Source of the DNA: an uncultured Pelagibacteraceae bacterium
Lineage (GTDB): Bacteria; Pseudomonadota; Alphaproteobacteria; Pelagibacterales; Pelagibacteraceae
NCBI GenBank assembly: GCA_902600855.1
Contig: CACKKY010000002.1
Coordinates: 1 to 64,000 of the forward strand
Reading direction: 5' to 3'
Length of the DNA: 64,000 nucleotides
The number at the start of each line of letters is the position of its first letter. Position 1 is the stretch's first letter. The position numbers and the translations under genes are program-made. The notes below the pieces were generated by a model that was not told where the DNA came from, made no database searches, and worked only from the letters and a program-made list of their open reading frames with translations. Of the stretch, positions 1 to 64,000 are shown piece after piece.

Positions 1-1
1 A

Positions 2-133
2 AATTACCAGAGAACAATTCCATTCTTTAATTTAGGGCCTGACAATAACTGGCAAAAAATTCTAGATGAAGATTTAAAAAAAAAACTTAATTTTACTTTT
101 AACAAAAGTTTGAAATTTTTTTCTTATATATAA
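2..133 (+). CDS. C-terminal fragment of a sulfotransferase-like protein (truncated by window start)
   Basis: Open frame 2 reads NYQRTIPFFNLGPDNNWQKILDEDLKKKLNFTFNKSLKFFSYI*, resembling the C-terminal end of sulfotransferases (FNLGPxNxW...LDxxLxxK). Confidence 0.5.
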   Translation, partial: NYQRTIPFFNLGPDNNWQKILDEDLKKKLNFTFNKSLKFFSYI

Positions 134-207
134 CTTAATCAATTATTTTAAATTTTAACTATTGCTTAATTGAAAAAAAGCTATTAATTTAAAAATTTAC
201 AAAATAA

Positions 208-282
208 GCGGGCATAGCTCAGTGGTAGAGCGTCTCGTTGCCAACGAGAAGGTCGAGGGTTCGACCCCCTTTGCCCGCTCCA
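208..282 (+). tRNA. tRNA-Gly (anticodon GCC), CCA encoded
   Basis: Cloverleaf: acceptor GCGGGCA/TGCCCGC, D-arm AGCTCAGTGGTAGAGC, anticodon loop TTGCCAA, T-arm GGTTCGACCCC, terminal TCCA. Confidence 0.96.
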
Positions 283-292
283 AGAATAAAAG

Positions 293-2026
293 ATGGTAAC
301 AAATAATAAAGAACCAACAATTGATGAATTACTTGTTAAAGCCACAAAATTTCACCAGAACAATAATTTAAAAGAGGCAGAGCAATTATATAAAACAATA
401 TTAGATAGAAATTCTAATTTTATTAGTGCACATAATAATTTAGGACTAATTTACAAGAATAAAGGAGAAAATGAAAAAGCTAAAATTTGCTTTAAAAAAG
501 TAATTGAAATTGATTCAGAGATCACAGAAGCACAAAATAATTTAGGATTAACATTTCAACAGTCTGGAGAAAATGAGAAAGCTATAAATTGTTTCAAAAA
601 ATCAATCAAAATAGATCCTAATTATTCATCAGCATATTACAATATTGCTTCAATATTTCATAAAATGGGAAAACTCGAAATTGCCAAAAGTTATTATGAA
701 AAGGCGATTGAAATTAAACCTAATTATACTGAAGCATATAATAATCTTGGTATAATTTTTAATCAATTAGAGGAAAATGAAAATGCAATTTTATATTGCA
801 AAAAGGCAATTGACATAAATTCTTCATTTTTTAATGCACATTACAATTTAGGATTAATATTTCAGAAGATTGATGAAAATGAAAAAGCTATAAATTGTTA
901 CGAAAATGCAATTAGAATAAATCCTAACTTTTTTAATGCTTATAATAACCTTGGCATCTTATTTAAAAAAAAAGGTGAGTCTCTAAAAGCAAAAAACTGT
1001 TATGAAAATGCAATTAGAATAAATCCAAAATTTTCAGATGCATATAATAATCTTGGCGTCTATTTTACTGATTTAGGAAAAACTGAAGATGCAATTCATA
1101 ATTATGCTGAAGCATTTATACATAACCCTAAAAATAAAGATGCCCAATTAAATTTGATTAATGATTTAACATTTTATACACCAAATAAATCTAACAATAT
1201 TAGTAATCCAATAATTGTTGCTAATAATGCGTTAAGAGAAGCTAATCAAGAATTCACTTTCGAAGATCTTTTAGATGATAATTATTTAGCAATTTTTTTT
1301 GAAAATTCTAACAAAGCATTTTCAAATGTTAAACATATTTTAGATGGTTTAAAATTTAATGAAACTCAGACTTTTAGAAGAAATCCAACTCATTTTAACT
1401 GTAAAAGACACCATAGATTATTTAATGAAAATAATATGATACCAAAATTTTGTTTTAGTTGTTTTAAAATTCAAATAGACCCAAAAAATATTTTAGAATT
1501 ATTCAAATTATTTTTCATTTTTGATGCTATCAGGTTTACAGATAATAATTGGAGAAAATGCATGATAGAAACAAGACCAGAAATATCAGGAGCTTACAAA
1601 GGTTATATTTATTGCTCGAGCATGAAAGAGGCTAATAAAATTTTAAAATTTATTTCTCCAACTCTAAATAAGTTTTTAAAATGCAAAATTGATATCAAAA
1701 GAGGTTGTTCTGAATTTTATAAATCATATCCAAATTATAAATTAACAGATGAAAATGAGACTAATTTTATGAAGTATAATACTGAGTGGGAAAACATAGA
1801 AAAAGAAGACGACAATAAAATTAAAAATGTTGAAAAAATATATAAAAAAACAGTCAGTGGACTTAGTTTATCTGATTTTTTAATCATGAGAAATTGGCTA
1901 TCATATGCGAAAATTATTGATGATACTTCATATAAAAATATTACAGAAGATGTTCCAAATTCAGAATTAGTATCAAGTCTTGTATCTGATCAATTAGATT
2001 TTAGAAAAAAGCAACTTTTATGTTAA
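293..2026 (+). CDS. TPR-repeat protein with an unassigned C-terminal domain
   Basis: Seven or more tandem 34-aa TPR units (AYNNLGxxFxxxGExxKAIxCYxxAIxINPN) followed by about 250 aa of non-TPR sequence. Confidence 0.85.
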   Translation: MVTNNKEPTIDELLVKATKFHQNNNLKEAEQLYKTILDRNSNFISAHNNLGLIYKNKGENEKAKICFKKVIEIDSEITEAQNNLGLTFQQSGENEKAINCFKKSIKIDPNYSSAYYNIASIFHKMGKLEIAKSYYEKAIEIKPNYTEAYNNLGIIFNQLEENENAILYCKKAIDINSSFFNAHYNLGLIFQKIDENEKAINCYENAIRINPNFFNAYNNLGILFKKKGESLKAKNCYENAIRINPKFSDAYNNLGVYFTDLGKTEDAIHNYAEAFIHNPKNKDAQLNLINDLTFYTPNKSNNISNPIIVANNALREANQEFTFEDLLDDNYLAIFFENSNKAFSNVKHILDGLKFNETQTFRRNPTHFNCKRHHRLFNENNMIPKFCFSCFKIQIDPKNILELFKLFFIFDAIRFTDNNWRKCMIETRPEISGAYKGYIYCSSMKEANKILKFISPTLNKFLKCKIDIKRGCSEFYKSYPNYKLTDENETNFMKYNTEWENIEKEDDNKIKNVEKIYKKTVSGLSLSDFLIMRNWLSYAKIIDDTSYKNITEDVPNSELVSSLVSDQLDFRKKQLLC

Positions 2027-2035
2027 GATTACAAT

Positions 2036-2380
2036 ATGAGTGATTTAACTGATAAAAAATGTGTACCTTGTGAAGGAGGTGTCATTCCGTTCGATATTTC
2101 TCAAATCCATAAGTATCAAAAAAAAGTTGATGGTTGGGACATTATTAAAGATAAAGAGGAAATTTTTTTTTTAGAAAAAAAATTTAGTTTTTCAAATTTT
2201 TTAGAGAGTCAAGAATTTGTAAATAGTGTTGGAAGAATATCAGAGAAAGAGGGACATCATCCTGATATTAACTTTGGTTGGGGATATGCGAAAATAAGTA
2301 TTACCACACATGCAATACAAGGTCTTTCTGAAAATGATTTTATTTTAGCTGCAAAAATAGATAAAATTACTAATGTCTAA
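2036..2380 (+). CDS. phhB: 4a-hydroxytetrahydrobiopterin dehydratase (PCD/DCoH family)
   Basis: GWDIIKDKEEIFFLEKKFSFSNFLESQEFVNSVGRISEKEGHHPDINFGWGYAKISITTHAIQGLSENDFILAAKID; EGHHPD and TTH motifs. Confidence 0.9.
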   Translation: MSDLTDKKCVPCEGGVIPFDISQIHKYQKKVDGWDIIKDKEEIFFLEKKFSFSNFLESQEFVNSVGRISEKEGHHPDINFGWGYAKISITTHAIQGLSENDFILAAKIDKITNV

Positions 2381-3905
2381 AATGTCTGGTCTTTGAAAAA
2401 ACTAAAGCTGTATTTGTTTCATTTGCAAATTGAATAATTTCTTTATCTCTTATTGAACCCGATGGTTGTATGACTGCACGAATTCCTGATTGTACTAATT
2501 TTTCTATACCGTCTATAAATGGAAAAAATGCATCGGATGCTGCAACTAAGTTTTTATTTTCATTTGTAAATTTTTTCATTTTGTTTATTGCTATATTACA
2601 ACTATCTAAACGGCTTGGTTGACCAGAGCCAATCCCAGCGGTTGTTTCATTTGTTGCAATAACAATCGCGTTAGATTTAACATATCGGCACACATTAAAT
2701 GCAAAAATTAAATCTTTCATTTCAGCTTTACTTGGTTTACGTTTTGAGACAATTTTAAAATCCTTGGCAGCAAATTTTTTTAGGTCTTCTGATTGAAATA
2801 ATATCTCATTATTTGTAGATATATGTTTGAGACCCTCACTGATTGAATAATTTGATGAGTCTATTAACCTTAAATTTTTCTTTTTCTTTAATATTTTTAA
2901 TGCTTCGTTATCAAACTTATTAGCAATTATTACCTCAAAAAATATTTTATTTAACTCATTAGCTAATCTTTTTGTCACTTTAAAGTTGCACGACACTATT
3001 CCTCCATAAGCGCTTATAGGGTCACATGCTAATGCAGATTTATAACTCTCAAGATTATTATTCTTAATAGAAACTCCACAAGGTGTTGCATGTTTTACAA
3101 TTACTGTTCCCGTGGTTTTTGTTAGAGATTTTGAAATTGTTAACGCTGCAAAAATATCATTATAATTATTATAACTTAATTGTTTTCCATGAATTTGTTT
3201 TATGTCTATTTCTGATTTTCTTGAATAAATTCCACTTATTTGATGGGGATTTTCACCATACCTAAGAGTTGCTATTAAATTTCCATGTATTATTTTTTTT
3301 TTAGGAAAGTACGTACTAGTTATTTTATTAAAATAATCTGAGATTACTGAGTCATAATAAGCAGTTTCAGCAAATGCAACTCTTGATAGTCTTTTCCTAA
3401 AGTCTAGTGATGTAGATCCTTTATACTTATTAATTTGATCAATTAATTCAGAATACTGATCAGACGAAGTAATTACAGTTACATCTTTGTAATTTTTTGC
3501 TGCAGATCTAACCATTGTAGGTCCTCCTACATCAATATTTTCAATTATTTTATTGTGATTAGAAGTTTTTTTTAATGTATTTTCAAATGGATAAAAATTC
3601 ACAATCACTAAATCGATATTTTCAAAATTATTAATTCTTAAATCTTTTAAATGTAATTTGTTATCTCTTTTATTCAAAATTCCAGCATGTATCTTAGGGT
3701 GGAGAGTTTTTAATCTACCATTTAAAATTTCTGGTGAACTAGTAAATTGTGAAACCTCAATACAATTAAATTTTAATTTTTTGATTTCTTTAAAGGTTCC
3801 ACCAGAACTTATAATTTTTACTTTATTCTTTTTTAGTACATCTAAAAGTGGTTTAAGATTGTTTTTATCTGAAACAGAAATTAGGGCTGTTTTTATTTTA
3901 TTCAT
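2370..3905 (-). CDS. purH: bifunctional AICAR formyltransferase/IMP cyclohydrolase
   Basis: ALISVSDKNNL...SSGGTFKEIK...LKTLHPKIHAGIL...LRYGENPHQ...KHATPCGVS...DAFFPFIDGIE...VIQPSGSIRD. Confidence 0.97.
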   Translation of the reverse strand: MNKIKTALISVSDKNNLKPLLDVLKKNKVKIISSGGTFKEIKKLKFNCIEVSQFTSSPEILNGRLKTLHPKIHAGILNKRDNKLHLKDLRINNFENIDLVIVNFYPFENTLKKTSNHNKIIENIDVGGPTMVRSAAKNYKDVTVITSSDQYSELIDQINKYKGSTSLDFRKRLSRVAFAETAYYDSVISDYFNKITSTYFPKKKIIHGNLIATLRYGENPHQISGIYSRKSEIDIKQIHGKQLSYNNYNDIFAALTISKSLTKTTGTVIVKHATPCGVSIKNNNLESYKSALACDPISAYGGIVSCNFKVTKRLANELNKIFFEVIIANKFDNEALKILKKKKNLRLIDSSNYSISEGLKHISTNNEILFQSEDLKKFAAKDFKIVSKRKPSKAEMKDLIFAFNVCRYVKSNAIVIATNETTAGIGSGQPSRLDSCNIAINKMKKFTNENKNLVAASDAFFPFIDGIEKLVQSGIRAVIQPSGSIRDKEIIQFANETNTALVFSKTRHFRH

Positions 3906-5530
3906 TATAATTTAATTATTTCCCATTTAATAGTTTGTTCATTTTCTATATTAATTCCAGAAATAAAGATATTTTGATTTTCTTTAGATGAATTTTTATT
4001 ACCGAAATATAAACCATTATCAATATTTATATTATAATTATCACAACTAAATTTCCAACCTTCATCATCTATTTCAATAAGTATATATTTACTGTCTTGA
4101 GTTTTCATGACTTTCGAACTTGGATGAAGATGAAATCTAATATCAAATTTAATTTCTTTGTTTGGAACCTTTCTTAATATTTTGTCAAATCCGACAAACT
4201 TATTTTGCTCAGGGTAAAATTCAACTGTCCTTTCGTGAATTGAACCAAATTTTTGTAAATATCCATCATGTGAGCCAGAAATTTTCCAGTAATTTTTTTC
4301 ATAAACAATATTTTTTTTTACAACTTTTAATCCTTTATCAACCACGATAAATTTACCTCTCTTTTTCGAGGTACATGAGGAAAAGTCTTCTATGATTAAA
4401 GTATTATGGAGAGAAGTACTCTTGGACAGTTTATTTAGTTTGCTCTTTTTATCCGAGAAATATCCAGCATTAGTTATTAATTTTTTTTGATTTGAAAATA
4501 TTTCAAATGATAAAGCACCATATTGATATTCTTTAGAAAAATTTTTATTTGGACTTGAGCCAACATCCATTGCTAAAACAATTTTTTTATTTTTTAAAAT
4601 TACGTATCCACCCAGTTCATTTAAATCATTTTTAAATTTGTAACCAAATCTTTTTAGGTATTGATCAAAATCATTATTTTTTGAGTGATAATTTCCATTA
4701 AAAAAAATATCAGAATTAATATCTTTCCAGAAAAAAGCATAGCCTGATCCTAAATAAAATATAGTTTCGTTAATGTATTCCGGAATAATGTTTTGAGATT
4801 CCTTAAACCACTCTCTAATAATAATGAAATACTTAAGATAAAATATTAATTGTTTTATGTTTCTTGATTTTGTAAAGCCTTGGTTATCGATCGAATATTT
4901 AATTATATTTTTTAAAATATTTAAACCATTTTCGAGATAGTTTTTTTCATTTTTATAGGCTAGTCCAGTTAAAATTATTGCAGAACATCCAATTAATTTA
5001 TTTTCAAGATTATCTGAAGATTTGATTTCACTTAATAAGTGATTAGTTTGTTTTTGAATCATGTGATCAAACATTAAACAATATTCTCTATCACTATCCT
5101 CATAAGTAAGTTGATGATTTGATAGCCATGCAATAATTCTTTTAGAAGTTATATCAAATTCCCAACTTTTTTTATTGTATTTGCCATTATCTTTAACCCA
5201 ATTTTTAATGACTGATCTGGTAGTTTCTTTTGAAGATTTTAAATCGAGACTGAAGAACCAAAAAAAATTATTTATTTTTTCATAGTCTTTTGCACTCATT
5301 TTGCTTTGCCAAATAGTGTCAATTACAAAATCTTCAATTCTGTATTTTTTATTCTGATATTTTAAAATTGAGGAAAGAAGGTGCGGGCTTGGTTTATATT
5401 GAAAATAATTTTTAAAAGTTTTTGAAATTTTCTTTTCGTAAAAATTTGAATTTTGATAAATGTTTTTAAAATTATCTCTTAAACCACAATAAAACTGTCC
5501 TAAAAAACCCAAGGAATTTGAATTAATCAT
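3905..5530 (-). CDS. heparinase II/III family protein
   Basis: NYHSKNNDFDQYLKRFGYKF...SLHNTLIIEDFSS and C-terminal beta-rich region typical of the heparinase II/III family; located between purH and rpe. Confidence 0.75.
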   Translation of the reverse strand: MINSNSLGFLGQFYCGLRDNFKNIYQNSNFYEKKISKTFKNYFQYKPSPHLLSSILKYQNKKYRIEDFVIDTIWQSKMSAKDYEKINNFFWFFSLDLKSSKETTRSVIKNWVKDNGKYNKKSWEFDITSKRIIAWLSNHQLTYEDSDREYCLMFDHMIQKQTNHLLSEIKSSDNLENKLIGCSAIILTGLAYKNEKNYLENGLNILKNIIKYSIDNQGFTKSRNIKQLIFYLKYFIIIREWFKESQNIIPEYINETIFYLGSGYAFFWKDINSDIFFNGNYHSKNNDFDQYLKRFGYKFKNDLNELGGYVILKNKKIVLAMDVGSSPNKNFSKEYQYGALSFEIFSNQKKLITNAGYFSDKKSKLNKLSKSTSLHNTLIIEDFSSCTSKKRGKFIVVDKGLKVVKKNIVYEKNYWKISGSHDGYLQKFGSIHERTVEFYPEQNKFVGFDKILRKVPNKEIKFDIRFHLHPSSKVMKTQDSKYILIEIDDEGWKFSCDNYNINIDNGLYFGNKNSSKENQNIFISGINIENEQTIKWEIIKL

Positions 5531-5534
5531 TAAC

Positions 5535-6194
5535 TTATTTTAGTTTTAATAAATTAATATTTTTTTTTATATCTCCACCATTACTTTTAAATATAGTTGT
5601 GCCCGAAACAAGAATATTTGCCCCAGCATCAATAGCAATTTTACAATTATCAAAGTTTATCCCACCATCAATTTCAATATCAAAGTTTAATTTTTTTTCC
5701 TCTTGGATTTTTTTTAACTTTCTTATTTTTTCTAGAACTTCTGGCATAAATTTTTGGCCTCCAAAACCTGGATTAACACTCATAATAAGTACCAGATCTA
5801 TTTGATCTAACAATTCAGTAATCAATTCAATTTTTGACTCTGGATTCAGAGAAACACCAACCTTTCTTTTTAAATCTTTAATTCTTTTTATGGACTTCTC
5901 TAAGTTTTCCGTGGCTTCTGGATGTATTGTAATTATATCCGCTCCTGCATCTGCGTAAGCCTCTATGTAATTGTGTACTGGTGAAATCATTAAGTGCACA
6001 TCAAATTTAAGAGAGCATTTTTTTCGTAAAGCTTTAATGACCGGAGGACCAATAGTAAGATTTGGAACAAAATGTCCATCCATCACATCAACATGAATCA
6101 TATCTGCTCCAGCATCTTCTAATTTTTTAACTTCATTGCCTAATTGACTAAAATCAGCTGATAGAATTGATGGTGAAATTTGTATTTTTTTCAT
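5535..6194 (-). CDS. rpe: ribulose-phosphate 3-epimerase
   Basis: ISPSILSADFSQLGNEV...ADMIHVDVMDGHFVPNLTIGPPVIKALR...LVLIMSVNPGFGGQKFMPEVLEKIRKL...DGGIN. Confidence 0.98.
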   Translation of the reverse strand: MKKIQISPSILSADFSQLGNEVKKLEDAGADMIHVDVMDGHFVPNLTIGPPVIKALRKKCSLKFDVHLMISPVHNYIEAYADAGADIITIHPEATENLEKSIKRIKDLKRKVGVSLNPESKIELITELLDQIDLVLIMSVNPGFGGQKFMPEVLEKIRKLKKIQEEKKLNFDIEIDGGINFDNCKIAIDAGANILVSGTTIFKSNGGDIKKNINLLKLK

Positions 6195-6222
6195 CGATAA
6201 CTAAAATTACTAGTATCAATTT

Positions 6223-6579
6223 TTAAAATTTAATTGAATTAAAAAATTGATAAATTTGTCTTGAAATTTCGCTTTCTAGAGGAAAAGATAGCATTCCCAT
6301 TACAGAATAACCCAAAATATAGGGCATCAAATAAAATCTAATCATAAAAAAAAACCAAGCTACATAAAGTGGGACTAAAGGTTGAATTATAAATGATGGT
6401 GTTATTGGTTTAAACATATTAATTAAAGGGTTGGTAAATTTTACAAAAACTTTCATAAAAAAGAATTGTGAGTCTTCTTTTTGGAAAATATTCATTGCCA
6501 CCCTTCCTATTAAAGTCCACATGACTACTCCAAGAATGTAATCAATTATATATACTAGTGGATGAAAATTAGCCGACAT
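6223..6579 (-). CDS. small integral membrane protein, YggT-like
   Basis: Hydrophobic segments with YIIDYILGVVMWTLIGRVAMNIF...FTNPLINMFKPITP, resembling YggT layout. Confidence 0.45.
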   Translation of the reverse strand: MSANFHPLVYIIDYILGVVMWTLIGRVAMNIFQKEDSQFFFMKVFVKFTNPLINMFKPITPSFIIQPLVPLYVAWFFFMIRFYLMPYILGYSVMGMLSFPLESEISRQIYQFFNSIKF

Positions 6580-6613
6580 TAAGGGTATTTATATTTTAAA
6601 ACGGAACGAATTA

Positions 6614-6640
6614 AAAGGGGCGAAGTTAATCGCCCCTTAA
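6614..6640 (-). terminator. Rho-independent-like terminator downstream of the symporter gene
   Basis: AAGGGGCGA (6615-6623)/TCGCCCCTT (6630-6638) perfect 9-bp stem; on the minus strand followed by TTTTAATT. Confidence 0.75.
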
Positions 6641-6650
6641 TCTAAATTAT

Positions 6651-8462
6651 TTAATTTTTGCCAATGATCGTTCTACCTGACGGTACTCGAACTTCATCAA
6701 CCATTTTTTGCGTTGCAGCACTAGGCTCTGATGTTATTAAACTTACAACAACCATAGATACTAAGCTGACAGCTGAACCAAAGATACCAAACGTTAACTG
6801 TGTAATACCTAAGAATCCACTTCCACCATTTCTTACCCATATTAGGTAACCTAGTCCTGAAAGTAATCCTAAAGCCATACCAGCTACAGCACCTTCTTTA
6901 TTGGCTCTCTTCCACCATACACCAAGTACAAGTGGGAAGAACAGTCCAGACATCGCAAAGTCAAAAGCCCAGATTACTGAACCCAAGATACCTTGGATCT
7001 CCATTGCTGCAATAGTTGCTCCAGCAAAACCAATTACTACAAGTAATACCCTTGCAACAACTAGTCTCTTAGCAGTCTCAGCTTTCGGATCGATGATTTT
7101 ATAGTAAACATCGTGTGAGATTGCATTAGCAATTGCTAGAATCAAACCATCAGCTGTTGACATGGCAGCAGCCATACCTCCAGCAGCAACTAGACCTGAG
7201 ATTACATAAGGCAATCCAGCAATCTCTGGTGTTGCTAACACAACGGCTTTACCACCCATGAAAAACTCGTTTAATTCAAGAGTTCCATTTCCATTAAAGT
7301 CGCTTACAAACATCAAGTTTGCTTGGTTCCAGTTTTGATACCAATCTATTGCTTGAACTTCTGCAATTGATTTACCAATAATACCTGTTGATAATGAAGG
7401 GTCAATCAATGACAGTTTGGATAACGTTGCTAACATTGGAGCTGAAGAATAAAGTAGGAAGATAAAGAATAATGACCAACCTACTGATTTTCTTGCTGCT
7501 TTTACACTTGGAGTAGTGAAATATCTCATCATCACGTGAGGCAATGAAGCTGTTCCCATCATCATTGCAAGTGCTAATGAAATAAAAGCCCAAGGTGTTG
7601 CATTAACTGCAGAGTGAGCTTTAGTTATTCCAGCTAATCCTTTTGGTACTGTTGCAAGGTCAGCAGCAGAGTTTTTTACAAAACCAAACTGTTGCTCTAG
7701 TTCACCAATTCTAGCTACTTCATCAGCTAACATAAAGTGTGGGAAGAAACCCGCACCCATTTTGTTACTGATCCAGAATACTGGTAGTAAGTAAGCTATG
7801 ATTAGAACGATATATTGTGCAACCTGTGTCCAAGTTACTCCTCTCATACCACCAAGCATTGAACAAAGTAAAATACTTATTAGTCCAACGTATACGGCGT
7901 ATTGAAATGGAATATCAAGAGCAACAGATGCGATTGTACCCGTAGCATTAATTTGTGCAGTCACATAGGTGAATGAAGCAACAGTTAAAACTACTACCGC
8001 AAGAAACCTACTTAGATTACCACCGTACCTTGTACCTATGAAATCTGGAACTGTGTAACATCCAAATTTTCTTAAGTAAGGTGCTAATAAAGTTGCAACC
8101 AATACATAACCACCAGTCCAACCTACAAGTAGCGCCATATATCCGTAACCTTTAAAGTAGATACCACCTGCCATTGCAACGAATGAAGCACCAGACATCC
8201 AGTCTGCTGCAGTCGCCATTCCATTGAATACAGTTGGAACCTGTCTTCCAGCTACGTAATATGCATCTGCTTGAGCTGTTCGTGATAGATACCCAATTAT
8301 TGCATAAATACAAACTGTGAATGCAACAAAGCAAATTCCTATTGCTTTTGAAGTCATTCCCATTTGTTCACCAATTGACATCAAGATTATGAAAGCTAAA
8401 AATCCACCAGTATAGATTCCATAAACTTTTGGTAAATTGTCTATAAAATTACCTTTAATCAT
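6651..8462 (-). CDS. actP: sodium:solute symporter, acetate permease (ActP)-like
   Basis: SSS family motifs (YYVAGRQVPTVFNGMATAADWMSGASF; MSTADGLILAIANAISHDVYYKIIDP); adjacent DUF4212 subunit and acs nearby. Confidence 0.88.
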   Translation of the reverse strand: MIKGNFIDNLPKVYGIYTGGFLAFIILMSIGEQMGMTSKAIGICFVAFTVCIYAIIGYLSRTAQADAYYVAGRQVPTVFNGMATAADWMSGASFVAMAGGIYFKGYGYMALLVGWTGGYVLVATLLAPYLRKFGCYTVPDFIGTRYGGNLSRFLAVVVLTVASFTYVTAQINATGTIASVALDIPFQYAVYVGLISILLCSMLGGMRGVTWTQVAQYIVLIIAYLLPVFWISNKMGAGFFPHFMLADEVARIGELEQQFGFVKNSAADLATVPKGLAGITKAHSAVNATPWAFISLALAMMMGTASLPHVMMRYFTTPSVKAARKSVGWSLFFIFLLYSSAPMLATLSKLSLIDPSLSTGIIGKSIAEVQAIDWYQNWNQANLMFVSDFNGNGTLELNEFFMGGKAVVLATPEIAGLPYVISGLVAAGGMAAAMSTADGLILAIANAISHDVYYKIIDPKAETAKRLVVARVLLVVIGFAGATIAAMEIQGILGSVIWAFDFAMSGLFFPLVLGVWWKRANKEGAVAGMALGLLSGLGYLIWVRNGGSGFLGITQLTFGIFGSAVSLVSMVVVSLITSEPSAATQKMVDEVRVPSGRTIIGKN

Positions 8463-8722
8463 TAGTCATCCCCTCTTTCTGAAAAGCCAAATTCTTCATC
8501 GATTTTTTCTTGTCTGTTTGCAAACCAGAAAATCAAGATAACGAAAATTCCAAGTGATCCCTGACAAGTAAACCAATATGTCAGTGGATAACCGAAAGGT
8601 CCCGTAACCGATTCCATTTCAGCTCCAAAAAGGAAGATACCAATTGAGAAAACAAACCATATTGCTAATGTCATCATTAACAATCCTCTAGTTTTTTCCC
8701 AGTGTTGTGCCTGTTTCGACAT
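8462..8722 (-). CDS. DUF4212 small subunit (symporter-associated)
   Basis: 86 aa: HWEKTRGLLMMTLAIWFVFSIGIFLFG...GYPLTYWFTCQGSLGIFVILIFWFANRQEKIDEEFG; TAATGA-type overlap with symporter start. Confidence 0.9.
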   Translation of the reverse strand: MSKQAQHWEKTRGLLMMTLAIWFVFSIGIFLFGAEMESVTGPFGYPLTYWFTCQGSLGIFVILIFWFANRQEKIDEEFGFSERGDD

Positions 8723-8845
8723 GTATACCTCTCTCTTTTAGTTATAACTGGCAAAAACCATAACCATTATGAAAGAGATTTAAAGTGTTAAAATTGTTCA
8801 TATTACAAGTATTTTTGAGGTATATATTCATAAAACACTGATTTT

Positions 8846-9469
8846 ATGTCAAAATTTAAATTAAGCTGGAAAGATTTATCTTTGAATGATTTCAAAATAT
8901 ATCTATTTGCTTTGTTTAAAGCATTTATTCCAAAGAAAAAAATTAAAAATTTTGATGATCTTGAAAGTTTTATTCAATCAAAATCTGCCTGGGTAAGTCA
9001 GGTTACTTTGTATAACTATTTAAAGACTAGAATGGGAACTAGATATGTTCTTCATTTTGAAAATGATAAATTTATGTCCTCTGTAAATTTAGCTAAATGG
9101 AATATTTATTCTGTGGCTTTACAAGATCTTACTTTTTTTTCTTTCTCTTATCTTAAAGTAAATTTTAATTACACAGAATATTCAAAGGCGAGAGAAATTT
9201 ATTTTAATATTCTTGATGACGAAATATCTAATAAGATGCCTTTAGACATAATAAAAGACTCAAAAGAAACTTTTGATGAAAGATTAAATATTATAAATTG
9301 GGATAACTACTTTATGGATCGTCCATTCAACCCAAGTGCTTTATCATTATATAAGTGGGCACCCATAGCTGAAGAGCTAAAAAATTTAGATAGAAAAATT
9401 GTTTTAAATTCTATGATTTTAAAATGGAATAATGTTGAAAAAGAATTTAAGAAATTAATTGATCTTTAA
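8846..9469 (+). CDS. conserved hypothetical protein
   Basis: 207-aa ORF with good coding character, inserted between actP and acs on the opposite strand. Confidence 0.65.
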
Positions 9470-11472
9470 ATATTTTTTCTATTTTCAACTAAACTATCGA
9501 CTACTGTTGGATCTGCTAAAGTAGTTATGTCTCCAAGTTGATCATGTTCATTAGTTGCAATTTTTCTTAAAATTCTTCTCATTATTTTCCCAGATCTAGT
9601 TTTCGGTAGACCCGGAGTGAAATGAATTATTTCAGGTCTGTATATTGGACCTAGTGTGCGTGCTACGTGATTTTTTAACTCTCTTTCTAAATCTCCATCG
9701 GCTTTTTCCCCTAAATTAAGAGTTACATAAACGTATAAAGCATTACCTTTTAAATCGTGAGGGAAACCAACTACAGCTGCTTCAGCTACCTTTGGATGAG
9801 CAACAAATGAACTTTCAATTTCAGCTGTACCAAGATTATGACCTGAAACTATAATAACATCATCAACTCTTCCTGTAATCCAATAATATCCATCTTTATC
9901 TCTCCTACATCCATCTCCAGTAAAATATTTTCCATTAAACTGTGAAAAATATGTTTCGATAAATCTTTTATGATCTCCATAAACAGTTCTCATTTGACCT
10001 GGCCAAGATTGAGAGATACACAATCTTCCTTCACCTGCTCCTTTTATCTCTTTTCCATTTTTATCTACTAATGCTGGTTTAATTCCATAAAAAGGTTTTG
10101 TTGCTGATCCAGGCTTAAGATTTATTGCTCCAGTTTGAGGTGCTATTAAAATTCCCCCAGTCTCAGTTTGCCACCATGTATCAACAATAGGACATTTGGA
10201 ATTTCCAACTGTTTTATAGTACCACATCCATGCTTCTGGATTTATTGGTTCACCTACGGTTCCTAGTAATTTCAGAGATTTTCTAGTTGTTTTTTTAACT
10301 GGTGTATCCCCTTCTCTCATTAAAGCTCTAATAGCTGTAGGCGCAGTGTAAAATGTATTAACTTTATATTTGTCAACTATCTGCCACCATCTTGAACTGT
10401 CAGGATAATTTGGAATTCCCTCAAACATTATAGTTGTTGCTCCGTTAGCCAAAGGACCATAAATAATGTAGCTATGACCAGTTACCCAACCAATATCAGC
10501 CGTACACCAATAAATATCTTTTGGTTTATGATTAAAGATATATTGGTGTGTCATTGACGCATAAACTATATAACCACCTGTTGTATGCAAAACCCCTTTA
10601 GGTTTTCCTGTCGAGCCAGAAGTATATAAAATAAATAAAGGATCTTCGGCGTTCATTTCTTCTGGTTCACAATTAGATGATACGTCTTTAATTAAATCAT
10701 GGTACCAAACATCTCTTCTTTTATTCCATTTAATTTCACCACCTGTTCTTTTAACAACAATACATTTTTTTACATTAGGACAATCATATAATGCTTCGTC
10801 CGTCGTTTGTTTGAGCGGGATAGTCTTTCCACCTCTCACACCTTCATCTGCAGTAATTATATATTCAGACTCACAATCATTTACTCTTCCAGAAATTGAG
10901 TCAGCAGAAAACCCACCAAAAATAATTGAGTGTACAGCTCCTATTCTTGCACAAGCAAGCATTAAAATTGCTAATTCAGGTATCATTGTAAGGTAAATTG
11001 TTACACGATCACCTTTTTTTATACCCAGCTTTTTTAAACCATTGGCTGCTTTAGAAACTTTTTGATACAATTGTTTATAAGATATTTTTTGGCTATCTTT
11101 AGGATCATCACCAACCCAAATTATAGCAGTCTTATCTTTATGATCTTTTAAATGTCTATCAATACAGTTAGCTGAAGCATTAAGAGTTCCATCATAAAAC
11201 CACTTAATTTTTACTTCTTTATTACTATACTTTATGTCCTTAATTTTTTTATAAGGTTTTATCCAAGAAATCCTTTTACCTTCACGTCTCCAAAAATTAT
11301 CATTACTTTTGATTGAGTCGGTATATTTCTTTTGATATTGAGTTTTATTTGCTAAACTATTTTTAACCCATTCAGGCTTAGTTTTTATTATTAGTTCCGA
11401 TGCAGGTGTGCTCTTTATTTTTTGAAGTTTTTTTCTCTTAGCAATTTTTCTTTTTGAAGAAATTTTTGGCAT
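9466..11472 (-). CDS. acs: acetate--CoA ligase
   Basis: [84 protein letters not shown]. Confidence 0.97.
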
Positions 11473-11482
11473 AAAATATATT

Positions 11483-11902
11483 TTAAGGATTAATTCTACC
11501 CATGTTATTTAAAATTTTCCAGCTTTTAGAGTCTATGGACATCACTGAGAGTCTACTTTGTTTTATTAAAGATAAATGGCTTAATTTCTTGTTCATTTTA
11601 ATATTTTCCAGAGTTATAGGTGTCTTTAGTTTTTCCTTAAATCTTACAGTAACAGCAACAAAACGACCACTTTTATCGGTTTTATCTAAATAATATTCTT
11701 TGATGACTTCTACTATACCAACGATTTCTTTACCTATATTTGAGTGGTAAAAAAAACAAAGATCACCTTTTTTCATATTTTTTAAATTTTTAGCTGCTTG
11801 ATAGTTTCTAACACCATCCCAAGCTGCACCTTTAAAGCCAGCTTTTTTTTGTTGATCAATAGACCAAACGTCAGGCTCAGATTTCATTAACCAATATTGC
11901 AT
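11483..11902 (-). CDS. EVE domain-containing protein
   Basis: [18 protein letters not shown]...[39 protein letters not shown]. Confidence 0.92.
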
Positions 11903-12975
11903 TATAATTTGACTCCTGCACCTTTAAGAAAAGCTGCTTCCTCATCCAATTGCCACCTGGGTTTTGCAGGATAATCTAGATTATCAAATTGTCTCAATTT
12001 AAATTTTTCTAAACCAACCATTGCAATCATTGCTGCATTATCACCACAAAGTTCCATCGGTGGAAATATACTTTTATAATTTTCCTCTTTACATAAATTT
12101 GTTAGCATAGATCTAATATTCTTATTTGCCGCAACACCACCAGCTACTACAAATATTTTTTCTTTTGTTATATTTTGATTTTGAAATTCACTAAATGCAA
12201 TCTTTGTTTTTTTATATAGTATTTCTTCGATTGTTTTTTGAAATGATGCTGCAAGGTCAAATTTTTCTTGTTCAGTTTTAATTTTTTTTGATATTCTTAA
12301 AATTGCAGTTTTAAGTCCTGCAAATGATAAGTTGCAACCTCCTTTATTAAATATTGGTTTTGGTAAATTGTATTTATTTGGGTCACCTTTTTTGGCAAAA
12401 ACTTCAATTTGTGGACCACCTGGAAATTCTACTCCTAAAAGTTTTGCAGTTTTGTCAAATGCCTCACCTAAAGCATCATCGATAGTTGTTCCTAATCTTT
12501 TATATTTTCCAAGACCTTGAACATTTAAAAATTGTGAGTGACCACCAGAAATCAACAACAGCAGATATGGATAATTTAAGTTTGAATTCAGTTTAGGACT
12601 CAGTGCGTGACCCTCTAAATGATTTACTGCAATAAATGGTTTATTTATTGAAGATGAAAAAGCCTTTCCAAAACTTAGTCCAACAGATAAACATACGACC
12701 AACCCTGGCCCTGCAGTGGAAGCAACTGCATCAATTTCTTCGATTTCTTTTCCGCTTTTATCAATTGCCTTTTGAACGATCCAGTCTATCTTCTCAATAT
12801 GTGACCTAGCAGCTAATTCTGGAACAACTCCTCCAAACTCCTTATGAACCTCTTCCTGGCTTGAGACAATACTTGATAAAATTCTAGGATTTCCTTCATC
12901 ATTTTCGGTAATTATTGATGCAGCTGTCTCATCACAGCTTGTTTCTATTCCTAGAATTAAGGGTTTTTTACTCAT
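11902..12975 (-). CDS. tsaD: tRNA N6-adenosine threonylcarbamoyltransferase
   Basis: LGIETSCDETAASI, VNHLEGHALSPKL, LISGGHSQ, GTTIDDALGEAFDKTAKLLG, GGVAANKNIR, CGDNAAMIA. Confidence 0.97.
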   Translation of the reverse strand: MSKKPLILGIETSCDETAASIITENDEGNPRILSSIVSSQEEVHKEFGGVVPELAARSHIEKIDWIVQKAIDKSGKEIEEIDAVASTAGPGLVVCLSVGLSFGKAFSSSINKPFIAVNHLEGHALSPKLNSNLNYPYLLLLISGGHSQFLNVQGLGKYKRLGTTIDDALGEAFDKTAKLLGVEFPGGPQIEVFAKKGDPNKYNLPKPIFNKGGCNLSFAGLKTAILRISKKIKTEQEKFDLAASFQKTIEEILYKKTKIAFSEFQNQNITKEKIFVVAGGVAANKNIRSMLTNLCKEENYKSIFPPMELCGDNAAMIAMVGLEKFKLRQFDNLDYPAKPRWQLDEEAAFLKGAGVKL

Positions 12976-13028
12976 TCAAATAGTTTTTATTAATTGTACA
13001 ATCTTAATACAAGTAAGAAAATTTATTT

Positions 13029-13946
13029 ATGAATAAAAAAATAATAATTGGCACTAGAGGAAGCAAGCTAGCTTTGAATTATGCTAAAGTTGCTAAATAT
13101 AAGATTGTTCAAAATAATGATTTGGATACTGAAAATATAGTAATTAAAGAGATCAACACTCAAGGTGATCAGTTTCAAGATAAAAGATTATCTGACATAG
13201 GAGGTAAAGGCTTATTTTCTTCAAATATAGAAAAAGAACTTCAAAACAAAAAAATTGACATAGCAGTTCATGCGCTTAAAGATTTACCTGCAAGAGAAAC
13301 TGATGGTCTTATAATAGATACATTTTTACAAAGGAATGATCCTAGAGAAATTTTGATAACAACTGATAAAAAAAAATTAAAGGAATTAAAGTCTAATGCA
13401 ATAATTGGAACATCATCATTTAGGAGAGAGTTTCAAATTAAGAATATTAGATCCGATTTAGATTGTAAACTTATCAGAGGTAATGTTGATACTCGAATTA
13501 AAAAACTAAAAGATGGATTGTATGATGCAATAATTTTATCATATGCGGGAATACAATCATTGGAAATGAACAATGAGGTTTCTGAAATATTTTCAGTAGA
13601 AAAATTTATTCCAAGTGCTGGACAAGGAGTAATTTGTCTTCAATGTCGAGAAAATGATGATGAAATATTATCAATATTGGAGAAAGTAAATCACAAAGAA
13701 ACTTATCAAAGAGCAAATGCAGAAAGAAATGTGTTAAAAATTTTAGAGGGAGATTGTGAAACTGCCGTTGGAGCTCACGCTAAAATATATGGAAATGAGA
13801 TCTCATTAGAGACAGAACTTTTTTCTTTAGATGGTAGTCAAAGATTTTATGAAAAAAAGGTTGCCCCAATTGAAAACGCGAAAGAACTTGGAACAGAAGT
13901 AGGAAAAATTTTAAAGTTTAAATCTAATAATTCATATAAAAGATAA
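13029..13946 (+). CDS. hemC: hydroxymethylbilane synthase
   Basis: IGTRGSKLALNYAK, DIAVHALKDLPARE, IGTSSFRREFQI, RGNVDTRIKKL, PSAGQGVICLQCR, GDCETAVGAHA. Confidence 0.97.
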   Translation: MNKKIIIGTRGSKLALNYAKVAKYKIVQNNDLDTENIVIKEINTQGDQFQDKRLSDIGGKGLFSSNIEKELQNKKIDIAVHALKDLPARETDGLIIDTFLQRNDPREILITTDKKKLKELKSNAIIGTSSFRREFQIKNIRSDLDCKLIRGNVDTRIKKLKDGLYDAIILSYAGIQSLEMNNEVSEIFSVEKFIPSAGQGVICLQCRENDDEILSILEKVNHKETYQRANAERNVLKILEGDCETAVGAHAKIYGNEISLETELFSLDGSQRFYEKKVAPIENAKELGTEVGKILKFKSNNSYKR

Positions 13947-13947
13947 T

Positions 13948-14646
13948 ATGCACATATTATTAACCAGACCCCTAGAAGATTGTTCAGAGATGATTGTTAG
14001 ATTTAAATTTTTGGGTCACATGGTCTCCCATCTTCCTTTGCTAAAAATAGTTAAAGTTAACTTTAATCAAGTTAATTACTCTAATTATAAGGGAATGATT
14101 TTTACAAGTGCCAATGCAATTAAGTTTTTAGAAAGTAAAAAAATTAATAAAAATATATTATGTTTTTGTGTGGGTAGTGCCACAGAAAAACAAGCGAAAA
14201 GTGTCGGGTTTCAAAATATAATTTCCGCGGAGGGAAATATTGATAATCTTAAAGAATTAATCTTACAAAATTTTGATCAAAAAGAAGGAAAACTTATTTA
14301 TGTAAGTGGTGAAATAATATCCTCAAACCTCGATGAGCAATTATCGACCGAGGGTTATACGATAGAGAGGATTATAAATTATAAAACTATTCATAATGAT
14401 AAATTTGATGAAAATTTTGTTAACGTGCTTAAATCTAATATACCTGATATGGTATATGTTTATTCTCAAAATAGTGCGTTAAGTTTTTTAAAATTTATCA
14501 AGATTAACCAGTCCGAAAATCTTTGGATGAATACAAATTTAATGTGTTTAGGTGAAAAAACCTCGTCAATACTGAACGAAATTAAATGGAAAAAGATATT
14601 TCTTTTTAATCCTGGTGAAGAGGAGTTTTTGTTATATAAAATTTAA
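13948..14646 (+). CDS. hemD: uroporphyrinogen-III synthase
   Basis: ILLTRPLEDCSEM...GMIFTSANAIKFL...VGSATEKQAKSVGF; immediately follows hemC. Confidence 0.88.
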   Translation: MHILLTRPLEDCSEMIVRFKFLGHMVSHLPLLKIVKVNFNQVNYSNYKGMIFTSANAIKFLESKKINKNILCFCVGSATEKQAKSVGFQNIISAEGNIDNLKELILQNFDQKEGKLIYVSGEIISSNLDEQLSTEGYTIERIINYKTIHNDKFDENFVNVLKSNIPDMVYVYSQNSALSFLKFIKINQSENLWMNTNLMCLGEKTSSILNEIKWKKIFLFNPGEEEFLLYKI

Positions 14647-14648
14647 AT

Positions 14649-15734
14649 ATGGAAATAATTAACAATTTTTTTGAAATTTTTTCATCAGTTTGGAATAAAG
14701 GTATTCTTGGTGTTGATATTTTTCAAATACTAATTGGCATAGGAATTTTCCTAATTTTTTTAATATTTAGAGGATTAATCAGCAAACTTATAATTAAGAA
14801 ACTTGAGATCATTTCAAAAAGAACAACCAATAAGTTAGATGATACTTTTGTCAACTCATTGATGGGACCCGCAAGATTTTTACCTATTGTATTAGGTTTC
14901 TTTATTGCAAGTTATTATATGACATTCTCAATTGAAGGTCGAGAAGTAGTAGATACAATTAATAGAACATTAATTACAATTTTAATTTTTTGGGTCATCC
15001 ATCAAATAATTGAACCTGTTTCTTATGTTTTAAGTGGATTAGATAAACTTTTGACAAGAGAATTAATTGGATGGATTATTAAATCACTCAAGATTTTAAT
15101 TTTTATATTAGGTTTAGCAGCTGTTTTAGAGCTTTGGGGCATTAAGATTGGGCCAATAATAGCAGGACTTGGATTATTTGGTGTTGCAGTTGCGCTAGGA
15201 GCTCAAGATTTATTTAAAAATTTAATTTCTGGAATTTTAGTTTTGGTTGAAAAAAGATTTAAAATTGGAGATTGGATTTCTGTTGAGGGTATTATAGAGG
15301 GAATAGTCGAAAAAATTGGTTTTAGATCAACAACAATAAGGAAATTTGATAAATCACTTGCAATAATTCCAAATTTTCAATTTGCTGAGAACGCTGTAAT
15401 AAACATAAGTGAAACTTCTAACTGGTTAATAAGTTGGATCATTACACTTCAATATGACACCACTGTTGATCAATTAAAAACAATAAGAAATGAAATTGAA
15501 AAGTATATTAATTCAAGTGAAGACTATAATCAATCTATAGGAGTAGCTGTCAGAATTGATAAATTTTCTGACAGTTCAATAGATATGTATGTTCGTTGCT
15601 TTACTAAAACTGATAGTTGGACCGAAATGTTGTCAGTTAAAGAAAGGTTGGCAATTGAAATAAAACAGATTGTGGAGAATAATAAAGCATCTTTTGCTTT
15701 CCCAAGTCAGTCGATTTATGTTGAGAAAAAATGA
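14649..15734 (+). CDS. mechanosensitive ion channel (MscS family)
   Basis: GLGLFGVAVALGAQDLFKNLISGILVLVEKRFKIGDWISVEGIIEGIVEKIGFRSTTIRKFDKSLAIIPN. Confidence 0.93.
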   Translation: MEIINNFFEIFSSVWNKGILGVDIFQILIGIGIFLIFLIFRGLISKLIIKKLEIISKRTTNKLDDTFVNSLMGPARFLPIVLGFFIASYYMTFSIEGREVVDTINRTLITILIFWVIHQIIEPVSYVLSGLDKLLTRELIGWIIKSLKILIFILGLAAVLELWGIKIGPIIAGLGLFGVAVALGAQDLFKNLISGILVLVEKRFKIGDWISVEGIIEGIVEKIGFRSTTIRKFDKSLAIIPNFQFAENAVINISETSNWLISWIITLQYDTTVDQLKTIRNEIEKYINSSEDYNQSIGVAVRIDKFSDSSIDMYVRCFTKTDSWTEMLSVKERLAIEIKQIVENNKASFAFPSQSIYVEKK

Positions 15735-16021
15735 TTGCCATTTTTTATTTGGTTTTACAAATTTTAAAACTTTATTCTTATGTTGTTATTGCAAATGTTA
15801 TAATCAGCTGGTTAGTAGCTTTTAATGTTTTAAACACCCAAAATAGATTTGTTTACTCAATTTTAGAATTAACTTATCGACTTACTGATCCAATTTTATA
15901 TAGAATTAGACGTTTTTTACCAAATCTAGGTTCGATAGATATCTCGCCAATTATTCTTCTACTATTGATTTGGTTTATTGAAATGTGTATGAAGCTTTAC
16001 GTAGCCCCATTAATATTTTAA
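15731..16021 (+). CDS. YggT family membrane protein
   Basis: IISWLVAFNVLNTQNRFVYSILELTYRLTDPILYRIRRFLPNLGSIDISPIILLLLIWFI. Confidence 0.9.
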   Translation: MIAIFYLVLQILKLYSYVVIANVIISWLVAFNVLNTQNRFVYSILELTYRLTDPILYRIRRFLPNLGSIDISPIILLLLIWFIEMCMKLYVAPLIF

Positions 16022-16026
16022 AATAT

Positions 16027-16872
16027 ATGATTTTAATAGACGGAAAAAAAGCAGCAGCAGAACTTAGAGAAGAGCTTAAACAAGAGGTTACTGAATTAAA
16101 AGCAAAGTATAATAAAGTACCTGGATTAACTGTTATATTAATTGGAGATATGACACCAAGCCAAATTTACGTCCGAAATAAAGAAAAATCAGCTAATGAA
16201 GTGGGATTAAAATCTGAGGTATTAAAATATCCTGATACTGTTGAAGAAAAAATAGTATTAGAAAAAATTGAAGAATTGAATAAAGATGAAACTGTTTCAG
16301 GAATCTTAGTACAACTTCCACTTCCAAAACATATAGATAAACAAAAAGTAATAGAGACAATTACACCATCAAAAGACGTAGATGGATTTCATCCAATGAA
16401 TGTTGGAAATTTATCTTCAGGTTATGAAAGCTCTGTTCCTTGTACACCTCTTGGATGTTATTTATTAATAAAAAAAATTGAGCCAAATTTAAGTGGAAAA
16501 AAAGCAGTTGTTGTTGGAAGATCAAATTTAAATGGTAAACCAATGACTCAACTTCTTCTTAAAGAAAACTGTACAGTTACTATTACTCATTCAAGAACTA
16601 AAGATTTAAAAGCTGAATGTTTGGAAGCAGATATTATAGTTGCTGCAGTTGGAATTCCTGAATTAGTAAAAGGAGATTGGGTTAAAAAAGATACAATTGT
16701 TATAGATGTTGGTATTAATAAAACAGATAAAGGTATTGTTGGAGACGTAGCATTTGATGAGGTTTCAAAAAATGCAAAAGCATTAACACCTGTTCCTGGT
16801 GGAGTTGGCCCTATGACAATTGCCTGTTTATTGAAAAATACTATAGACTGTTTCAAAAGATCGCAAATTTAA
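16027..16872 (+). CDS. folD: bifunctional methylenetetrahydrofolate dehydrogenase/cyclohydrolase
   Basis: GILVQLPLPKHID, DVDGFHPMNVGNL, PCTPLGC, VVVGRSNLNGKPM, TPVPGGVGPMTIACL; ATG at 16027 preferred over upstream GTG at 15985. Confidence 0.97.
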   Translation: MILIDGKKAAAELREELKQEVTELKAKYNKVPGLTVILIGDMTPSQIYVRNKEKSANEVGLKSEVLKYPDTVEEKIVLEKIEELNKDETVSGILVQLPLPKHIDKQKVIETITPSKDVDGFHPMNVGNLSSGYESSVPCTPLGCYLLIKKIEPNLSGKKAVVVGRSNLNGKPMTQLLLKENCTVTITHSRTKDLKAECLEADIIVAAVGIPELVKGDWVKKDTIVIDVGINKTDKGIVGDVAFDEVSKNAKALTPVPGGVGPMTIACLLKNTIDCFKRSQI

Positions 16873-16909
16873 TATTTCAAGTAAGTAAATCTTTTTGATA
16901 AATTTACTT

Positions 16910-17113
16910 ATGAAAAAACCTAGATATCCATACAGGATTGGTATAATTTTTTTATTATTAACCGTCGCCCCAATTGGAGCAACTCAACTTGGTTGGTATT
17001 TGTATGATATGCAAACAGGATTTGATTATGGTATGATAGTTGGAGTATTTTCAGTAATTTATGCTGCATATCTTATGTATGAAAAAAAATGGAGAGAGGA
17101 AGACGAGGATTAG
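16910..17113 (+). CDS. small hypothetical membrane protein
   Basis: ATG at 16910; two predicted TM helices, MKKPRYPYRIGIIFLLLTVAPIGATQLGW...YAAYLMYEKKWREEDED. Confidence 0.65.
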   Translation: MKKPRYPYRIGIIFLLLTVAPIGATQLGWYLYDMQTGFDYGMIVGVFSVIYAAYLMYEKKWREEDED

Positions 17114-17116
17114 TAA

Positions 17117-17377
17117 ATGGAAAAAATAATTTTTCTTGGTTTAGCAATACCAATTTTAGGTTTTATTTTGTATTTAGGAGCCTCAGCTATTATGAAGGGC
17201 TTTACTGCTAAAGAAGCAAATAGATCTGAAAAAGAACAGAATGATAATAAAACTAATTTACCAGATAATAGTGATCAAATAAGTAACGAGCTAAGTAAAT
17301 TGAATGACTTATTCCAAAGTGGAGTTTTAAGTAAAGAAGAGTTTGAAAAAGCAAAAAAAAAAATTTTAGATAATTAA
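17117..17377 (+). CDS. SHOCT domain-containing small membrane protein
   Basis: N-terminal TM plus C-terminal ISNELSKLNDLFQSGVLSKEEFEKAKKKIL (SHOCT motif). Confidence 0.85.
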   Translation: MEKIIFLGLAIPILGFILYLGASAIMKGFTAKEANRSEKEQNDNKTNLPDNSDQISNELSKLNDLFQSGVLSKEEFEKAKKKILDN

Positions 17378-18372
17378 TTGAGTAAATCTTCAAGTGAGTT
17401 TACTTCCCCAATTTTAAAAATAATTGCATCTTTTTTTTTATATCCATATTTTTCAGCATTATCCTTAAATCTAATTGGTGGTTCCATTATGGGCTCTAAA
17501 GATAAAACAAATGTTCCCCAATGAGTGCCAATTACTTTTTTACTTTTTAAATCTTTTCCTATTCCAAGTGCCTCTTCAGGATTTGTGTGATAAGTTGATT
17601 TATCTTTATAAGGTGATATTGGATAAAAATTATAAGCACCAATATTGATAAAAGAAATATCTATTGGTCCATATTTATTACCTAAGTCTTTATAAATATT
17701 ACCAACTCCAGTATCACAAGCGAACAAAATTTTTTTTTCATCATATTCAATTAAAAAATTACCCCATAAAGTTTTATTAGTATCTGTTAAGCTTCTTTTG
17801 GACCAATGAACTGCTGGAAGGAATGTAATCTTTAACTTTTCATTAATGATTATTTGATCATACCAATCCATTTCGTTTACATCTTTATACCCATTTTTTG
17901 TAAAATATTTTCCAAGCCTCAGTGGAAGCATGACCTTGGCTTCTTTGAATGGAAACCTTCGAATAGTTGTCATATCTTGATGATCGTAATGATTATGTGT
18001 TAATAAGAATATATCTGTTTTAGGAATTTCATTTAATTTTAAAGCTGGTTCAGTAAACCTTTTTGGACCAAATATTAGAGGTCCTGCATTTTTAGAAAAG
18101 ACAGGATCTGTTATAATTGTTGTATTCCCTAATTTAATTAAAAAAGTTGCATGACCAATCCAAGCTACATAATCATTATTTTTAAACTTATCTAAATCAG
18201 CTTTTACTTTACTCTTATTTACCACATGTTCCTTAGGAACTGTCATATCAAGTTTCTTTTTTTCTTTATTAAAAATTTTAAATGACCATTTAAAATTTGT
18301 ATCTCTTTTTGGAGATCCTTCGGGATTTCTAAATGTTCCATTAGGGAGATGGTGGTAAGGTTTTTTTTCCAT
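17374..18372 (-). CDS. MBL-fold metallohydrolase (NAPE-PLD/UlaG-like)
   Basis: YVAWIGHATFLIKLGNTTIITDPVFS, LTHNHYDHQD, LFACDTGVG, IGTHWGTF. Confidence 0.92.
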   Translation of the reverse strand: MEKKPYHHLPNGTFRNPEGSPKRDTNFKWSFKIFNKEKKKLDMTVPKEHVVNKSKVKADLDKFKNNDYVAWIGHATFLIKLGNTTIITDPVFSKNAGPLIFGPKRFTEPALKLNEIPKTDIFLLTHNHYDHQDMTTIRRFPFKEAKVMLPLRLGKYFTKNGYKDVNEMDWYDQIIINEKLKITFLPAVHWSKRSLTDTNKTLWGNFLIEYDEKKILFACDTGVGNIYKDLGNKYGPIDISFINIGAYNFYPISPYKDKSTYHTNPEEALGIGKDLKSKKVIGTHWGTFVLSLEPIMEPPIRFKDNAEKYGYKKKDAIIFKIGEVNSLEDLLN

Positions 18373-18374
18373 TA

Positions 18375-18992
18375 TTAATAAATTTTTAGTTTTTTCAAAA
18401 TTATTTTTTCTAATTTTGTACTAATAATAACTGTCCCTTTCTTATTCGGATGTATACCGTCACTTAAATTGAGTTCAGCATTCATAGCCACACCGTCAAG
18501 CAAAAAAGCAATAAGTTCTAACTCGTATTTTTTAGATAAATCTGAAAAAATTTTATCAAATTTTTTTTTATATTCAGATCCATGTGAAGTTGGAGCAACC
18601 ATTCCAGCTAAAATGATATCAATATTTTTTTCTTTTGAAATTAGAATTATATTTTCAAGATTATTTTTAGTTTCACTTGGTTTAATACCTCTTAGCATGT
18701 CATTAGCGCCAAGACCCAAAATCATTAAATCTATTCCAGGTTCCGATAAAGTCCAATCTGCTCTATTTAATCCACCAGATGAGGTGCTACCCGAAACACT
18801 ACCATTAATGACCTCTATATTGTGACCTTTTGATTTCAAGCTTTCTTGCAAAATAAATGATAAATGATGCTCATTTGGTAAGCCATAACCTGCCATTAGG
18901 CTATCACCAAATAATACAATTTTTTCAATTGCATATGTGTTTATGGTTAGTAGACAGAGAACAATTATTTTAATAATAAAACTTTTATACAT
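18375..18992 (-). CDS. tesA: GDSL arylesterase/acyl-CoA thioesterase I
   Basis: IVLFGDSLMAGYGLPNEHHL, VSGSTSSGGLNR, LGLGANDMLRGI, DGIHPNKKGT. Confidence 0.93.
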   Translation of the reverse strand: MYKSFIIKIIVLCLLTINTYAIEKIVLFGDSLMAGYGLPNEHHLSFILQESLKSKGHNIEVINGSVSGSTSSGGLNRADWTLSEPGIDLMILGLGANDMLRGIKPSETKNNLENIILISKEKNIDIILAGMVAPTSHGSEYKKKFDKIFSDLSKKYELELIAFLLDGVAMNAELNLSDGIHPNKKGTVIISTKLEKIILKKLKIY

Positions 18993-19656
18993 GAGTACTC
19001 TTCTTAAATTAAAAAAAGTAAATCTTAAATATAAAACTGGTAAGGATAATATAAACGTTTTAAATAATATTAACTTAACTACAAAAAAAAAAGAAACTAT
19101 TTCAATAGTAGGTGCAAGTGGTTCAGGAAAAACAAGTCTTATAATGCTGATTGGAGGATTAGAGCGCGCAACATCAGGTAAAATATTTTTTCAAGATCAA
19201 GAAATAACTAAATTGAATGAAGACGAAGTATCAGAGATTAGAAAGAAAAGTATTGGTATAATTTTTCAGTCTTTTTATTTAATTCCTAATTATACAGCAG
19301 TTGAAAATGTTGCTTTAACTCTTGAACTTAATAAATTTAAAAATCCTGAGAGAAATGCGAAAGAATTGTTGGAAAGATTTGGTCTAAGTCATCGATTTGA
19401 AAATTTACCAAGCCAGTTGTCAGGAGGTGAACAACAACGTGTAGCTATTGCAAGAGCAATTGCCATGAAACCTGAATTAATTTTAGCTGATGAACCAACA
19501 GGAAATTTAGATACCGAAAACTCTTCTTTGATCTCTAAAATCTTATTTAATTATGTTAAAGAGGAGGGCTCCTCACTAATTATGGTAACTCATGACACAA
19601 AACTTGCAAACAAAGCAAAGAGAAAAATTAAAATTAAAGATGGAAAAATTAAATAA
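18991..19656 (+). CDS. ABC transporter ATP-binding protein (YbbA/LolD type)
   Basis: Walker A GASGSGKTS, signature LSGGEQQRVAIARA, Walker B LILADEPTGNLD; ATG at 18991. Confidence 0.95.
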   Translation: MSTLLKLKKVNLKYKTGKDNINVLNNINLTTKKKETISIVGASGSGKTSLIMLIGGLERATSGKIFFQDQEITKLNEDEVSEIRKKSIGIIFQSFYLIPNYTAVENVALTLELNKFKNPERNAKELLERFGLSHRFENLPSQLSGGEQQRVAIARAIAMKPELILADEPTGNLDTENSSLISKILFNYVKEEGSSLIMVTHDTKLANKAKRKIKIKDGKIK

Positions 19657-19672
19657 TTTATCTGAAATTAAT

Positions 19673-22177
19673 ATGATAATAAAATACGCTTTGAAAGACT
19701 TAAGCAGAAACTACAAGAAAATTTTCAGCATCATTGTTACTCTATTTATTAGTCTTTTCATATTAAGTGCAATTTTTACTATAGAGGACAGTTTAAAAAA
19801 AGAACTGAATAATAATGCTAGAGCATTGCTCGGAGGGGATTTAGAAATTGACTATAATCGTAATCAAGGCAATTTGGAATTAATAAATAAAGTCAAAGAA
19901 TTCACAATTGTATCCCAGATGATTGAGTTTAGCACAATGCTTTCAACAACTAATCGTGAAAAAAATAAATCTCTATTTACTAGAATTAAAACGGTTGATA
20001 AAAAATATCCTTTATATGGTGAGATTGTTTACGAGCCTGAAGGTGCTTACAAGCGTATGCAAAATGAACCAAAAACTATTTTAATTAATGAAAGTTTATC
20101 AAAAACTCTAAAAATTAAAGTTAATGAAATTGTAAAAATTCAAGATCACGAATTTATAGTGGTTGGTAAGATAAAGTCTGTACCTGATGTTAGTGGGTTT
20201 GTGGCATTTGGCGATTGGGCTTTAGCAAGCAAAAAAACTCTAGATATTTTAGAATTAAATGGAATAGGTAGTTTTTTAAATTATGAATACAAAATAAAAT
20301 TTCATCAAAATAGTGACTCTGCAATATTAGAAAAAAAAATTGAAAGTATTTTTAAGAATGATAAAAAAGTAAAACTTAGATATCCAGAAAATTCAGCAAG
20401 CGGATTAAAGCGGATTATTAATAATTTTTCACAGTTTTTGTCACTTGTATCAATTAGCGCAATGTTAATAGCTGGAATTGGAATTGCTAATACATTTTTA
20501 TCTTTCATTAATCAAAATAATATGTCCATAGCAGTGAGAAAGGCCGTTGGGTTTTATTCGGGAAATATTAAAAAACTTTATTATCTTCAGTTATTTATAT
20601 TATTATTGATAATCAGCATTTTTGCTTATGTTACCAGTTTTCTAACATTACCTATTGTAAATAAATATTTATCTGATGGACTTGGATTTAATATTCATCC
20701 AGTTATTTCTTTTTTTAATTTTATTAAAATATTTTTAATAGGTTTATTAGTGTTATTCATATTTTCAATTCCAACTATTAGCTCTATAGATCAAGTTAAA
20801 GCTTCTAATTTATTCAGAAATATATTTCAAAATGTACAATTTTATTATTCAAAAAAATTAATTTTTGTAAGTATTATTTTGTTATTGATCTTAATCTTAT
20901 TATTTACTTTTAGATCTGAGAATCCTGGTTATAGTTTGGGATATTTTGCAGCTTTTTTTTTCTGTTTGATTGTATTCTTTTTACTATCTAAATTGATAAT
21001 TTTTTTTCTTAAAAAATTTAAATTAAAATCAAATATCTCCTTAAAATTATCTATCAAAAATATTACTCAAACAAAAAGTATTACACCTATTACAATTATG
21101 TCTTTAGGTTTGGGTGTTACTTTGCTATTAACTTTGGCACTAGTTGGAACTAACTTTAAAAGAGAAATAGCAAAATCAATTCCTGATATTGCTCCAGATT
21201 ATTTCTTTGTAGGTATTCAAAATGGGGAAAGAAAAAAATTTGAACAAAATATTTTGTTAATGGATCCAGATGCAAATATAGAAATTGTACCAATGGTTTC
21301 GTCAGGTATTGTCAAAATAAACGGTATAAATCCCAATTCGTATATCACAACTGATAATGATAGTTACTGGGTAATAGGTAGTGAACGACGATCGTCATGG
21401 GCAAAAAACGTGCCTGAAGATAATTTCATTGTCAAAGGTAAGTGGTGGGACACATCTAAACCTAACCATCTTCAGATATCACTAGACGCAAAGGTTGCAA
21501 AAGATTTTAATATTAACTTAGGAGACATATTTACTTTAAATATTTATGGCAGAGAAGTTGATGGTGAAGTTGTAAATTTTAGAGAGGTTGATTATAGAGA
21601 TCTTAATATAAATTTTGCCATGTTATTTAACCCCGAGTTTGCAATCAATATCCCGCATGAATATTTAGCTACTGCAAAATTTAAAGATTTAAATAAATTT
21701 AATGAAATACAAATGCTTGAAGTTCTTCCAAGTTTATCAATGATAAAAATTGCAGATTATTTAAATAAAGTCACGTCTGTTTTAAATAAAGTTTTCATAG
21801 CTGTGATATTAATTTCAGCAATAACAATTGTTATTGGTTTAATTGTGATTTCAAGTGCAATTATTGTACAAGGAAAATTGAAAGAATATCAAAATTTAGT
21901 ATTTAAAATCTTAGGCTTTTCAAAGAAAGAGATAGTTTTTTCATCATTAATTGAATTTTTAATCATCTTTAAATCAGTCATATTAATTGCAATATTTTTT
22001 GCAGTTTTCGGTTCTAAATTTATCATTGAAAATGTATTTGAGTTATCATGGCAATTTGATTTTAAAATTTTAATTTACCTCAGCTTTTCTATTGGAATAA
22101 TAACATTAATATTGATTTTATTAACTAATTTAAAATATTTAAATCCAAAAGTTTACCCGCTTGTAAGAAACCAATAA
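19673..22177 (+). CDS. FtsX-like ABC transporter permease (YbbP type)
   Basis: Large permease with FtsX-like segments (AMLIAGIGIANTFLSFINQNNMSIAVRKAVGF); start ATG 19673 or 19640, overlapping the ATPase gene. Confidence 0.9.
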   Translation: MIIKYALKDLSRNYKKIFSIIVTLFISLFILSAIFTIEDSLKKELNNNARALLGGDLEIDYNRNQGNLELINKVKEFTIVSQMIEFSTMLSTTNREKNKSLFTRIKTVDKKYPLYGEIVYEPEGAYKRMQNEPKTILINESLSKTLKIKVNEIVKIQDHEFIVVGKIKSVPDVSGFVAFGDWALASKKTLDILELNGIGSFLNYEYKIKFHQNSDSAILEKKIESIFKNDKKVKLRYPENSASGLKRIINNFSQFLSLVSISAMLIAGIGIANTFLSFINQNNMSIAVRKAVGFYSGNIKKLYYLQLFILLLIISIFAYVTSFLTLPIVNKYLSDGLGFNIHPVISFFNFIKIFLIGLLVLFIFSIPTISSIDQVKASNLFRNIFQNVQFYYSKKLIFVSIILLLILILLFTFRSENPGYSLGYFAAFFFCLIVFFLLSKLIIFFLKKFKLKSNISLKLSIKNITQTKSITPITIMSLGLGVTLLLTLALVGTNFKREIAKSIPDIAPDYFFVGIQNGERKKFEQNILLMDPDANIEIVPMVSSGIVKINGINPNSYITTDNDSYWVIGSERRSSWAKNVPEDNFIVKGKWWDTSKPNHLQISLDAKVAKDFNINLGDIFTLNIYGREVDGEVVNFREVDYRDLNINFAMLFNPEFAINIPHEYLATAKFKDLNKFNEIQMLEVLPSLSMIKIADYLNKVTSVLNKVFIAVILISAITIVIGLIVISSAIIVQGKLKEYQNLVFKILGFSKKEIVFSSLIEFLIIFKSVILIAIFFAVFGSKFIIENVFELSWQFDFKILIYLSFSIGIITLILILLTNLKYLNPKVYPLVRNQ

Positions 22178-22188
22178 CCTTTTAATAT

Positions 22189-23292
22189 TTAATAAGCCTT
22201 TTCCATTAGCCACAAACCATTACCTGCTAAAAAATAAATTTTTCCATTTTGAGGATGCACTTGAATATCTCTTATTCTTCCAATTTTTTTTTCAAATATT
22301 AGGTCTTCTTTAATGTTATCCAAATCATCAAAATTTAATTTTCTTAAAGATTTATCTTTAAGGGAAGTAATGAGCGCATGTCCATTCCACTCTTCAAATT
22401 CTTTACCTTTGTAGATTTGAATTGCACTTGTTGCGATTGAAGGAACCCAATATTGAATAGCTTTAGTAAAACCAGGTTTCCATTTAGGCCCTATTTTAGT
22501 ACCTGAATAATTTCTTCCTCCCCATCCTAGTATTTTCCAGCCATAATTCTCTCCTTTTTTTGCTTCACCAAACCAATCTCCACCCATAGCCCCATGATTA
22601 CTTAGATAAATTTTTCCATCAAATTGAGATACAGTTAAACCTTGTGGATTTCTTACTCCAATTTGATAAATTTCAGGTAACCAATTTGACTTACCTTGAA
22701 ATTTTGGATTATCTTCTGGAATTCTTCCATCAGTATAAATCCTAATAATACTTCCAGGATGTTTTGTAGGATCTTGTGCAATCATACCTTGGCCCCTCTC
22801 TCCTGCAGAGGCAAAAAGATACTCATCTTTTATAGCCAATCTTGAACCAAAATGATAGCCTGAGTCTATAGGTGGTTCTGCCTGAAAAATATTTTTAAAG
22901 TTTAATTTATTTTTATCTAACGTTGCTTTTGCAATTGAAGTGCTTGTTTTCCAATCTCCTCTATCTTCAGTATAAGATATCCATAAGTTTTCATCTTTAT
23001 AAATAACATCTAGTAATCCACCTTGACCATGTACCAAATAATTTAGATTGTGTTCTATACTAGAAATCTTTTTTGAGATTAAATCTATGATTTTAATTTT
23101 TCCTTCTTTTTCTGTAATAATGATTTCATTATTATTAATAAACGTAGCACTCCATGGGTTTTTTAATTTAACAATTTTAGTATATTTAAAATTTTCAGAA
23201 AAACTTTTAGAAGAAAATAAAATAATTAAAATTATAGAAAGAAGATATTTTTTCACCTTAGGAAAGTTTTGATCTACCACCATCAACAGCAA
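22189..23292 (-). CDS. PQQ-dependent sugar dehydrogenase family (glucose/sorbosone dehydrogenase) secreted protein
   Basis: GQGGLLDVIYKDENLWISYTE, IRIYTDGRIPEDNPKFQG, GVRNPQGLTVSQFDGKIYLSNHGAMGGDW, GENYGW; signal peptide; true start uncertain. Confidence 0.9.
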   Translation of the reverse strand: MLLMVVDQNFPKVKKYLLSIILIILFSSKSFSENFKYTKIVKLKNPWSATFINNNEIIITEKEGKIKIIDLISKKISSIEHNLNYLVHGQGGLLDVIYKDENLWISYTEDRGDWKTSTSIAKATLDKNKLNFKNIFQAEPPIDSGYHFGSRLAIKDEYLFASAGERGQGMIAQDPTKHPGSIIRIYTDGRIPEDNPKFQGKSNWLPEIYQIGVRNPQGLTVSQFDGKIYLSNHGAMGGDWFGEAKKGENYGWKILGWGGRNYSGTKIGPKWKPGFTKAIQYWVPSIATSAIQIYKGKEFEEWNGHALITSLKDKSLRKLNFDDLDNIKEDLIFEKKIGRIRDIQVHPQNGKIYFLAGNGLWLMEKAY

Positions 23293-23968
23293 TAATCTGA
23301 CCAGTTACCCATGCACTTTCATCAGTAATTAAAAATTTTGCAAGAGATGCTGAGTCCTTACCTTCTCCCAATCTTTTTAGAGGATGAGCTCTAGCAATAC
23401 CATCTGCAACCGCCACATTTTTTAGCATTGGCTCAGCAATTTTTGATTTAGTCAAGCTTGGAGCTATACAATTGACTCTAATATTCGGAGCAAATTCTGC
23501 TGCTAAAGTTACAGTTAAGCCCTCAACTGCTGCTTTAGTGGATGCAATAATAGCATGATTTGTAAATCCTCTTTGAGCAGCAACTGTTGAAAATAATACC
23601 ACAGATCCTTTATTTTTTTTTAGACTTTCTTGGTATCCTTTAATAATTTCAACTGCAGAGTAAAGATTTAATTTCATACATTTGTTGAAATCTTGTTCCG
23701 TGACCATTTTCAATGGTTTTAAATCTATTGAACCTACGCAATAGGCAAATCCTTTTATTTCTTGAATATCTGATTTAACTTTTTCAACAAAACTTTCATC
23801 CAAAACATTTGCTACTGTAAAATCACAATTTAGTTTTTTAGCAATTGAACTTACTTCATTCTCATTCCTGCCAACTAGGTGAATCTCATTTCCTGAGCTT
23901 TTTAATTGTTCAGCTAAACTTGATCCAATAGATCCTGTCGCACCAAAAATAAGATATTTTTCTGACAT
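23258..23968 (-). CDS. SDR family oxidoreductase
   Basis: IFGATGSIGSSLAEQL, AYCVGSI, STVAAQRGFTNHAIIASTKAAVEGLTVTLAAEFAPNIRVNCIAP. Confidence 0.94.
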   Translation of the reverse strand: MSEKYLIFGATGSIGSSLAEQLKSSGNEIHLVGRNENEVSSIAKKLNCDFTVANVLDESFVEKVKSDIQEIKGFAYCVGSIDLKPLKMVTEQDFNKCMKLNLYSAVEIIKGYQESLKKNKGSVVLFSTVAAQRGFTNHAIIASTKAAVEGLTVTLAAEFAPNIRVNCIAPSLTKSKIAEPMLKNVAVADGIARAHPLKRLGEGKDSASLAKFLITDESAWVTGQIIAVDGGRSKLS

Positions 23969-23995
23969 ATAATTTTTTATTAGTTATATTTAAAT

Positions 23996-25486
23996 ATGAA
24001 ATTATTTTTTATACTTGGTAATCAATTATTTCCATTAAAATATATAGACCGCTTCAAAAAGGATCATACGTTTTTTATGGCAGAAGATAACGGTTTATGC
24101 ACTTATGAAAAACACCATAAACAAAAGATATTGTTATTTTTATCTTCAATGAGGTCCTATGCTGACAGTATTAAGAAAAATAAATTAAAATTAGATTATT
24201 TAAAAATAGAAGATAATTCCTTTAAAGAGGATTATTTAAAAAAATTAAAAAAAGTAATTAATAAAAAGAATATATCTGAAATCACTAGTTTTGAAATAGA
24301 AGATAAAACTTTTGAAAAAAAAATTTTACAATTTTCCAAAAAGGAAAAAATTAATTGGAATATTATTCAAACGCCTATGTTTTTAAATTCTAGAGATGAG
24401 TTTAAAAATTATTTAGGTAAGTCAAAAAAACCATTTATGGCAACATTTTATAAAGAGGTTAGAAAAAAGTCTGGGATATTAATGGGGTCTGGTGGGGAAC
24501 CAATGGGCGGCAAATGGAGTTTCGATGAAGACAATAGAAATAAATTACCAAAAGATATTGAGATTCCAAAATTTCCCAAAATCAATGAGACACATCATAC
24601 AAAAAAATTAAAACCAATTATTGAAAAATTATTTAAAGACCATCCAGGAAATACTGACAATTTTTGGCTTGCAACAGAATACGATGATGTAGTTAAGCTT
24701 TTAAATTTTTTTATAAAAGAAAAATCAAATTTATTTGGTGATTATGAAGACGCAGTAAATCAAAAAGATAATATTTTATTCCACAGTGCCTTGAGCCCAT
24801 ATATTAATTTAGGTTTAATCACTCCTGAGTTTATTATTAAAAAAGTTTTAGATTTTCATAAAAAGAATAAAATAAGAATGAATTCACTTGAGGGCTATAT
24901 ACGTCAAATAATTGGTTGGAGAGAGTTTATGAGAGGTATCTATCAAGGTTATTCAGATGAAATGGAAAATAAAAATTTTTTTAAACAGAATAGAAAAATG
25001 AAAAATTCTTGGTACGATGGAACGACAGGTCTACCACCCTTAGATCATGCAATTAAAAACGCTGTTACATATGGATGGTCACATCATATTGAAAGACTAA
25101 TGATTTTATCTAACATAATGAATCTTTGTGAGATTAAACCTAAAATTGTTTATAAATGGTTCATGGAAATGTTTGTAGACTCCTCTGATTGGGTAATGGT
25201 ACCAAATGTTTATGGAATGGGATTGTTTAGTGATGGAGGAATTTTTGCAACCAAACCTTATATTTGTGGGTCAGCATATTTTATGAAAATGATGGATTTT
25301 AAAAAAGGTGATTGGTGCAATATTATGGATGGATTGTACTGGAGATTTATTGACAGAAATAGAAAATTTTTTTTAACAAATCCAAGATTATCAATGATGG
25401 TTCGTATTTTTGATAAAATGAAAACTGAAAGAAAAAAAATGATTTTATTTGAGGCAGAAAAATTTATTAAACATAATACCTTATAG
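23996..25486 (+). CDS. cryptochrome/photolyase-related protein (DPRP, FeS-BCP/prokaryotic 6-4 photolyase type)
   Basis: FILGNQLFPL..., GYIRQIIGWREFMRGIY, HIERLMILSNIMNLCEIKPKIVYKWFMEMFVDSSDWVMVPNVYGMGLFSDGG; C-terminal Cys-containing region (YICGSAY). Confidence 0.93.
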   Translation: MKLFFILGNQLFPLKYIDRFKKDHTFFMAEDNGLCTYEKHHKQKILLFLSSMRSYADSIKKNKLKLDYLKIEDNSFKEDYLKKLKKVINKKNISEITSFEIEDKTFEKKILQFSKKEKINWNIIQTPMFLNSRDEFKNYLGKSKKPFMATFYKEVRKKSGILMGSGGEPMGGKWSFDEDNRNKLPKDIEIPKFPKINETHHTKKLKPIIEKLFKDHPGNTDNFWLATEYDDVVKLLNFFIKEKSNLFGDYEDAVNQKDNILFHSALSPYINLGLITPEFIIKKVLDFHKKNKIRMNSLEGYIRQIIGWREFMRGIYQGYSDEMENKNFFKQNRKMKNSWYDGTTGLPPLDHAIKNAVTYGWSHHIERLMILSNIMNLCEIKPKIVYKWFMEMFVDSSDWVMVPNVYGMGLFSDGGIFATKPYICGSAYFMKMMDFKKGDWCNIMDGLYWRFIDRNRKFFLTNPRLSMMVRIFDKMKTERKKMILFEAEKFIKHNTL

Positions 25487-25614
25487 TGAAAAAGGAAAAT
25501 CTACCCTCCAAAATTTGTCCAGTTTGCCAAAGGCCATTTAAATGGAGAAAAAAATGGAAGCTGAATTGGGATAAAGTTATATATTGTTCAAAAAAGTGTT
25601 CTAATAATAAATAA
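25486..25614 (+). CDS. DUF2256 domain-containing small protein
   Basis: GTG start overlapping the photolyase TAG; translation MKKENLPSKICPVCQRPFKWRKKWKLNWDKVIYCSKKCSNNK with CxxC...WRKKW...W..V.YCS..C signature; absent from the supplied ORF track. Confidence 0.9.
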   Translation: MKKENLPSKICPVCQRPFKWRKKWKLNWDKVIYCSKKCSNNK

Positions 25615-25625
25615 AATTTTAGCTG

Positions 25626-27053
25626 ATGAAATTTATAAATAAAATAATAATTTTGACTATTTTAACAATACCAAGCATTGTTAATGCTAGTTTTTTTGAG
25701 GATATAACTTTTAAAATTGTAGATAATCCAAAAAGACTTAGTTATGGCGTCTCAGTTACCGATATGGATAAAAATGGCAAATATGAATTTATAGTTACCG
25801 GATTTGGTTATCCAAATTTAGCTCTATCATATGATAATGGAAAACTAATCAATATTGCTAATCAAAAAGTATTCACTGATAATTTAAGAAAGACAATTGG
25901 TGTTGCTGCGTGTGATGTTGATAAAGATGGATATGAGGAAATATATTTTCTTAACACAGATACTTACAGTGGAAAAAAAAAATATTCTGACAGACTAATA
26001 GACTTAGAGGAAAATAAGTTTTTGGACCTGTTTGAAATTGAAAAAAATAATAAGGATTTAAATTTAACAGCAGGAAGGTCAGTTGTCTGTGTGGACAGAA
26101 AAGGTAACGGTGAATATGGTCTTTATGTTTCAAATTATGGTGGACCAACAAGATTTTATGAGATTGAAGATGGAAAAATAAGAGATAAAGCTAGTAATTT
26201 AAGTTTAGATAATGTTACAGGTGGAAGAGCAGTTGTTTCGGGACACATTTTAACAGATAGATCTGATATTTTTGCAGCAAATGAGAGAGGTGCAAATTAT
26301 CTTTTTAAAAATAATGATGGAACATTTGAAGATTTGGCATTTGATTATCGAGTAGATGATGTGATTCAAAACGGAAGAGGAACTGCATTATCAGACATTC
26401 TGTACCGTGGAAGGTTAGATATAATAAGTGGTAATTGGCAGGGTTATCACAGGGCTTATGTGTTGGAAGAAAATACATTTAAAGACATTGGGAATAGAAA
26501 ATTCGATAAACCTTCTCGAATTCGAACTATTATATCTGCTGATTTTGATAACGATGGTTATGATGAAGTCTTTATGAATAACTTAGCAGAACCTAACAAG
26601 TTATTTAGGATTAAAGAAAATGGAAACTTTGAAGAAATAATACTAGAGGAAGGTCTTGAGCATGATGGATACGGCACTGGAGCTGCAGTTGCTGATATTG
26701 ATGATGATGGTATTTTAGAACTACTTGTTTCTCGTGGTGAAAGCAAAGAACAAACATTAACTTTATATAAAGCAAAAGTTGATAAACAAAGTGAATATTT
26801 GAGAATTAAACCTATTAATAAATTTGGTGCTCCAGCAAGAGGTGCAACAGTTACATTGCTTACCAATCAAAGAATGCACTCAAAAACTATAGATGCTGGA
26901 TCAGGTTATTTGTGTCAAATGGAGCCTGTGGCACATTTTGGAATTAGAAAAAATGAAAAAAATTTTAAAGTAGAAGTTAAATGGACAAACAGTACTACTA
27001 AATTAATTGAAATAAAATCATTAAACCAAACAGTTACAGTAAAACAAGAATGA
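25626..27053 (+). CDS. secreted CRTAC1-like protein (FG-GAP/VCBS repeats plus ASPIC/UnbV-like C-terminus)
   Basis: Repeated DxDxDGxxE motifs (DMDKNGKYEF, DVDKDGYEEI, DFDNDGYDEV, DIDDDGILEL) and C-terminal GAPARGATVTL...GSGYLCQMEPVAHFGI. Confidence 0.85.
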   Translation: MKFINKIIILTILTIPSIVNASFFEDITFKIVDNPKRLSYGVSVTDMDKNGKYEFIVTGFGYPNLALSYDNGKLINIANQKVFTDNLRKTIGVAACDVDKDGYEEIYFLNTDTYSGKKKYSDRLIDLEENKFLDLFEIEKNNKDLNLTAGRSVVCVDRKGNGEYGLYVSNYGGPTRFYEIEDGKIRDKASNLSLDNVTGGRAVVSGHILTDRSDIFAANERGANYLFKNNDGTFEDLAFDYRVDDVIQNGRGTALSDILYRGRLDIISGNWQGYHRAYVLEENTFKDIGNRKFDKPSRIRTIISADFDNDGYDEVFMNNLAEPNKLFRIKENGNFEEIILEEGLEHDGYGTGAAVADIDDDGILELLVSRGESKEQTLTLYKAKVDKQSEYLRIKPINKFGAPARGATVTLLTNQRMHSKTIDAGSGYLCQMEPVAHFGIRKNEKNFKVEVKWTNSTTKLIEIKSLNQTVTVKQE

Positions 27054-27739
27054 AAAAAAAATTACGTAAATTCTTTTTAATATTTTTTATATTTATTCAA
27101 TTTGAGTCAATCGCGGAAGAAAAAAATTATCATAAAGAGTTAATAACTGATTGGTCTAGAATATTTCCTGATCAAAACAGAAATGCGGCTGGGCCAAAGT
27201 TTTTTAAATATATTATTGATAAAAAAATTACTTATAAAGACTTTATAGAATTTAATAAATTATATTGTGCAGTCTCTGGATCATTAATTGATCCCAATAG
27301 TGAACCAGACTTTTTATATGCTTACGAAATTAAAACTAATGAAAAAATTTGTGGCGATTATTATAAGTGCTGTATTCCTTGTTCTTGTGATATCATGAAA
27401 TATTCTGAAGTTGAAAAAATGAAATATGAATTTTTAGATGGTTTAAAAGAATTTTATGTATTTACAATTAAAAACCCTTGCAATAAAGAAGATTTTCCCG
27501 ATAGAGTAAATAAGAGTTATTTTTGTGATGGAGAAAGAATTAATATTGATCAGGTTTATAGTCTTAATGGTAGAATTGTAATAGGTTTACTACATAAAGG
27601 AAGAAGCTGTAAAAAAGAAGAGATAGATTTTGTCAAAAGTCATCGAGTAACTGGAAGATTTTGTGAATTACGAAATAATACTCCTTTAGAAAATTTAGAA
27701 AAAGGAATGGGAGATATTTTTATTAAGCTTGCAAGATAA
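27050..27739 (+). CDS. secreted cysteine-rich hypothetical protein
   Basis: Signal peptide; ICGDYYKCCIPCSCDIMKY motif; ATGA overlap with the upstream CRTAC1-like gene. Confidence 0.75.
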   Translation: MKKKLRKFFLIFFIFIQFESIAEEKNYHKELITDWSRIFPDQNRNAAGPKFFKYIIDKKITYKDFIEFNKLYCAVSGSLIDPNSEPDFLYAYEIKTNEKICGDYYKCCIPCSCDIMKYSEVEKMKYEFLDGLKEFYVFTIKNPCNKEDFPDRVNKSYFCDGERINIDQVYSLNGRIVIGLLHKGRSCKKEEIDFVKSHRVTGRFCELRNNTPLENLEKGMGDIFIKLAR

Positions 27740-27786
27740 TAATAATTAATTTGTTCAAGTTAGCATTCTAAGTTAAGCTGAATTTA

Positions 27787-28512
27787 GTGAACATAATCGT
27801 ATTACAGCACATTAAAATAGAAGACCCAGGTTATATTAAAGATTTAATGTTAGCTGATGGTGTAAAGTTAACCACTATTGAGTTAGATGAGGGAGAAAGA
27901 ATACCAAAAGATTTAAGCAAATACGATGGAATGTTTTGTATGGGGGGCCCAATGGATACTTATATGGAGCAAGAATATCCTTGGTTAATAGATGAAAAAC
28001 AAAGAATTAAAGAATATGTAGTTGACCTTAAAAAACCTTATTTAGGTTTTTGTTTAGGATGTCAACTTTTAGGTGATGTTGTGGGTGGTAAAGTGGTTAA
28101 ATCAAATCCTGCTGAAATTGGAATTATGGATGTCAATTTTACTAAAGAAAAAAATAAAGATAAACTATTTTCAAAATTTCCTGATAAAATTAAAAGTTTA
28201 CAATGGCATTCTTATGAAGTGCAAGGCTTAGATAATAATAAAGATGTAACTCTTTTAGCTTCATCACCAATTACGAAATATCAGATATTTAAATTTCAAG
28301 ACCACGCATATGGTATCCAGTTTCACATAGAGATAAAAGACACAACTGTTAATGATTGGGGATGTGTTCCTGAATATGAAAAAGCTTTGGAAGATCAACT
28401 TGGAAAGGGAGCTTTAAAAAAATTTGATGACGATGCTCAAGCAAATATGGAAAATATGAATAATTACTCTAAAATTTTGTATTCAAATTTTAAAAGTGAT
28501 ATTCTTAAATAA
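27787..28512 (+). CDS. type 1 glutamine amidotransferase
   Basis: GTG start; FCMGGPMDTY, YLGFCLGCQLLGDVVGGKV, WHSYEV, GIQFHIE. Confidence 0.92.
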   Translation: MNIIVLQHIKIEDPGYIKDLMLADGVKLTTIELDEGERIPKDLSKYDGMFCMGGPMDTYMEQEYPWLIDEKQRIKEYVVDLKKPYLGFCLGCQLLGDVVGGKVVKSNPAEIGIMDVNFTKEKNKDKLFSKFPDKIKSLQWHSYEVQGLDNNKDVTLLASSPITKYQIFKFQDHAYGIQFHIEIKDTTVNDWGCVPEYEKALEDQLGKGALKKFDDDAQANMENMNNYSKILYSNFKSDILK

Positions 28513-28526
28513 AAACAGGAGGTGAA

Positions 28527-28919
28527 ATGTCGATATTTAAATCTACTAATGAAAATAAAGCAAAAGGAAAAGTAAAAAAAATTTTTGAGGATATAAAAAA
28601 AAATAGAAAAATTTCTAAAATTCCAAACTTTTGGAAATCACTGGCTCATAATCCAGAAAATTTAGACAGAACCTGGAATAATCTTAAACAAATTATGAAA
28701 AAAGGAGCACTAGATCCTGTAACTAAAGAACTTATATATGTAGCAGTTTCAATCACTAATAATTGTGATTATTGCATCAGATCTCATACATCGGCAGCAA
28801 AGAAAAAAGGTGCAACCGATGAAATGATAAAAGAAATGATTGATGTAGTTGGATTAGCAAATCAAAATAATAAATTTGTAGCAGGCTATCAAGTCGAAGT
28901 AGACAAAATTTATAAATAA
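28527..28919 (+). CDS. carboxymuconolactone decarboxylase/AhpD-like protein
   Basis: TKELIYVAVSITNNCDYCIRSHTSAAKKKGATDEMIKEMIDVV (CxxC...H signature); strong AGGAGGTG RBS. Confidence 0.93.
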   Translation: MSIFKSTNENKAKGKVKKIFEDIKKNRKISKIPNFWKSLAHNPENLDRTWNNLKQIMKKGALDPVTKELIYVAVSITNNCDYCIRSHTSAAKKKGATDEMIKEMIDVVGLANQNNKFVAGYQVEVDKIYK

Positions 28920-28939
28920 AAATTATAATTAGTTAAAAA

Positions 28940-29161
28940 ATGAATAATAAATTTTTTGAATGGTCAGGTGTAATTACAGCAATTTTATACTCGTTATTTG
29001 TTGCTTTAAATATAGGTATAGAATTTTTTGGTTTCTGTTTATTACTTTTATCTGCAATTTTGATAGGAATTTGGGCCTATAGAGGACGCCATAAAGGAAT
29101 TTTATTTTTACAATTTTTTTATGCGACCGCAGGAATAGTTGGAATGATAAGATGGTTTTAA
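28940..29161 (+). CDS. small hypothetical membrane protein
   Basis: 73 aa, hydrophobic helices, ILIGIWAYRGRHKGILFLQFFYATAGIVGMIRW. Confidence 0.65.
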   Translation: MNNKFFEWSGVITAILYSLFVALNIGIEFFGFCLLLLSAILIGIWAYRGRHKGILFLQFFYATAGIVGMIRWF

Positions 29162-30297
29162 ATAAAAGTTGAAATTATTTTTGGTATATAATTTTTAAAA
29201 TTAAAAAAACCTTTGTTGCAGTATTGCCATGAAAATTGATCTAAATTCCTATATATGAAATCCACTTTTAAATTATTTAAATTTAAGTAGTCTAAATTTT
29301 CTCCAACAGTAGGATATAAACCATAATAATTTTCAATATCTTTAATTTTACTAATATCAATAACTTCACAATCAATAGATTTTTCTTTTAACCTTTTTTC
29401 TTGATCTTCTATTAAAAGAGATTTGAATTTTAATAATTTTTCACTAAGTTTTATTGATCTGTTTTCATTTTTGTTAGAAATTATATAAATTTTTTCAAAT
29501 TTACTTTTTTGAAAGTTAGTAGTTTCAAATGATAGATTATTTTCAAAAATTAAAAGATTTTTTTCTTCAAGTTTTTGTGGGTTATCAAAGTTTCTTGGAA
29601 TTATAGAATAGAATTTATTAGAAAACTTTGGTGGAGCATTTTCATTTAATTTAATGTTTTGAAATCTATTATTGGTAAATTTTTTAATATTCCATTCGCT
29701 AGCTAGGTAGTGTTTGCCCTGTGTTTGAACACCAGCTACCCATCTCCAACCAAGAGTATTTGATGCAGCGTCTCCATCATATAGGTGCTGCATAAAAAAT
29801 TTAGCACCTAGTTGCCATGGTAGTTCAAGTGTAAATATCCAGATACTTGCAAACCACATTCTTGTGTGATTATGAAGATAATTATTTTCTTTAAGTTCAT
29901 TTACCCACTGATTAAAGCACTCAATATTTGTTTTCCCTTCAATAGCATCCAAATAATTTTGTTTATTCCTAAATTCATTATTAAGATTATTTAAATCTAT
30001 TAAGTAATCAGACCAAACATTAGGTCTAAGCTCTAGCCACCCTTTCCAATATGTTCGCCATAAAACTTCCTGAATAAATTTCTCATTTTTTGTAAATGAA
30101 AATTTTTTAAGACATTTATCAATAACCTCTAGCTCATTGATTATCCCATGCGTTATGTATGGAGATGAACAAGAAATGTTAGATCTATTATCTGGACCAA
30201 AATCAAAGTTTCTTAATTTTGAATATTCTGAAAGATGACTCTCAATAAAATCATTTAGTTTTTCGATTGCCTTCTCTCTTGAAGGTTCAAATATCAT
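29158..30297 (-). CDS. photolyase/cryptochrome FAD-binding-domain protein with a C-terminal alpha/beta-like extension
   Basis: FIQEVLWRTYWKGWLELRP, YLHNHTRMWFASIWIFTLELPWQLGAKFFMQHLYDGDAASNTLGWRWVAGVQTQGKHY in the first ~225 aa; no N-terminal photolyase-type alpha/beta domain. Confidence 0.85.
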   Translation of the reverse strand: MIFEPSREKAIEKLNDFIESHLSEYSKLRNFDFGPDNRSNISCSSPYITHGIINELEVIDKCLKKFSFTKNEKFIQEVLWRTYWKGWLELRPNVWSDYLIDLNNLNNEFRNKQNYLDAIEGKTNIECFNQWVNELKENNYLHNHTRMWFASIWIFTLELPWQLGAKFFMQHLYDGDAASNTLGWRWVAGVQTQGKHYLASEWNIKKFTNNRFQNIKLNENAPPKFSNKFYSIIPRNFDNPQKLEEKNLLIFENNLSFETTNFQKSKFEKIYIISNKNENRSIKLSEKLLKFKSLLIEDQEKRLKEKSIDCEVIDISKIKDIENYYGLYPTVGENLDYLNLNNLKVDFIYRNLDQFSWQYCNKGFFNFKNYIPKIISTFI

Positions 30298-30303
30298 ATT
30301 AGT

Positions 30304-30684
30304 TTATTTTGATTTTTTTTTCTTTAGACCTAATTTATCACTATGTCTTAATCTTAAAATTACAATAGCACCCGCAATAAGAACTATAGCAATTGCCTCA
30401 TACACCAAAGCTGTTGGATCCATTTCTTTTCCTTGCAAAATTATAAATCGAGCAAGAGCTGTGATCGCAATCAAGAGTGGAAGAGTTATGCTAATTGACT
30501 GTTGATCCCAAAATACTCTTACCATTGCAAGAACTTCTAAATAAAGAAACATTAATAGCAAATCTGCTAGTGTAACTGATTGGTTGAGGAACATATTTTT
30601 CATTTCCATGCCAACAGCAATCACTGTGCTTATTAAAATTATACACATTAGAATTAATTGTAAATTTTTTGCTATTTTTTCCAT
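30304..30684 (-). CDS. PsiE-like (phosphate-starvation-inducible) membrane protein
   Basis: LADLLLMFLYLEVLAMVRVFWDQQSISITLPLLIAITALARFIILQGKEMDP. Confidence 0.85.
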   Translation of the reverse strand: MEKIAKNLQLILMCIILISTVIAVGMEMKNMFLNQSVTLADLLLMFLYLEVLAMVRVFWDQQSISITLPLLIAITALARFIILQGKEMDPTALVYEAIAIVLIAGAIVILRLRHSDKLGLKKKKSK

Positions 30685-31142
30685 TACTTATCTTTACTAA
30701 ATGGTAGCCATTTTTCAAATACTGATTTTGATGGTCCATCATATGGAATTGAATAAGAGCTTGGGTTAGGACTTGTTAAAACTTCTATTCCTTTAGAAAA
30801 TATAAAAATAAATACTATTACGAAAACAATTACCATTATCTTAAAGGGATCAAAATTTTTTGTTTTAAAAACGCTAGTAGATTTTTCCTCTGCTTTATGA
30901 AAATGTTTAAATGTCATATACACAGCAAATATTAATCCTATGTGTGCCACGTACAAACCAGCCCACCCAAATGCAAAAGTTGTATATGAAAATACATATA
31001 AACTGAAAACTGTAGTCCAAATAAAACTTAAAACTAACAGAATTTGAAGTCTTACTGTTTTAGGAAGAGATCTAAGATCATTTTTGCTATCATCAAACAA
31101 AATGTTTGCTGCATCAACCATCCAATTTTTAATTGATTCCAT
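30684..31142 (-). CDS. hypothetical membrane protein
   Basis: 152 aa, three or so TM helices; start of PsiE-like ORF overlaps its stop. Confidence 0.65.
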   Translation of the reverse strand: MESIKNWMVDAANILFDDSKNDLRSLPKTVRLQILLVLSFIWTTVFSLYVFSYTTFAFGWAGLYVAHIGLIFAVYMTFKHFHKAEEKSTSVFKTKNFDPFKIMVIVFVIVFIFIFSKGIEVLTSPNPSSYSIPYDGPSKSVFEKWLPFSKDK

Positions 31143-31198
31143 GATAATAGATTATAATTTTTGTAAATTATCACAAACGTAAAATTGTCCTAAATTAC

Positions 31199-32386
31199 TT
31201 ATGAATTAAGCTTACTTTTATGAAATTTAATAAATCTTTCGACATTATATTTGTTAAAAGTTTTATTTTCTTCAAAGGAAACTTTTTTTATGGAGTAAGC
31301 ACCGCTATTTGTCTTTCTAGATTCAATTATTACGTTTCCTTTATAAAGCTTAAGCTTAACTGATCCGTTAACTTTATTTTTTTTAAGGTCAACAATTTTT
31401 TGAATTTTAAATCTTTCTCTGGAATACCAATAACCATTATAAATTAGTTCAGCATATCTTGGCATCACTTTGTCTTTTTTATGCATTGTTTCTTTATCTA
31501 AAGTAACAGATTCAATTGCTCTATGTGCATGAATAAGCAAAGTTCCACCAGGTGTTTCATAAACTCCTCTGGACTTAATTCCAATAAATCTATTTTCCAC
31601 TAAATCAACTCTTCCTATTCCATTTTTACCAGCTAACATATTAAGATTTTCTAGTAATTTAGATGGAGATAATTTTTTTCCATTAATTGCAACTGGATCT
31701 CCATATTTAAAATTAATTGTCACAAAGCTTGGTTTGTTTGGTGCTTTTTCAGGAGAAACTGTCCTTTGAAATATAAATTCTGGTGCAGAATTTTTTGGAT
31801 TTTCTAAAACTTTACCTTCTGTTGAAGTATGAAATAAATTATCATCTACAGAAAAAGGAGGTGCTCCTTTTTTATCTTTAGGTATAGGTATACCATTTTT
31901 TTTTGCATAATTGATTAGATCTGTTCTAGATTTTAATTTCCAAATTCTCCAGGGAGCAATTATTTTTATTTTAGGTCCAAAATAATGATAGCCAAGCTCA
32001 AACCTTACTTGATCGTTTCCTTTCCCAGTTGCACCATGAGAAACTGCATAAGCTTTAAATTGTTTAGCAACTCTTATTTGGTCTTTTGCAATTAGAGGCC
32101 TTGCAATTGAAGTACCTAATAAATAAACACCCTCGTAAATCGCATGCCCTCTAATCATTGGATACACATATTCTTTAACAAATATGTCTTTTAGATCTTT
32201 AATAATTATTTTTTTTACACCAAAATTTTTTGCATTTTTAATAATTTTTTTTTTATCTATTTCTTGTCCAATGTCAGCAGTGTAGCAAATTACTTCTGCA
32301 TTAAAATTTTCCTGTAACCATTTTAATATTATGGAGGTATCTAGTCCTCCAGAGTATGCAAGAACAATTTTTTTTTTAGATTTCAT
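31199..32386 (-). CDS. argG: argininosuccinate synthase
   Basis: VLAYSGGLDTSIILKWL, SHGATGKGNDQVRFEL, NSAPEFIFQRTVSPEKAPNKP, VENRFIGIKSRGVYETPGGTLL. Confidence 0.98.
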   Translation of the reverse strand: MKSKKKIVLAYSGGLDTSIILKWLQENFNAEVICYTADIGQEIDKKKIIKNAKNFGVKKIIIKDLKDIFVKEYVYPMIRGHAIYEGVYLLGTSIARPLIAKDQIRVAKQFKAYAVSHGATGKGNDQVRFELGYHYFGPKIKIIAPWRIWKLKSRTDLINYAKKNGIPIPKDKKGAPPFSVDDNLFHTSTEGKVLENPKNSAPEFIFQRTVSPEKAPNKPSFVTINFKYGDPVAINGKKLSPSKLLENLNMLAGKNGIGRVDLVENRFIGIKSRGVYETPGGTLLIHAHRAIESVTLDKETMHKKDKVMPRYAELIYNGYWYSRERFKIQKIVDLKKNKVNGSVKLKLYKGNVIIESRKTNSGAYSIKKVSFEENKTFNKYNVERFIKFHKSKLNS

Positions 32387-32390
32387 TGCT

Positions 32391-32903
32391 TTATCTGCAG
32401 GTTGTTTTTGCAGCCTCGTAGGCTTTAGTAAATCCTAGGAGAGAATAGTGATCTATAGTTTGAGATCCTTTTTGGTTATATCCGGTAATCATAATTCTAG
32501 AGCCCCTCTTCATCTGTCTTACCATTTTCACTTCTATTTTGTTGTCTGCGATCCAAGCAAAGCCAGATTGTTTAATATCAAATTTAAATTTATACTTACC
32601 AGAAACAGCTGTAACAGAATTATTTTTATTAAATTCATATCCAGGAGTTACACTTATTTCATCAGTTATTTTTTCATTAGGTCTAAAAGTTACAAATAAT
32701 TTAGCTTCTCTTTTATTTGATTTTGGAGCTTGTAAAATAGGTTTTGTTTGAGCAAAACATACTTTTTCTCCAGCTTCATTTAAAGTCATAGTTTCCCAAT
32801 CTTTGAATTTTCCAATTTTTTTAATTTCTTGTGACAGTGATTGACTCATTAAACTTAAAGTAAAAATAATTGTAACAAAAACAATTTTTCTAATTATGGG
32901 CAT
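32391..32903 (-). CDS. invasion-associated locus B (IalB) family periplasmic protein
   Basis: Signal peptide; GKFKDWETMTLNEAGEKVCFAQTKP...VKMVRQMKRGSRIMITGYNQKGSQTIDHYSLLGFTKA. Confidence 0.88.
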   Translation of the reverse strand: MPIIRKIVFVTIIFTLSLMSQSLSQEIKKIGKFKDWETMTLNEAGEKVCFAQTKPILQAPKSNKREAKLFVTFRPNEKITDEISVTPGYEFNKNNSVTAVSGKYKFKFDIKQSGFAWIADNKIEVKMVRQMKRGSRIMITGYNQKGSQTIDHYSLLGFTKAYEAAKTTCR

Positions 32904-33931
32904 GGATTTGGATAAATTTTTTGAACTTCATTTATATCTTTTATAACACTTTCTTCTAAGTTAACGTTTACACTTTCTATATTTATTTTCAACTGATCCA
33001 TCGTAGTGGCTCCAATGATTACACTCGTAACAAATGGTTGGGCTTCACAAAATTTTAAACTCATTTGAGCAAAGTCTAGTCTATACTTTTTGGCTATTTC
33101 ATAATATTTTTCAATTGCTAATTGACCGTTTTCAGTTTTATATCTCACAAATTTTTCACCAAATAATTTCATCCTTGAATTTTCAGGTAATTTCTTATTT
33201 CTGTATTTCCCTGTCAAATAACCAAATGCAAGAGGAGAATACGCTAATAAACCACTCTTCTCTCTTATAGAAATTTCTGCTAATCCAATTTCATAAGTTC
33301 TATTTAAAAGACTGTATGGATTTTGAACTGATAACATTCTAGGTAGGTTCTTAATTTTTGATATTTCTAAGAATTTTGATAAACCCCAAGCCGTCTCGTT
33401 TGAAAGGCCAATATATCTTACTTTTCCACTTTTGATAATTTGATCTAAAGAATAAAGAATATCCTCAAATTTATTCCAATTTTCTTTATCATCGTGCTGA
33501 TATCCTAGTTTACCAAAAAAATTACTTGATCTTTCGGGCCAATGGAGTTGATACAAATCGATATAGTCAGTTTTTAATCTTTTTAGACTTTCATCCACAG
33601 CCTTATTTAAATTTTCTCCGTCATATTGATTGCCTCCACCTCTAATCCAATTTAAACCTGGACCTGAAACTTTAGTAGCAAGAATTACCTTGTCTCTTTT
33701 CTGTGATTCTTGAAACCAATTTCCAATTACTTCTTCAGTTTTTCCATAGGTATTTTTTTTTGGTGGTATTGCATATAATTCTGCGGTATCCCAAAAATTA
33801 ACCCCTTGTTCTAAGGCATAATTCATTTGTTCAAAACCTTCTTCTTGAGTGTTTTGCTCTCCCCAAGTCATAGTACCGAGACAAATTGTACTTACGTCGA
33901 TGTCAGTATTTCCTAGTTTTTTGTAATTCAT
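32894..33931 (-). CDS. aldo/keto reductase (Tas-like)
   Basis: ICLGTMTWGEQNTQEEGFEQMNYALEQGVNFWDTAELY, YIDLYQLHWPER, GKVRYIGLSNETAWG. Confidence 0.95.
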   Translation of the reverse strand: MNYKKLGNTDIDVSTICLGTMTWGEQNTQEEGFEQMNYALEQGVNFWDTAELYAIPPKKNTYGKTEEVIGNWFQESQKRDKVILATKVSGPGLNWIRGGGNQYDGENLNKAVDESLKRLKTDYIDLYQLHWPERSSNFFGKLGYQHDDKENWNKFEDILYSLDQIIKSGKVRYIGLSNETAWGLSKFLEISKIKNLPRMLSVQNPYSLLNRTYEIGLAEISIREKSGLLAYSPLAFGYLTGKYRNKKLPENSRMKLFGEKFVRYKTENGQLAIEKYYEIAKKYRLDFAQMSLKFCEAQPFVTSVIIGATTMDQLKINIESVNVNLEESVIKDINEVQKIYPNPCP

Positions 33932-34014
33932 TAAGCTTTCGCAGTATTTATTTTATTATGTCTTTATTAAGGTATCTTGAATAATTAGTAAAAGACTATT
34001 ATATATTGTTCATC

Positions 34015-34776
34015 ATGGAATTTAATAAAAAAGGTATCTTAAGTAGAGCACGAGAAGCTCAACAATCAACTGCGGTAATGGATGAAGGTTTAAGAGCCTA
34101 CATGCTTAAAGTTTACAATTTTATGGCCTCAGGAATTTTACTTACTGGTTTAGTTTCTCTAATATTCTTTAAATTATCAGTTGTAACAGACGCAAATGGA
34201 TCAATAGTTGCTTTGACGAGTATTGGAAATACAATATTTTTATCTGGATTTAAATGGATAGTGATGTTGGCTCCGTTAGCGGTTGTATTTTATATGAGCG
34301 CAAGAATGGGTAAAATGAGTGTTGCTTCAGCTCAAACAACTTTTTGGATTTTTGCATCCCTGATGGGTCTTTCTCTTTCATCAATTTTCTTAGTTTATAC
34401 CGGTGCAAGTATTACAAGAGTATTTTTTATTACTTCAATAACTTTTGGAGCAATGAGTTTATATGGTTACACTACAAAAAGAGATTTAACAAAGTTTGGA
34501 TCTTTTTTAATGATGGGGTTGATAGGTATAATTATAGCTTCATTAGTTAATCTATTTTTAAAATCATCTATGATGGATTTTGTTATATCTATTTTGGGTG
34601 TATTAATCTTTGTTGGTTTAACTGCATACGATACACAAAAAATAAAAAATATGTATGTTGTTAGTGACAGTGGTGAAATGATTGGAAAAAAAGCAGTAAT
34701 GGGTGCTTTGACACTATATCTAGACTTTATTAATCTTTTTATCATGCTGCTTAGATTATTTGGCCAAAGAAGATAG
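34015..34776 (+). CDS. Bax inhibitor-1/YccA family membrane protein
   Basis: LRAYMLKVYNFMASGILLTGL, ITFGAMSLYGYTTKRDLTKFGSFLMMGLIGI, LTAYDTQKIKNMY, ALTLYLDFINLFIMLLRLFG. Confidence 0.95.
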   Translation: MEFNKKGILSRAREAQQSTAVMDEGLRAYMLKVYNFMASGILLTGLVSLIFFKLSVVTDANGSIVALTSIGNTIFLSGFKWIVMLAPLAVVFYMSARMGKMSVASAQTTFWIFASLMGLSLSSIFLVYTGASITRVFFITSITFGAMSLYGYTTKRDLTKFGSFLMMGLIGIIIASLVNLFLKSSMMDFVISILGVLIFVGLTAYDTQKIKNMYVVSDSGEMIGKKAVMGALTLYLDFINLFIMLLRLFGQRR

Positions 34777-34782
34777 TAACTT

Positions 34783-35121
34783 TTAAAGTTTTTTCCAATT
34801 AGTATTTTTTATGAGAATTTTAAGATCATAAGAATTTTTAATAATTTTTCCGTTAACATCTGTTATTAAATATTTAAGATTTTTGTTTTTTGGCTTAAAA
34901 TTTTTACAAATTTTATATAAAGCATTTTCTGCAGCATTTCTAAAAATACTAAAACTGACTTGTTTACTTGAAATATTTAAACCATAGTCTTTCCAAGAAC
35001 CATCTGAGACCATCTTTGCATACAAGTCTAATATTATTTTAAGCTCATCTTTTTCAAAAAATTGTCTTTCCTCTATTTTATTTTTTGAATTATTTATTAC
35101 TAGTTTTAAATTGTTATACAT
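34783..35121 (-). CDS. DUF2794 domain-containing protein
   Basis: FFEKDELKIILDLYAKMVSDGSWKDYGLN...VSFSIFRNAAENALYKICK. Confidence 0.85.
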   Translation of the reverse strand: MYNNLKLVINNSKNKIEERQFFEKDELKIILDLYAKMVSDGSWKDYGLNISSKQVSFSIFRNAAENALYKICKNFKPKNKNLKYLITDVNGKIIKNSYDLKILIKNTNWKKL

Positions 35122-35665
35122 CTATTTTATGTTTATTAATTAAAGGAATTTGAAATCCTGTAAAAATTATTGTTATTGGAAGCATGCCCCAAACTTTAAA
35201 ATTGACCCAAAATTCCTCAGTCTGTGTTCTCCAAATGAATTCATTTAATAAAGCAAGACCAAAGAAAAAAAACATCCATCTTTTATTAAGAATCTCCCAT
35301 CCCAAATCTGTTAATGGAATTGATTTTCCCATAATTTTTTTTAACACAGGTTCTTTTGTAAAATACTTCCCAAAAAATAAAGCTAGTGCAAACATGACAT
35401 TTATAATTGTAGGCTTAACATAAATAAATATTGGATCGTTAAAGTATATTGTTAAACCACCAAAAAATGTTATTAAAATTCCACTTAATAAAGGCATAGG
35501 AGGAATTTTTTTTTCAAAAAACCATACAACAGCTAAAGCAACTAAAGTTGCAACTATTAGTGGTGGAATTGCAACCGATAGATTTTTATCATTATTATAG
35601 TAATAGAAAAAAAATATCGCTAAAGGACCGAAATCAGTAACAAATTTTAAAAAAGACTTATTCAC
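35114..35665 (-). CDS. yciB: intracellular septation protein A family
   Basis: LKFVTDFGPLAIFFFYYY, IPPMPLLSGILITFFGGLTIYFNDPIFIYVKPTIIN, WEILNKRWMFFFFGLALLNEFIWR. Confidence 0.93.
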   Translation of the reverse strand: MNKSFLKFVTDFGPLAIFFFYYYNNDKNLSVAIPPLIVATLVALAVVWFFEKKIPPMPLLSGILITFFGGLTIYFNDPIFIYVKPTIINVMFALALFFGKYFTKEPVLKKIMGKSIPLTDLGWEILNKRWMFFFFGLALLNEFIWRTQTEEFWVNFKVWGMLPITIIFTGFQIPLINKHKIDV

Positions 35666-35751
35666 CTAAAGGATATTAACATATTTGCCACATCACTAAA
35701 CATTAATATTTTTAGCATTGATTTTTATTTTTAAATACCCATACTAATGTC

Positions 35752-36072
35752 ATGCCAATTCAAAAAGCTAAATTCTCAATTGGAGATATAGTTAAACATA
35801 AACACTTTGAGTTTAGAGGAGTTATATACGATGTAGATTTTGAGTTTAATAACTCTGAGGAATGGTATCAGTCAATTCCAAAAAATGTTAGACCAAGAAA
35901 AGATCAGCCATTTTATCATTTATTAGCTGAAAATGACGAAATTACATATGAAGCTTATGTCTCACAACAAAATCTTCTTATGGACGACTCTGATGAGCCT
36001 ATTAAACATCCTTTAATTGAGGAAATATTTTCTGGTAAAAAAGGCTCGGGTTATTTTAAACCCTCAAACTAA
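35752..36072 (+). CDS. hspQ: heat shock protein HspQ
   Basis: AKFSIGDIVKHKHFEFRGVIYDVDFEF...PFYHLLAENDEITYEAYVSQQNLL. Confidence 0.93.
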   Translation: MPIQKAKFSIGDIVKHKHFEFRGVIYDVDFEFNNSEEWYQSIPKNVRPRKDQPFYHLLAENDEITYEAYVSQQNLLMDDSDEPIKHPLIEEIFSGKKGSGYFKPSN

Positions 36073-36142
36073 AATAACACTATTTAAACACATTTAGCTC
36101 AAACCTTGGTCACACTAATTTTATATTATTAATATGTATTTA

Positions 36143-36204
36143 CTGATCAAGGATGTAAAAACGTTAACTCTTAAATTATTATCTCCCTCTGCATTCTTGA
36201 TCAG
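36143..36204. repeat. inverted repeat between hspQ and ccmC
   Basis: CTGATCAAGGATG (36143-36155) versus CATTCTTGATCAG (36192-36204): 12/13 complementary with a 36-nt spacer. Confidence 0.8.
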
Positions 36205-36255
36205 AAAACTATTTCATATTAAAGATCATAAAAAAATAAAGTAAGTTATAAAATA

Positions 36256-36963
36256 ATGTTTAAGATCTTAGAACCAAATAAAATTTTTCAAATAACTTCA
36301 AAAGCGCCAAAATATGTTTTATTTTTGTTTATAATTGTCCTAACGGTTGGATTATCGGAAGCATTAATTTTTTCTCCAGAAGATTATAAACAAAGTGATG
36401 CAGTTAGAATAATGTATGTCCACGTACCTGCAGCCTGGATATCTCTTAGCATTTTTTCCTCTATAACTTTGCTATCAATATGTGGCTATATATTTAAAAA
36501 TAAAAATTTTTTTTTAATGGCAAAAAGTTTGGCTCCATCTGGATTTATATTTAATATTATAGCATTAGTTACTGGAGCCATCTGGGGAAAGCCAACATGG
36601 GGAACCTGGTGGGCCTGGGATGCTCGGATTACTTCTATGCTAATCTTAGCTTTATTTTACGGAATGTATTTGCTTGCCTGGAGAATATACGAAGATAGAG
36701 ATCAAGTTTTTAAAATTAGTACTTTAATAACTGTTTTTGGCATTATTAATGTCCCAATAGTAAAATTTTCTGTTGATTGGTGGAATACTCTTCATCAACC
36801 TGCATCAATAAATATTTTAACAAAAAATGCTATACATTCCTCAATGCTTTTGCCATTAATTATAATGACTGCGGCATTTGCCCTATTTTCGTTGCTAATA
36901 TTTTTAATGAAATATAATACAGAACTGATAAAAATTAAAAATAAAGGATTAGATAGATTATGA
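36256..36963 (+). CDS. ccmC: heme ABC transporter permease CcmC
   Basis: IMYVHVPAAWISLSIF, GAIWGKPTWGTWWAWDARITSMLILALFY, WWNTLHQPASI. Confidence 0.96.
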   Translation: MFKILEPNKIFQITSKAPKYVLFLFIIVLTVGLSEALIFSPEDYKQSDAVRIMYVHVPAAWISLSIFSSITLLSICGYIFKNKNFFLMAKSLAPSGFIFNIIALVTGAIWGKPTWGTWWAWDARITSMLILALFYGMYLLAWRIYEDRDQVFKISTLITVFGIINVPIVKFSVDWWNTLHQPASINILTKNAIHSSMLLPLIIMTAAFALFSLLIFLMKYNTELIKIKNKGLDRL

Positions 36964-37187
36964 TAAATGAATTTCTTTTTATGAATGGTTTCGGAAAGTA
37001 TGTTTTATCTGCATTTGCTTTTACTTTAATAAATTTTACAATTTTGTACCTAGTCATAAGACAACAATTTTTAAAAGAACAAAAAAAATTTATTGTTAAA
37101 TTTGGATCACTTAATTCAGAGAAAGCTGAAACTGCAAAACTACAAAAAATTAATAAAGAGATATTATCTAACGTTTCAACCAATTAA
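36960..37187 (+). CDS. ccmD: heme exporter protein CcmD
   Basis: Position between ccmC and ccmE; single TM, FMNGFGKYVLSAFAFTLINFTILYLVIRQQFLKEQ. Confidence 0.8.
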   Translation: MINEFLFMNGFGKYVLSAFAFTLINFTILYLVIRQQFLKEQKKFIVKFGSLNSEKAETAKLQKINKEILSNVSTN

Positions 37188-37197
37188 CTTTTAAGAC

Positions 37198-37617
37198 ATG
37201 TATGGTCGTAAAGTTAAACTAAGGTTAGCATTTATTCTTTTAGTTTTAACTGCACTAATTTTAACAATTTTCTTAATATTAAAATCACTTGAAGAAAATG
37301 TAGTTTATTTTCAATCACCATCTGAAATTAGTGAATTAACAGAACTAGACGGAAAAAAAATTAGAGTCGGAGGAATGGTCAAAAAAGACTCTATTTCTCT
37401 TACATCTGATCAATTAAAATTTATAATATCTGATTTTAAAAACGAAATTATAGTAACTTATTCAGGAGTAGTACCAAATCTCTTCGAAGAGGAAAAAGGT
37501 GTGGTTGCGGAAGGTTATTTGAAAGACCGAAATGTTTTATCTGCAACAAAAATTTTGGCTAAACATGATGAAAATTATATGCCCCCAGAGGTAAAAGAGG
37601 CATTGGAGGAAAAATAA
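37198..37617 (+). CDS. ccmE: cytochrome c maturation protein CcmE
   Basis: [52 protein letters not shown]. Confidence 0.96.
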
Positions 37618-37618
37618 A

Positions 37619-39499
37619 TTGTTATCTAGCTCAATAGGTTACTATGGATTAATTTTAGGACTAATATGTTCTTTATTATTGACTTTTTTTAACTTACAAA
37701 ATTTTAGAGCTCAAAAAATCTTAAATACAAGAATATTATCTTTAACATTTTTGCAGTTTTTATTTGTCAAAATTTCATTTGTAAGCTTGATAATATCTTT
37801 TGTTTTATCAGATTTTAGTAACGAAACAGTTTTTAATAATTCTCATTCGACAAAACCGATTTTTTACAAAATAGCAGGAGTTTGGGGAAATCACGAAGGA
37901 AGTTTATTACTTTGGTTGCTTGTTTTAACTTTATTTACTTTAATATTTTTATTAAAAACTAAAAATCAGCCGCTACAATACAGAATTTTAACAATTACAT
38001 TTCAACAAATAATAATAATTGGATTTTTTGTTTTCGTAATTAAAACCTCGAACCCTTTTAATTATATTTTTCCTATTCCTGATGAGGGCTTAGGTCTTAA
38101 TCCAATATTACAAGATCCTTTACTGGCAATTCATCCTCCAGTTTTATATTTAGGCTATGTTGGATCATCAATTATTTTTTCATCAGCTTTAGCGGCTACA
38201 ACACTTGGATTGATATCTAAAAGTTGGGCTATACACATAAAAAAATGGGTCTTGGCTTCATGGATTTTTTTAACGATAGGCATTCTATTAGGATCTATAT
38301 GGGCTTATTATGAATTAGGTTGGGGAGGTTTTTGGTTTTGGGACCCAGTTGAAAATGTGTCTCTCATGCCTTGGCTGGTTTTAACTACATTATTACATTG
38401 TATTTTAGTATTACAAAAAAGATTAATTTTGACTTCATGGGTTATAATATTATCAATATCTACATTCACTCTAAGTATGTGTGGAACATTTTTAGTTCGA
38501 TCTGGTATTCTTAACTCTATCCACACTTTTGCTAATGATCCAGAAAGAGGTTTATTTATATTAATTTTTTTATTCATATTAATTTTTTTTTCAATAATAA
38601 TTTTTTTCTTTTTTAACAAAAGAAATGAAAACAATAATGTAAATTTTTTCTGGCTAAGTAAAGAGACCGCTATTTTAATAAATAATTGGTTTATGATGTA
38701 TTTTTTATCTGTAGTTTTAATAGGGACTGTTTATCCAATATTTTTAGATGTTTTAACTACAAACAAAATATCTGTGGGGCCACCATTCTATCATAAACTG
38801 ATCATTCCTTTTTTAATTCCATTTTTAATTATGATGGGCATTGGATCAAGATTGAAATGGATCAAATCAAATTTAGAGGATAAGGCTCAGTTAATTTTAG
38901 CACTAATTATCTCCATTTTGATAGCAATTTTGATTGTTAAAAATTTAGACGTAAAATTTTTAATTAATATTACTTTGATTTCTAGTGCATTTTATTTGTT
39001 TTTAATTACGTCAAGAGATTTTTTTATTAAAAAGGAAAAAAATAATTCACAAAAAATTGCTCATTTTGGATTTAGTTTATTGATTTTAAGTATTTTAGTT
39101 AACAATTTGTTTTCAACTGAAATAATTACTAATCTTAAAGTTGGTCAACAATTTGAAAATTCAAATTCAAAAATTTTATTTAAAAATATTATTCAAAAGG
39201 ACGAAAAAAACTATAAGTCTATTATTGGAAATTTTATTATTGAAAATAATAATGGTAAAATAGAAGAATTTTTTCCAGAACTCAGAATTTATAATCAGCC
39301 TAAAATAGTTACTAGTGAGGCAGATATAAAAACAACTTTTACAACTGATAGATTTATGACGATTAATGTGGTTCAAAACCAAGAATATTTCAATATTAGA
39401 TATCAGTCAAAGCCATTTATGATCTGGATATGGTTATCTGTAATTTTAATTAGTTGTGGAGGTATTTTAAGTTTTTTAAATAAAGAATATGAAAAATAA
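37619..39499 (+). CDS. ccmF: heme lyase CcmF
   Basis: KIAGVWGNHEGSLLLWLLVL, LAIHPPVLYLGYVG, GSIWAYYELGWGGFWFWDPVENVSLMPWL, FLVRSGILNSIHTFANDP; TTG start. Confidence 0.97.
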   Translation: MLSSSIGYYGLILGLICSLLLTFFNLQNFRAQKILNTRILSLTFLQFLFVKISFVSLIISFVLSDFSNETVFNNSHSTKPIFYKIAGVWGNHEGSLLLWLLVLTLFTLIFLLKTKNQPLQYRILTITFQQIIIIGFFVFVIKTSNPFNYIFPIPDEGLGLNPILQDPLLAIHPPVLYLGYVGSSIIFSSALAATTLGLISKSWAIHIKKWVLASWIFLTIGILLGSIWAYYELGWGGFWFWDPVENVSLMPWLVLTTLLHCILVLQKRLILTSWVIILSISTFTLSMCGTFLVRSGILNSIHTFANDPERGLFILIFLFILIFFSIIIFFFFNKRNENNNVNFFWLSKETAILINNWFMMYFLSVVLIGTVYPIFLDVLTTNKISVGPPFYHKLIIPFLIPFLIMMGIGSRLKWIKSNLEDKAQLILALIISILIAILIVKNLDVKFLINITLISSAFYLFLITSRDFFIKKEKNNSQKIAHFGFSLLILSILVNNLFSTEIITNLKVGQQFENSNSKILFKNIIQKDEKNYKSIIGNFIIENNNGKIEEFFPELRIYNQPKIVTSEADIKTTFTTDRFMTINVVQNQEYFNIRYQSKPFMIWIWLSVILISCGGILSFLNKEYEK

Positions 39500-40007
39500 A
39501 ATTTTTTTATTTGTATCAATATTTATATTTATAATAATCTTTAGTGTTTTCTATAAAGGTTTAAACAAAATAAATATTTACTCTCCAAAAGTAGAATTAA
39601 ATAAAAAAATACCACAATATTCATCAAAGTTAATAAACTCTGATAAGTTGGTAAATTATTCAGAAATTTTTAATTATGATCATTTTATTTTATTAAACAT
39701 CTGGTCTTCATGGTGTGTTCCTTGCAGAGAAGAACACGAACTGTTGATGAATTTAAGTCAACAACGTAATATTAGATTAATTGGATTAAATTATAAAGAT
39801 AATGTAATTAGTGCACAAAAGTTTTTAGATGAGTTAGGAAATCCTTTTGAAACAATATTGGTTGACATCGAAGGAGTGCAAGCAATAGAGTGGGGAGCAT
39901 TTGGTGTACCCGAATCTTTTTTAATATTTAAAAGTAAAGTAGTAAAAAAATATGTTGGACCACTCAATGAAAATTTAATTAATGAAATTAAATTGATAAT
40001 AAAATGA
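39489..40007 (+). CDS. ccmG: thiol:disulfide interchange protein CcmG/DsbE
   Basis: LLNIWSSWCVPCREEHELL, GVPESFLI; between ccmF and ccmH. Confidence 0.94.
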   Translation: MKNKIFLFVSIFIFIIIFSVFYKGLNKINIYSPKVELNKKIPQYSSKLINSDKLVNYSEIFNYDHFILLNIWSSWCVPCREEHELLMNLSQQRNIRLIGLNYKDNVISAQKFLDELGNPFETILVDIEGVQAIEWGAFGVPESFLIFKSKVVKKYVGPLNENLINEIKLIIK

Positions 40008-40369
40008 AATTTTTAAAATACTTATTTATAATTTTTTTTATTATGAATTTGAACAATTTTAAAGCAGAGAGTGTTGATTTAAGTAATAAAATTACAAAAA
40101 ATCTGCGTTGTTTAATTTGTCAAGGACAGTCTGTTTATGAGTCGGACTCTGATTTTGCTAATAGTTTAAAAATAGTTGTATCAAACAAAATTATAGAAGG
40201 GCTAAATGAAAAAGAAATTTATGAATTTCTGAGAGAAAAATATGGTGATTGGATTTTGTATGATCCAGAATTGAATAAAAACACCTATTTATTATGGTTA
40301 TTACCTGTATTGTTATTTTTAATTGGAGGTGCAATAATATTTAAGAGATTTAAAATAACAAATAAATAA
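40004..40369 (+). CDS. ccmH: cytochrome c maturation protein CcmH
   Basis: ITKNLRCLICQGQSVYESDSDFANSLK, LREKYGDWILYDPELNKNTYLLWLLP. Confidence 0.96.
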   Translation: MKFLKYLFIIFFIMNLNNFKAESVDLSNKITKNLRCLICQGQSVYESDSDFANSLKIVVSNKIIEGLNEKEIYEFLREKYGDWILYDPELNKNTYLLWLLPVLLFLIGGAIIFKRFKITNK

Positions 40370-40382
40370 GTATATTTCAGAT

Positions 40383-40904
40383 ATGAAATTAAAATATTTA
40401 AATTTTTTAATTGTATTTTTTTTATTTATTCTCTCAGCTAATGCTGAGGAAAAAAAATCAAAATTTACTGAAGTAAAAAATACAGAATTTAATATTTATT
40501 CTGGAATGTTTGATTTTAGTGATGATGGAAAAAGATCAGCTTTGTTAGGTTTACAACATCAAAATGAAAATCTTAATAGAGATACCTTTTTAGGAAATTT
40601 ATCACCAATCACAGGTGCCTTAATTACAGAAGATACTGCAGCTTATTTATATACTGGAGTACAAGCACAATATAAAATTGGATTATTTAATCTCACACCA
40701 AGTTTTACTCCAGGTTTATATCATGAGGGAGATGGAAAAGATCTTGGACATTTGATTGAATTTAAAAGTGAAGTTCAACTATCATTAGATCTATCTAAAT
40801 CATCCGAATTCGGTTTTTCTTATAATCATATATCAAACGCTAGTATTGGCGATAAAAATCCTGGGGCAAATAGTTATATGTTTAATTTCCTTAAAAACTT
40901 TTAG
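40383..40904 (+). CDS. acyloxyacyl hydrolase (PagL-like outer-membrane lipid A deacylase)
   Basis: Signal peptide; FNLTPSFTPGLYHEGDGKDLGHLIEFKSEVQLSLDL...FGFSYNHISNASIGDKNPGANSYMFNF (H/S catalytic-like motif). Confidence 0.8.
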   Translation: MKLKYLNFLIVFFLFILSANAEEKKSKFTEVKNTEFNIYSGMFDFSDDGKRSALLGLQHQNENLNRDTFLGNLSPITGALITEDTAAYLYTGVQAQYKIGLFNLTPSFTPGLYHEGDGKDLGHLIEFKSEVQLSLDLSKSSEFGFSYNHISNASIGDKNPGANSYMFNFLKNF

Positions 40905-40912
40905 AAAGAAAT

Positions 40913-42067
40913 ATGAATTTAAAAGACTGTCACAATTTCAGTGACTTTAGAAAATTAGCTGAAAAAAAATTACCCTCACCTATATTTCATTATATAGATG
41001 GAGCTGCTGATGATGAATTCACATACAATAGAAATACAAGTGCTTTTGATGACGTCGACTTGGTTCCAAATGTTTTAAGAGGAGTTGAAAATGTTGATTT
41101 ATCAACAACTATTTTTGGAAAAAAATTAGATTTACCATTTTATCTTGCACCTACTGCTTTACAAAGACTATTTCATTATGATGGAGAAAGAGCTGTAGGA
41201 AAGGCTGCGCAAAAATTTAAAACAATGTTTGGCGTTTCCGCATTAGCAACAGTTAGTGTTGAGGAAATTTCTTCTATGATTGATACACCTAAGATGTTTC
41301 AATTTTATTTTCATAAAGATAGGGGTTTGAATGACTCTTGTTTAGAGCGAGCGAAAGCAGCAAAATTCGATGTAATGGCTCTAACTGTAGATACTATCAC
41401 AGGTGGAAATAGAGAAAGAGATTTAAGAACTGGTTTTACATCTCCACCAAAGTTAACTTTATCAAGTTTATTTAGTTTTGCCATTAAGCCCATGTGGGGA
41501 ATAAACTATCTAACAAAAGGTAAGTTTGAGTTACCTCATCTCCAAGATTTTGTTAAAGAAGGTACAAGTACAAATTCTTCGATTGGGAATTATTTTTCTA
41601 CAATGTTGGATCAATCTATGAATTGGAAAGATGCTGAAAAACTTTGTGCTCAATGGGGAGGTCATTTTGCACTTAAAGGCGTAATGAGTGTTGAAGATGC
41701 TAAGAGAGCAGTTGATATTGGATGTACTGGAATAATGGTTTCTAATCATGGAGGTCGACAACTCGATGGTTCACGATCACCATTTGATCAGTTAGCTGAA
41801 ATTGTGGATGCAGTAGGCGACAAACTTGATGTCATATGTGAGGGTGGTATTCACAGAGGAACTCATATGCTAAAAGCATTATCATTAGGAGCTAAAGCAT
41901 GTTCAGGAGGAAGATTGTATCTTTATGCTTTAGCTGCAGGAGGACAAGCAGGAGTAGAGAGAGCTATAAATCAATATCGATTAGAACTTGAAAGAGGAAT
42001 GAAATTAATGGGATGTACTAAGATAAGTGAATTAAATAGAAATAATCTTAGATTCAGAAGAATTTAA
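40913..42067 (+). CDS. FMN-dependent alpha-hydroxy-acid oxidizing protein (LldD-like)
   Basis: FHYIDGAADDEFTYNRNTSAFDDV, LPFYLAPTALQRLFHYDGERAVGKAA, GIMVSNHGGRQLDGSRSPFDQL, ICEGGIHRGTHMLKALSLGAKACSGGR. Confidence 0.95.
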   Translation: MNLKDCHNFSDFRKLAEKKLPSPIFHYIDGAADDEFTYNRNTSAFDDVDLVPNVLRGVENVDLSTTIFGKKLDLPFYLAPTALQRLFHYDGERAVGKAAQKFKTMFGVSALATVSVEEISSMIDTPKMFQFYFHKDRGLNDSCLERAKAAKFDVMALTVDTITGGNRERDLRTGFTSPPKLTLSSLFSFAIKPMWGINYLTKGKFELPHLQDFVKEGTSTNSSIGNYFSTMLDQSMNWKDAEKLCAQWGGHFALKGVMSVEDAKRAVDIGCTGIMVSNHGGRQLDGSRSPFDQLAEIVDAVGDKLDVICEGGIHRGTHMLKALSLGAKACSGGRLYLYALAAGGQAGVERAINQYRLELERGMKLMGCTKISELNRNNLRFRRI

Positions 42068-42167
42068 TTATTTTTGTTCACTTTAGTCGCACTTAGTAAA
42101 TTACTTGAACATTTTATTTAAAAATTGCATGATGCAAAAAATTCAAAATTAGAAAGGCCTTACTTCA

Positions 42168-43334
42168 ATGAAATTAGCAAAAAATTTAGAAAACTTAGGA
42201 ACAGAGTCAGCGTTTAGCGTTTTAGCAGAAGCTAAAGCTTTAGAGGCCAAAGGAAACCCAATGATACATTTGGGATTAGGGCAACCAGATTTTAAAACAC
42301 CAAAACATGTTGTTGAGGCAGCTAAAAAAGCCTTAGATGATGGTCATCATGGATACGTAATGTCAAATGGAATTCCAGAGTGTAGACAAGCAGTAACGAG
42401 ATGGATTAAAAGAAGATATGAGGTAGATATTGATTTTGAAAGAATTCTAATCATGCCAGGTGGAAAGCCTACAATGAGTTACGCAATCCAGTGTTTTGGT
42501 GAACCTGGTGCCGAAATAATTCATCCTACTCCAGCATTTCCAATATATGAGTCAATGATAAATTATACTGGATCAACACCAGTTCCATATGACTTAACCG
42601 AAGATAAAGATCTTAAATTTAACCCAGAAAAAATTTTATCATTGATTACAGATAAAACGAGATTATTAATTTTAATTAACCCAAATAATCCAACTGGTAG
42701 TTTTGTTGAAAAGTCAGATATTGATGTTCTAGCAGAAGGTTTAAAAAAACATCCACACGTAACTATCTTAAGTGATGAAATTTATAGTAGGCAGATTTTT
42801 GATAATAAAGAAATGCCTTCTTTTTTTAATTACCCTGAGCTTCGTGAGAGATTGATAGTATTAGAGGGCTGGAGCAAGGCATATTCAATGACTGGCTGGA
42901 GGCTTGGTTGGAGTTTTTGGCCAAAAGAGTTAGTTGAACATGTAAATAAACTTTTGATAAATAGTGTTTCATGCGTAAATGCTGCTGCTCAATTTGCAGG
43001 TATCGCTGCTTTAGATGGTCCTGATGACTCTATTGATGCAATGATGGTAAAGTTTACTCAAAGAAGAGATTTAATCCATAAGGGCTTAAATGAATTGCCA
43101 GGAGTAGAATGTAGTTTACCTGGTGGAGCTTTTTATGCATTTCCAAACGTCAAAGGTACTGGAATGTCAGGCGCAGAGTTTTGCAAAAAGGCTATGCATG
43201 AAGCTGGAGTAGCTATAGTCCCAGGAACAGCCTTTGGACAAACTTGTAATGACTTTGTGAGATTTAGTTTTGCAGCATCTCAAGATAATATTTCACAAGC
43301 ATTAGAAAATGTGAAAAAAATGCTTACTAAATAG
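42168..43334 (+). CDS. PLP-dependent class I/II aminotransferase
   Basis: HLGLGQPDFKTPKHV, LLILINPNNPTGSFVEKSDI, SDEIYSRQIF, EGWSKAYSMTGWRLGW. Confidence 0.95.
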   Translation: MKLAKNLENLGTESAFSVLAEAKALEAKGNPMIHLGLGQPDFKTPKHVVEAAKKALDDGHHGYVMSNGIPECRQAVTRWIKRRYEVDIDFERILIMPGGKPTMSYAIQCFGEPGAEIIHPTPAFPIYESMINYTGSTPVPYDLTEDKDLKFNPEKILSLITDKTRLLILINPNNPTGSFVEKSDIDVLAEGLKKHPHVTILSDEIYSRQIFDNKEMPSFFNYPELRERLIVLEGWSKAYSMTGWRLGWSFWPKELVEHVNKLLINSVSCVNAAAQFAGIAALDGPDDSIDAMMVKFTQRRDLIHKGLNELPGVECSLPGGAFYAFPNVKGTGMSGAEFCKKAMHEAGVAIVPGTAFGQTCNDFVRFSFAASQDNISQALENVKKMLTK

Positions 43335-43372
43335 TCTGTATTTTTTTATATTTTTTTATTAGTATTAAAAAT

Positions 43373-44746
43373 ATGAATGAACAAGTTGAAATAGAGCTAA
43401 AAAAAATTCTTAATGGAAGATTTTCAACTTCGGAGTCTACTAGAGCTAATTATGCTAGAGGAGAGGACACTTATGATCCTGTGTTATCTAAAGCAGTAGT
43501 TTTTCCAGAGACAAATGAAGAAGTTTCAAAGATATTAAGCTTATGTAATGAATACAAAATACCAGTTGTTCCTTTCGGCACCGGTACATCTTTAGAAGGA
43601 AATGTTGTTGGAAATGATAAAGGGATCACACTATGTCTTGAAAAAATGAATAAAATTTTAAGTGTTAATGTTGAAGATTTTGATTGTAGAGTTCAAGCTT
43701 GTGTTACTAGAGAACAATTAAACGATTATTTGAGAGAGGATGGTGTTTTTTTTCCAATTGATCCTGGTGCTAATGCAGCGTTGGGTGGCATGGCTTCGAC
43801 TTCAGCCTCAGGAACAATGGCTGTTAAATATGGTACAATGAAAACAGTAATAACTGGTCTAACAGTTGTTTTACCAAACGGGGATATCATAAAAACTGGA
43901 AGCAGAACTAAAAAAACTTCAGCTGGGTACAATTTAACTAATCTTTTTGTAGGTTCTGAGGGTACCTTAGGAGTAATTACTGAGGTTCAATTAAGATTAT
44001 CACCAATACCAGAAAGTATTATGAGTGCCGTATGTCACTTTCCCTCTTTAGAAATGGCAGTTCAAACAGCACAACAAATAATTCAATATGGTGTTCCAAT
44101 AGCAAGAATTGAGATGCTTAATAAAGAACAAATGGAGATTAGTATAAATTATTCAAAACTTAAAGATATTGAGGGAGTCCCAACTTTATTTTTTGAATTT
44201 CATGGATCCGAAGCATCGAATAAAGAAAATATAAAAATTGTTGAGGAAATATCAAAAGACAATAATGGAAGCTCGTTTAAGTGGGCAAAGGATTTAGAGG
44301 AGAGAAACAAACTTTGGCAGGCTAGATGGGATGTTTACTATTCTGTAAAAGCTTTAATTAATAATGGAAGGGTATATTCAACCGATGTATGCTTACCTAT
44401 CTCAAATATAACTGAATGTGTAAATTTTGCAGAAGAGCAGACAAAAAAACTTGGTTTGAGAGCTCCTATGGTTGGACATTTGGGGGATGGAAACTTTCAT
44501 GTTATTTTACCTTATGATCCAAAAGAGAAAGAAACTTATGATAGGATTAGGAAATTTAGCGATCTGTTGATTGATAAAACTTTGCAGCTTAATGGAACAA
44601 TAACAGGAGAACATGGGGTTGGGTTACATAAAAAATCTTACCTACTTAAAGAACATGGTGATAGCATACCTTTAATGAAATCTATAAAACGAGCTATTGA
44701 TCAAAACAATATAATGAATCCTGGTAAAATTTTTGATTTAAATTAA
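43373..44746 (+). CDS. FAD-binding oxidase (GlcD/D-lactate dehydrogenase-like)
   Basis: PVVPFGTGTSLEGNVVGNDKGITLCLEKMNKIL, GSEGTLGVITEVQLRL, GHLGDGNFHVILPYDP, GTITGEHGVGLHKKSYL, NIMNPGKIF. Confidence 0.95.
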   Translation: MNEQVEIELKKILNGRFSTSESTRANYARGEDTYDPVLSKAVVFPETNEEVSKILSLCNEYKIPVVPFGTGTSLEGNVVGNDKGITLCLEKMNKILSVNVEDFDCRVQACVTREQLNDYLREDGVFFPIDPGANAALGGMASTSASGTMAVKYGTMKTVITGLTVVLPNGDIIKTGSRTKKTSAGYNLTNLFVGSEGTLGVITEVQLRLSPIPESIMSAVCHFPSLEMAVQTAQQIIQYGVPIARIEMLNKEQMEISINYSKLKDIEGVPTLFFEFHGSEASNKENIKIVEEISKDNNGSSFKWAKDLEERNKLWQARWDVYYSVKALINNGRVYSTDVCLPISNITECVNFAEEQTKKLGLRAPMVGHLGDGNFHVILPYDPKEKETYDRIRKFSDLLIDKTLQLNGTITGEHGVGLHKKSYLLKEHGDSIPLMKSIKRAIDQNNIMNPGKIFDLN

Positions 44747-44757
44747 CTTTAAAAAAA

Positions 44758-45711
44758 ATGAAAAAAATTTTAATAACTAGAAAACTTTTAAGATCTTGTG
44801 AGGACAAAGCACAAGGAATTTTTGAAGCAAATCTTAATTTAAACGATGAGCTATATTCCCAAAAAAAATTAATAGAAATGAGTAAAGGTTGTGATGGTAT
44901 TTTGTCTGCTTTAACAGACAAGCTAGATGCTGATACAATTAATCAATTACCAGAATCTATAAAGATAATTTCAAATTTTGCAGTAGGATTTGGAAATATA
45001 GATCTCGAGGCGGCAAAAAAAAGAGGGATTGCTGTTACGAATACACCGGATGTTTTAACTGACGCCACAGCAGAAATCGGAGTATTATTAATTTTAGGAG
45101 CATGTAGAAGAGCTTCAGAAGGAATTGAAAAAGCTAGAGAGGGAGGCTGGGTTTGGTCTGCAGATTTATTAATCGGTAAGCAATTAACTGGAACTAGATT
45201 AGGCATTTTAGGAATGGGAAGGATAGGACAAAAAATTGCAAAAGTTGCTAAATCTCTTGGAATGATAATTCACTATCATAATCGATCAAAACTCAGTGAG
45301 GAAAAAGAGCAAGGCGCAAAGTATCATGATAATCTAAAAGATTTACTTTCTGTTTCAGATGTACTCTCAATTTGTTGTCCGGCTTCAAAGGAAACAATCG
45401 ATATGATTAATAAAGAGACAATTGAATATTTACCCAAGGGTGCAGTTGTAACAAATGTTGCAAGAGGTGACATTGTGGAAGATGAAGCAATGATTGACGC
45501 TCTCAATCGAAGAAAAATTTATGCTGTAGGTTTAGATGTTTACAAGAATGAACCAAACTTAAATCTGGGTTATTTAAAACACCCAAGTGCATTTATTCTT
45601 CCTCATTTAGGTAGTGCCACTAAAGAAACTAGAACAGCTATGGCTAATTTGGCTATAGATAACCTTGAAGAATACTTTAATAAAGGAAATTGTAAGAATA
45701 AAGTCAATTAA
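44758..45711 (+). CDS. D-2-hydroxyacid dehydrogenase (glyoxylate/hydroxypyruvate reductase type)
   Basis: FAVGFGNIDLEAAKKRGIAVTNTPDVLTDATAE, GTRLGILGMGRIGQKIAKVAKSLG, NVARGDIVEDEAMIDAL, LPHLGSATKETR. Confidence 0.95.
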   Translation: MKKILITRKLLRSCEDKAQGIFEANLNLNDELYSQKKLIEMSKGCDGILSALTDKLDADTINQLPESIKIISNFAVGFGNIDLEAAKKRGIAVTNTPDVLTDATAEIGVLLILGACRRASEGIEKAREGGWVWSADLLIGKQLTGTRLGILGMGRIGQKIAKVAKSLGMIIHYHNRSKLSEEKEQGAKYHDNLKDLLSVSDVLSICCPASKETIDMINKETIEYLPKGAVVTNVARGDIVEDEAMIDALNRRKIYAVGLDVYKNEPNLNLGYLKHPSAFILPHLGSATKETRTAMANLAIDNLEEYFNKGNCKNKVN

Positions 45712-45821
45712 TTCCACCTAAGATTGTATTTTATTAAATATGTGCTTACTTTGGGGGTAGACTCTGATCTCTTATTATAATTTAATTATCAAAGTTAATT
45801 AACTAAAGAGGAGAGAACAAA

Positions 45822-46982
45822 ATGATTAAAAGTAAAAAATCATTGAAAGGTGCAAAAACACCTTCAAGACGTAAGTTCTTCAAAGTAGCAGCAGCAACAG
45901 GTGCAGCAGCAGCAACAGCTGTAGCAATGCCTAATATTGCGACTGCTGATGGACACGTTACATTAAAAATGCAAGCAGCTTGGCCTTCAGGTGCAAACAT
46001 CTTTTTTGAAATGGCAGGAGACTATTGTAAAATGGTTGATGCAATGTCTGGTGGAACACTAAAAATTGATCTTCAGCCAGTAGGTTCGGTTGTAAAAACA
46101 TCTGAAATTGGAGCAGCGGTTAGCGATGGAAACCTTGATATGGGTCACTGGGTGACAGCATATTGGTATGGAAAAAATGCTGCGGCTTCACTTTTTGGAA
46201 CTGGTCCTTCATACGGGATGTCATCACAAGAAGTTATGGGATGGATGGAGTATGGCGGAGGAAGAAAACTTTATGATGAAACTCTTGCAAAAGTAGGTTT
46301 TGATTATCTTGGTTTCTTTCACATGCCTATGCCAGCGCAGCCTTTTGGTTGGTTCAAAAAAAATGTAACAAAAGTATCTGATGTTAAAGGGATGAAATAT
46401 AGAACAGTTGGTCTAGCTACTAACGTTTTAACTGCTATGGGAATGGTTGTAAGACAATTACCAGGTGGTGAAATTCAGCCAGCAATGAAAACAGGTTTGA
46501 TTGATGCCGCTGAGTTTAACAACCCAACATCTGATTCACAGTTTGGAATGCAAGACGTATCTAAACACTATCACTTAGGTAGTTTCCACCAATCTCAAGA
46601 AATGTTTGAGATTCCGGTGAACAAAAAAAGATACAATAGCCTTTCACCTGCTCATCAAGCTATCTTGAAGAATGCTGCTTATGCTGCAAACTCAGATAAC
46701 TACTTTAAAGCTTTAGTTAGATATTCTGCTGACTTGGCTAAATTGATGAACGAGCATAAGGTTAACGTTTACCAAACTTCGGATGCAATCCTAGCAGAAC
46801 AATTAAAAGGTTGGGATAAAATTGTTGCAGAATTTTCTGGGAAAGATCCTTTCTTTAAGAAAATTATCGACTCACAAAAAGCATACGCTAAGAGAACTAT
46901 GAAGTATCTGTTGATGAATCAACCGAACTACAAGTTAGCTTATGAAAATGAGTTTGGTCCAATTGCAAAAGTTAAAATTTAA
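45822..46982 (+). CDS. TRAP transporter substrate-binding protein (DctP family, Tat signal)
   Basis: SRRKFFKVAAATGAAAATAVAMPNIATADGHVTLKMQAAWPSGANIFFEMAGDYCKMVDAMSGGTLKIDLQPVGSV; strong RBS AGAGGAGAGAAC. Confidence 0.96.
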   Translation: MIKSKKSLKGAKTPSRRKFFKVAAATGAAAATAVAMPNIATADGHVTLKMQAAWPSGANIFFEMAGDYCKMVDAMSGGTLKIDLQPVGSVVKTSEIGAAVSDGNLDMGHWVTAYWYGKNAAASLFGTGPSYGMSSQEVMGWMEYGGGRKLYDETLAKVGFDYLGFFHMPMPAQPFGWFKKNVTKVSDVKGMKYRTVGLATNVLTAMGMVVRQLPGGEIQPAMKTGLIDAAEFNNPTSDSQFGMQDVSKHYHLGSFHQSQEMFEIPVNKKRYNSLSPAHQAILKNAAYAANSDNYFKALVRYSADLAKLMNEHKVNVYQTSDAILAEQLKGWDKIVAEFSGKDPFFKKIIDSQKAYAKRTMKYLLMNQPNYKLAYENEFGPIAKVKI

Positions 46983-47001
46983 TTAACTTTAAAAAGACTT
47001 T

Positions 47002-47031
47002 AAAAGGGGGTTTAAAACCCCCTTTTTTTTT
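47002..47031 (+). terminator. Rho-independent terminator (intercistronic)
   Basis: AAAAGGGGGTTTAAAACCCCCTTTTTTTTT: perfect GGGGG/CCCCC stem extended by A/T pairs and a T-run. Confidence 0.92.
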
Positions 47032-47054
47032 AGCTAAATTTAATATATTTTTTT

Positions 47055-47642
47055 ATGATGGAATCTTTCATTAAATTTGCAGACACCTTAAGTACATCTA
47101 TGGGCAAGGCTTTTTCTTGGTGCATAGTTATTCTTATGGGAGGAACTGTTTATGAGGTCATAATGGCTTATGCCTTTAATGCACCTACTTTATGGAATTT
47201 TGATTTTAGTATGCAAATGTATGGTGCAATACTTATGATGTCAGGTGCTTACTGTTTAGCCACCGAAGCCCATGTTAGGGGAGATGTAATTTATAGATTG
47301 TTTAGTCAAAGAACCCAAGCCTGGATAGATTTAATACTTTACTTTATTTTCTTTTTTCCTGGAGTTATTGCTCTGGCTTTCTATGGTTATGAGTATGCAG
47401 CTCAAGCTTGGAAAATAAAAGAAACCAGCTGGAGTAGTCCTGCTCAAATTCAAATTTATATGGTCAAATCAATGATACCTGCAGCAGGAGTTTTACTTAT
47501 TATTCAGGGTATTAGTGAAGTATTTAGATCTATAATTTGTATTAAAACAGGAATATGGCCTTCAAGAATGGTTGTGGCTGAGGAAACAGAACAAATGTTA
47601 ATGAGAACATCTCAAAAGGAAGAGAAAGAAAATGTTATTTAG
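47055..47642 (+). CDS. TRAP transporter small permease (DctQ)
   Basis: SMGKAFSWCIVILMGGTVYEVIMAYAFNAPTLWNFDFSMQMYGAILMMSGAYCLATEAHVRGDVIYRLFSQRTQAW. Confidence 0.94.
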   Translation: MMESFIKFADTLSTSMGKAFSWCIVILMGGTVYEVIMAYAFNAPTLWNFDFSMQMYGAILMMSGAYCLATEAHVRGDVIYRLFSQRTQAWIDLILYFIFFFPGVIALAFYGYEYAAQAWKIKETSWSSPAQIQIYMVKSMIPAAGVLLIIQGISEVFRSIICIKTGIWPSRMVVAEETEQMLMRTSQKEEKENVI

Positions 47643-48993
47643 TCTGACAAATCCTGAAGTAGCAATCTTAATGATGGGTGTATTTTTATTTGCAGTCCTA
47701 CTTGGTTTTCCAATCGCATTCACTTTAATGGCGATGGGAATAGGATTTGGTTATTATGCATATTACGATCCAGTCTTAATGGACCACCTCTTCGATAATA
47801 GAATATTTTCTTTATTTGTTAAAAATACTTATACCGTTATGGATAATAACGTACTTACTGCGGTGCCTCTCTTTTTATTTATGGGATATTTGGTAGAGAG
47901 AGCTGGGATTGTTGCTAAATTATTCTTTGCAATAAGATTGGCTGCTCATAGATTACCAGCATCAATGGCTGTTGCAGCTTTAATAACGTGTACTTTATTT
48001 TCAACAGCCACAGGAATTATTGGTGCAGTCGTAACTTTGATGGGTTTACTTGCTTGGCCAGCAATGGTTAAAGCAGGTTACGATAAAAAATTTGCTTCAG
48101 GAATTATTTGTTCAGGAGGATGTTTGGGTATTTTGATCCCTCCAAGTATAATGTTAATAGTTTACTCAGTTATTGCTCAATTATCACCCTTAAGACTATT
48201 TGCAGCAGCTATATTTCCAGGTCTCTTATTGGCAGGCCTCTATATTGCTTATGCTGTAACTAGAGCTTGGCTTAACCCAGCTATAGCACCTAGACCTCCT
48301 ACAGAAGATATACCTCCTAGAGCAGAAATCTTAAAAGAGGTATTAGTTTCATTTGTACCTTTGTTTGGATTGATAATGTTGGTTCTTGGAACAATTTTAG
48401 CTGGAATAGCGACACCAGCAGAGGCAGCAGCGGCAGGAGCTTTTGGAGCGTTAATTCTTTCTTGGTTTTATAAAACTCTTAAGTGGCAAAATTTTAAAGA
48501 GTCTGTTTTTTTAACTGCAAAAACTACAGCAATGATTATGTGGTTGTTCATTGGTTCTTGGACATTTTCATCAGTATTTTCTTATTTAGGTGGACATGAA
48601 GTTTTTGAGCATTTCTTTACATCAATAAATATAACGACGTGGCAGTTTTTAGTTATTACTCAAATTATAATCTTTCTTTTGGGTTGGCCACTGGAATGGA
48701 CAGAAATTTTAATTATTTTTGTTCCAATTTTTTTACCTTTATTAGAAATTTTTGGAGTTAATCCATATTTTTTTGCAATGTTGATTGCTTTAAATTTACA
48801 GACATCCTTTTTAACACCACCAATGGCCATGTCGGCCTACTATCTAAAAGGAGTGCAAAAAACAAATGTTGAACTAATGGAAATATTTAGAGGTATTATG
48901 CCATTTTTAGGGATTGTAGTTTTTGCAATGTTTTTAATGTATATGTTTCCAGCAATAGCATTATGGTTGCCCGAAACTTTGTTCGCACAATAA
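47632..48993 (+). CDS. TRAP transporter large permease (DctM)
   Basis: LLGFPIAFTLMAMGIGFGYY, VPLFLFMGYLVERAG, ASGIICSGGCLGILIPPSIMLIVYSVIAQLS, SFLTPPMAMSAYYLKGV. Confidence 0.96.
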   Translation: MLFSLTNPEVAILMMGVFLFAVLLGFPIAFTLMAMGIGFGYYAYYDPVLMDHLFDNRIFSLFVKNTYTVMDNNVLTAVPLFLFMGYLVERAGIVAKLFFAIRLAAHRLPASMAVAALITCTLFSTATGIIGAVVTLMGLLAWPAMVKAGYDKKFASGIICSGGCLGILIPPSIMLIVYSVIAQLSPLRLFAAAIFPGLLLAGLYIAYAVTRAWLNPAIAPRPPTEDIPPRAEILKEVLVSFVPLFGLIMLVLGTILAGIATPAEAAAAGAFGALILSWFYKTLKWQNFKESVFLTAKTTAMIMWLFIGSWTFSSVFSYLGGHEVFEHFFTSINITTWQFLVITQIIIFLLGWPLEWTEILIIFVPIFLPLLEIFGVNPYFFAMLIALNLQTSFLTPPMAMSAYYLKGVQKTNVELMEIFRGIMPFLGIVVFAMFLMYMFPAIALWLPETLFAQ

Positions 48994-48996
48994 AAA

Positions 48997-50324
48997 ATGA
49001 TAGATATTTTTTCATTAAAAGTTGAAGAACTTTCAGCTAAAATAAAAGACTCACAGTTGACATCAGTTGAAATTTGTAAAAAATATATTGAAAGAATAAA
49101 CAAATTCGAGAAGGATGTAAAAGCTTGGGCGCACTTTAATAAGAAGCTTTTAATGGAAAAGCTTCTGAAGCTGACGATTATAGAAGATCTGGAAAACCAA
49201 CAGGCCCTTTGCATGGAATACCAATAGCCATAAAGGATATTATAGGAACTTTGGAAATGCCCACAGAGTGTGGAACAGTGATTAGAAAAGGTAAATCTTA
49301 TTCACAAAATGCTGAAATAGTTGATTTGCTTCTTTCAGCAGGCGCAATTATAATGGGAAAAACAGCCACCTCGGAACTTGCTTACCTTAGTCCTTCTAAA
49401 ACGACCAATCCACATGATCATACTAGAACACCGGGGGGGTCTTCCAGTGGATCAGCTGCAGCGGTAGCTTCTTATATGGCACCACTGTCAATTGGATCAC
49501 AAACGGGAGGTTCAGTAATAAGACCAGCATCTTATTGTGGAGTTGTAGGATATAAACCAACTTATGGATTAATTTCTAGAAATGGTGTTTTAAAAACATC
49601 TGAAAAGCTGGATCATATAGGTGTTTTTGGTAGATCGGTCGAAGATGTTGCGTTACTAGCAAAAGTTTTAATTAAAAAGGACAATCATGACCTTGCCACA
49701 ATCCATTATTCTACAAATGAAATGTTGTCCGAAACTAAAAAAGGACCATTATTTGAACCTAAATTTATTTTTTATAAAACAGATTCTTGGAAATTAATCG
49801 AAAAAAAATCAAGGGAGTCATTTGAATATTTTATTGAGTCTTTTAAAAAAAATATAGAGGTTTTTGATACCCCATCTTATTTTAAAGATATTCATAAATA
49901 TCATCAAATTATTCATGAAACTGATTTAGCTAATAATTTTAGTGTTTATTATAAAAAATATAAAAAAAAATTATCTAAATTTATGCAGAATGCAATTTCA
50001 AAAGGAAATAAGCATTCAGCAAAAGATTATGCTGAAGCAATTGATTTCATAAAAAGAAGCTATGAATCTTATGAAGAGGTATTTGAAGATTATCATGGTG
50101 TATTATCGCCTTCTAGCCCAGGTGTGGCCCCAAAAGGCTTAAAAAGTACAGGTACTGCAGAATTTAATAGAGTTTGGTCATATTTAGGTACACCTTGTAT
50201 TTCATTACCTTTACTTCAAGGTGAAAATAATATGCCTCTTGGTGTACAATTAATTGGAGCAAAATACGATGACCATAGATTTTTAGGTATTGCTAATTGG
50301 CTAGAAAAAGAATGTAATACTTAA
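48997..50324 (+). pseudogene. amidase (GatA-like signature family) interrupted by a -1 frameshift
   Basis: N-terminal ORF 48997-49227 and C-terminal ORF 49209-50324 join into one amidase if one A is added to the A-run at 49157-49160 (...LLMEKASEADDYRRSGKPTGPLHGIPIAIKDII...); C-terminal part carries PGGSSSGSAAAVASYMAPLSIGSQTGGSVIRPASYCGVVGYKPTYG. Confidence 0.85.
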
Positions 50325-50325
50325 T

Positions 50326-50502
50326 ATGCAAAAGTTTACAACCTTTCTTGGCTCTTTGCTTGCTATAGCTTTCTTAGTAGGGCTTGCAACTACTTTAACA
50401 AGATCAACCATGATTAGTTTTTTTGATGTATTGCCAGTATATATCTTAATGGCTATTGCTATTTTTATGATGGTATATGAAGCCTTCTTCGATAAAAAAT
50501 AA
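50326..50502 (+). CDS. small hypothetical membrane protein (58 aa)
   Basis: MQKFTTFLGSLLAIAFLVGLATTLTRSTMISFFDVLPVYILMAIAIFMMVYEAFFDKK; two TM helices, fills the gap between amidase and EamA; below the length cutoff of the supplied ORF track. Confidence 0.65.
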   Translation: MQKFTTFLGSLLAIAFLVGLATTLTRSTMISFFDVLPVYILMAIAIFMMVYEAFFDKK

Positions 50503-50514
50503 ATTTAAATTGAA

Positions 50515-51414
50515 TTGCCTAACAAAAAGAATATTTTAGCATTATCACTTTTATTTATTCAACCAATTTTTATGGCCTCTAATCTAGTAGTTGCTAGAGG
50601 AGGAGTTGAATTTGTCCCCCCAATTTCACTAGCATTTTGGAGATGGACGGCAGTTTTTATAATTCTTTTACCATTTACATTTATGTCTCTAAAAAAGAAT
50701 TATAAAATTATTGTAAAAGAGTATAAAAAATTATTTTTTTTAGGTACAATGGGTTGCGGTGTATGTGGAGCTTTCCCCTTTTTAGCGGGCGAAACTACAA
50801 CAGTTACCAACATGGGAATTATTTATACCTCATCACCAATATTTATAATTTTTATTTCGAGTTTATTTTTTGGTGAAAAAATCAATTTTATTAAAATTAT
50901 TGGATTAATAACTTGTTTAACAGGTGTATTTGCAATTATCATCAAAGGTGATTTAGACCTATTAATTAATCTAAAATTTACAAGAGGTGATTTATGGATG
51001 TTAGCCGCTTCGATAGGTTGGGCTCTATATTCTATTTATCTATTTTATTGGAAAACTGAACTTCAAATATTTCAAAGATTTGCACTAATCGCTTTATTTG
51101 GAGCTGTCAGCTTATTTCCTTTTTATATTATTGAGGAATTAATCTTTCAAAAAACTATATTTAATTTAAATTTTTTCTTTTGGGTTATATTTGCAGCTAT
51201 ATCCCCAGGAATTATAGCTTTTATTTTATATTCGAAAGCTCAAGAAACGCTTGGCGCATCTCTGACTGGTTTTACTCTATATGTTTTTACAGTATATGCA
51301 GCAATTTATGGCTTTTTCCTTTTTGATGAAAAATTGGAATTTTTTCATTACATTGGAACAATTTTAGTATTTTTTGGCGTATATTTAGCAAAAAAAAATG
51401 AAAATAAGTCGTAG
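50515..51414 (+). CDS. DMT (EamA) family transporter
   Basis: Ten-TM pattern with SNLVVARGGVEFVPPISLAFWRW, YTSSPIFIIFISSLFFGEKI, LYVFTVYAAIYGFFLFDEKLEFFHYIGTILVFFGVYLAKK; TTG start. Confidence 0.92.
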   Translation: MPNKKNILALSLLFIQPIFMASNLVVARGGVEFVPPISLAFWRWTAVFIILLPFTFMSLKKNYKIIVKEYKKLFFLGTMGCGVCGAFPFLAGETTTVTNMGIIYTSSPIFIIFISSLFFGEKINFIKIIGLITCLTGVFAIIIKGDLDLLINLKFTRGDLWMLAASIGWALYSIYLFYWKTELQIFQRFALIALFGAVSLFPFYIIEELIFQKTIFNLNFFFWVIFAAISPGIIAFILYSKAQETLGASLTGFTLYVFTVYAAIYGFFLFDEKLEFFHYIGTILVFFGVYLAKKNENKS

Positions 51415-52216
51415 GAATTTTCTGGTGGAAATAGTTATCGGCATCATTGTTATCTATATAGGTGTACTTATCGCACTTTTTATATTTCAAAGAAATTTAA
51501 TGTACCATCCAAATGAAAATAATTATTTTGGTGATAAGTTGGAAGTTGAAATTGAAAATGTAAAAATTACAACATCAGATAATATAAATTTATTAGGTTG
51601 GTTTCATAATAAAGACCTTAATAAATTTAAAACAATTGTTTATTTTCATGGAAATGCAGGAAGACTAGATAATAGAATTTATAAATTAAATTATTTTAAA
51701 AATATGGATGTAAATTTTTTAATAATTGCTTGGAGAGGGTTTAGTGGAAATAAGGGTAAACCTTCTGAGGAAGGGCTTTATGAAGACGGTAAAAGTACAA
51801 TTGAGTGGCTTAAAAATTTAGGTGTCACCGAAAAAGATATTATTCTCTATGGAGAGTCTCTCGGTACTGGAATTGCAACAGAAATCGCACAAAATAATGA
51901 ATTTGCGGGATTGATATTAGAAACACCTTTTACATCAATGACTGAAGCAGCAAAAAATTTTTACCCATATATACCTGTTGGGCTTTTATTAAAAGATAAA
52001 TACCAAAATGATAAAAAAATCAAAAATATTAATATTCCTCTATTTGTTATGCATGGTGAGTCAGATCAAATTGTTCCTTTTTGGATGGGAAAAAAAATAT
52101 ATGAGATAGCTAATCAACCTAAATACTCATATTTCACGAAATATGACGACCATATGATGGAATTTGATGAAAATCTTGTTTTAGCACTTAATGCATTTAT
52201 TAAAAGTTTAAATTAA
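51398..52216 (+). CDS. alpha/beta hydrolase (BEM46/ABHD13-like)
   Basis: VYFHGNAGRLDNR, WRGFSGNKGKPSEEGLYEDG, LYGESLGTGIATEIA, LETPFTSMTEAA, MHGESDQIVPFWMG. Confidence 0.93.
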   Translation: MKISRRNFLVEIVIGIIVIYIGVLIALFIFQRNLMYHPNENNYFGDKLEVEIENVKITTSDNINLLGWFHNKDLNKFKTIVYFHGNAGRLDNRIYKLNYFKNMDVNFLIIAWRGFSGNKGKPSEEGLYEDGKSTIEWLKNLGVTEKDIILYGESLGTGIATEIAQNNEFAGLILETPFTSMTEAAKNFYPYIPVGLLLKDKYQNDKKIKNINIPLFVMHGESDQIVPFWMGKKIYEIANQPKYSYFTKYDDHMMEFDENLVLALNAFIKSLN

Positions 52217-52265
52217 GCCACATTCCTAACAAAGATTTTACAAATTTTTTCTTAAGAATTATTAT

Positions 52266-52829
52266 GTGAAAAAAATCATTTTATCTGTTCTAATACTTTT
52301 TTTTTTAAAAAACATAGCAATTGCTGAAAATGAATTATCATTAGTTGATAATTTATTTCATATCGATCAAATGAATTCACATAATAAAAATTTTGCTCTT
52401 TATTTCAAAGCAAGAGAAAAAGCAATTTTAGCAAAAGGAGAAAAAAGTAATTATATAAATGATTTTCCTAAAGATCTTTATATTTATGATTATAAAACAG
52501 AGGAGTCATCACCATTGATTTCCTATGAGTGGTTTCCAACTAGAGCCAAGTATTTTTTAGAAGAATATAATTTTCCAGTATTTCCAGATGATTTTGCCTA
52601 TTATCTTTTAAAAGATAATAAAACATTAGTGATGATTAGTGCTATTAAAAGTTTAAATGCAAATTTTAAATTTGATATTGTTGAAAGGAAATTAGAACTA
52701 TATCCATTGAATGGAAAATTTGATTTTATAATCTCATCAATAGCAAAAAATTGTGGACACTATAAATTTGATGAAAATTACAAATGTAGTTTTTATAAAC
52801 CTTTAATTTCTAGTACTTTAATTAATTAG
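52266..52829 (+). CDS. secreted hypothetical protein
   Basis: GTG start, signal peptide MKKIILSVLILFFLKNIAIA; no recognised family. Confidence 0.65.
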   Translation: MKKIILSVLILFFLKNIAIAENELSLVDNLFHIDQMNSHNKNFALYFKAREKAILAKGEKSNYINDFPKDLYIYDYKTEESSPLISYEWFPTRAKYFLEEYNFPVFPDDFAYYLLKDNKTLVMISAIKSLNANFKFDIVERKLELYPLNGKFDFIISSIAKNCGHYKFDENYKCSFYKPLISSTLIN

Positions 52830-53739
52830 TTTGAGTAAATGCTTGAGCAAATTTTTCTGCTTCAAAAATTTGTAAATCATCTTCTTTTTCTCCCAGCCCT
52901 AAAGCGATAATAGGAAGTTTATATTTTTTTGCGACAGCTAAGAGAATACCTCCTTTAGCTGTTCCATCCAATTTGGTCATAATAAGACCAGTTATAGGAA
53001 TTATTTTATTAAATTCCTCAACTTGATTAATAACGTTTTGTCCTGAGGTTGCGTCTAAAACTAAAATAACTTCATGAGGTGCATTGGGATCAATTTTTTT
53101 TGTTACATTTGCTATTTTTTTAAACTCTTCCATTAAATTTTTTTTATTTTGTAATCTTCCAGCTGTATCAATTAATATTTGATTAAAATTATTATTTATT
53201 GCTCGTTCAATAGCTTTATAAGTTACCGATGCAGGATCAGATCCTTGAGAAGATTTTGTAATTTCAACATTGACTTTCATTGCCCAATTTTCTAATTGTT
53301 CAATAGCCGCGGCTCTAAAAGTGTCGGAGGCTGCAAGCATAACTTTATTTCCATTGAATTTTAAAATTTTACTAATTTTTCCAATAGTTGTTGTTTTCCC
53401 GACTCCATTGACACCTGCAACTAATACGGCATTAATTTTTTCTTTTTTTTTAAAAAATTTACTATTTTCAAGTGGTTTCATTAAAGAAACAATATAATTC
53501 ATTAATATAGAATTTATTTCTTGAGCAATATCTTTTTTTGGATCAATTTTACTATTTGAAATTATCTCTTTAATCTCAGATGAAGCTGTAACACCAACAT
53601 CAGATTTAATTAGATATTCCTCAATTTTATCTAGTGTCTCATCATCTATCTCTTTTTTAACAACTATGTCTCTTAAACCTGATGTTAAAGCAGAGGCACT
53701 CTTTTTAAAACCTGATTTAAATTTTTCAAAAATTCCCAT
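52822..53739 (-). CDS. ftsY: signal recognition particle receptor FtsY
   Basis: VLVAGVNGVGKTTTIGKI, MLAASDTFRAAAIEQLENWA, LIDTAGRLQNKKNLMEE, ITGLIMTKLDGTAKGG. Confidence 0.97.
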   Translation of the reverse strand: MGIFEKFKSGFKKSASALTSGLRDIVVKKEIDDETLDKIEEYLIKSDVGVTASSEIKEIISNSKIDPKKDIAQEINSILMNYIVSLMKPLENSKFFKKKEKINAVLVAGVNGVGKTTTIGKISKILKFNGNKVMLAASDTFRAAAIEQLENWAMKVNVEITKSSQGSDPASVTYKAIERAINNNFNQILIDTAGRLQNKKNLMEEFKKIANVTKKIDPNAPHEVILVLDATSGQNVINQVEEFNKIIPITGLIMTKLDGTAKGGILLAVAKKYKLPIIALGLGEKEDDLQIFEAEKFAQAFTQTN

Positions 53740-54563
53740 TAGATTTTAATTTCAATATTTTTAATATCTGAAACCGGCCCCTTCATATGAATGCTATTAT
53801 TTTGATCAATAGAAATTGACAATTTTCCAGTCGAAAATTCAATATCAACTTTATTATCAACAAGTTGATTTTGTTTTGCAGCAAATGCAGTAGCGCATGC
53901 AGCTGTTCCACATGCTTTTGTTAGACCAGCACCTCTCTCCCATACCCTAACTTTGATCAATTTTTTGTTTACAATTGTAGCTAAAGTAACATTACACTTT
54001 TCAGAAAAAAATTCATGATTTTCAATCTCTGGTCCAATTTTTTGGATGTTAAAATTGTTATTATTATCAACAAAAAATATTATATGTGGGTTACCAACAT
54101 TGATAGCTGTCCCACCAGTATGTTCGTTATTATTTTTGTCAGTAATTTTAATATTTAAATTATTTGTATTTAAGTTTTTAGATAATGGTATTTCGTTCCA
54201 CTCTGTTTTACCAATACCTATTTCTGTTGAAACTATTCTGTCTCCTAATATTTCAGATTTTAAATTTCCAGATAATGTGGTTAAAACTATTGAATTTTTA
54301 TTACTTTCTTTTGCTAATAAATTTGCAACACACCTAGTTCCATTTCCGCATGCTCCTGAGGTGCTACCATCTGAATTATAAAATTCTAGTGAGGCATCAG
54401 ATATCTCATTTTTTTTAATAATAATTAACTGATCACAACCAATAAATTTTCTGTCACAAATTTTAACTATTTGATCTTTACTTAAATTTGTAACATTTTG
54501 TCTATTATCTATGATTACAAAATCATTACCTAAACCGTCCATTTTATAAGCTTTAATATCCAT
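53739..54563 (-). CDS. dapF: diaminopimelate epimerase
   Basis: KMDGLGNDFVIID, FYNSDGSTSGACGNGTRCVA, NVGNPHIIFFVD, VRVWERGAGLTKACGTAACA. Confidence 0.97.
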   Translation of the reverse strand: MDIKAYKMDGLGNDFVIIDNRQNVTNLSKDQIVKICDRKFIGCDQLIIIKKNEISDASLEFYNSDGSTSGACGNGTRCVANLLAKESNKNSIVLTTLSGNLKSEILGDRIVSTEIGIGKTEWNEIPLSKNLNTNNLNIKITDKNNNEHTGGTAINVGNPHIIFFVDNNNNFNIQKIGPEIENHEFFSEKCNVTLATIVNKKLIKVRVWERGAGLTKACGTAACATAFAAKQNQLVDNKVDIEFSTGKLSISIDQNNSIHMKGPVSDIKNIEIKI

Positions 54564-54623
54564 AAATAGATACTTAACTTATTTATTGACTTTTTGAACC
54601 TCTATTATAGGTTGCTATCGTTT

Positions 54624-54724
54624 CCGCAAAAACACTAAATTTGCGGTGTCTTTGGTATCAAAGAGATCGACACTAGTCAGCGAGGGTTCGCCCACTAGTG
54701 CGGTTACTGCTGTGTGAAATAAAT
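54624..54724 (+). ncRNA. candidate structured 5' leader of ffh (three consecutive hairpins)
   Basis: P1 CCGCAAA/TTTGCGG (54624-54646); P2 TCTTTG-gtat-CAAAGA (54649-54664); P3 CACTAGT/ACTAGTG (54671-54700) with inner GCGA/TCGC or GGG-TTCG-CCC. Confidence 0.65.
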
Positions 54725-56083
54725 ATGTTTGAAAACTTAACAAATAAATTTGAGGAAATTTTTTCTTCTTTAAAAAAAGCCCCTTCACTAGATGAAGCTC
54801 AGGTAGACGAAGGTTTAAGAGGAATTAGACAAGCTTTATTGGAAGCTGATGTTTCCCTTGATGTTGCTAAAGATTTTATAGAAAAAGTAAAACCAAAAGC
54901 TCTTGGACAGGAAATTATTAGATCAACTTCACCTGGAGATATGGTTGTTAAAATTGTTTATGATCAACTAGTTAATCTATTAGGTGAAACTAATAATGAC
55001 CTTAATTTAAATGCTGTTCCACCAGTACCTATGATGCTAGTAGGTCTTCAAGGATCAGGTAAAACTACCACCACAGCTAAGTTAGCAAAATACTTAGAGG
55101 AAAATAAGAAGAAAAAAGTGATGATGGTTAGTTTGGATATTTACAGACCAGCAGCACAAGAACAGCTTAGATCTTTAGGTGAACAAAATAATATTTTGAC
55201 ACTTCCTATAATTGAAGGTCAACAACCAACAGATATTTGTAGAAGAGCTATTAGTGCTGCAAATCTTAATGGTGCAGAAATTATTTTATTTGATACCGCT
55301 GGAAGAACTCAAATTGATTTACAAATGATGAGTGAAATTAAACAGATAGAAAGTGTAATAAATCCTACAGAAACTATTTTGGTTGCAGACTCATTAACGG
55401 GACAAGTTGCAGCATCTGTAGCAAAAGAATTTAAAAATACTGTAAATCTTTCAGGAATAATTCTAACTAGAGCTGACGGCGATGCTAGAGGTGGGGCAGC
55501 CGTTAGTATGAAATATGTTTCAAATATCCCAATAAAATTTTTAGGTATAGGTGAAAAAATTGATAACCTAGAGGTTTTTCATCCTGATAGAATAGCTAAT
55601 AGAATTCTTGGTATGGGAGACATCGTATCTCTTGTAGAAAAAGCTGCTCAAGATTTAGGAGAAGAAAATATTAAAAAGGCTGAAGAAAATTTAAAAAAAG
55701 GTCAATTTTCTATGCAAGATTATCTTACACAGCTAAGACAAATGAAAAAAATGGGTGGAATTGAAGGCATAATGTCATTTATGCCTGGAGTTTCAAAAAT
55801 CAAATCTCAAATGGACTCTGCTGGAATTGATGAGAGTATTATTACAAAAAATGAAGCAATCATTTTATCAATGACTAAAAAAGAAAGAGAGAACCCAAAA
55901 ATAATTGATGGTTCTAGAAAAAAAAGAATTGCTAATGGCTCTGGCACAGATCCGGCCACTATCAATAAATTGCTTAAGCAATTTAAAATGATGTCTGAAA
56001 TGATGAAAAAGATGTCAAAAGGAAATCTGAAAGGTATGTCTGATAAAGGAATACCGCCAGAGCTATTTAATCAATTAAAATAA
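54725..56083 (+). CDS. ffh: signal recognition particle protein Ffh
   Basis: [95 protein letters not shown] at 54725 preferred over GTG at 54698. Confidence 0.97.
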
Positions 56084-56097
56084 TAAAAGGAGAACGA

Positions 56098-56574
56098 ATG
56101 TTAAAATTAAGATTATCAAGAGGTGGAACAAAAAAACGACCTGTGTACAAAGTTGTTGTTGCAGATAGTCGTTTTGCAAGAGATGGGAGATTCATTGAGA
56201 AAGTAGGTTTTTTTAATCCTCTTTTGCCAAAAGATAAAAAAGAAAGAGTTGGTCTTGAGGCTGAGAGAATTAAATATTGGTTAGGTCAAGGCGCTCAACC
56301 AACAACAAGAGTTGCAAGAATTTTAGGTGAGAATGAATTAATAGAAATGCCTGCAAACGGAAATAATCCTTTAAAAGCAATTCCAAAAAAAGATAGAAAA
56401 AAAGAAGGTGAAGAAGCTCCTAAAGCAGAAGCTCCTAAAGCAGAAGCAGCACCGTCAGCAGAAGCAGCACCGTCAGCAGAAGCTCCTAAAGCAGAAGCAG
56501 TACCGGCAGCTGAAGCTCCTAAAGCAGAAGCAGCACCGGCAGCTGAAGCTCCTAAAGCAGAGAAAAAAAAATAA
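56098..56574 (+). CDS. rpsP: 30S ribosomal protein S16 with low-complexity C-terminal extension
   Basis: [42 protein letters not shown], then ([13 protein letters not shown])n tail. Confidence 0.97.
56416..56562 (+). repeat. degenerate tandem repeat in the 3' end of rpsP
   Basis: Repeats of GCTCCTAAAGCAGAA and GCAGCACCGTCAGCAGAA / GCAGCACCGGCAGCTGAA units. Confidence 0.9.
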
Positions 56575-56588
56575 TTTAAATATAATTT

Positions 56589-57275
56589 ATGTGGCAAGCT
56601 CAAATCTATACACTTTATCCAGAGTTATACCCAGGGCCTTTATCTAAAGGTCTATATGGAAAAGCTCTAGCAAAAAATTTGTGGAATTTAAAAGTAATAA
56701 ATATTCGAGATGCAGCAGAAGATAAACATAAAACAGTTGATGACACTCCCTATGGGGGTGGATCTGGCATGCTTATAAAAGCTGATGTACTTGCAAAATC
56801 TTTGGACAAAAATAAGATTAAAGGAGAAAAGATTATTTACTTATCACCAAAAGGTAAAAAATTTGACCAACATTATGCCCAAGATCTGTCAAAACAAAAA
56901 TCAGTATCTTTTGTTTGTGGACATTTCGAAGGAGTTGATGAAAGAATTTTATCTACAAGAAATATAGAAGAAGTAAGTATTGGAGATTATGTTTTATCAG
57001 GAGGTGAAACAGCATCTTTTGTTATAATAGATAGTGTGTTGAGACTTTTGCCTGGAGTTTTAGGAAATGAATATTCAAAAAAGGAAGAAAGTTTTGAAAA
57101 TGGCTTATTGGAGTATCCACAATATACAAAACCCCAAATTTGGGAAGAAAAAGCAGTCCCCGAGGTGTTATTATCGGGAGATCACAATAAAATTAAACAC
57201 TGGCGTTTATCTCAATCTGAGGCTATAACACGCGACCGAAGACCAGATTTATGGCAAAAATATAAGAAGAATTAA
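56589..57275 (+). CDS. trmD: tRNA (guanine-N1)-methyltransferase
   Basis: [80 protein letters not shown]. Confidence 0.97.
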
Positions 57276-57292
57276 TTTTGATAAATACAAAC

Positions 57293-57850
57293 ATGAAAAC
57301 AATTGATGAAATAAATCAACACAATGTAAAAAAAATACTTTCTGAAAAGAAATTACCAGAATTTTTTCCTGGGGACGTAGTTAAGGTTGGTGTTAGAATT
57401 ACTGAAGGAAAAAAAGAGAGAATTCAATACTTTGAAGGTGTTTGCATTGCCAAAAAAAATAGGGATTTAAATTCATCTTTCACAGTTAGAAAAATTTCTT
57501 TTGGAGAAGGAGTCGAGAGAACATTTCCTCTTTATGGAACATTAATCGACTCGATTAAAGTAATTAGATCAGGTAAAGTCAGAAGAGCAAAGTTATATTA
57601 TCTTAGAGATAGAACTGGTAAATCAGCAAGAATTGCGGAGAAAATAAGAAAAAAAATTGGAATAGATGTTGATGTTAAGCCCGAAACAGTAAATGAAGAA
57701 AATGTAGTTTCAGCTGTGGATGCTCCAAAAGAAGAAGCTCCTAAAGCAGAGACAGCATCATCAACTGAAGAGATTACAAAAGAAGAGGCACCTGTAGAAG
57801 AAACTGTTAAAGAAGAACAAAAATCAGAAAGCCCTTCAGAAAAAAAATAA
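57293..57850 (+). CDS. rplS: 50S ribosomal protein L19 with low-complexity C-terminal extension
   Basis: [58 protein letters not shown]...[23 protein letters not shown] at 57293. Confidence 0.96.
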
Positions 57851-57861
57851 TTTTTTTTTGA

Positions 57862-59265
57862 ATGTCTACTACTCTTTACGATAAAATCTGGAATGATCAT
57901 TTAGTAGATCAACAAGAAGATGGAACTGCATTACTATTTGTAGATAGACATCTAGTTCACGAAGTAACAAGCCCACAAGCCTTTGAAGGATTAAGAAATT
58001 CTAATAGAAAAGTTAGACATCCTAAATTAACATTAGCTGTTGCTGACCATAATGTTCCTACGACCGATAGATCTCAAGGTATATCTGATCAAGAGTCTAA
58101 AATCCAAGTAGACACCTTAGAGTCTAATTGTAAAGAATTTGGAATTAAATTATTTGGAATGAATGATAAGAGACAAGGTATTGTACATATAATTGGACCT
58201 GAGCAAGGATTTACTCAACCAGGAACTGTGATTGTTTGTGGGGATAGTCATACGGCAACTCATGGAGCTTTTGGAGCTTTGGCGTTTGGAATAGGAACTT
58301 CAGAAGTTGAACATGTTTTAGCAACACAGACTTTGGTTCAAAAAAAAGCAAAAAATTTTAGAATAAATGTGAATGGTAAGCTTCCTCTAGGTGTAACGTC
58401 TAAGGATGTAATTCTTCAAATAATAGGAAAAATAGGAACTGCTGGTGGAACAGGCTGTGTAATTGAGTACGCTGGAGATTTAATAGAGTCTCTGAGTGTA
58501 GAACAAAGAATGACTATTTGTAATATGACAATTGAAGGTGGAGCCAGAGCAGGTTTAATCGCGCCAGATAAAAAAATATTTGATTATTTAAAAGGCAAAC
58601 CAATGTCTCCTAAAGGAGAAGAATGGGATAAAGCAGTTAATTATTGGAACACCTTAAAGACTGATAGTGATGCAAATTTCGATAAAGAAATTAATTTAAA
58701 TGCTGCTGATATTTTGCCAATGATAACATGGGGAACTTCACCTCAAGACGTAATTACAATAAATGATAAAGTTCCTAATCCTCAGAGTGAAAAAGATGAA
58801 GATAGAAAAAATTCTATTGAAAGGGCCATTAAATATATGGGTTTAAAACCTGATATGTCTGCAACTGATATCAGAATAGATAAGGTTTTTATTGGTAGTT
58901 GTACTAATGGAAGAATTGAGGATTTAAGAGAAGCTGCTAAAATTCTAAAGGATAAAAAGATTTCATCGCATGTTAATGCTATGGTTGTTCCTGGTTCTGG
59001 ATTAGTTAAAGAGCAAGCAGAACAAGAAGGTTTAGATAAGATATTTATTGAGTCAGGCTTTGAATGGCGAGAACCTGGCTGTTCTATGTGTCTAGCAATG
59101 AATGCAGATAAATTAAAACCAGAAGAAAGATGTGCATCTACATCAAATAGAAATTTTGAAGGAAGACAAGGCAGAGGTGGCAGAACTCATCTAGTTAGTC
59201 CTGGCATGGCTGCTGCAGCAGCAATTTCAGGTAATTTAGATGACGTTAGAAAGTATCAAAATTAA
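57862..59265 (+). CDS. leuC: 3-isopropylmalate dehydratase large subunit
   Basis: [91 protein letters not shown]. Confidence 0.98.
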
Positions 59266-59871
59266 ATGCAGAAATTTAATAAATTAACTAGTATTCCTGC
59301 ATACTTGCCAATAGTTAATATTGATACAGATATGATAATTCCAAAACAATTTTTGAAAACAATTAAAAGAACAGGACTAGGTAAAAATTTATTTTTTGAG
59401 ATGAGATATGATGATGATGGAAATGAAATTAATGACTTTATATTAAATCAAAATCCTTACAATAAATCTCAGATTTTAATTGCGGGAAAAAATTTTGGAT
59501 GTGGATCCTCTAGAGAGCACGCTCCATGGGCTTTATTAGATTTTGGAATTACTTGCGTCATAAGCTCAAGTTATGCTGATATATTTTATAGTAATTGTTT
59601 CAAAAATGGTATTTTGCCTATAATTCTTGAAGAGAAAAAAATTAAAGAATTATCTGAATATGCAAATAGAAAAGATGAAATTTCAATTAATCTTATTGAT
59701 GAAAAGATAATTTATGGAAATAATGAAATTAAATTTAAGATTGATCCATTTAAAAAGAAATGTTTATTAGAGGGATTAGACGATATTGCTCTCTCATTAA
59801 ACAAATCTGATAAAATTGAAAATTTTGAAAATGATTTAAAAAAAAATAAACCATGGATATTTCATGATTAA
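59266..59871 (+). CDS. leuD: 3-isopropylmalate dehydratase small subunit
   Basis: [46 protein letters not shown]. Confidence 0.97.
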
Positions 59872-60970
59872 AGTTAAGAAGAGAAAAATTTTACTATTAC
59901 CAGGTGATGGTATAGGTCCAGAGGTAACAGGTGAGGTAAAAAAAATTATTAATTGGTTTAATGAAAAAAAATCTTTAGATTTCGAAATTGATGAAGACCT
60001 TGCCGGTGGATGCTCTTATGACAAACATGGCTCACCCATTACTGATGAAGTTTTTTATAAAGCTTTAGAAAGTGAAGTCGTTATGTTAGGTGCTGTTGGT
60101 GGTCCAAAGTGGGATAATCTAGAATTTTCTAAAAAGCCAGAAAGAGCATTATTAAAATTGAGAAAAGAATTAAAATTGTTTGCTAATTTAAGACCAGCAA
60201 TTTGTTTTGAACAATTGGTAGATGCCTCAACTTTAAAGCCAGAGATTGTATCAGGTTTAGACATTATGATTGTAAGAGAGCTTACAGGTGGAATTTATTT
60301 TGGTGAACCAAGAGGTATTAAGCCAATTGAAAATGGTGAAAGAAAAGGAATTAATACTCATACCTACACAACAAGTGAAATTACAAGAGTTGCAAGAATT
60401 GCATTTGATTTAGCTAAAAAAAGATCGAATAAAGTTACATCTTGTGAAAAATCAAATGTAATGGAAGCCGGACAACTTTGGAGAGAAGAGGTTCAGGAGC
60501 TTCACGATAAAGAATATAAAGATGTAGAGTTAAGCCATATGTTAGCCGACAATTGTTCTATGCAATTATTAAGAAATCCTAAACAGTTTGATGTAATTGT
60601 AACTGATAACCTATTTGGTGATATGTTGTCTGATCAAGCATCGATGCTAACTGGATCATTGGGACTTTTACCATCAGCTTCTTTAGGAGCCAAAAATAAA
60701 GATGGAGAAATGCGATCAATGTATGAGCCTATCCACGGTTCTGCTCCAGATATAGCAGGAAAGGGTATAGCAAATCCAATTGCCTCTATTTTAAGCTTTG
60801 CAATGGCATTAAGATATTCGCTAGACCTAGATAATGAAGCAGATGCACTTGAAAAAGCAGTCCAAGAAGTATTAAATGAAGGACTAAGAACTAGGGATAT
60901 TTTATCAAAGGGAATGAAAGAAGTGACTACTTCAGAAATGGGAAGTGCGATAATTTCAAAATTGCAATAA
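59864..60970 (+). CDS. leuB: 3-isopropylmalate dehydrogenase
   Basis: [84 protein letters not shown]. Confidence 0.97.
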
Positions 60971-60996
60971 TTATATAATTATTCTAAGGTTTCAAA

Positions 60997-62760
60997 ATGC
61001 CAAATTACACAGCACCAGTTGAAGATATGATGTTTCTCTTTGAAAAATTAAGAGATAATAAAAATTATAATGAATTAGAAAAATACAGCGAAATTAATTC
61101 TGAACTAGTTAAAGATATTTTAGATGAAGCAGCAAAAATAAATCAAAATCTTATATTACCTTTGGCTATAGCTGGTGATGAAAATCCAGCTAAATTAGAA
61201 AATGGTGTTGTAAGGACACCTCCTGGATATAAAGAGGCCTATAATAAATACATAGAAGATGGCTGGGTATCGTTATCTTGTGACCCAAAGTATGGAGGCC
61301 AGGGAATGCCAAAAACAGTCAGTGCTTTTTTTGATGAAATGCTATCAGCTACTTGTCTTTCTTTTAAGCTTTATAGTGAGCTAACTATAGGTGCGTATAA
61401 TTGTATTTCACATCATGCAACAGATGAGATGAAAGAAAAATATTTACCTAAAATGGTTGAGGGTAAATGGAGTGGCACGATGTGCTTAACAGAACCAATT
61501 TGTGGGACAGATTTAGGTCTTCTAAAAACAAAAGCAGTAGAGCAATCAGATGGAACTTATAAAATTAGTGGACAGAAAATTTTTATAACCTCAGGTGATC
61601 ATGATCTAACAGAAAATATTATTCATTTGGTGATTGCTAGATCATCAGACTCTCCATCTGGAACCAAAGGTATAAGTTTATTTTTAGTTCCTAAATTCAT
61701 AGTTAAAGATGATGGATCAATTGGACCAAGGAATGGAGTATCTACAGGATCAGTAGAGAGCAAAATGGGTATAAAAGGTTCAGCAACTTGTGTTTTAAAT
61801 TTTGAAGAAGCTGTTGGCTATATGATAGGTCCAAAAAATAAAGGATTAAGTCAGATGTTTACAATGATGAATTTAGAGAGAATTCTTGTTGGAATTCAAG
61901 GTTTAGGATTATCAGAAATAGCTTATCAAAATTCTCTTTCCTATGCCAAAGAGAGAAAACAAGGAAAAACAAATAATACTAAATCTACAAATGGAGCAGA
62001 TTTTATTATTGAACATGCTGATATTAGAAGATCTTTATTAAACATGAAATCAATAGTTGAAGGTGAAAGAGCCTTATGTTTTTGGCTTTCTCAACAAACT
62101 GAAGTAAGTCTTAATCATCCTGATGAAAAAATTAAACAAGAAGCTTCAGATTATGTTTCATTAATGACACCAGTTGTAAAATCATTGTTTACAGATTTAG
62201 CGATGGAAATCACAAGCGATGCTATGCAAATTCACGGCGGATATGGATTTACAAAAGATCAAGGAATTGAACAATTATATCGAGATAATCGAATAACACC
62301 AATTTATGAGGGCACAAATTCTGTTCAAGCTGCAGATTTAGTATTTAGAAAATTAGTCAACAAAAATGGGAATATTATTAATAATTTTATGGAAATGATT
62401 AAAAGTGAGTGTGATAGTAAAAGTGAAAAAGTACAAAGTTTTTCAAAACAATTGGAATACTATTTAGGTATTTTATCAAAATTTAATAGCTGGATTGCTG
62501 AGAAGAGCAATGAAGGAAAAGATGATGTGAGTGCTGCAGCAAATGATTATTTAAAAACACTTGGCTACATATCTTTAGCCTTCTCGTGGATTAAAGTTCT
62601 TGAGGTAAGCTATAAAGAATATGATAGTAATAAAGATTTTTATGAGGATAAAATAAATACCGCAAAATTTTATTTTGATAAAGTTCTTCCCAGATCAGAA
62701 TATCATTACAAATCTGCTATAACTGGAAGTTCAAATATAATGAATTTTAAGTTCAATTAA
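60997..62760 (+). CDS. acyl-CoA dehydrogenase, candidate 3-methylmercaptopropionyl-CoA dehydrogenase (DmdC-like)
   Basis: 587 aa with the long-form ACAD layout (YTAPVEDMMFLFEKL..., MCLTEPICGTDLGLLKTKA, IHGGYGFTKDQGIEQLYRDNRITPIYEGTNSVQAADLVFRKL); followed by acyl-CoA synthetase. Confidence 0.88.
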   Translation: MPNYTAPVEDMMFLFEKLRDNKNYNELEKYSEINSELVKDILDEAAKINQNLILPLAIAGDENPAKLENGVVRTPPGYKEAYNKYIEDGWVSLSCDPKYGGQGMPKTVSAFFDEMLSATCLSFKLYSELTIGAYNCISHHATDEMKEKYLPKMVEGKWSGTMCLTEPICGTDLGLLKTKAVEQSDGTYKISGQKIFITSGDHDLTENIIHLVIARSSDSPSGTKGISLFLVPKFIVKDDGSIGPRNGVSTGSVESKMGIKGSATCVLNFEEAVGYMIGPKNKGLSQMFTMMNLERILVGIQGLGLSEIAYQNSLSYAKERKQGKTNNTKSTNGADFIIEHADIRRSLLNMKSIVEGERALCFWLSQQTEVSLNHPDEKIKQEASDYVSLMTPVVKSLFTDLAMEITSDAMQIHGGYGFTKDQGIEQLYRDNRITPIYEGTNSVQAADLVFRKLVNKNGNIINNFMEMIKSECDSKSEKVQSFSKQLEYYLGILSKFNSWIAEKSNEGKDDVSAAANDYLKTLGYISLAFSWIKVLEVSYKEYDSNKDFYEDKINTAKFYFDKVLPRSEYHYKSAITGSSNIMNFKFN

Positions 62761-62762
62761 TC

Positions 62763-64000
62763 ATGAGTCCCTATGATGAAAATTTGGATAAAAATAAAGC
62801 AAATTATGTCCCACTTACTCCATTGTCCTTTTTACAAAGAGCTAAAGATATTTACCCAAATTATGAAGCAATAGTATATGAGGATAGAAAATATACTTGG
62901 ACAGAAGTCTATAAAAGAGCAATTAAATTTGCTAGTGCGTTAGAAAAAATTGGTATTAAAAAAGGTGATACTGTTTCATTTTTAGCTTTTAATACTCCAG
63001 AAATATTTGAAGCTCACTATTCAGTTCCTATGACAGGAGCTGTTTTAAATACTATAAATATTAGATTAGATGCAAACACTATCTCTTATATTTTAAATCA
63101 CAGTGATGCTAAGGTTTTAGTAGTCGATAGACAACTTCACATTGAAGTAAAAAAAGCACTTAAAACTTTAGATAAAGAAATTACAATTATAGATATTTAT
63201 GACAAACATGCAGATCAGTCAAAATTAGAAAAAATAGGTGACCTAGAGTACGAAGATTTTTTAAATACTGGTGATGAAGATTATAATTGGAAAATGCCAG
63301 AAGATGAGTGGCAAGCAATATCATTAAGTTATACTTCAGGAACAACTGGAAATCCAAAAGGTGTTGTTTATCATCATAGAGGATCTTACCTAATGTCTAC
63401 AGGAAGTGCAGTAGCTTGGGATATGCCTAATAGACTTAATTTTTTAACCATTGTTCCTATGTTTCACTGTAATGGATGGTGTTATCCTTGGACCGTTCCA
63501 ATGTTAAATGGAAGAACAATATGTCTTAGAAATATTGATGTAAAAAAGATTTTTGAATTGATTGACAAATATAATGTAACTCATTTTGGGGGAGCGCCCA
63601 TTGTATTAAATATGATAACTGGAGCTCCAGAAAGTGATCGAAAAAAATTAAAACATAAAGTTTATGTCTTAACTGCAGGAGCACCTCCGCCAAGTATAAT
63701 TTTTAAAAAAATGAAAGATCTTGGTTTTGAAGTGATGCATGTATATGGATTAACTGAAACTTATGGACATGTTACTCAATGTGCTTGGAATGATGGATGG
63801 AATGGTTTTGATGAGGAAAAACAAAATGAAATCAAAGCAAGACAAGGTGTGAGGTACCCAAATACAGAGGGTGTAACTATTATGGATCCTGAAACAATGA
63901 AAGAAGTTCCTGCAGATGGAAAAACAATTGGCGAAATCATGATTAGAGGAAATGTAGTTATGAAAGGGTATTTCAAGGATAAATCTGCTACTGATAAAGC
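62763..64000 (+). CDS. AMP-forming acyl-CoA synthetase, candidate 3-methylmercaptopropionate-CoA ligase (DmdB-like); truncated by window end
   Basis: Open frame to window end: MSPYDENLDKNKANYVPLTPLSFLQRAKDIYPNYEAIVYEDRKYTW...LSYTSGTTGNPKGVVYHHRG...VPMFHCNGWCYPW...VYGLTETYGHVTQCAW. Confidence 0.9.
   Translation, partial: MSPYDENLDKNKANYVPLTPLSFLQRAKDIYPNYEAIVYEDRKYTWTEVYKRAIKFASALEKIGIKKGDTVSFLAFNTPEIFEAHYSVPMTGAVLNTINIRLDANTISYILNHSDAKVLVVDRQLHIEVKKALKTLDKEITIIDIYDKHADQSKLEKIGDLEYEDFLNTGDEDYNWKMPEDEWQAISLSYTSGTTGNPKGVVYHHRGSYLMSTGSAVAWDMPNRLNFLTIVPMFHCNGWCYPWTVPMLNGRTICLRNIDVKKIFELIDKYNVTHFGGAPIVLNMITGAPESDRKKLKHKVYVLTAGAPPPSIIFKKMKDLGFEVMHVYGLTETYGHVTQCAWNDGWNGFDEEKQNEIKARQGVRYPNTEGVTIMDPETMKEVPADGKTIGEIMIRGNVVMKGYFKDKSATDK

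Follow-up and report, generated by a model that had tools for sequence, protein, structure and literature searches.

The 64,000-nucleotide stretch of DNA analyzed here (the window) carries, at positions 29158 to 30297 of its minus strand, an ATG-initiated gene for a NewPHL-type (Phr7-like) reverse-order photolyase of 379 amino acids plus stop. The first-pass annotation had called this open reading frame photolyase-like, which was confirmed. The protein consists of an N-terminal FAD-binding, catalytic helical domain (residues 1 to 209; 29671 to 30297), delimited by Pfam PF03441, an alignment to 1dnp, and Foldseek; a poorly conserved linker that is coil in the AlphaFold2 model (residues 210 to 244; 29566 to 29670); and a C-terminal alpha/beta Z-domain (residues 245 to 379; 29161 to 29565), delimited by AlphaFold2, Foldseek, and hhalign via Phr5-like intermediates and ending in the motif GFFxFKxxIPxxI, all encoded on the minus strand. 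Two small membrane-protein genes lie directly upstream on the same strand, a PsiE-like gene at 30304 to 30684 and another at 30684 to 31142, and homologs of these occur near the photolyase gene in 49 and 48 of 80 SAR11 loci, respectively; the fetched flanks of the SAR11 loci also include argG (69/80), an aldo/keto reductase (67/80), and a GATase (36/80). With the end of the PsiE-like gene at 30304, just 6 bp from the photolyase start codon, an N-terminal domain cannot have been overlooked. That spacing and the same extent of the gene in its relatives rule out a missed upstream domain or a frameshift, and the overlooked upstream alpha/beta domain against which the first-pass annotation had cautioned is found neither in the SAR11 gene nor in its relatives.

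Several classes of photolyase with this domain order have been described. Phr7 combines an N-terminal FAD domain with a C-terminal Z-domain, does not carry Fe-S cysteines, and is a cyclobutane pyrimidine dimer (CPD) photolyase acting on single-stranded DNA; the reverse-order Phr4/Phr5 and Phr6 proteins carry Fe-S cysteines (PMC9426592, mBio 2022). The name NewPHLs is used in PMC13274461 for proteins with inverted domain topology, for which four accessions are listed (A8LJA9, M7YZC8, Q2N8F4, and B6IPR5).

Full-length matches to the window protein, 51 to 83% identical and free of internal stops, were found in 24 of 61 related genomes besides the window's own, in open frames of about 380 to 415 amino acids with a conserved tail. 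Across 289 genomes from the class, a further 20 encoded the full architecture (mostly in about 380 to 430 amino acids) and 8 carried a short FAD-only gene. A sample of 299 genomes drawn from the whole phylum gave 13 matches, all in that class. The 80 close homologs analyzed came from Pelagibacteraceae, Candidatus Pelagibacter, and HIMB114, which places the window in SAR11. Homologs with named hosts, at about 31 to 34% identity to the SAR11 sequences, belong to the Roseobacter group (Ruegeria sp. TM1040), Niveispirillum cyanobacteriorum, Peteryoungia desertarenae, Asticcacaulis excentricus, and Novosphingobium; where RefSeq annotates the named members, it does so only as "FAD-binding domain-containing protein." Scans of viral contigs revealed nothing that pointed to viral or phage carriage, and matches to phage records covered the FAD part only, at 24 to 30% identity. 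A truncated or misassembled classical photolyase, having lost its N-terminal antenna and bearing an unrelated tail, would fit the partial coverage of the Pfam model by the FAD domain, but this explanation is refuted by the relatives and its probability is close to nil: the 24 other full-length matches have the same length and a conserved tail, the 80 loci come from separate genome records, the whole protein adopts a confident fold in AlphaFold2, and the upstream gene lies 6 bp from the start codon. The reversed-domain open reading frame is thus neither a chance occurrence nor an assembly artifact.

The N-terminal half of the protein is matched by the Pfam family FAD_binding_7 over residues 74 to 198 (E = 1e-15; profile positions 1 to 127 of 203), the sole Pfam match in the protein at E <= 1. 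Residues 2 to 197 align to the C-terminal half of solved class I/III photolyases (1dnp residues 204 to 395, E ~4e-14; 4u63 residues 222 to 410), which shows that the FAD domain stands at the very start of the protein; the earlier reading to this effect is borne out by Pfam and the AlphaFold2 model as well. The final 70 or so residues of a classical FAD domain are lacking. Foldseek searches with the whole AlphaFold2 model matched photolyases and cryptochromes over about 195 to 250 columns, consistent with the FAD domain. Sequence searches of the PDB found no solved NewPHL structure, all matches being confined to the FAD-domain half, and a 19-member profile compared with PDB chains again matched that half, with no chain matching the tail.

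The active site is conserved in detail. The motif E77-x-x-W80-R81 (30055 to 30069, minus strand) aligns with the lesion-binding residues E275, W278, and R279 of Escherichia coli Phr, and HNHTRM at residues 142 to 147 (29857 to 29874, minus strand) places N143, R146, and M147 on N342, R345, and M346. In the segment DGDAASNTLGWRW at residues 174 to 186 (29740 to 29778, minus strand), D174, D176, N180, W184, and W186 correspond to D373, D375, N379, W383, and W385; this segment presumably contributes to the FAD pocket, the proximal tryptophan of the electron chain, and lesion contact. All 12 of the catalytic and FAD-pocket positions compared are identical in the two proteins, and we assume that the roles established for these residues in class I photolyases apply here. 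W161 aligns with E. coli W360 (numbering including Met1), whereas no tryptophan of the SAR11 protein aligns with W307, which is the outer one in the class I electron chain and for which W95 is a possible substitute judging from the alignment alone. Neither the SAR11 sequence nor the other NewPHL-type members contain the CxxC...C motif of Fe-S cluster cysteines, which is present in Deinococcus proteins and part of the Phr4-like proteins.

The first-pass annotation described the tail as about 130 residues of alternating strand and helix, and the AlphaFold2 model, built from the window protein and 67 SAR11 relatives (pLDDT 92.5, pTM 0.91), agrees: two domains are predicted, one made of helices that extend to residue 207 and, beyond a linker, one of strands and helices at residues 247 to 378. 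The strands of the latter comprise residues 247 to 250, 270 to 274, 310 to 314, 324 to 327, and 346 to 348, with helices between and after them. When residues 241 to 379 were modeled alone (pLDDT 86.6), Foldseek returned no match at E <= 0.001; the matches of highest probability were the antenna-bearing photolyases 5kcm, 8ijy, 4dja, 6dd6, 3zxs, and 9hnk (probability 0.91 to 0.98, TM ~0.5, 122 to 133 columns), followed by Rossmann-like nucleotide-binding folds, e.g., PPAT, MnmA, and universal stress proteins. The part of the photolyases matched would be their antenna domain, as judged from the alpha/beta fold. The region is accordingly a Rossmann-like alpha/beta domain in both AlphaFold2 and Foldseek. 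Across 19 members, Pfam yielded isolated weak hits to the tail but no consistent family, and the antenna family PF00875 matched none of the 19 at E <= 10.

A loose resemblance of the tail to the antenna domain had already been suggested, and it gains support from Foldseek and from profile comparisons through intermediates. Compared directly in hhalign, the Z-domain and the classical antenna gave weak scores (E = 0.0025 to 0.004, probability 9 to 12%) near that of the best control among unrelated window genes, the aldo/keto reductase (E = 0.011), and it was therefore not used alone. A profile of the antenna-like second parts described below (Phr5-like intermediates) aligned with the classical antenna over 137 collinear columns (probability 97%, E = 5e-11) and with the NewPHL Z-domain over 126 columns (74%, E = 3e-5), and the Z-domain matched the merged antenna and second-part profile at 86% (E = 5e-6, 117 columns), all E-values being those of single comparisons. 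Homology of the Z-domain to the antenna domain is thus likely, though not proven.

Reverse-order proteins with an antenna-like second part occur in several groups. Deinococcus proteins of 456 to 472 amino acids have the FAD-first order, and the C-terminal part of the one scanned matches PF00875 (E = 7e-4). The reverse-order photolyase is a single fused gene in three Deinococcus plasmids (loci L193, L198, and L199); in a fourth, that of Deinococcus sp. QL22 (L200:1396-2687), it consists of two overlapping genes, the second of which, annotated as a hypothetical protein, matches PF00875 (E = 2e-4). Seven of the eight alphaproteobacterial FAD-only genes (L041 to L045, L047, and L048) are directly followed by an open reading frame that is antenna-like to a varying degree and encodes 130 to 154 amino acids after trimming; in L047, for example, the FAD gene ends at 2109 and the second frame spans 2105 to 2533. 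Neither Pfam, for four of these second genes, nor NCBIfam, for one, gave a match above a curated cutoff. The alphaproteobacterial two-gene photolyases resemble phr4/phr5 of marine Synechococcus. Two Persicobacter plasmids (Bacteroidota; L197 and L201) also encode reverse-order photolyases, with a divergent antenna-like C-terminal domain, at positions where no gene is annotated.

We lean toward the view that the NewPHL Z-domain is a degenerate, relocated antenna domain that arose when a FAD gene came to precede an antenna gene, an arrangement seen in the alphaproteobacterial and Deinococcus split pairs, with subsequent fusion and shrinkage. NewPHLs would then be photolyases whose parts were rearranged, as opposed to primitive proteins close to the root of the family, where Emmerich et al. 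(NAR 2020) reportedly considered that they may lie. The fused and split intermediates are relevant to the origin of the reversed order. Of the circular permutation proposed in the first-pass annotation, the reversed order is upheld by sequence, structure prediction, and homologs, but the term itself is less apt than "domain-order reversal," because about 70 classical FAD-domain residues are missing and the two-gene versions point to a reversal of gene order and fusion.

In a maximum-likelihood tree of the FAD domain, the SAR11 protein groups with NewPHL-type proteins in a clade of 23 members (support 100/99) that includes the homologs from Roseobacteraceae, Azospirillaceae, and Sphingomonadales as well as those of Peteryoungia and Asticcacaulis. 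The NewPHL-type and Phr4/Phr6-like reverse-order proteins group together, apart from the classical photolyases (100/100, under a midpoint root only). Ruegeria, Niveispirillum, and Novosphingobium represent the families or orders of the published NewPHL hosts Dinoroseobacter, Rhodospirillum centenum, and Erythrobacter (hosts from PMC13274461), and NewPHL membership was judged through these relatives from the same orders rather than by direct comparison with the four published sequences. The SAR11 tail is probably the same Z-domain as that of the published proteins, as indicated by the family it shares with the Roseobacter and other homologs.

The gene is accompanied by other photolyase relatives. 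At 23996 to 25486 on the plus strand, 3.7 kb from the NewPHL gene, lies a second one of the (6-4)/PhrB type (DPRP; 496 amino acids), and such a relative is found near the NewPHL gene in 67 of 80 SAR11 loci within the fetched flanks. With just four cysteines, none of them in a CxxC pair, the window's copy probably belongs to the Fe-S-free type known from Prochlorococcus (PromaPL). A class I-like photolyase is encoded on another contig of the window's own genome. With the profile TIGR02765, which passes its cutoff in one control genome, no DASH cryptochrome above the cutoff was found in the 61 related genomes, several of them incomplete; the window protein scored 55.8 bits against a cutoff of 317 bits and is not a DASH cryptochrome. 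NewPHLs are said by Emmerich et al. (NAR 2020) to substitute for DASH photolyases, and the absence of DASH here is consistent with such a substitution.

Taken together, these observations make it very probable that the gene product is a SAR11 photolyase of the NewPHL class (Phr7) that carries out light-driven CPD repair, preferably on single-stranded DNA. Extrapolating from characterized relatives, the N-terminal helical domain would bind FAD, and a flipped-out CPD, preferably in single-stranded DNA, would enter a pocket formed by E77, W80, N143, M147, and W186. Reduced FAD, excited by blue or UV-A light, would donate an electron that splits the dimer, and FAD could be recharged via W184, W161, and a third aromatic residue. 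The Z-domain, packed on the catalytic domain, would most likely serve as a flavin shield and not as a light harvester; in the work of Emmerich et al. (NAR 2020), the C-terminal domain is said to seal the FAD site. The SAR11 NewPHL may replace the missing DASH photolyase, alongside the class I-like photolyase and the (6-4)-type relative.

Receptors have arisen repeatedly from photolyase folds, and in a genome that already encodes two other photolyase relatives, one class I-like and one of the (6-4) type, the protein might be a cryptochrome-like blue-light photoreceptor that uses the fold for signaling and has lost DNA repair. This is improbable, given that the lesion-contacting E77, W80, N143, M147, and W186 are all conserved, that the SAR11 protein has no added signaling extension, and that signaling partners are generally held to be few in SAR11. 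Characterized relatives, moreover, repair CPDs (PMC9426592). A NewPHL-class photolyase with another main substrate, whether (6-4) photoproducts, double-stranded DNA, or RNA, is also unlikely: the single-strand preference is known for two relatives only, but the active-site residues match those of CPD class I photolyases and a separate (6-4)-type relative is encoded nearby. The first-pass annotation had regarded the function of its permuted architecture as open; the architecture stands, whereas the function is less open than supposed, as the class is known and its activity has been determined in relatives (PMC9426592).

SAR11 bacteria are among the most abundant organisms of the sunlit ocean and have highly reduced genomes, and many SAR11 lineages retain the NewPHL gene despite this reduction. 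Its identification extends the SAR11 UV toolkit by an enzyme that probably repairs CPDs in single-stranded DNA. The reversed architecture (NewPHL, 2020) and CPD repair in relatives were already known. What may be new are the assignment to NewPHL in SAR11, the alphaproteobacterial split FAD/antenna gene pairs, and the view of the Z-domain as a reduced antenna; no report of a NewPHL in SAR11 was found in the papers searched, although the original NewPHL paper may include SAR11 sequences.

Among known systems, the SAR11 protein is most like NewPHL (Emmerich et al. 2020), with which it shares the N-terminal FAD domain, the C-terminal Z-domain, the absence of an N-terminal antenna, and an alphaproteobacterial distribution. 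Phr7 of Prochlorococcus, likened to the SAR11 protein by description, likewise has an N-terminal FAD domain, a short Z-domain, and no Fe-S cysteines and comes from the sunlit surface ocean, but it is cyanobacterial. The Phr4/Phr5 and Phr6 group (marine Synechococcus and Cyanobium; Deinococcus, Persicobacter, and alphaproteobacterial relatives) also has the FAD part first and the alpha/beta domain or gene second; in contrast to the SAR11 protein, which has neither Fe-S cysteines nor a recognizable PF00875 after the FAD domain, its alpha/beta part is still a recognizable antenna, the published Phr4 and Phr6 carry Fe-S cysteines, and the two parts are often separate genes. The class I CPD photolyase of E. 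coli shares the catalytic and FAD-pocket residues and the fold of the FAD domain, but its antenna is N-terminal, its length is 472 amino acids, and its C-terminal helices are complete, whereas the SAR11 protein has no N-terminal PF00875 and departs from the classical layout of PF00875 followed by PF03441.
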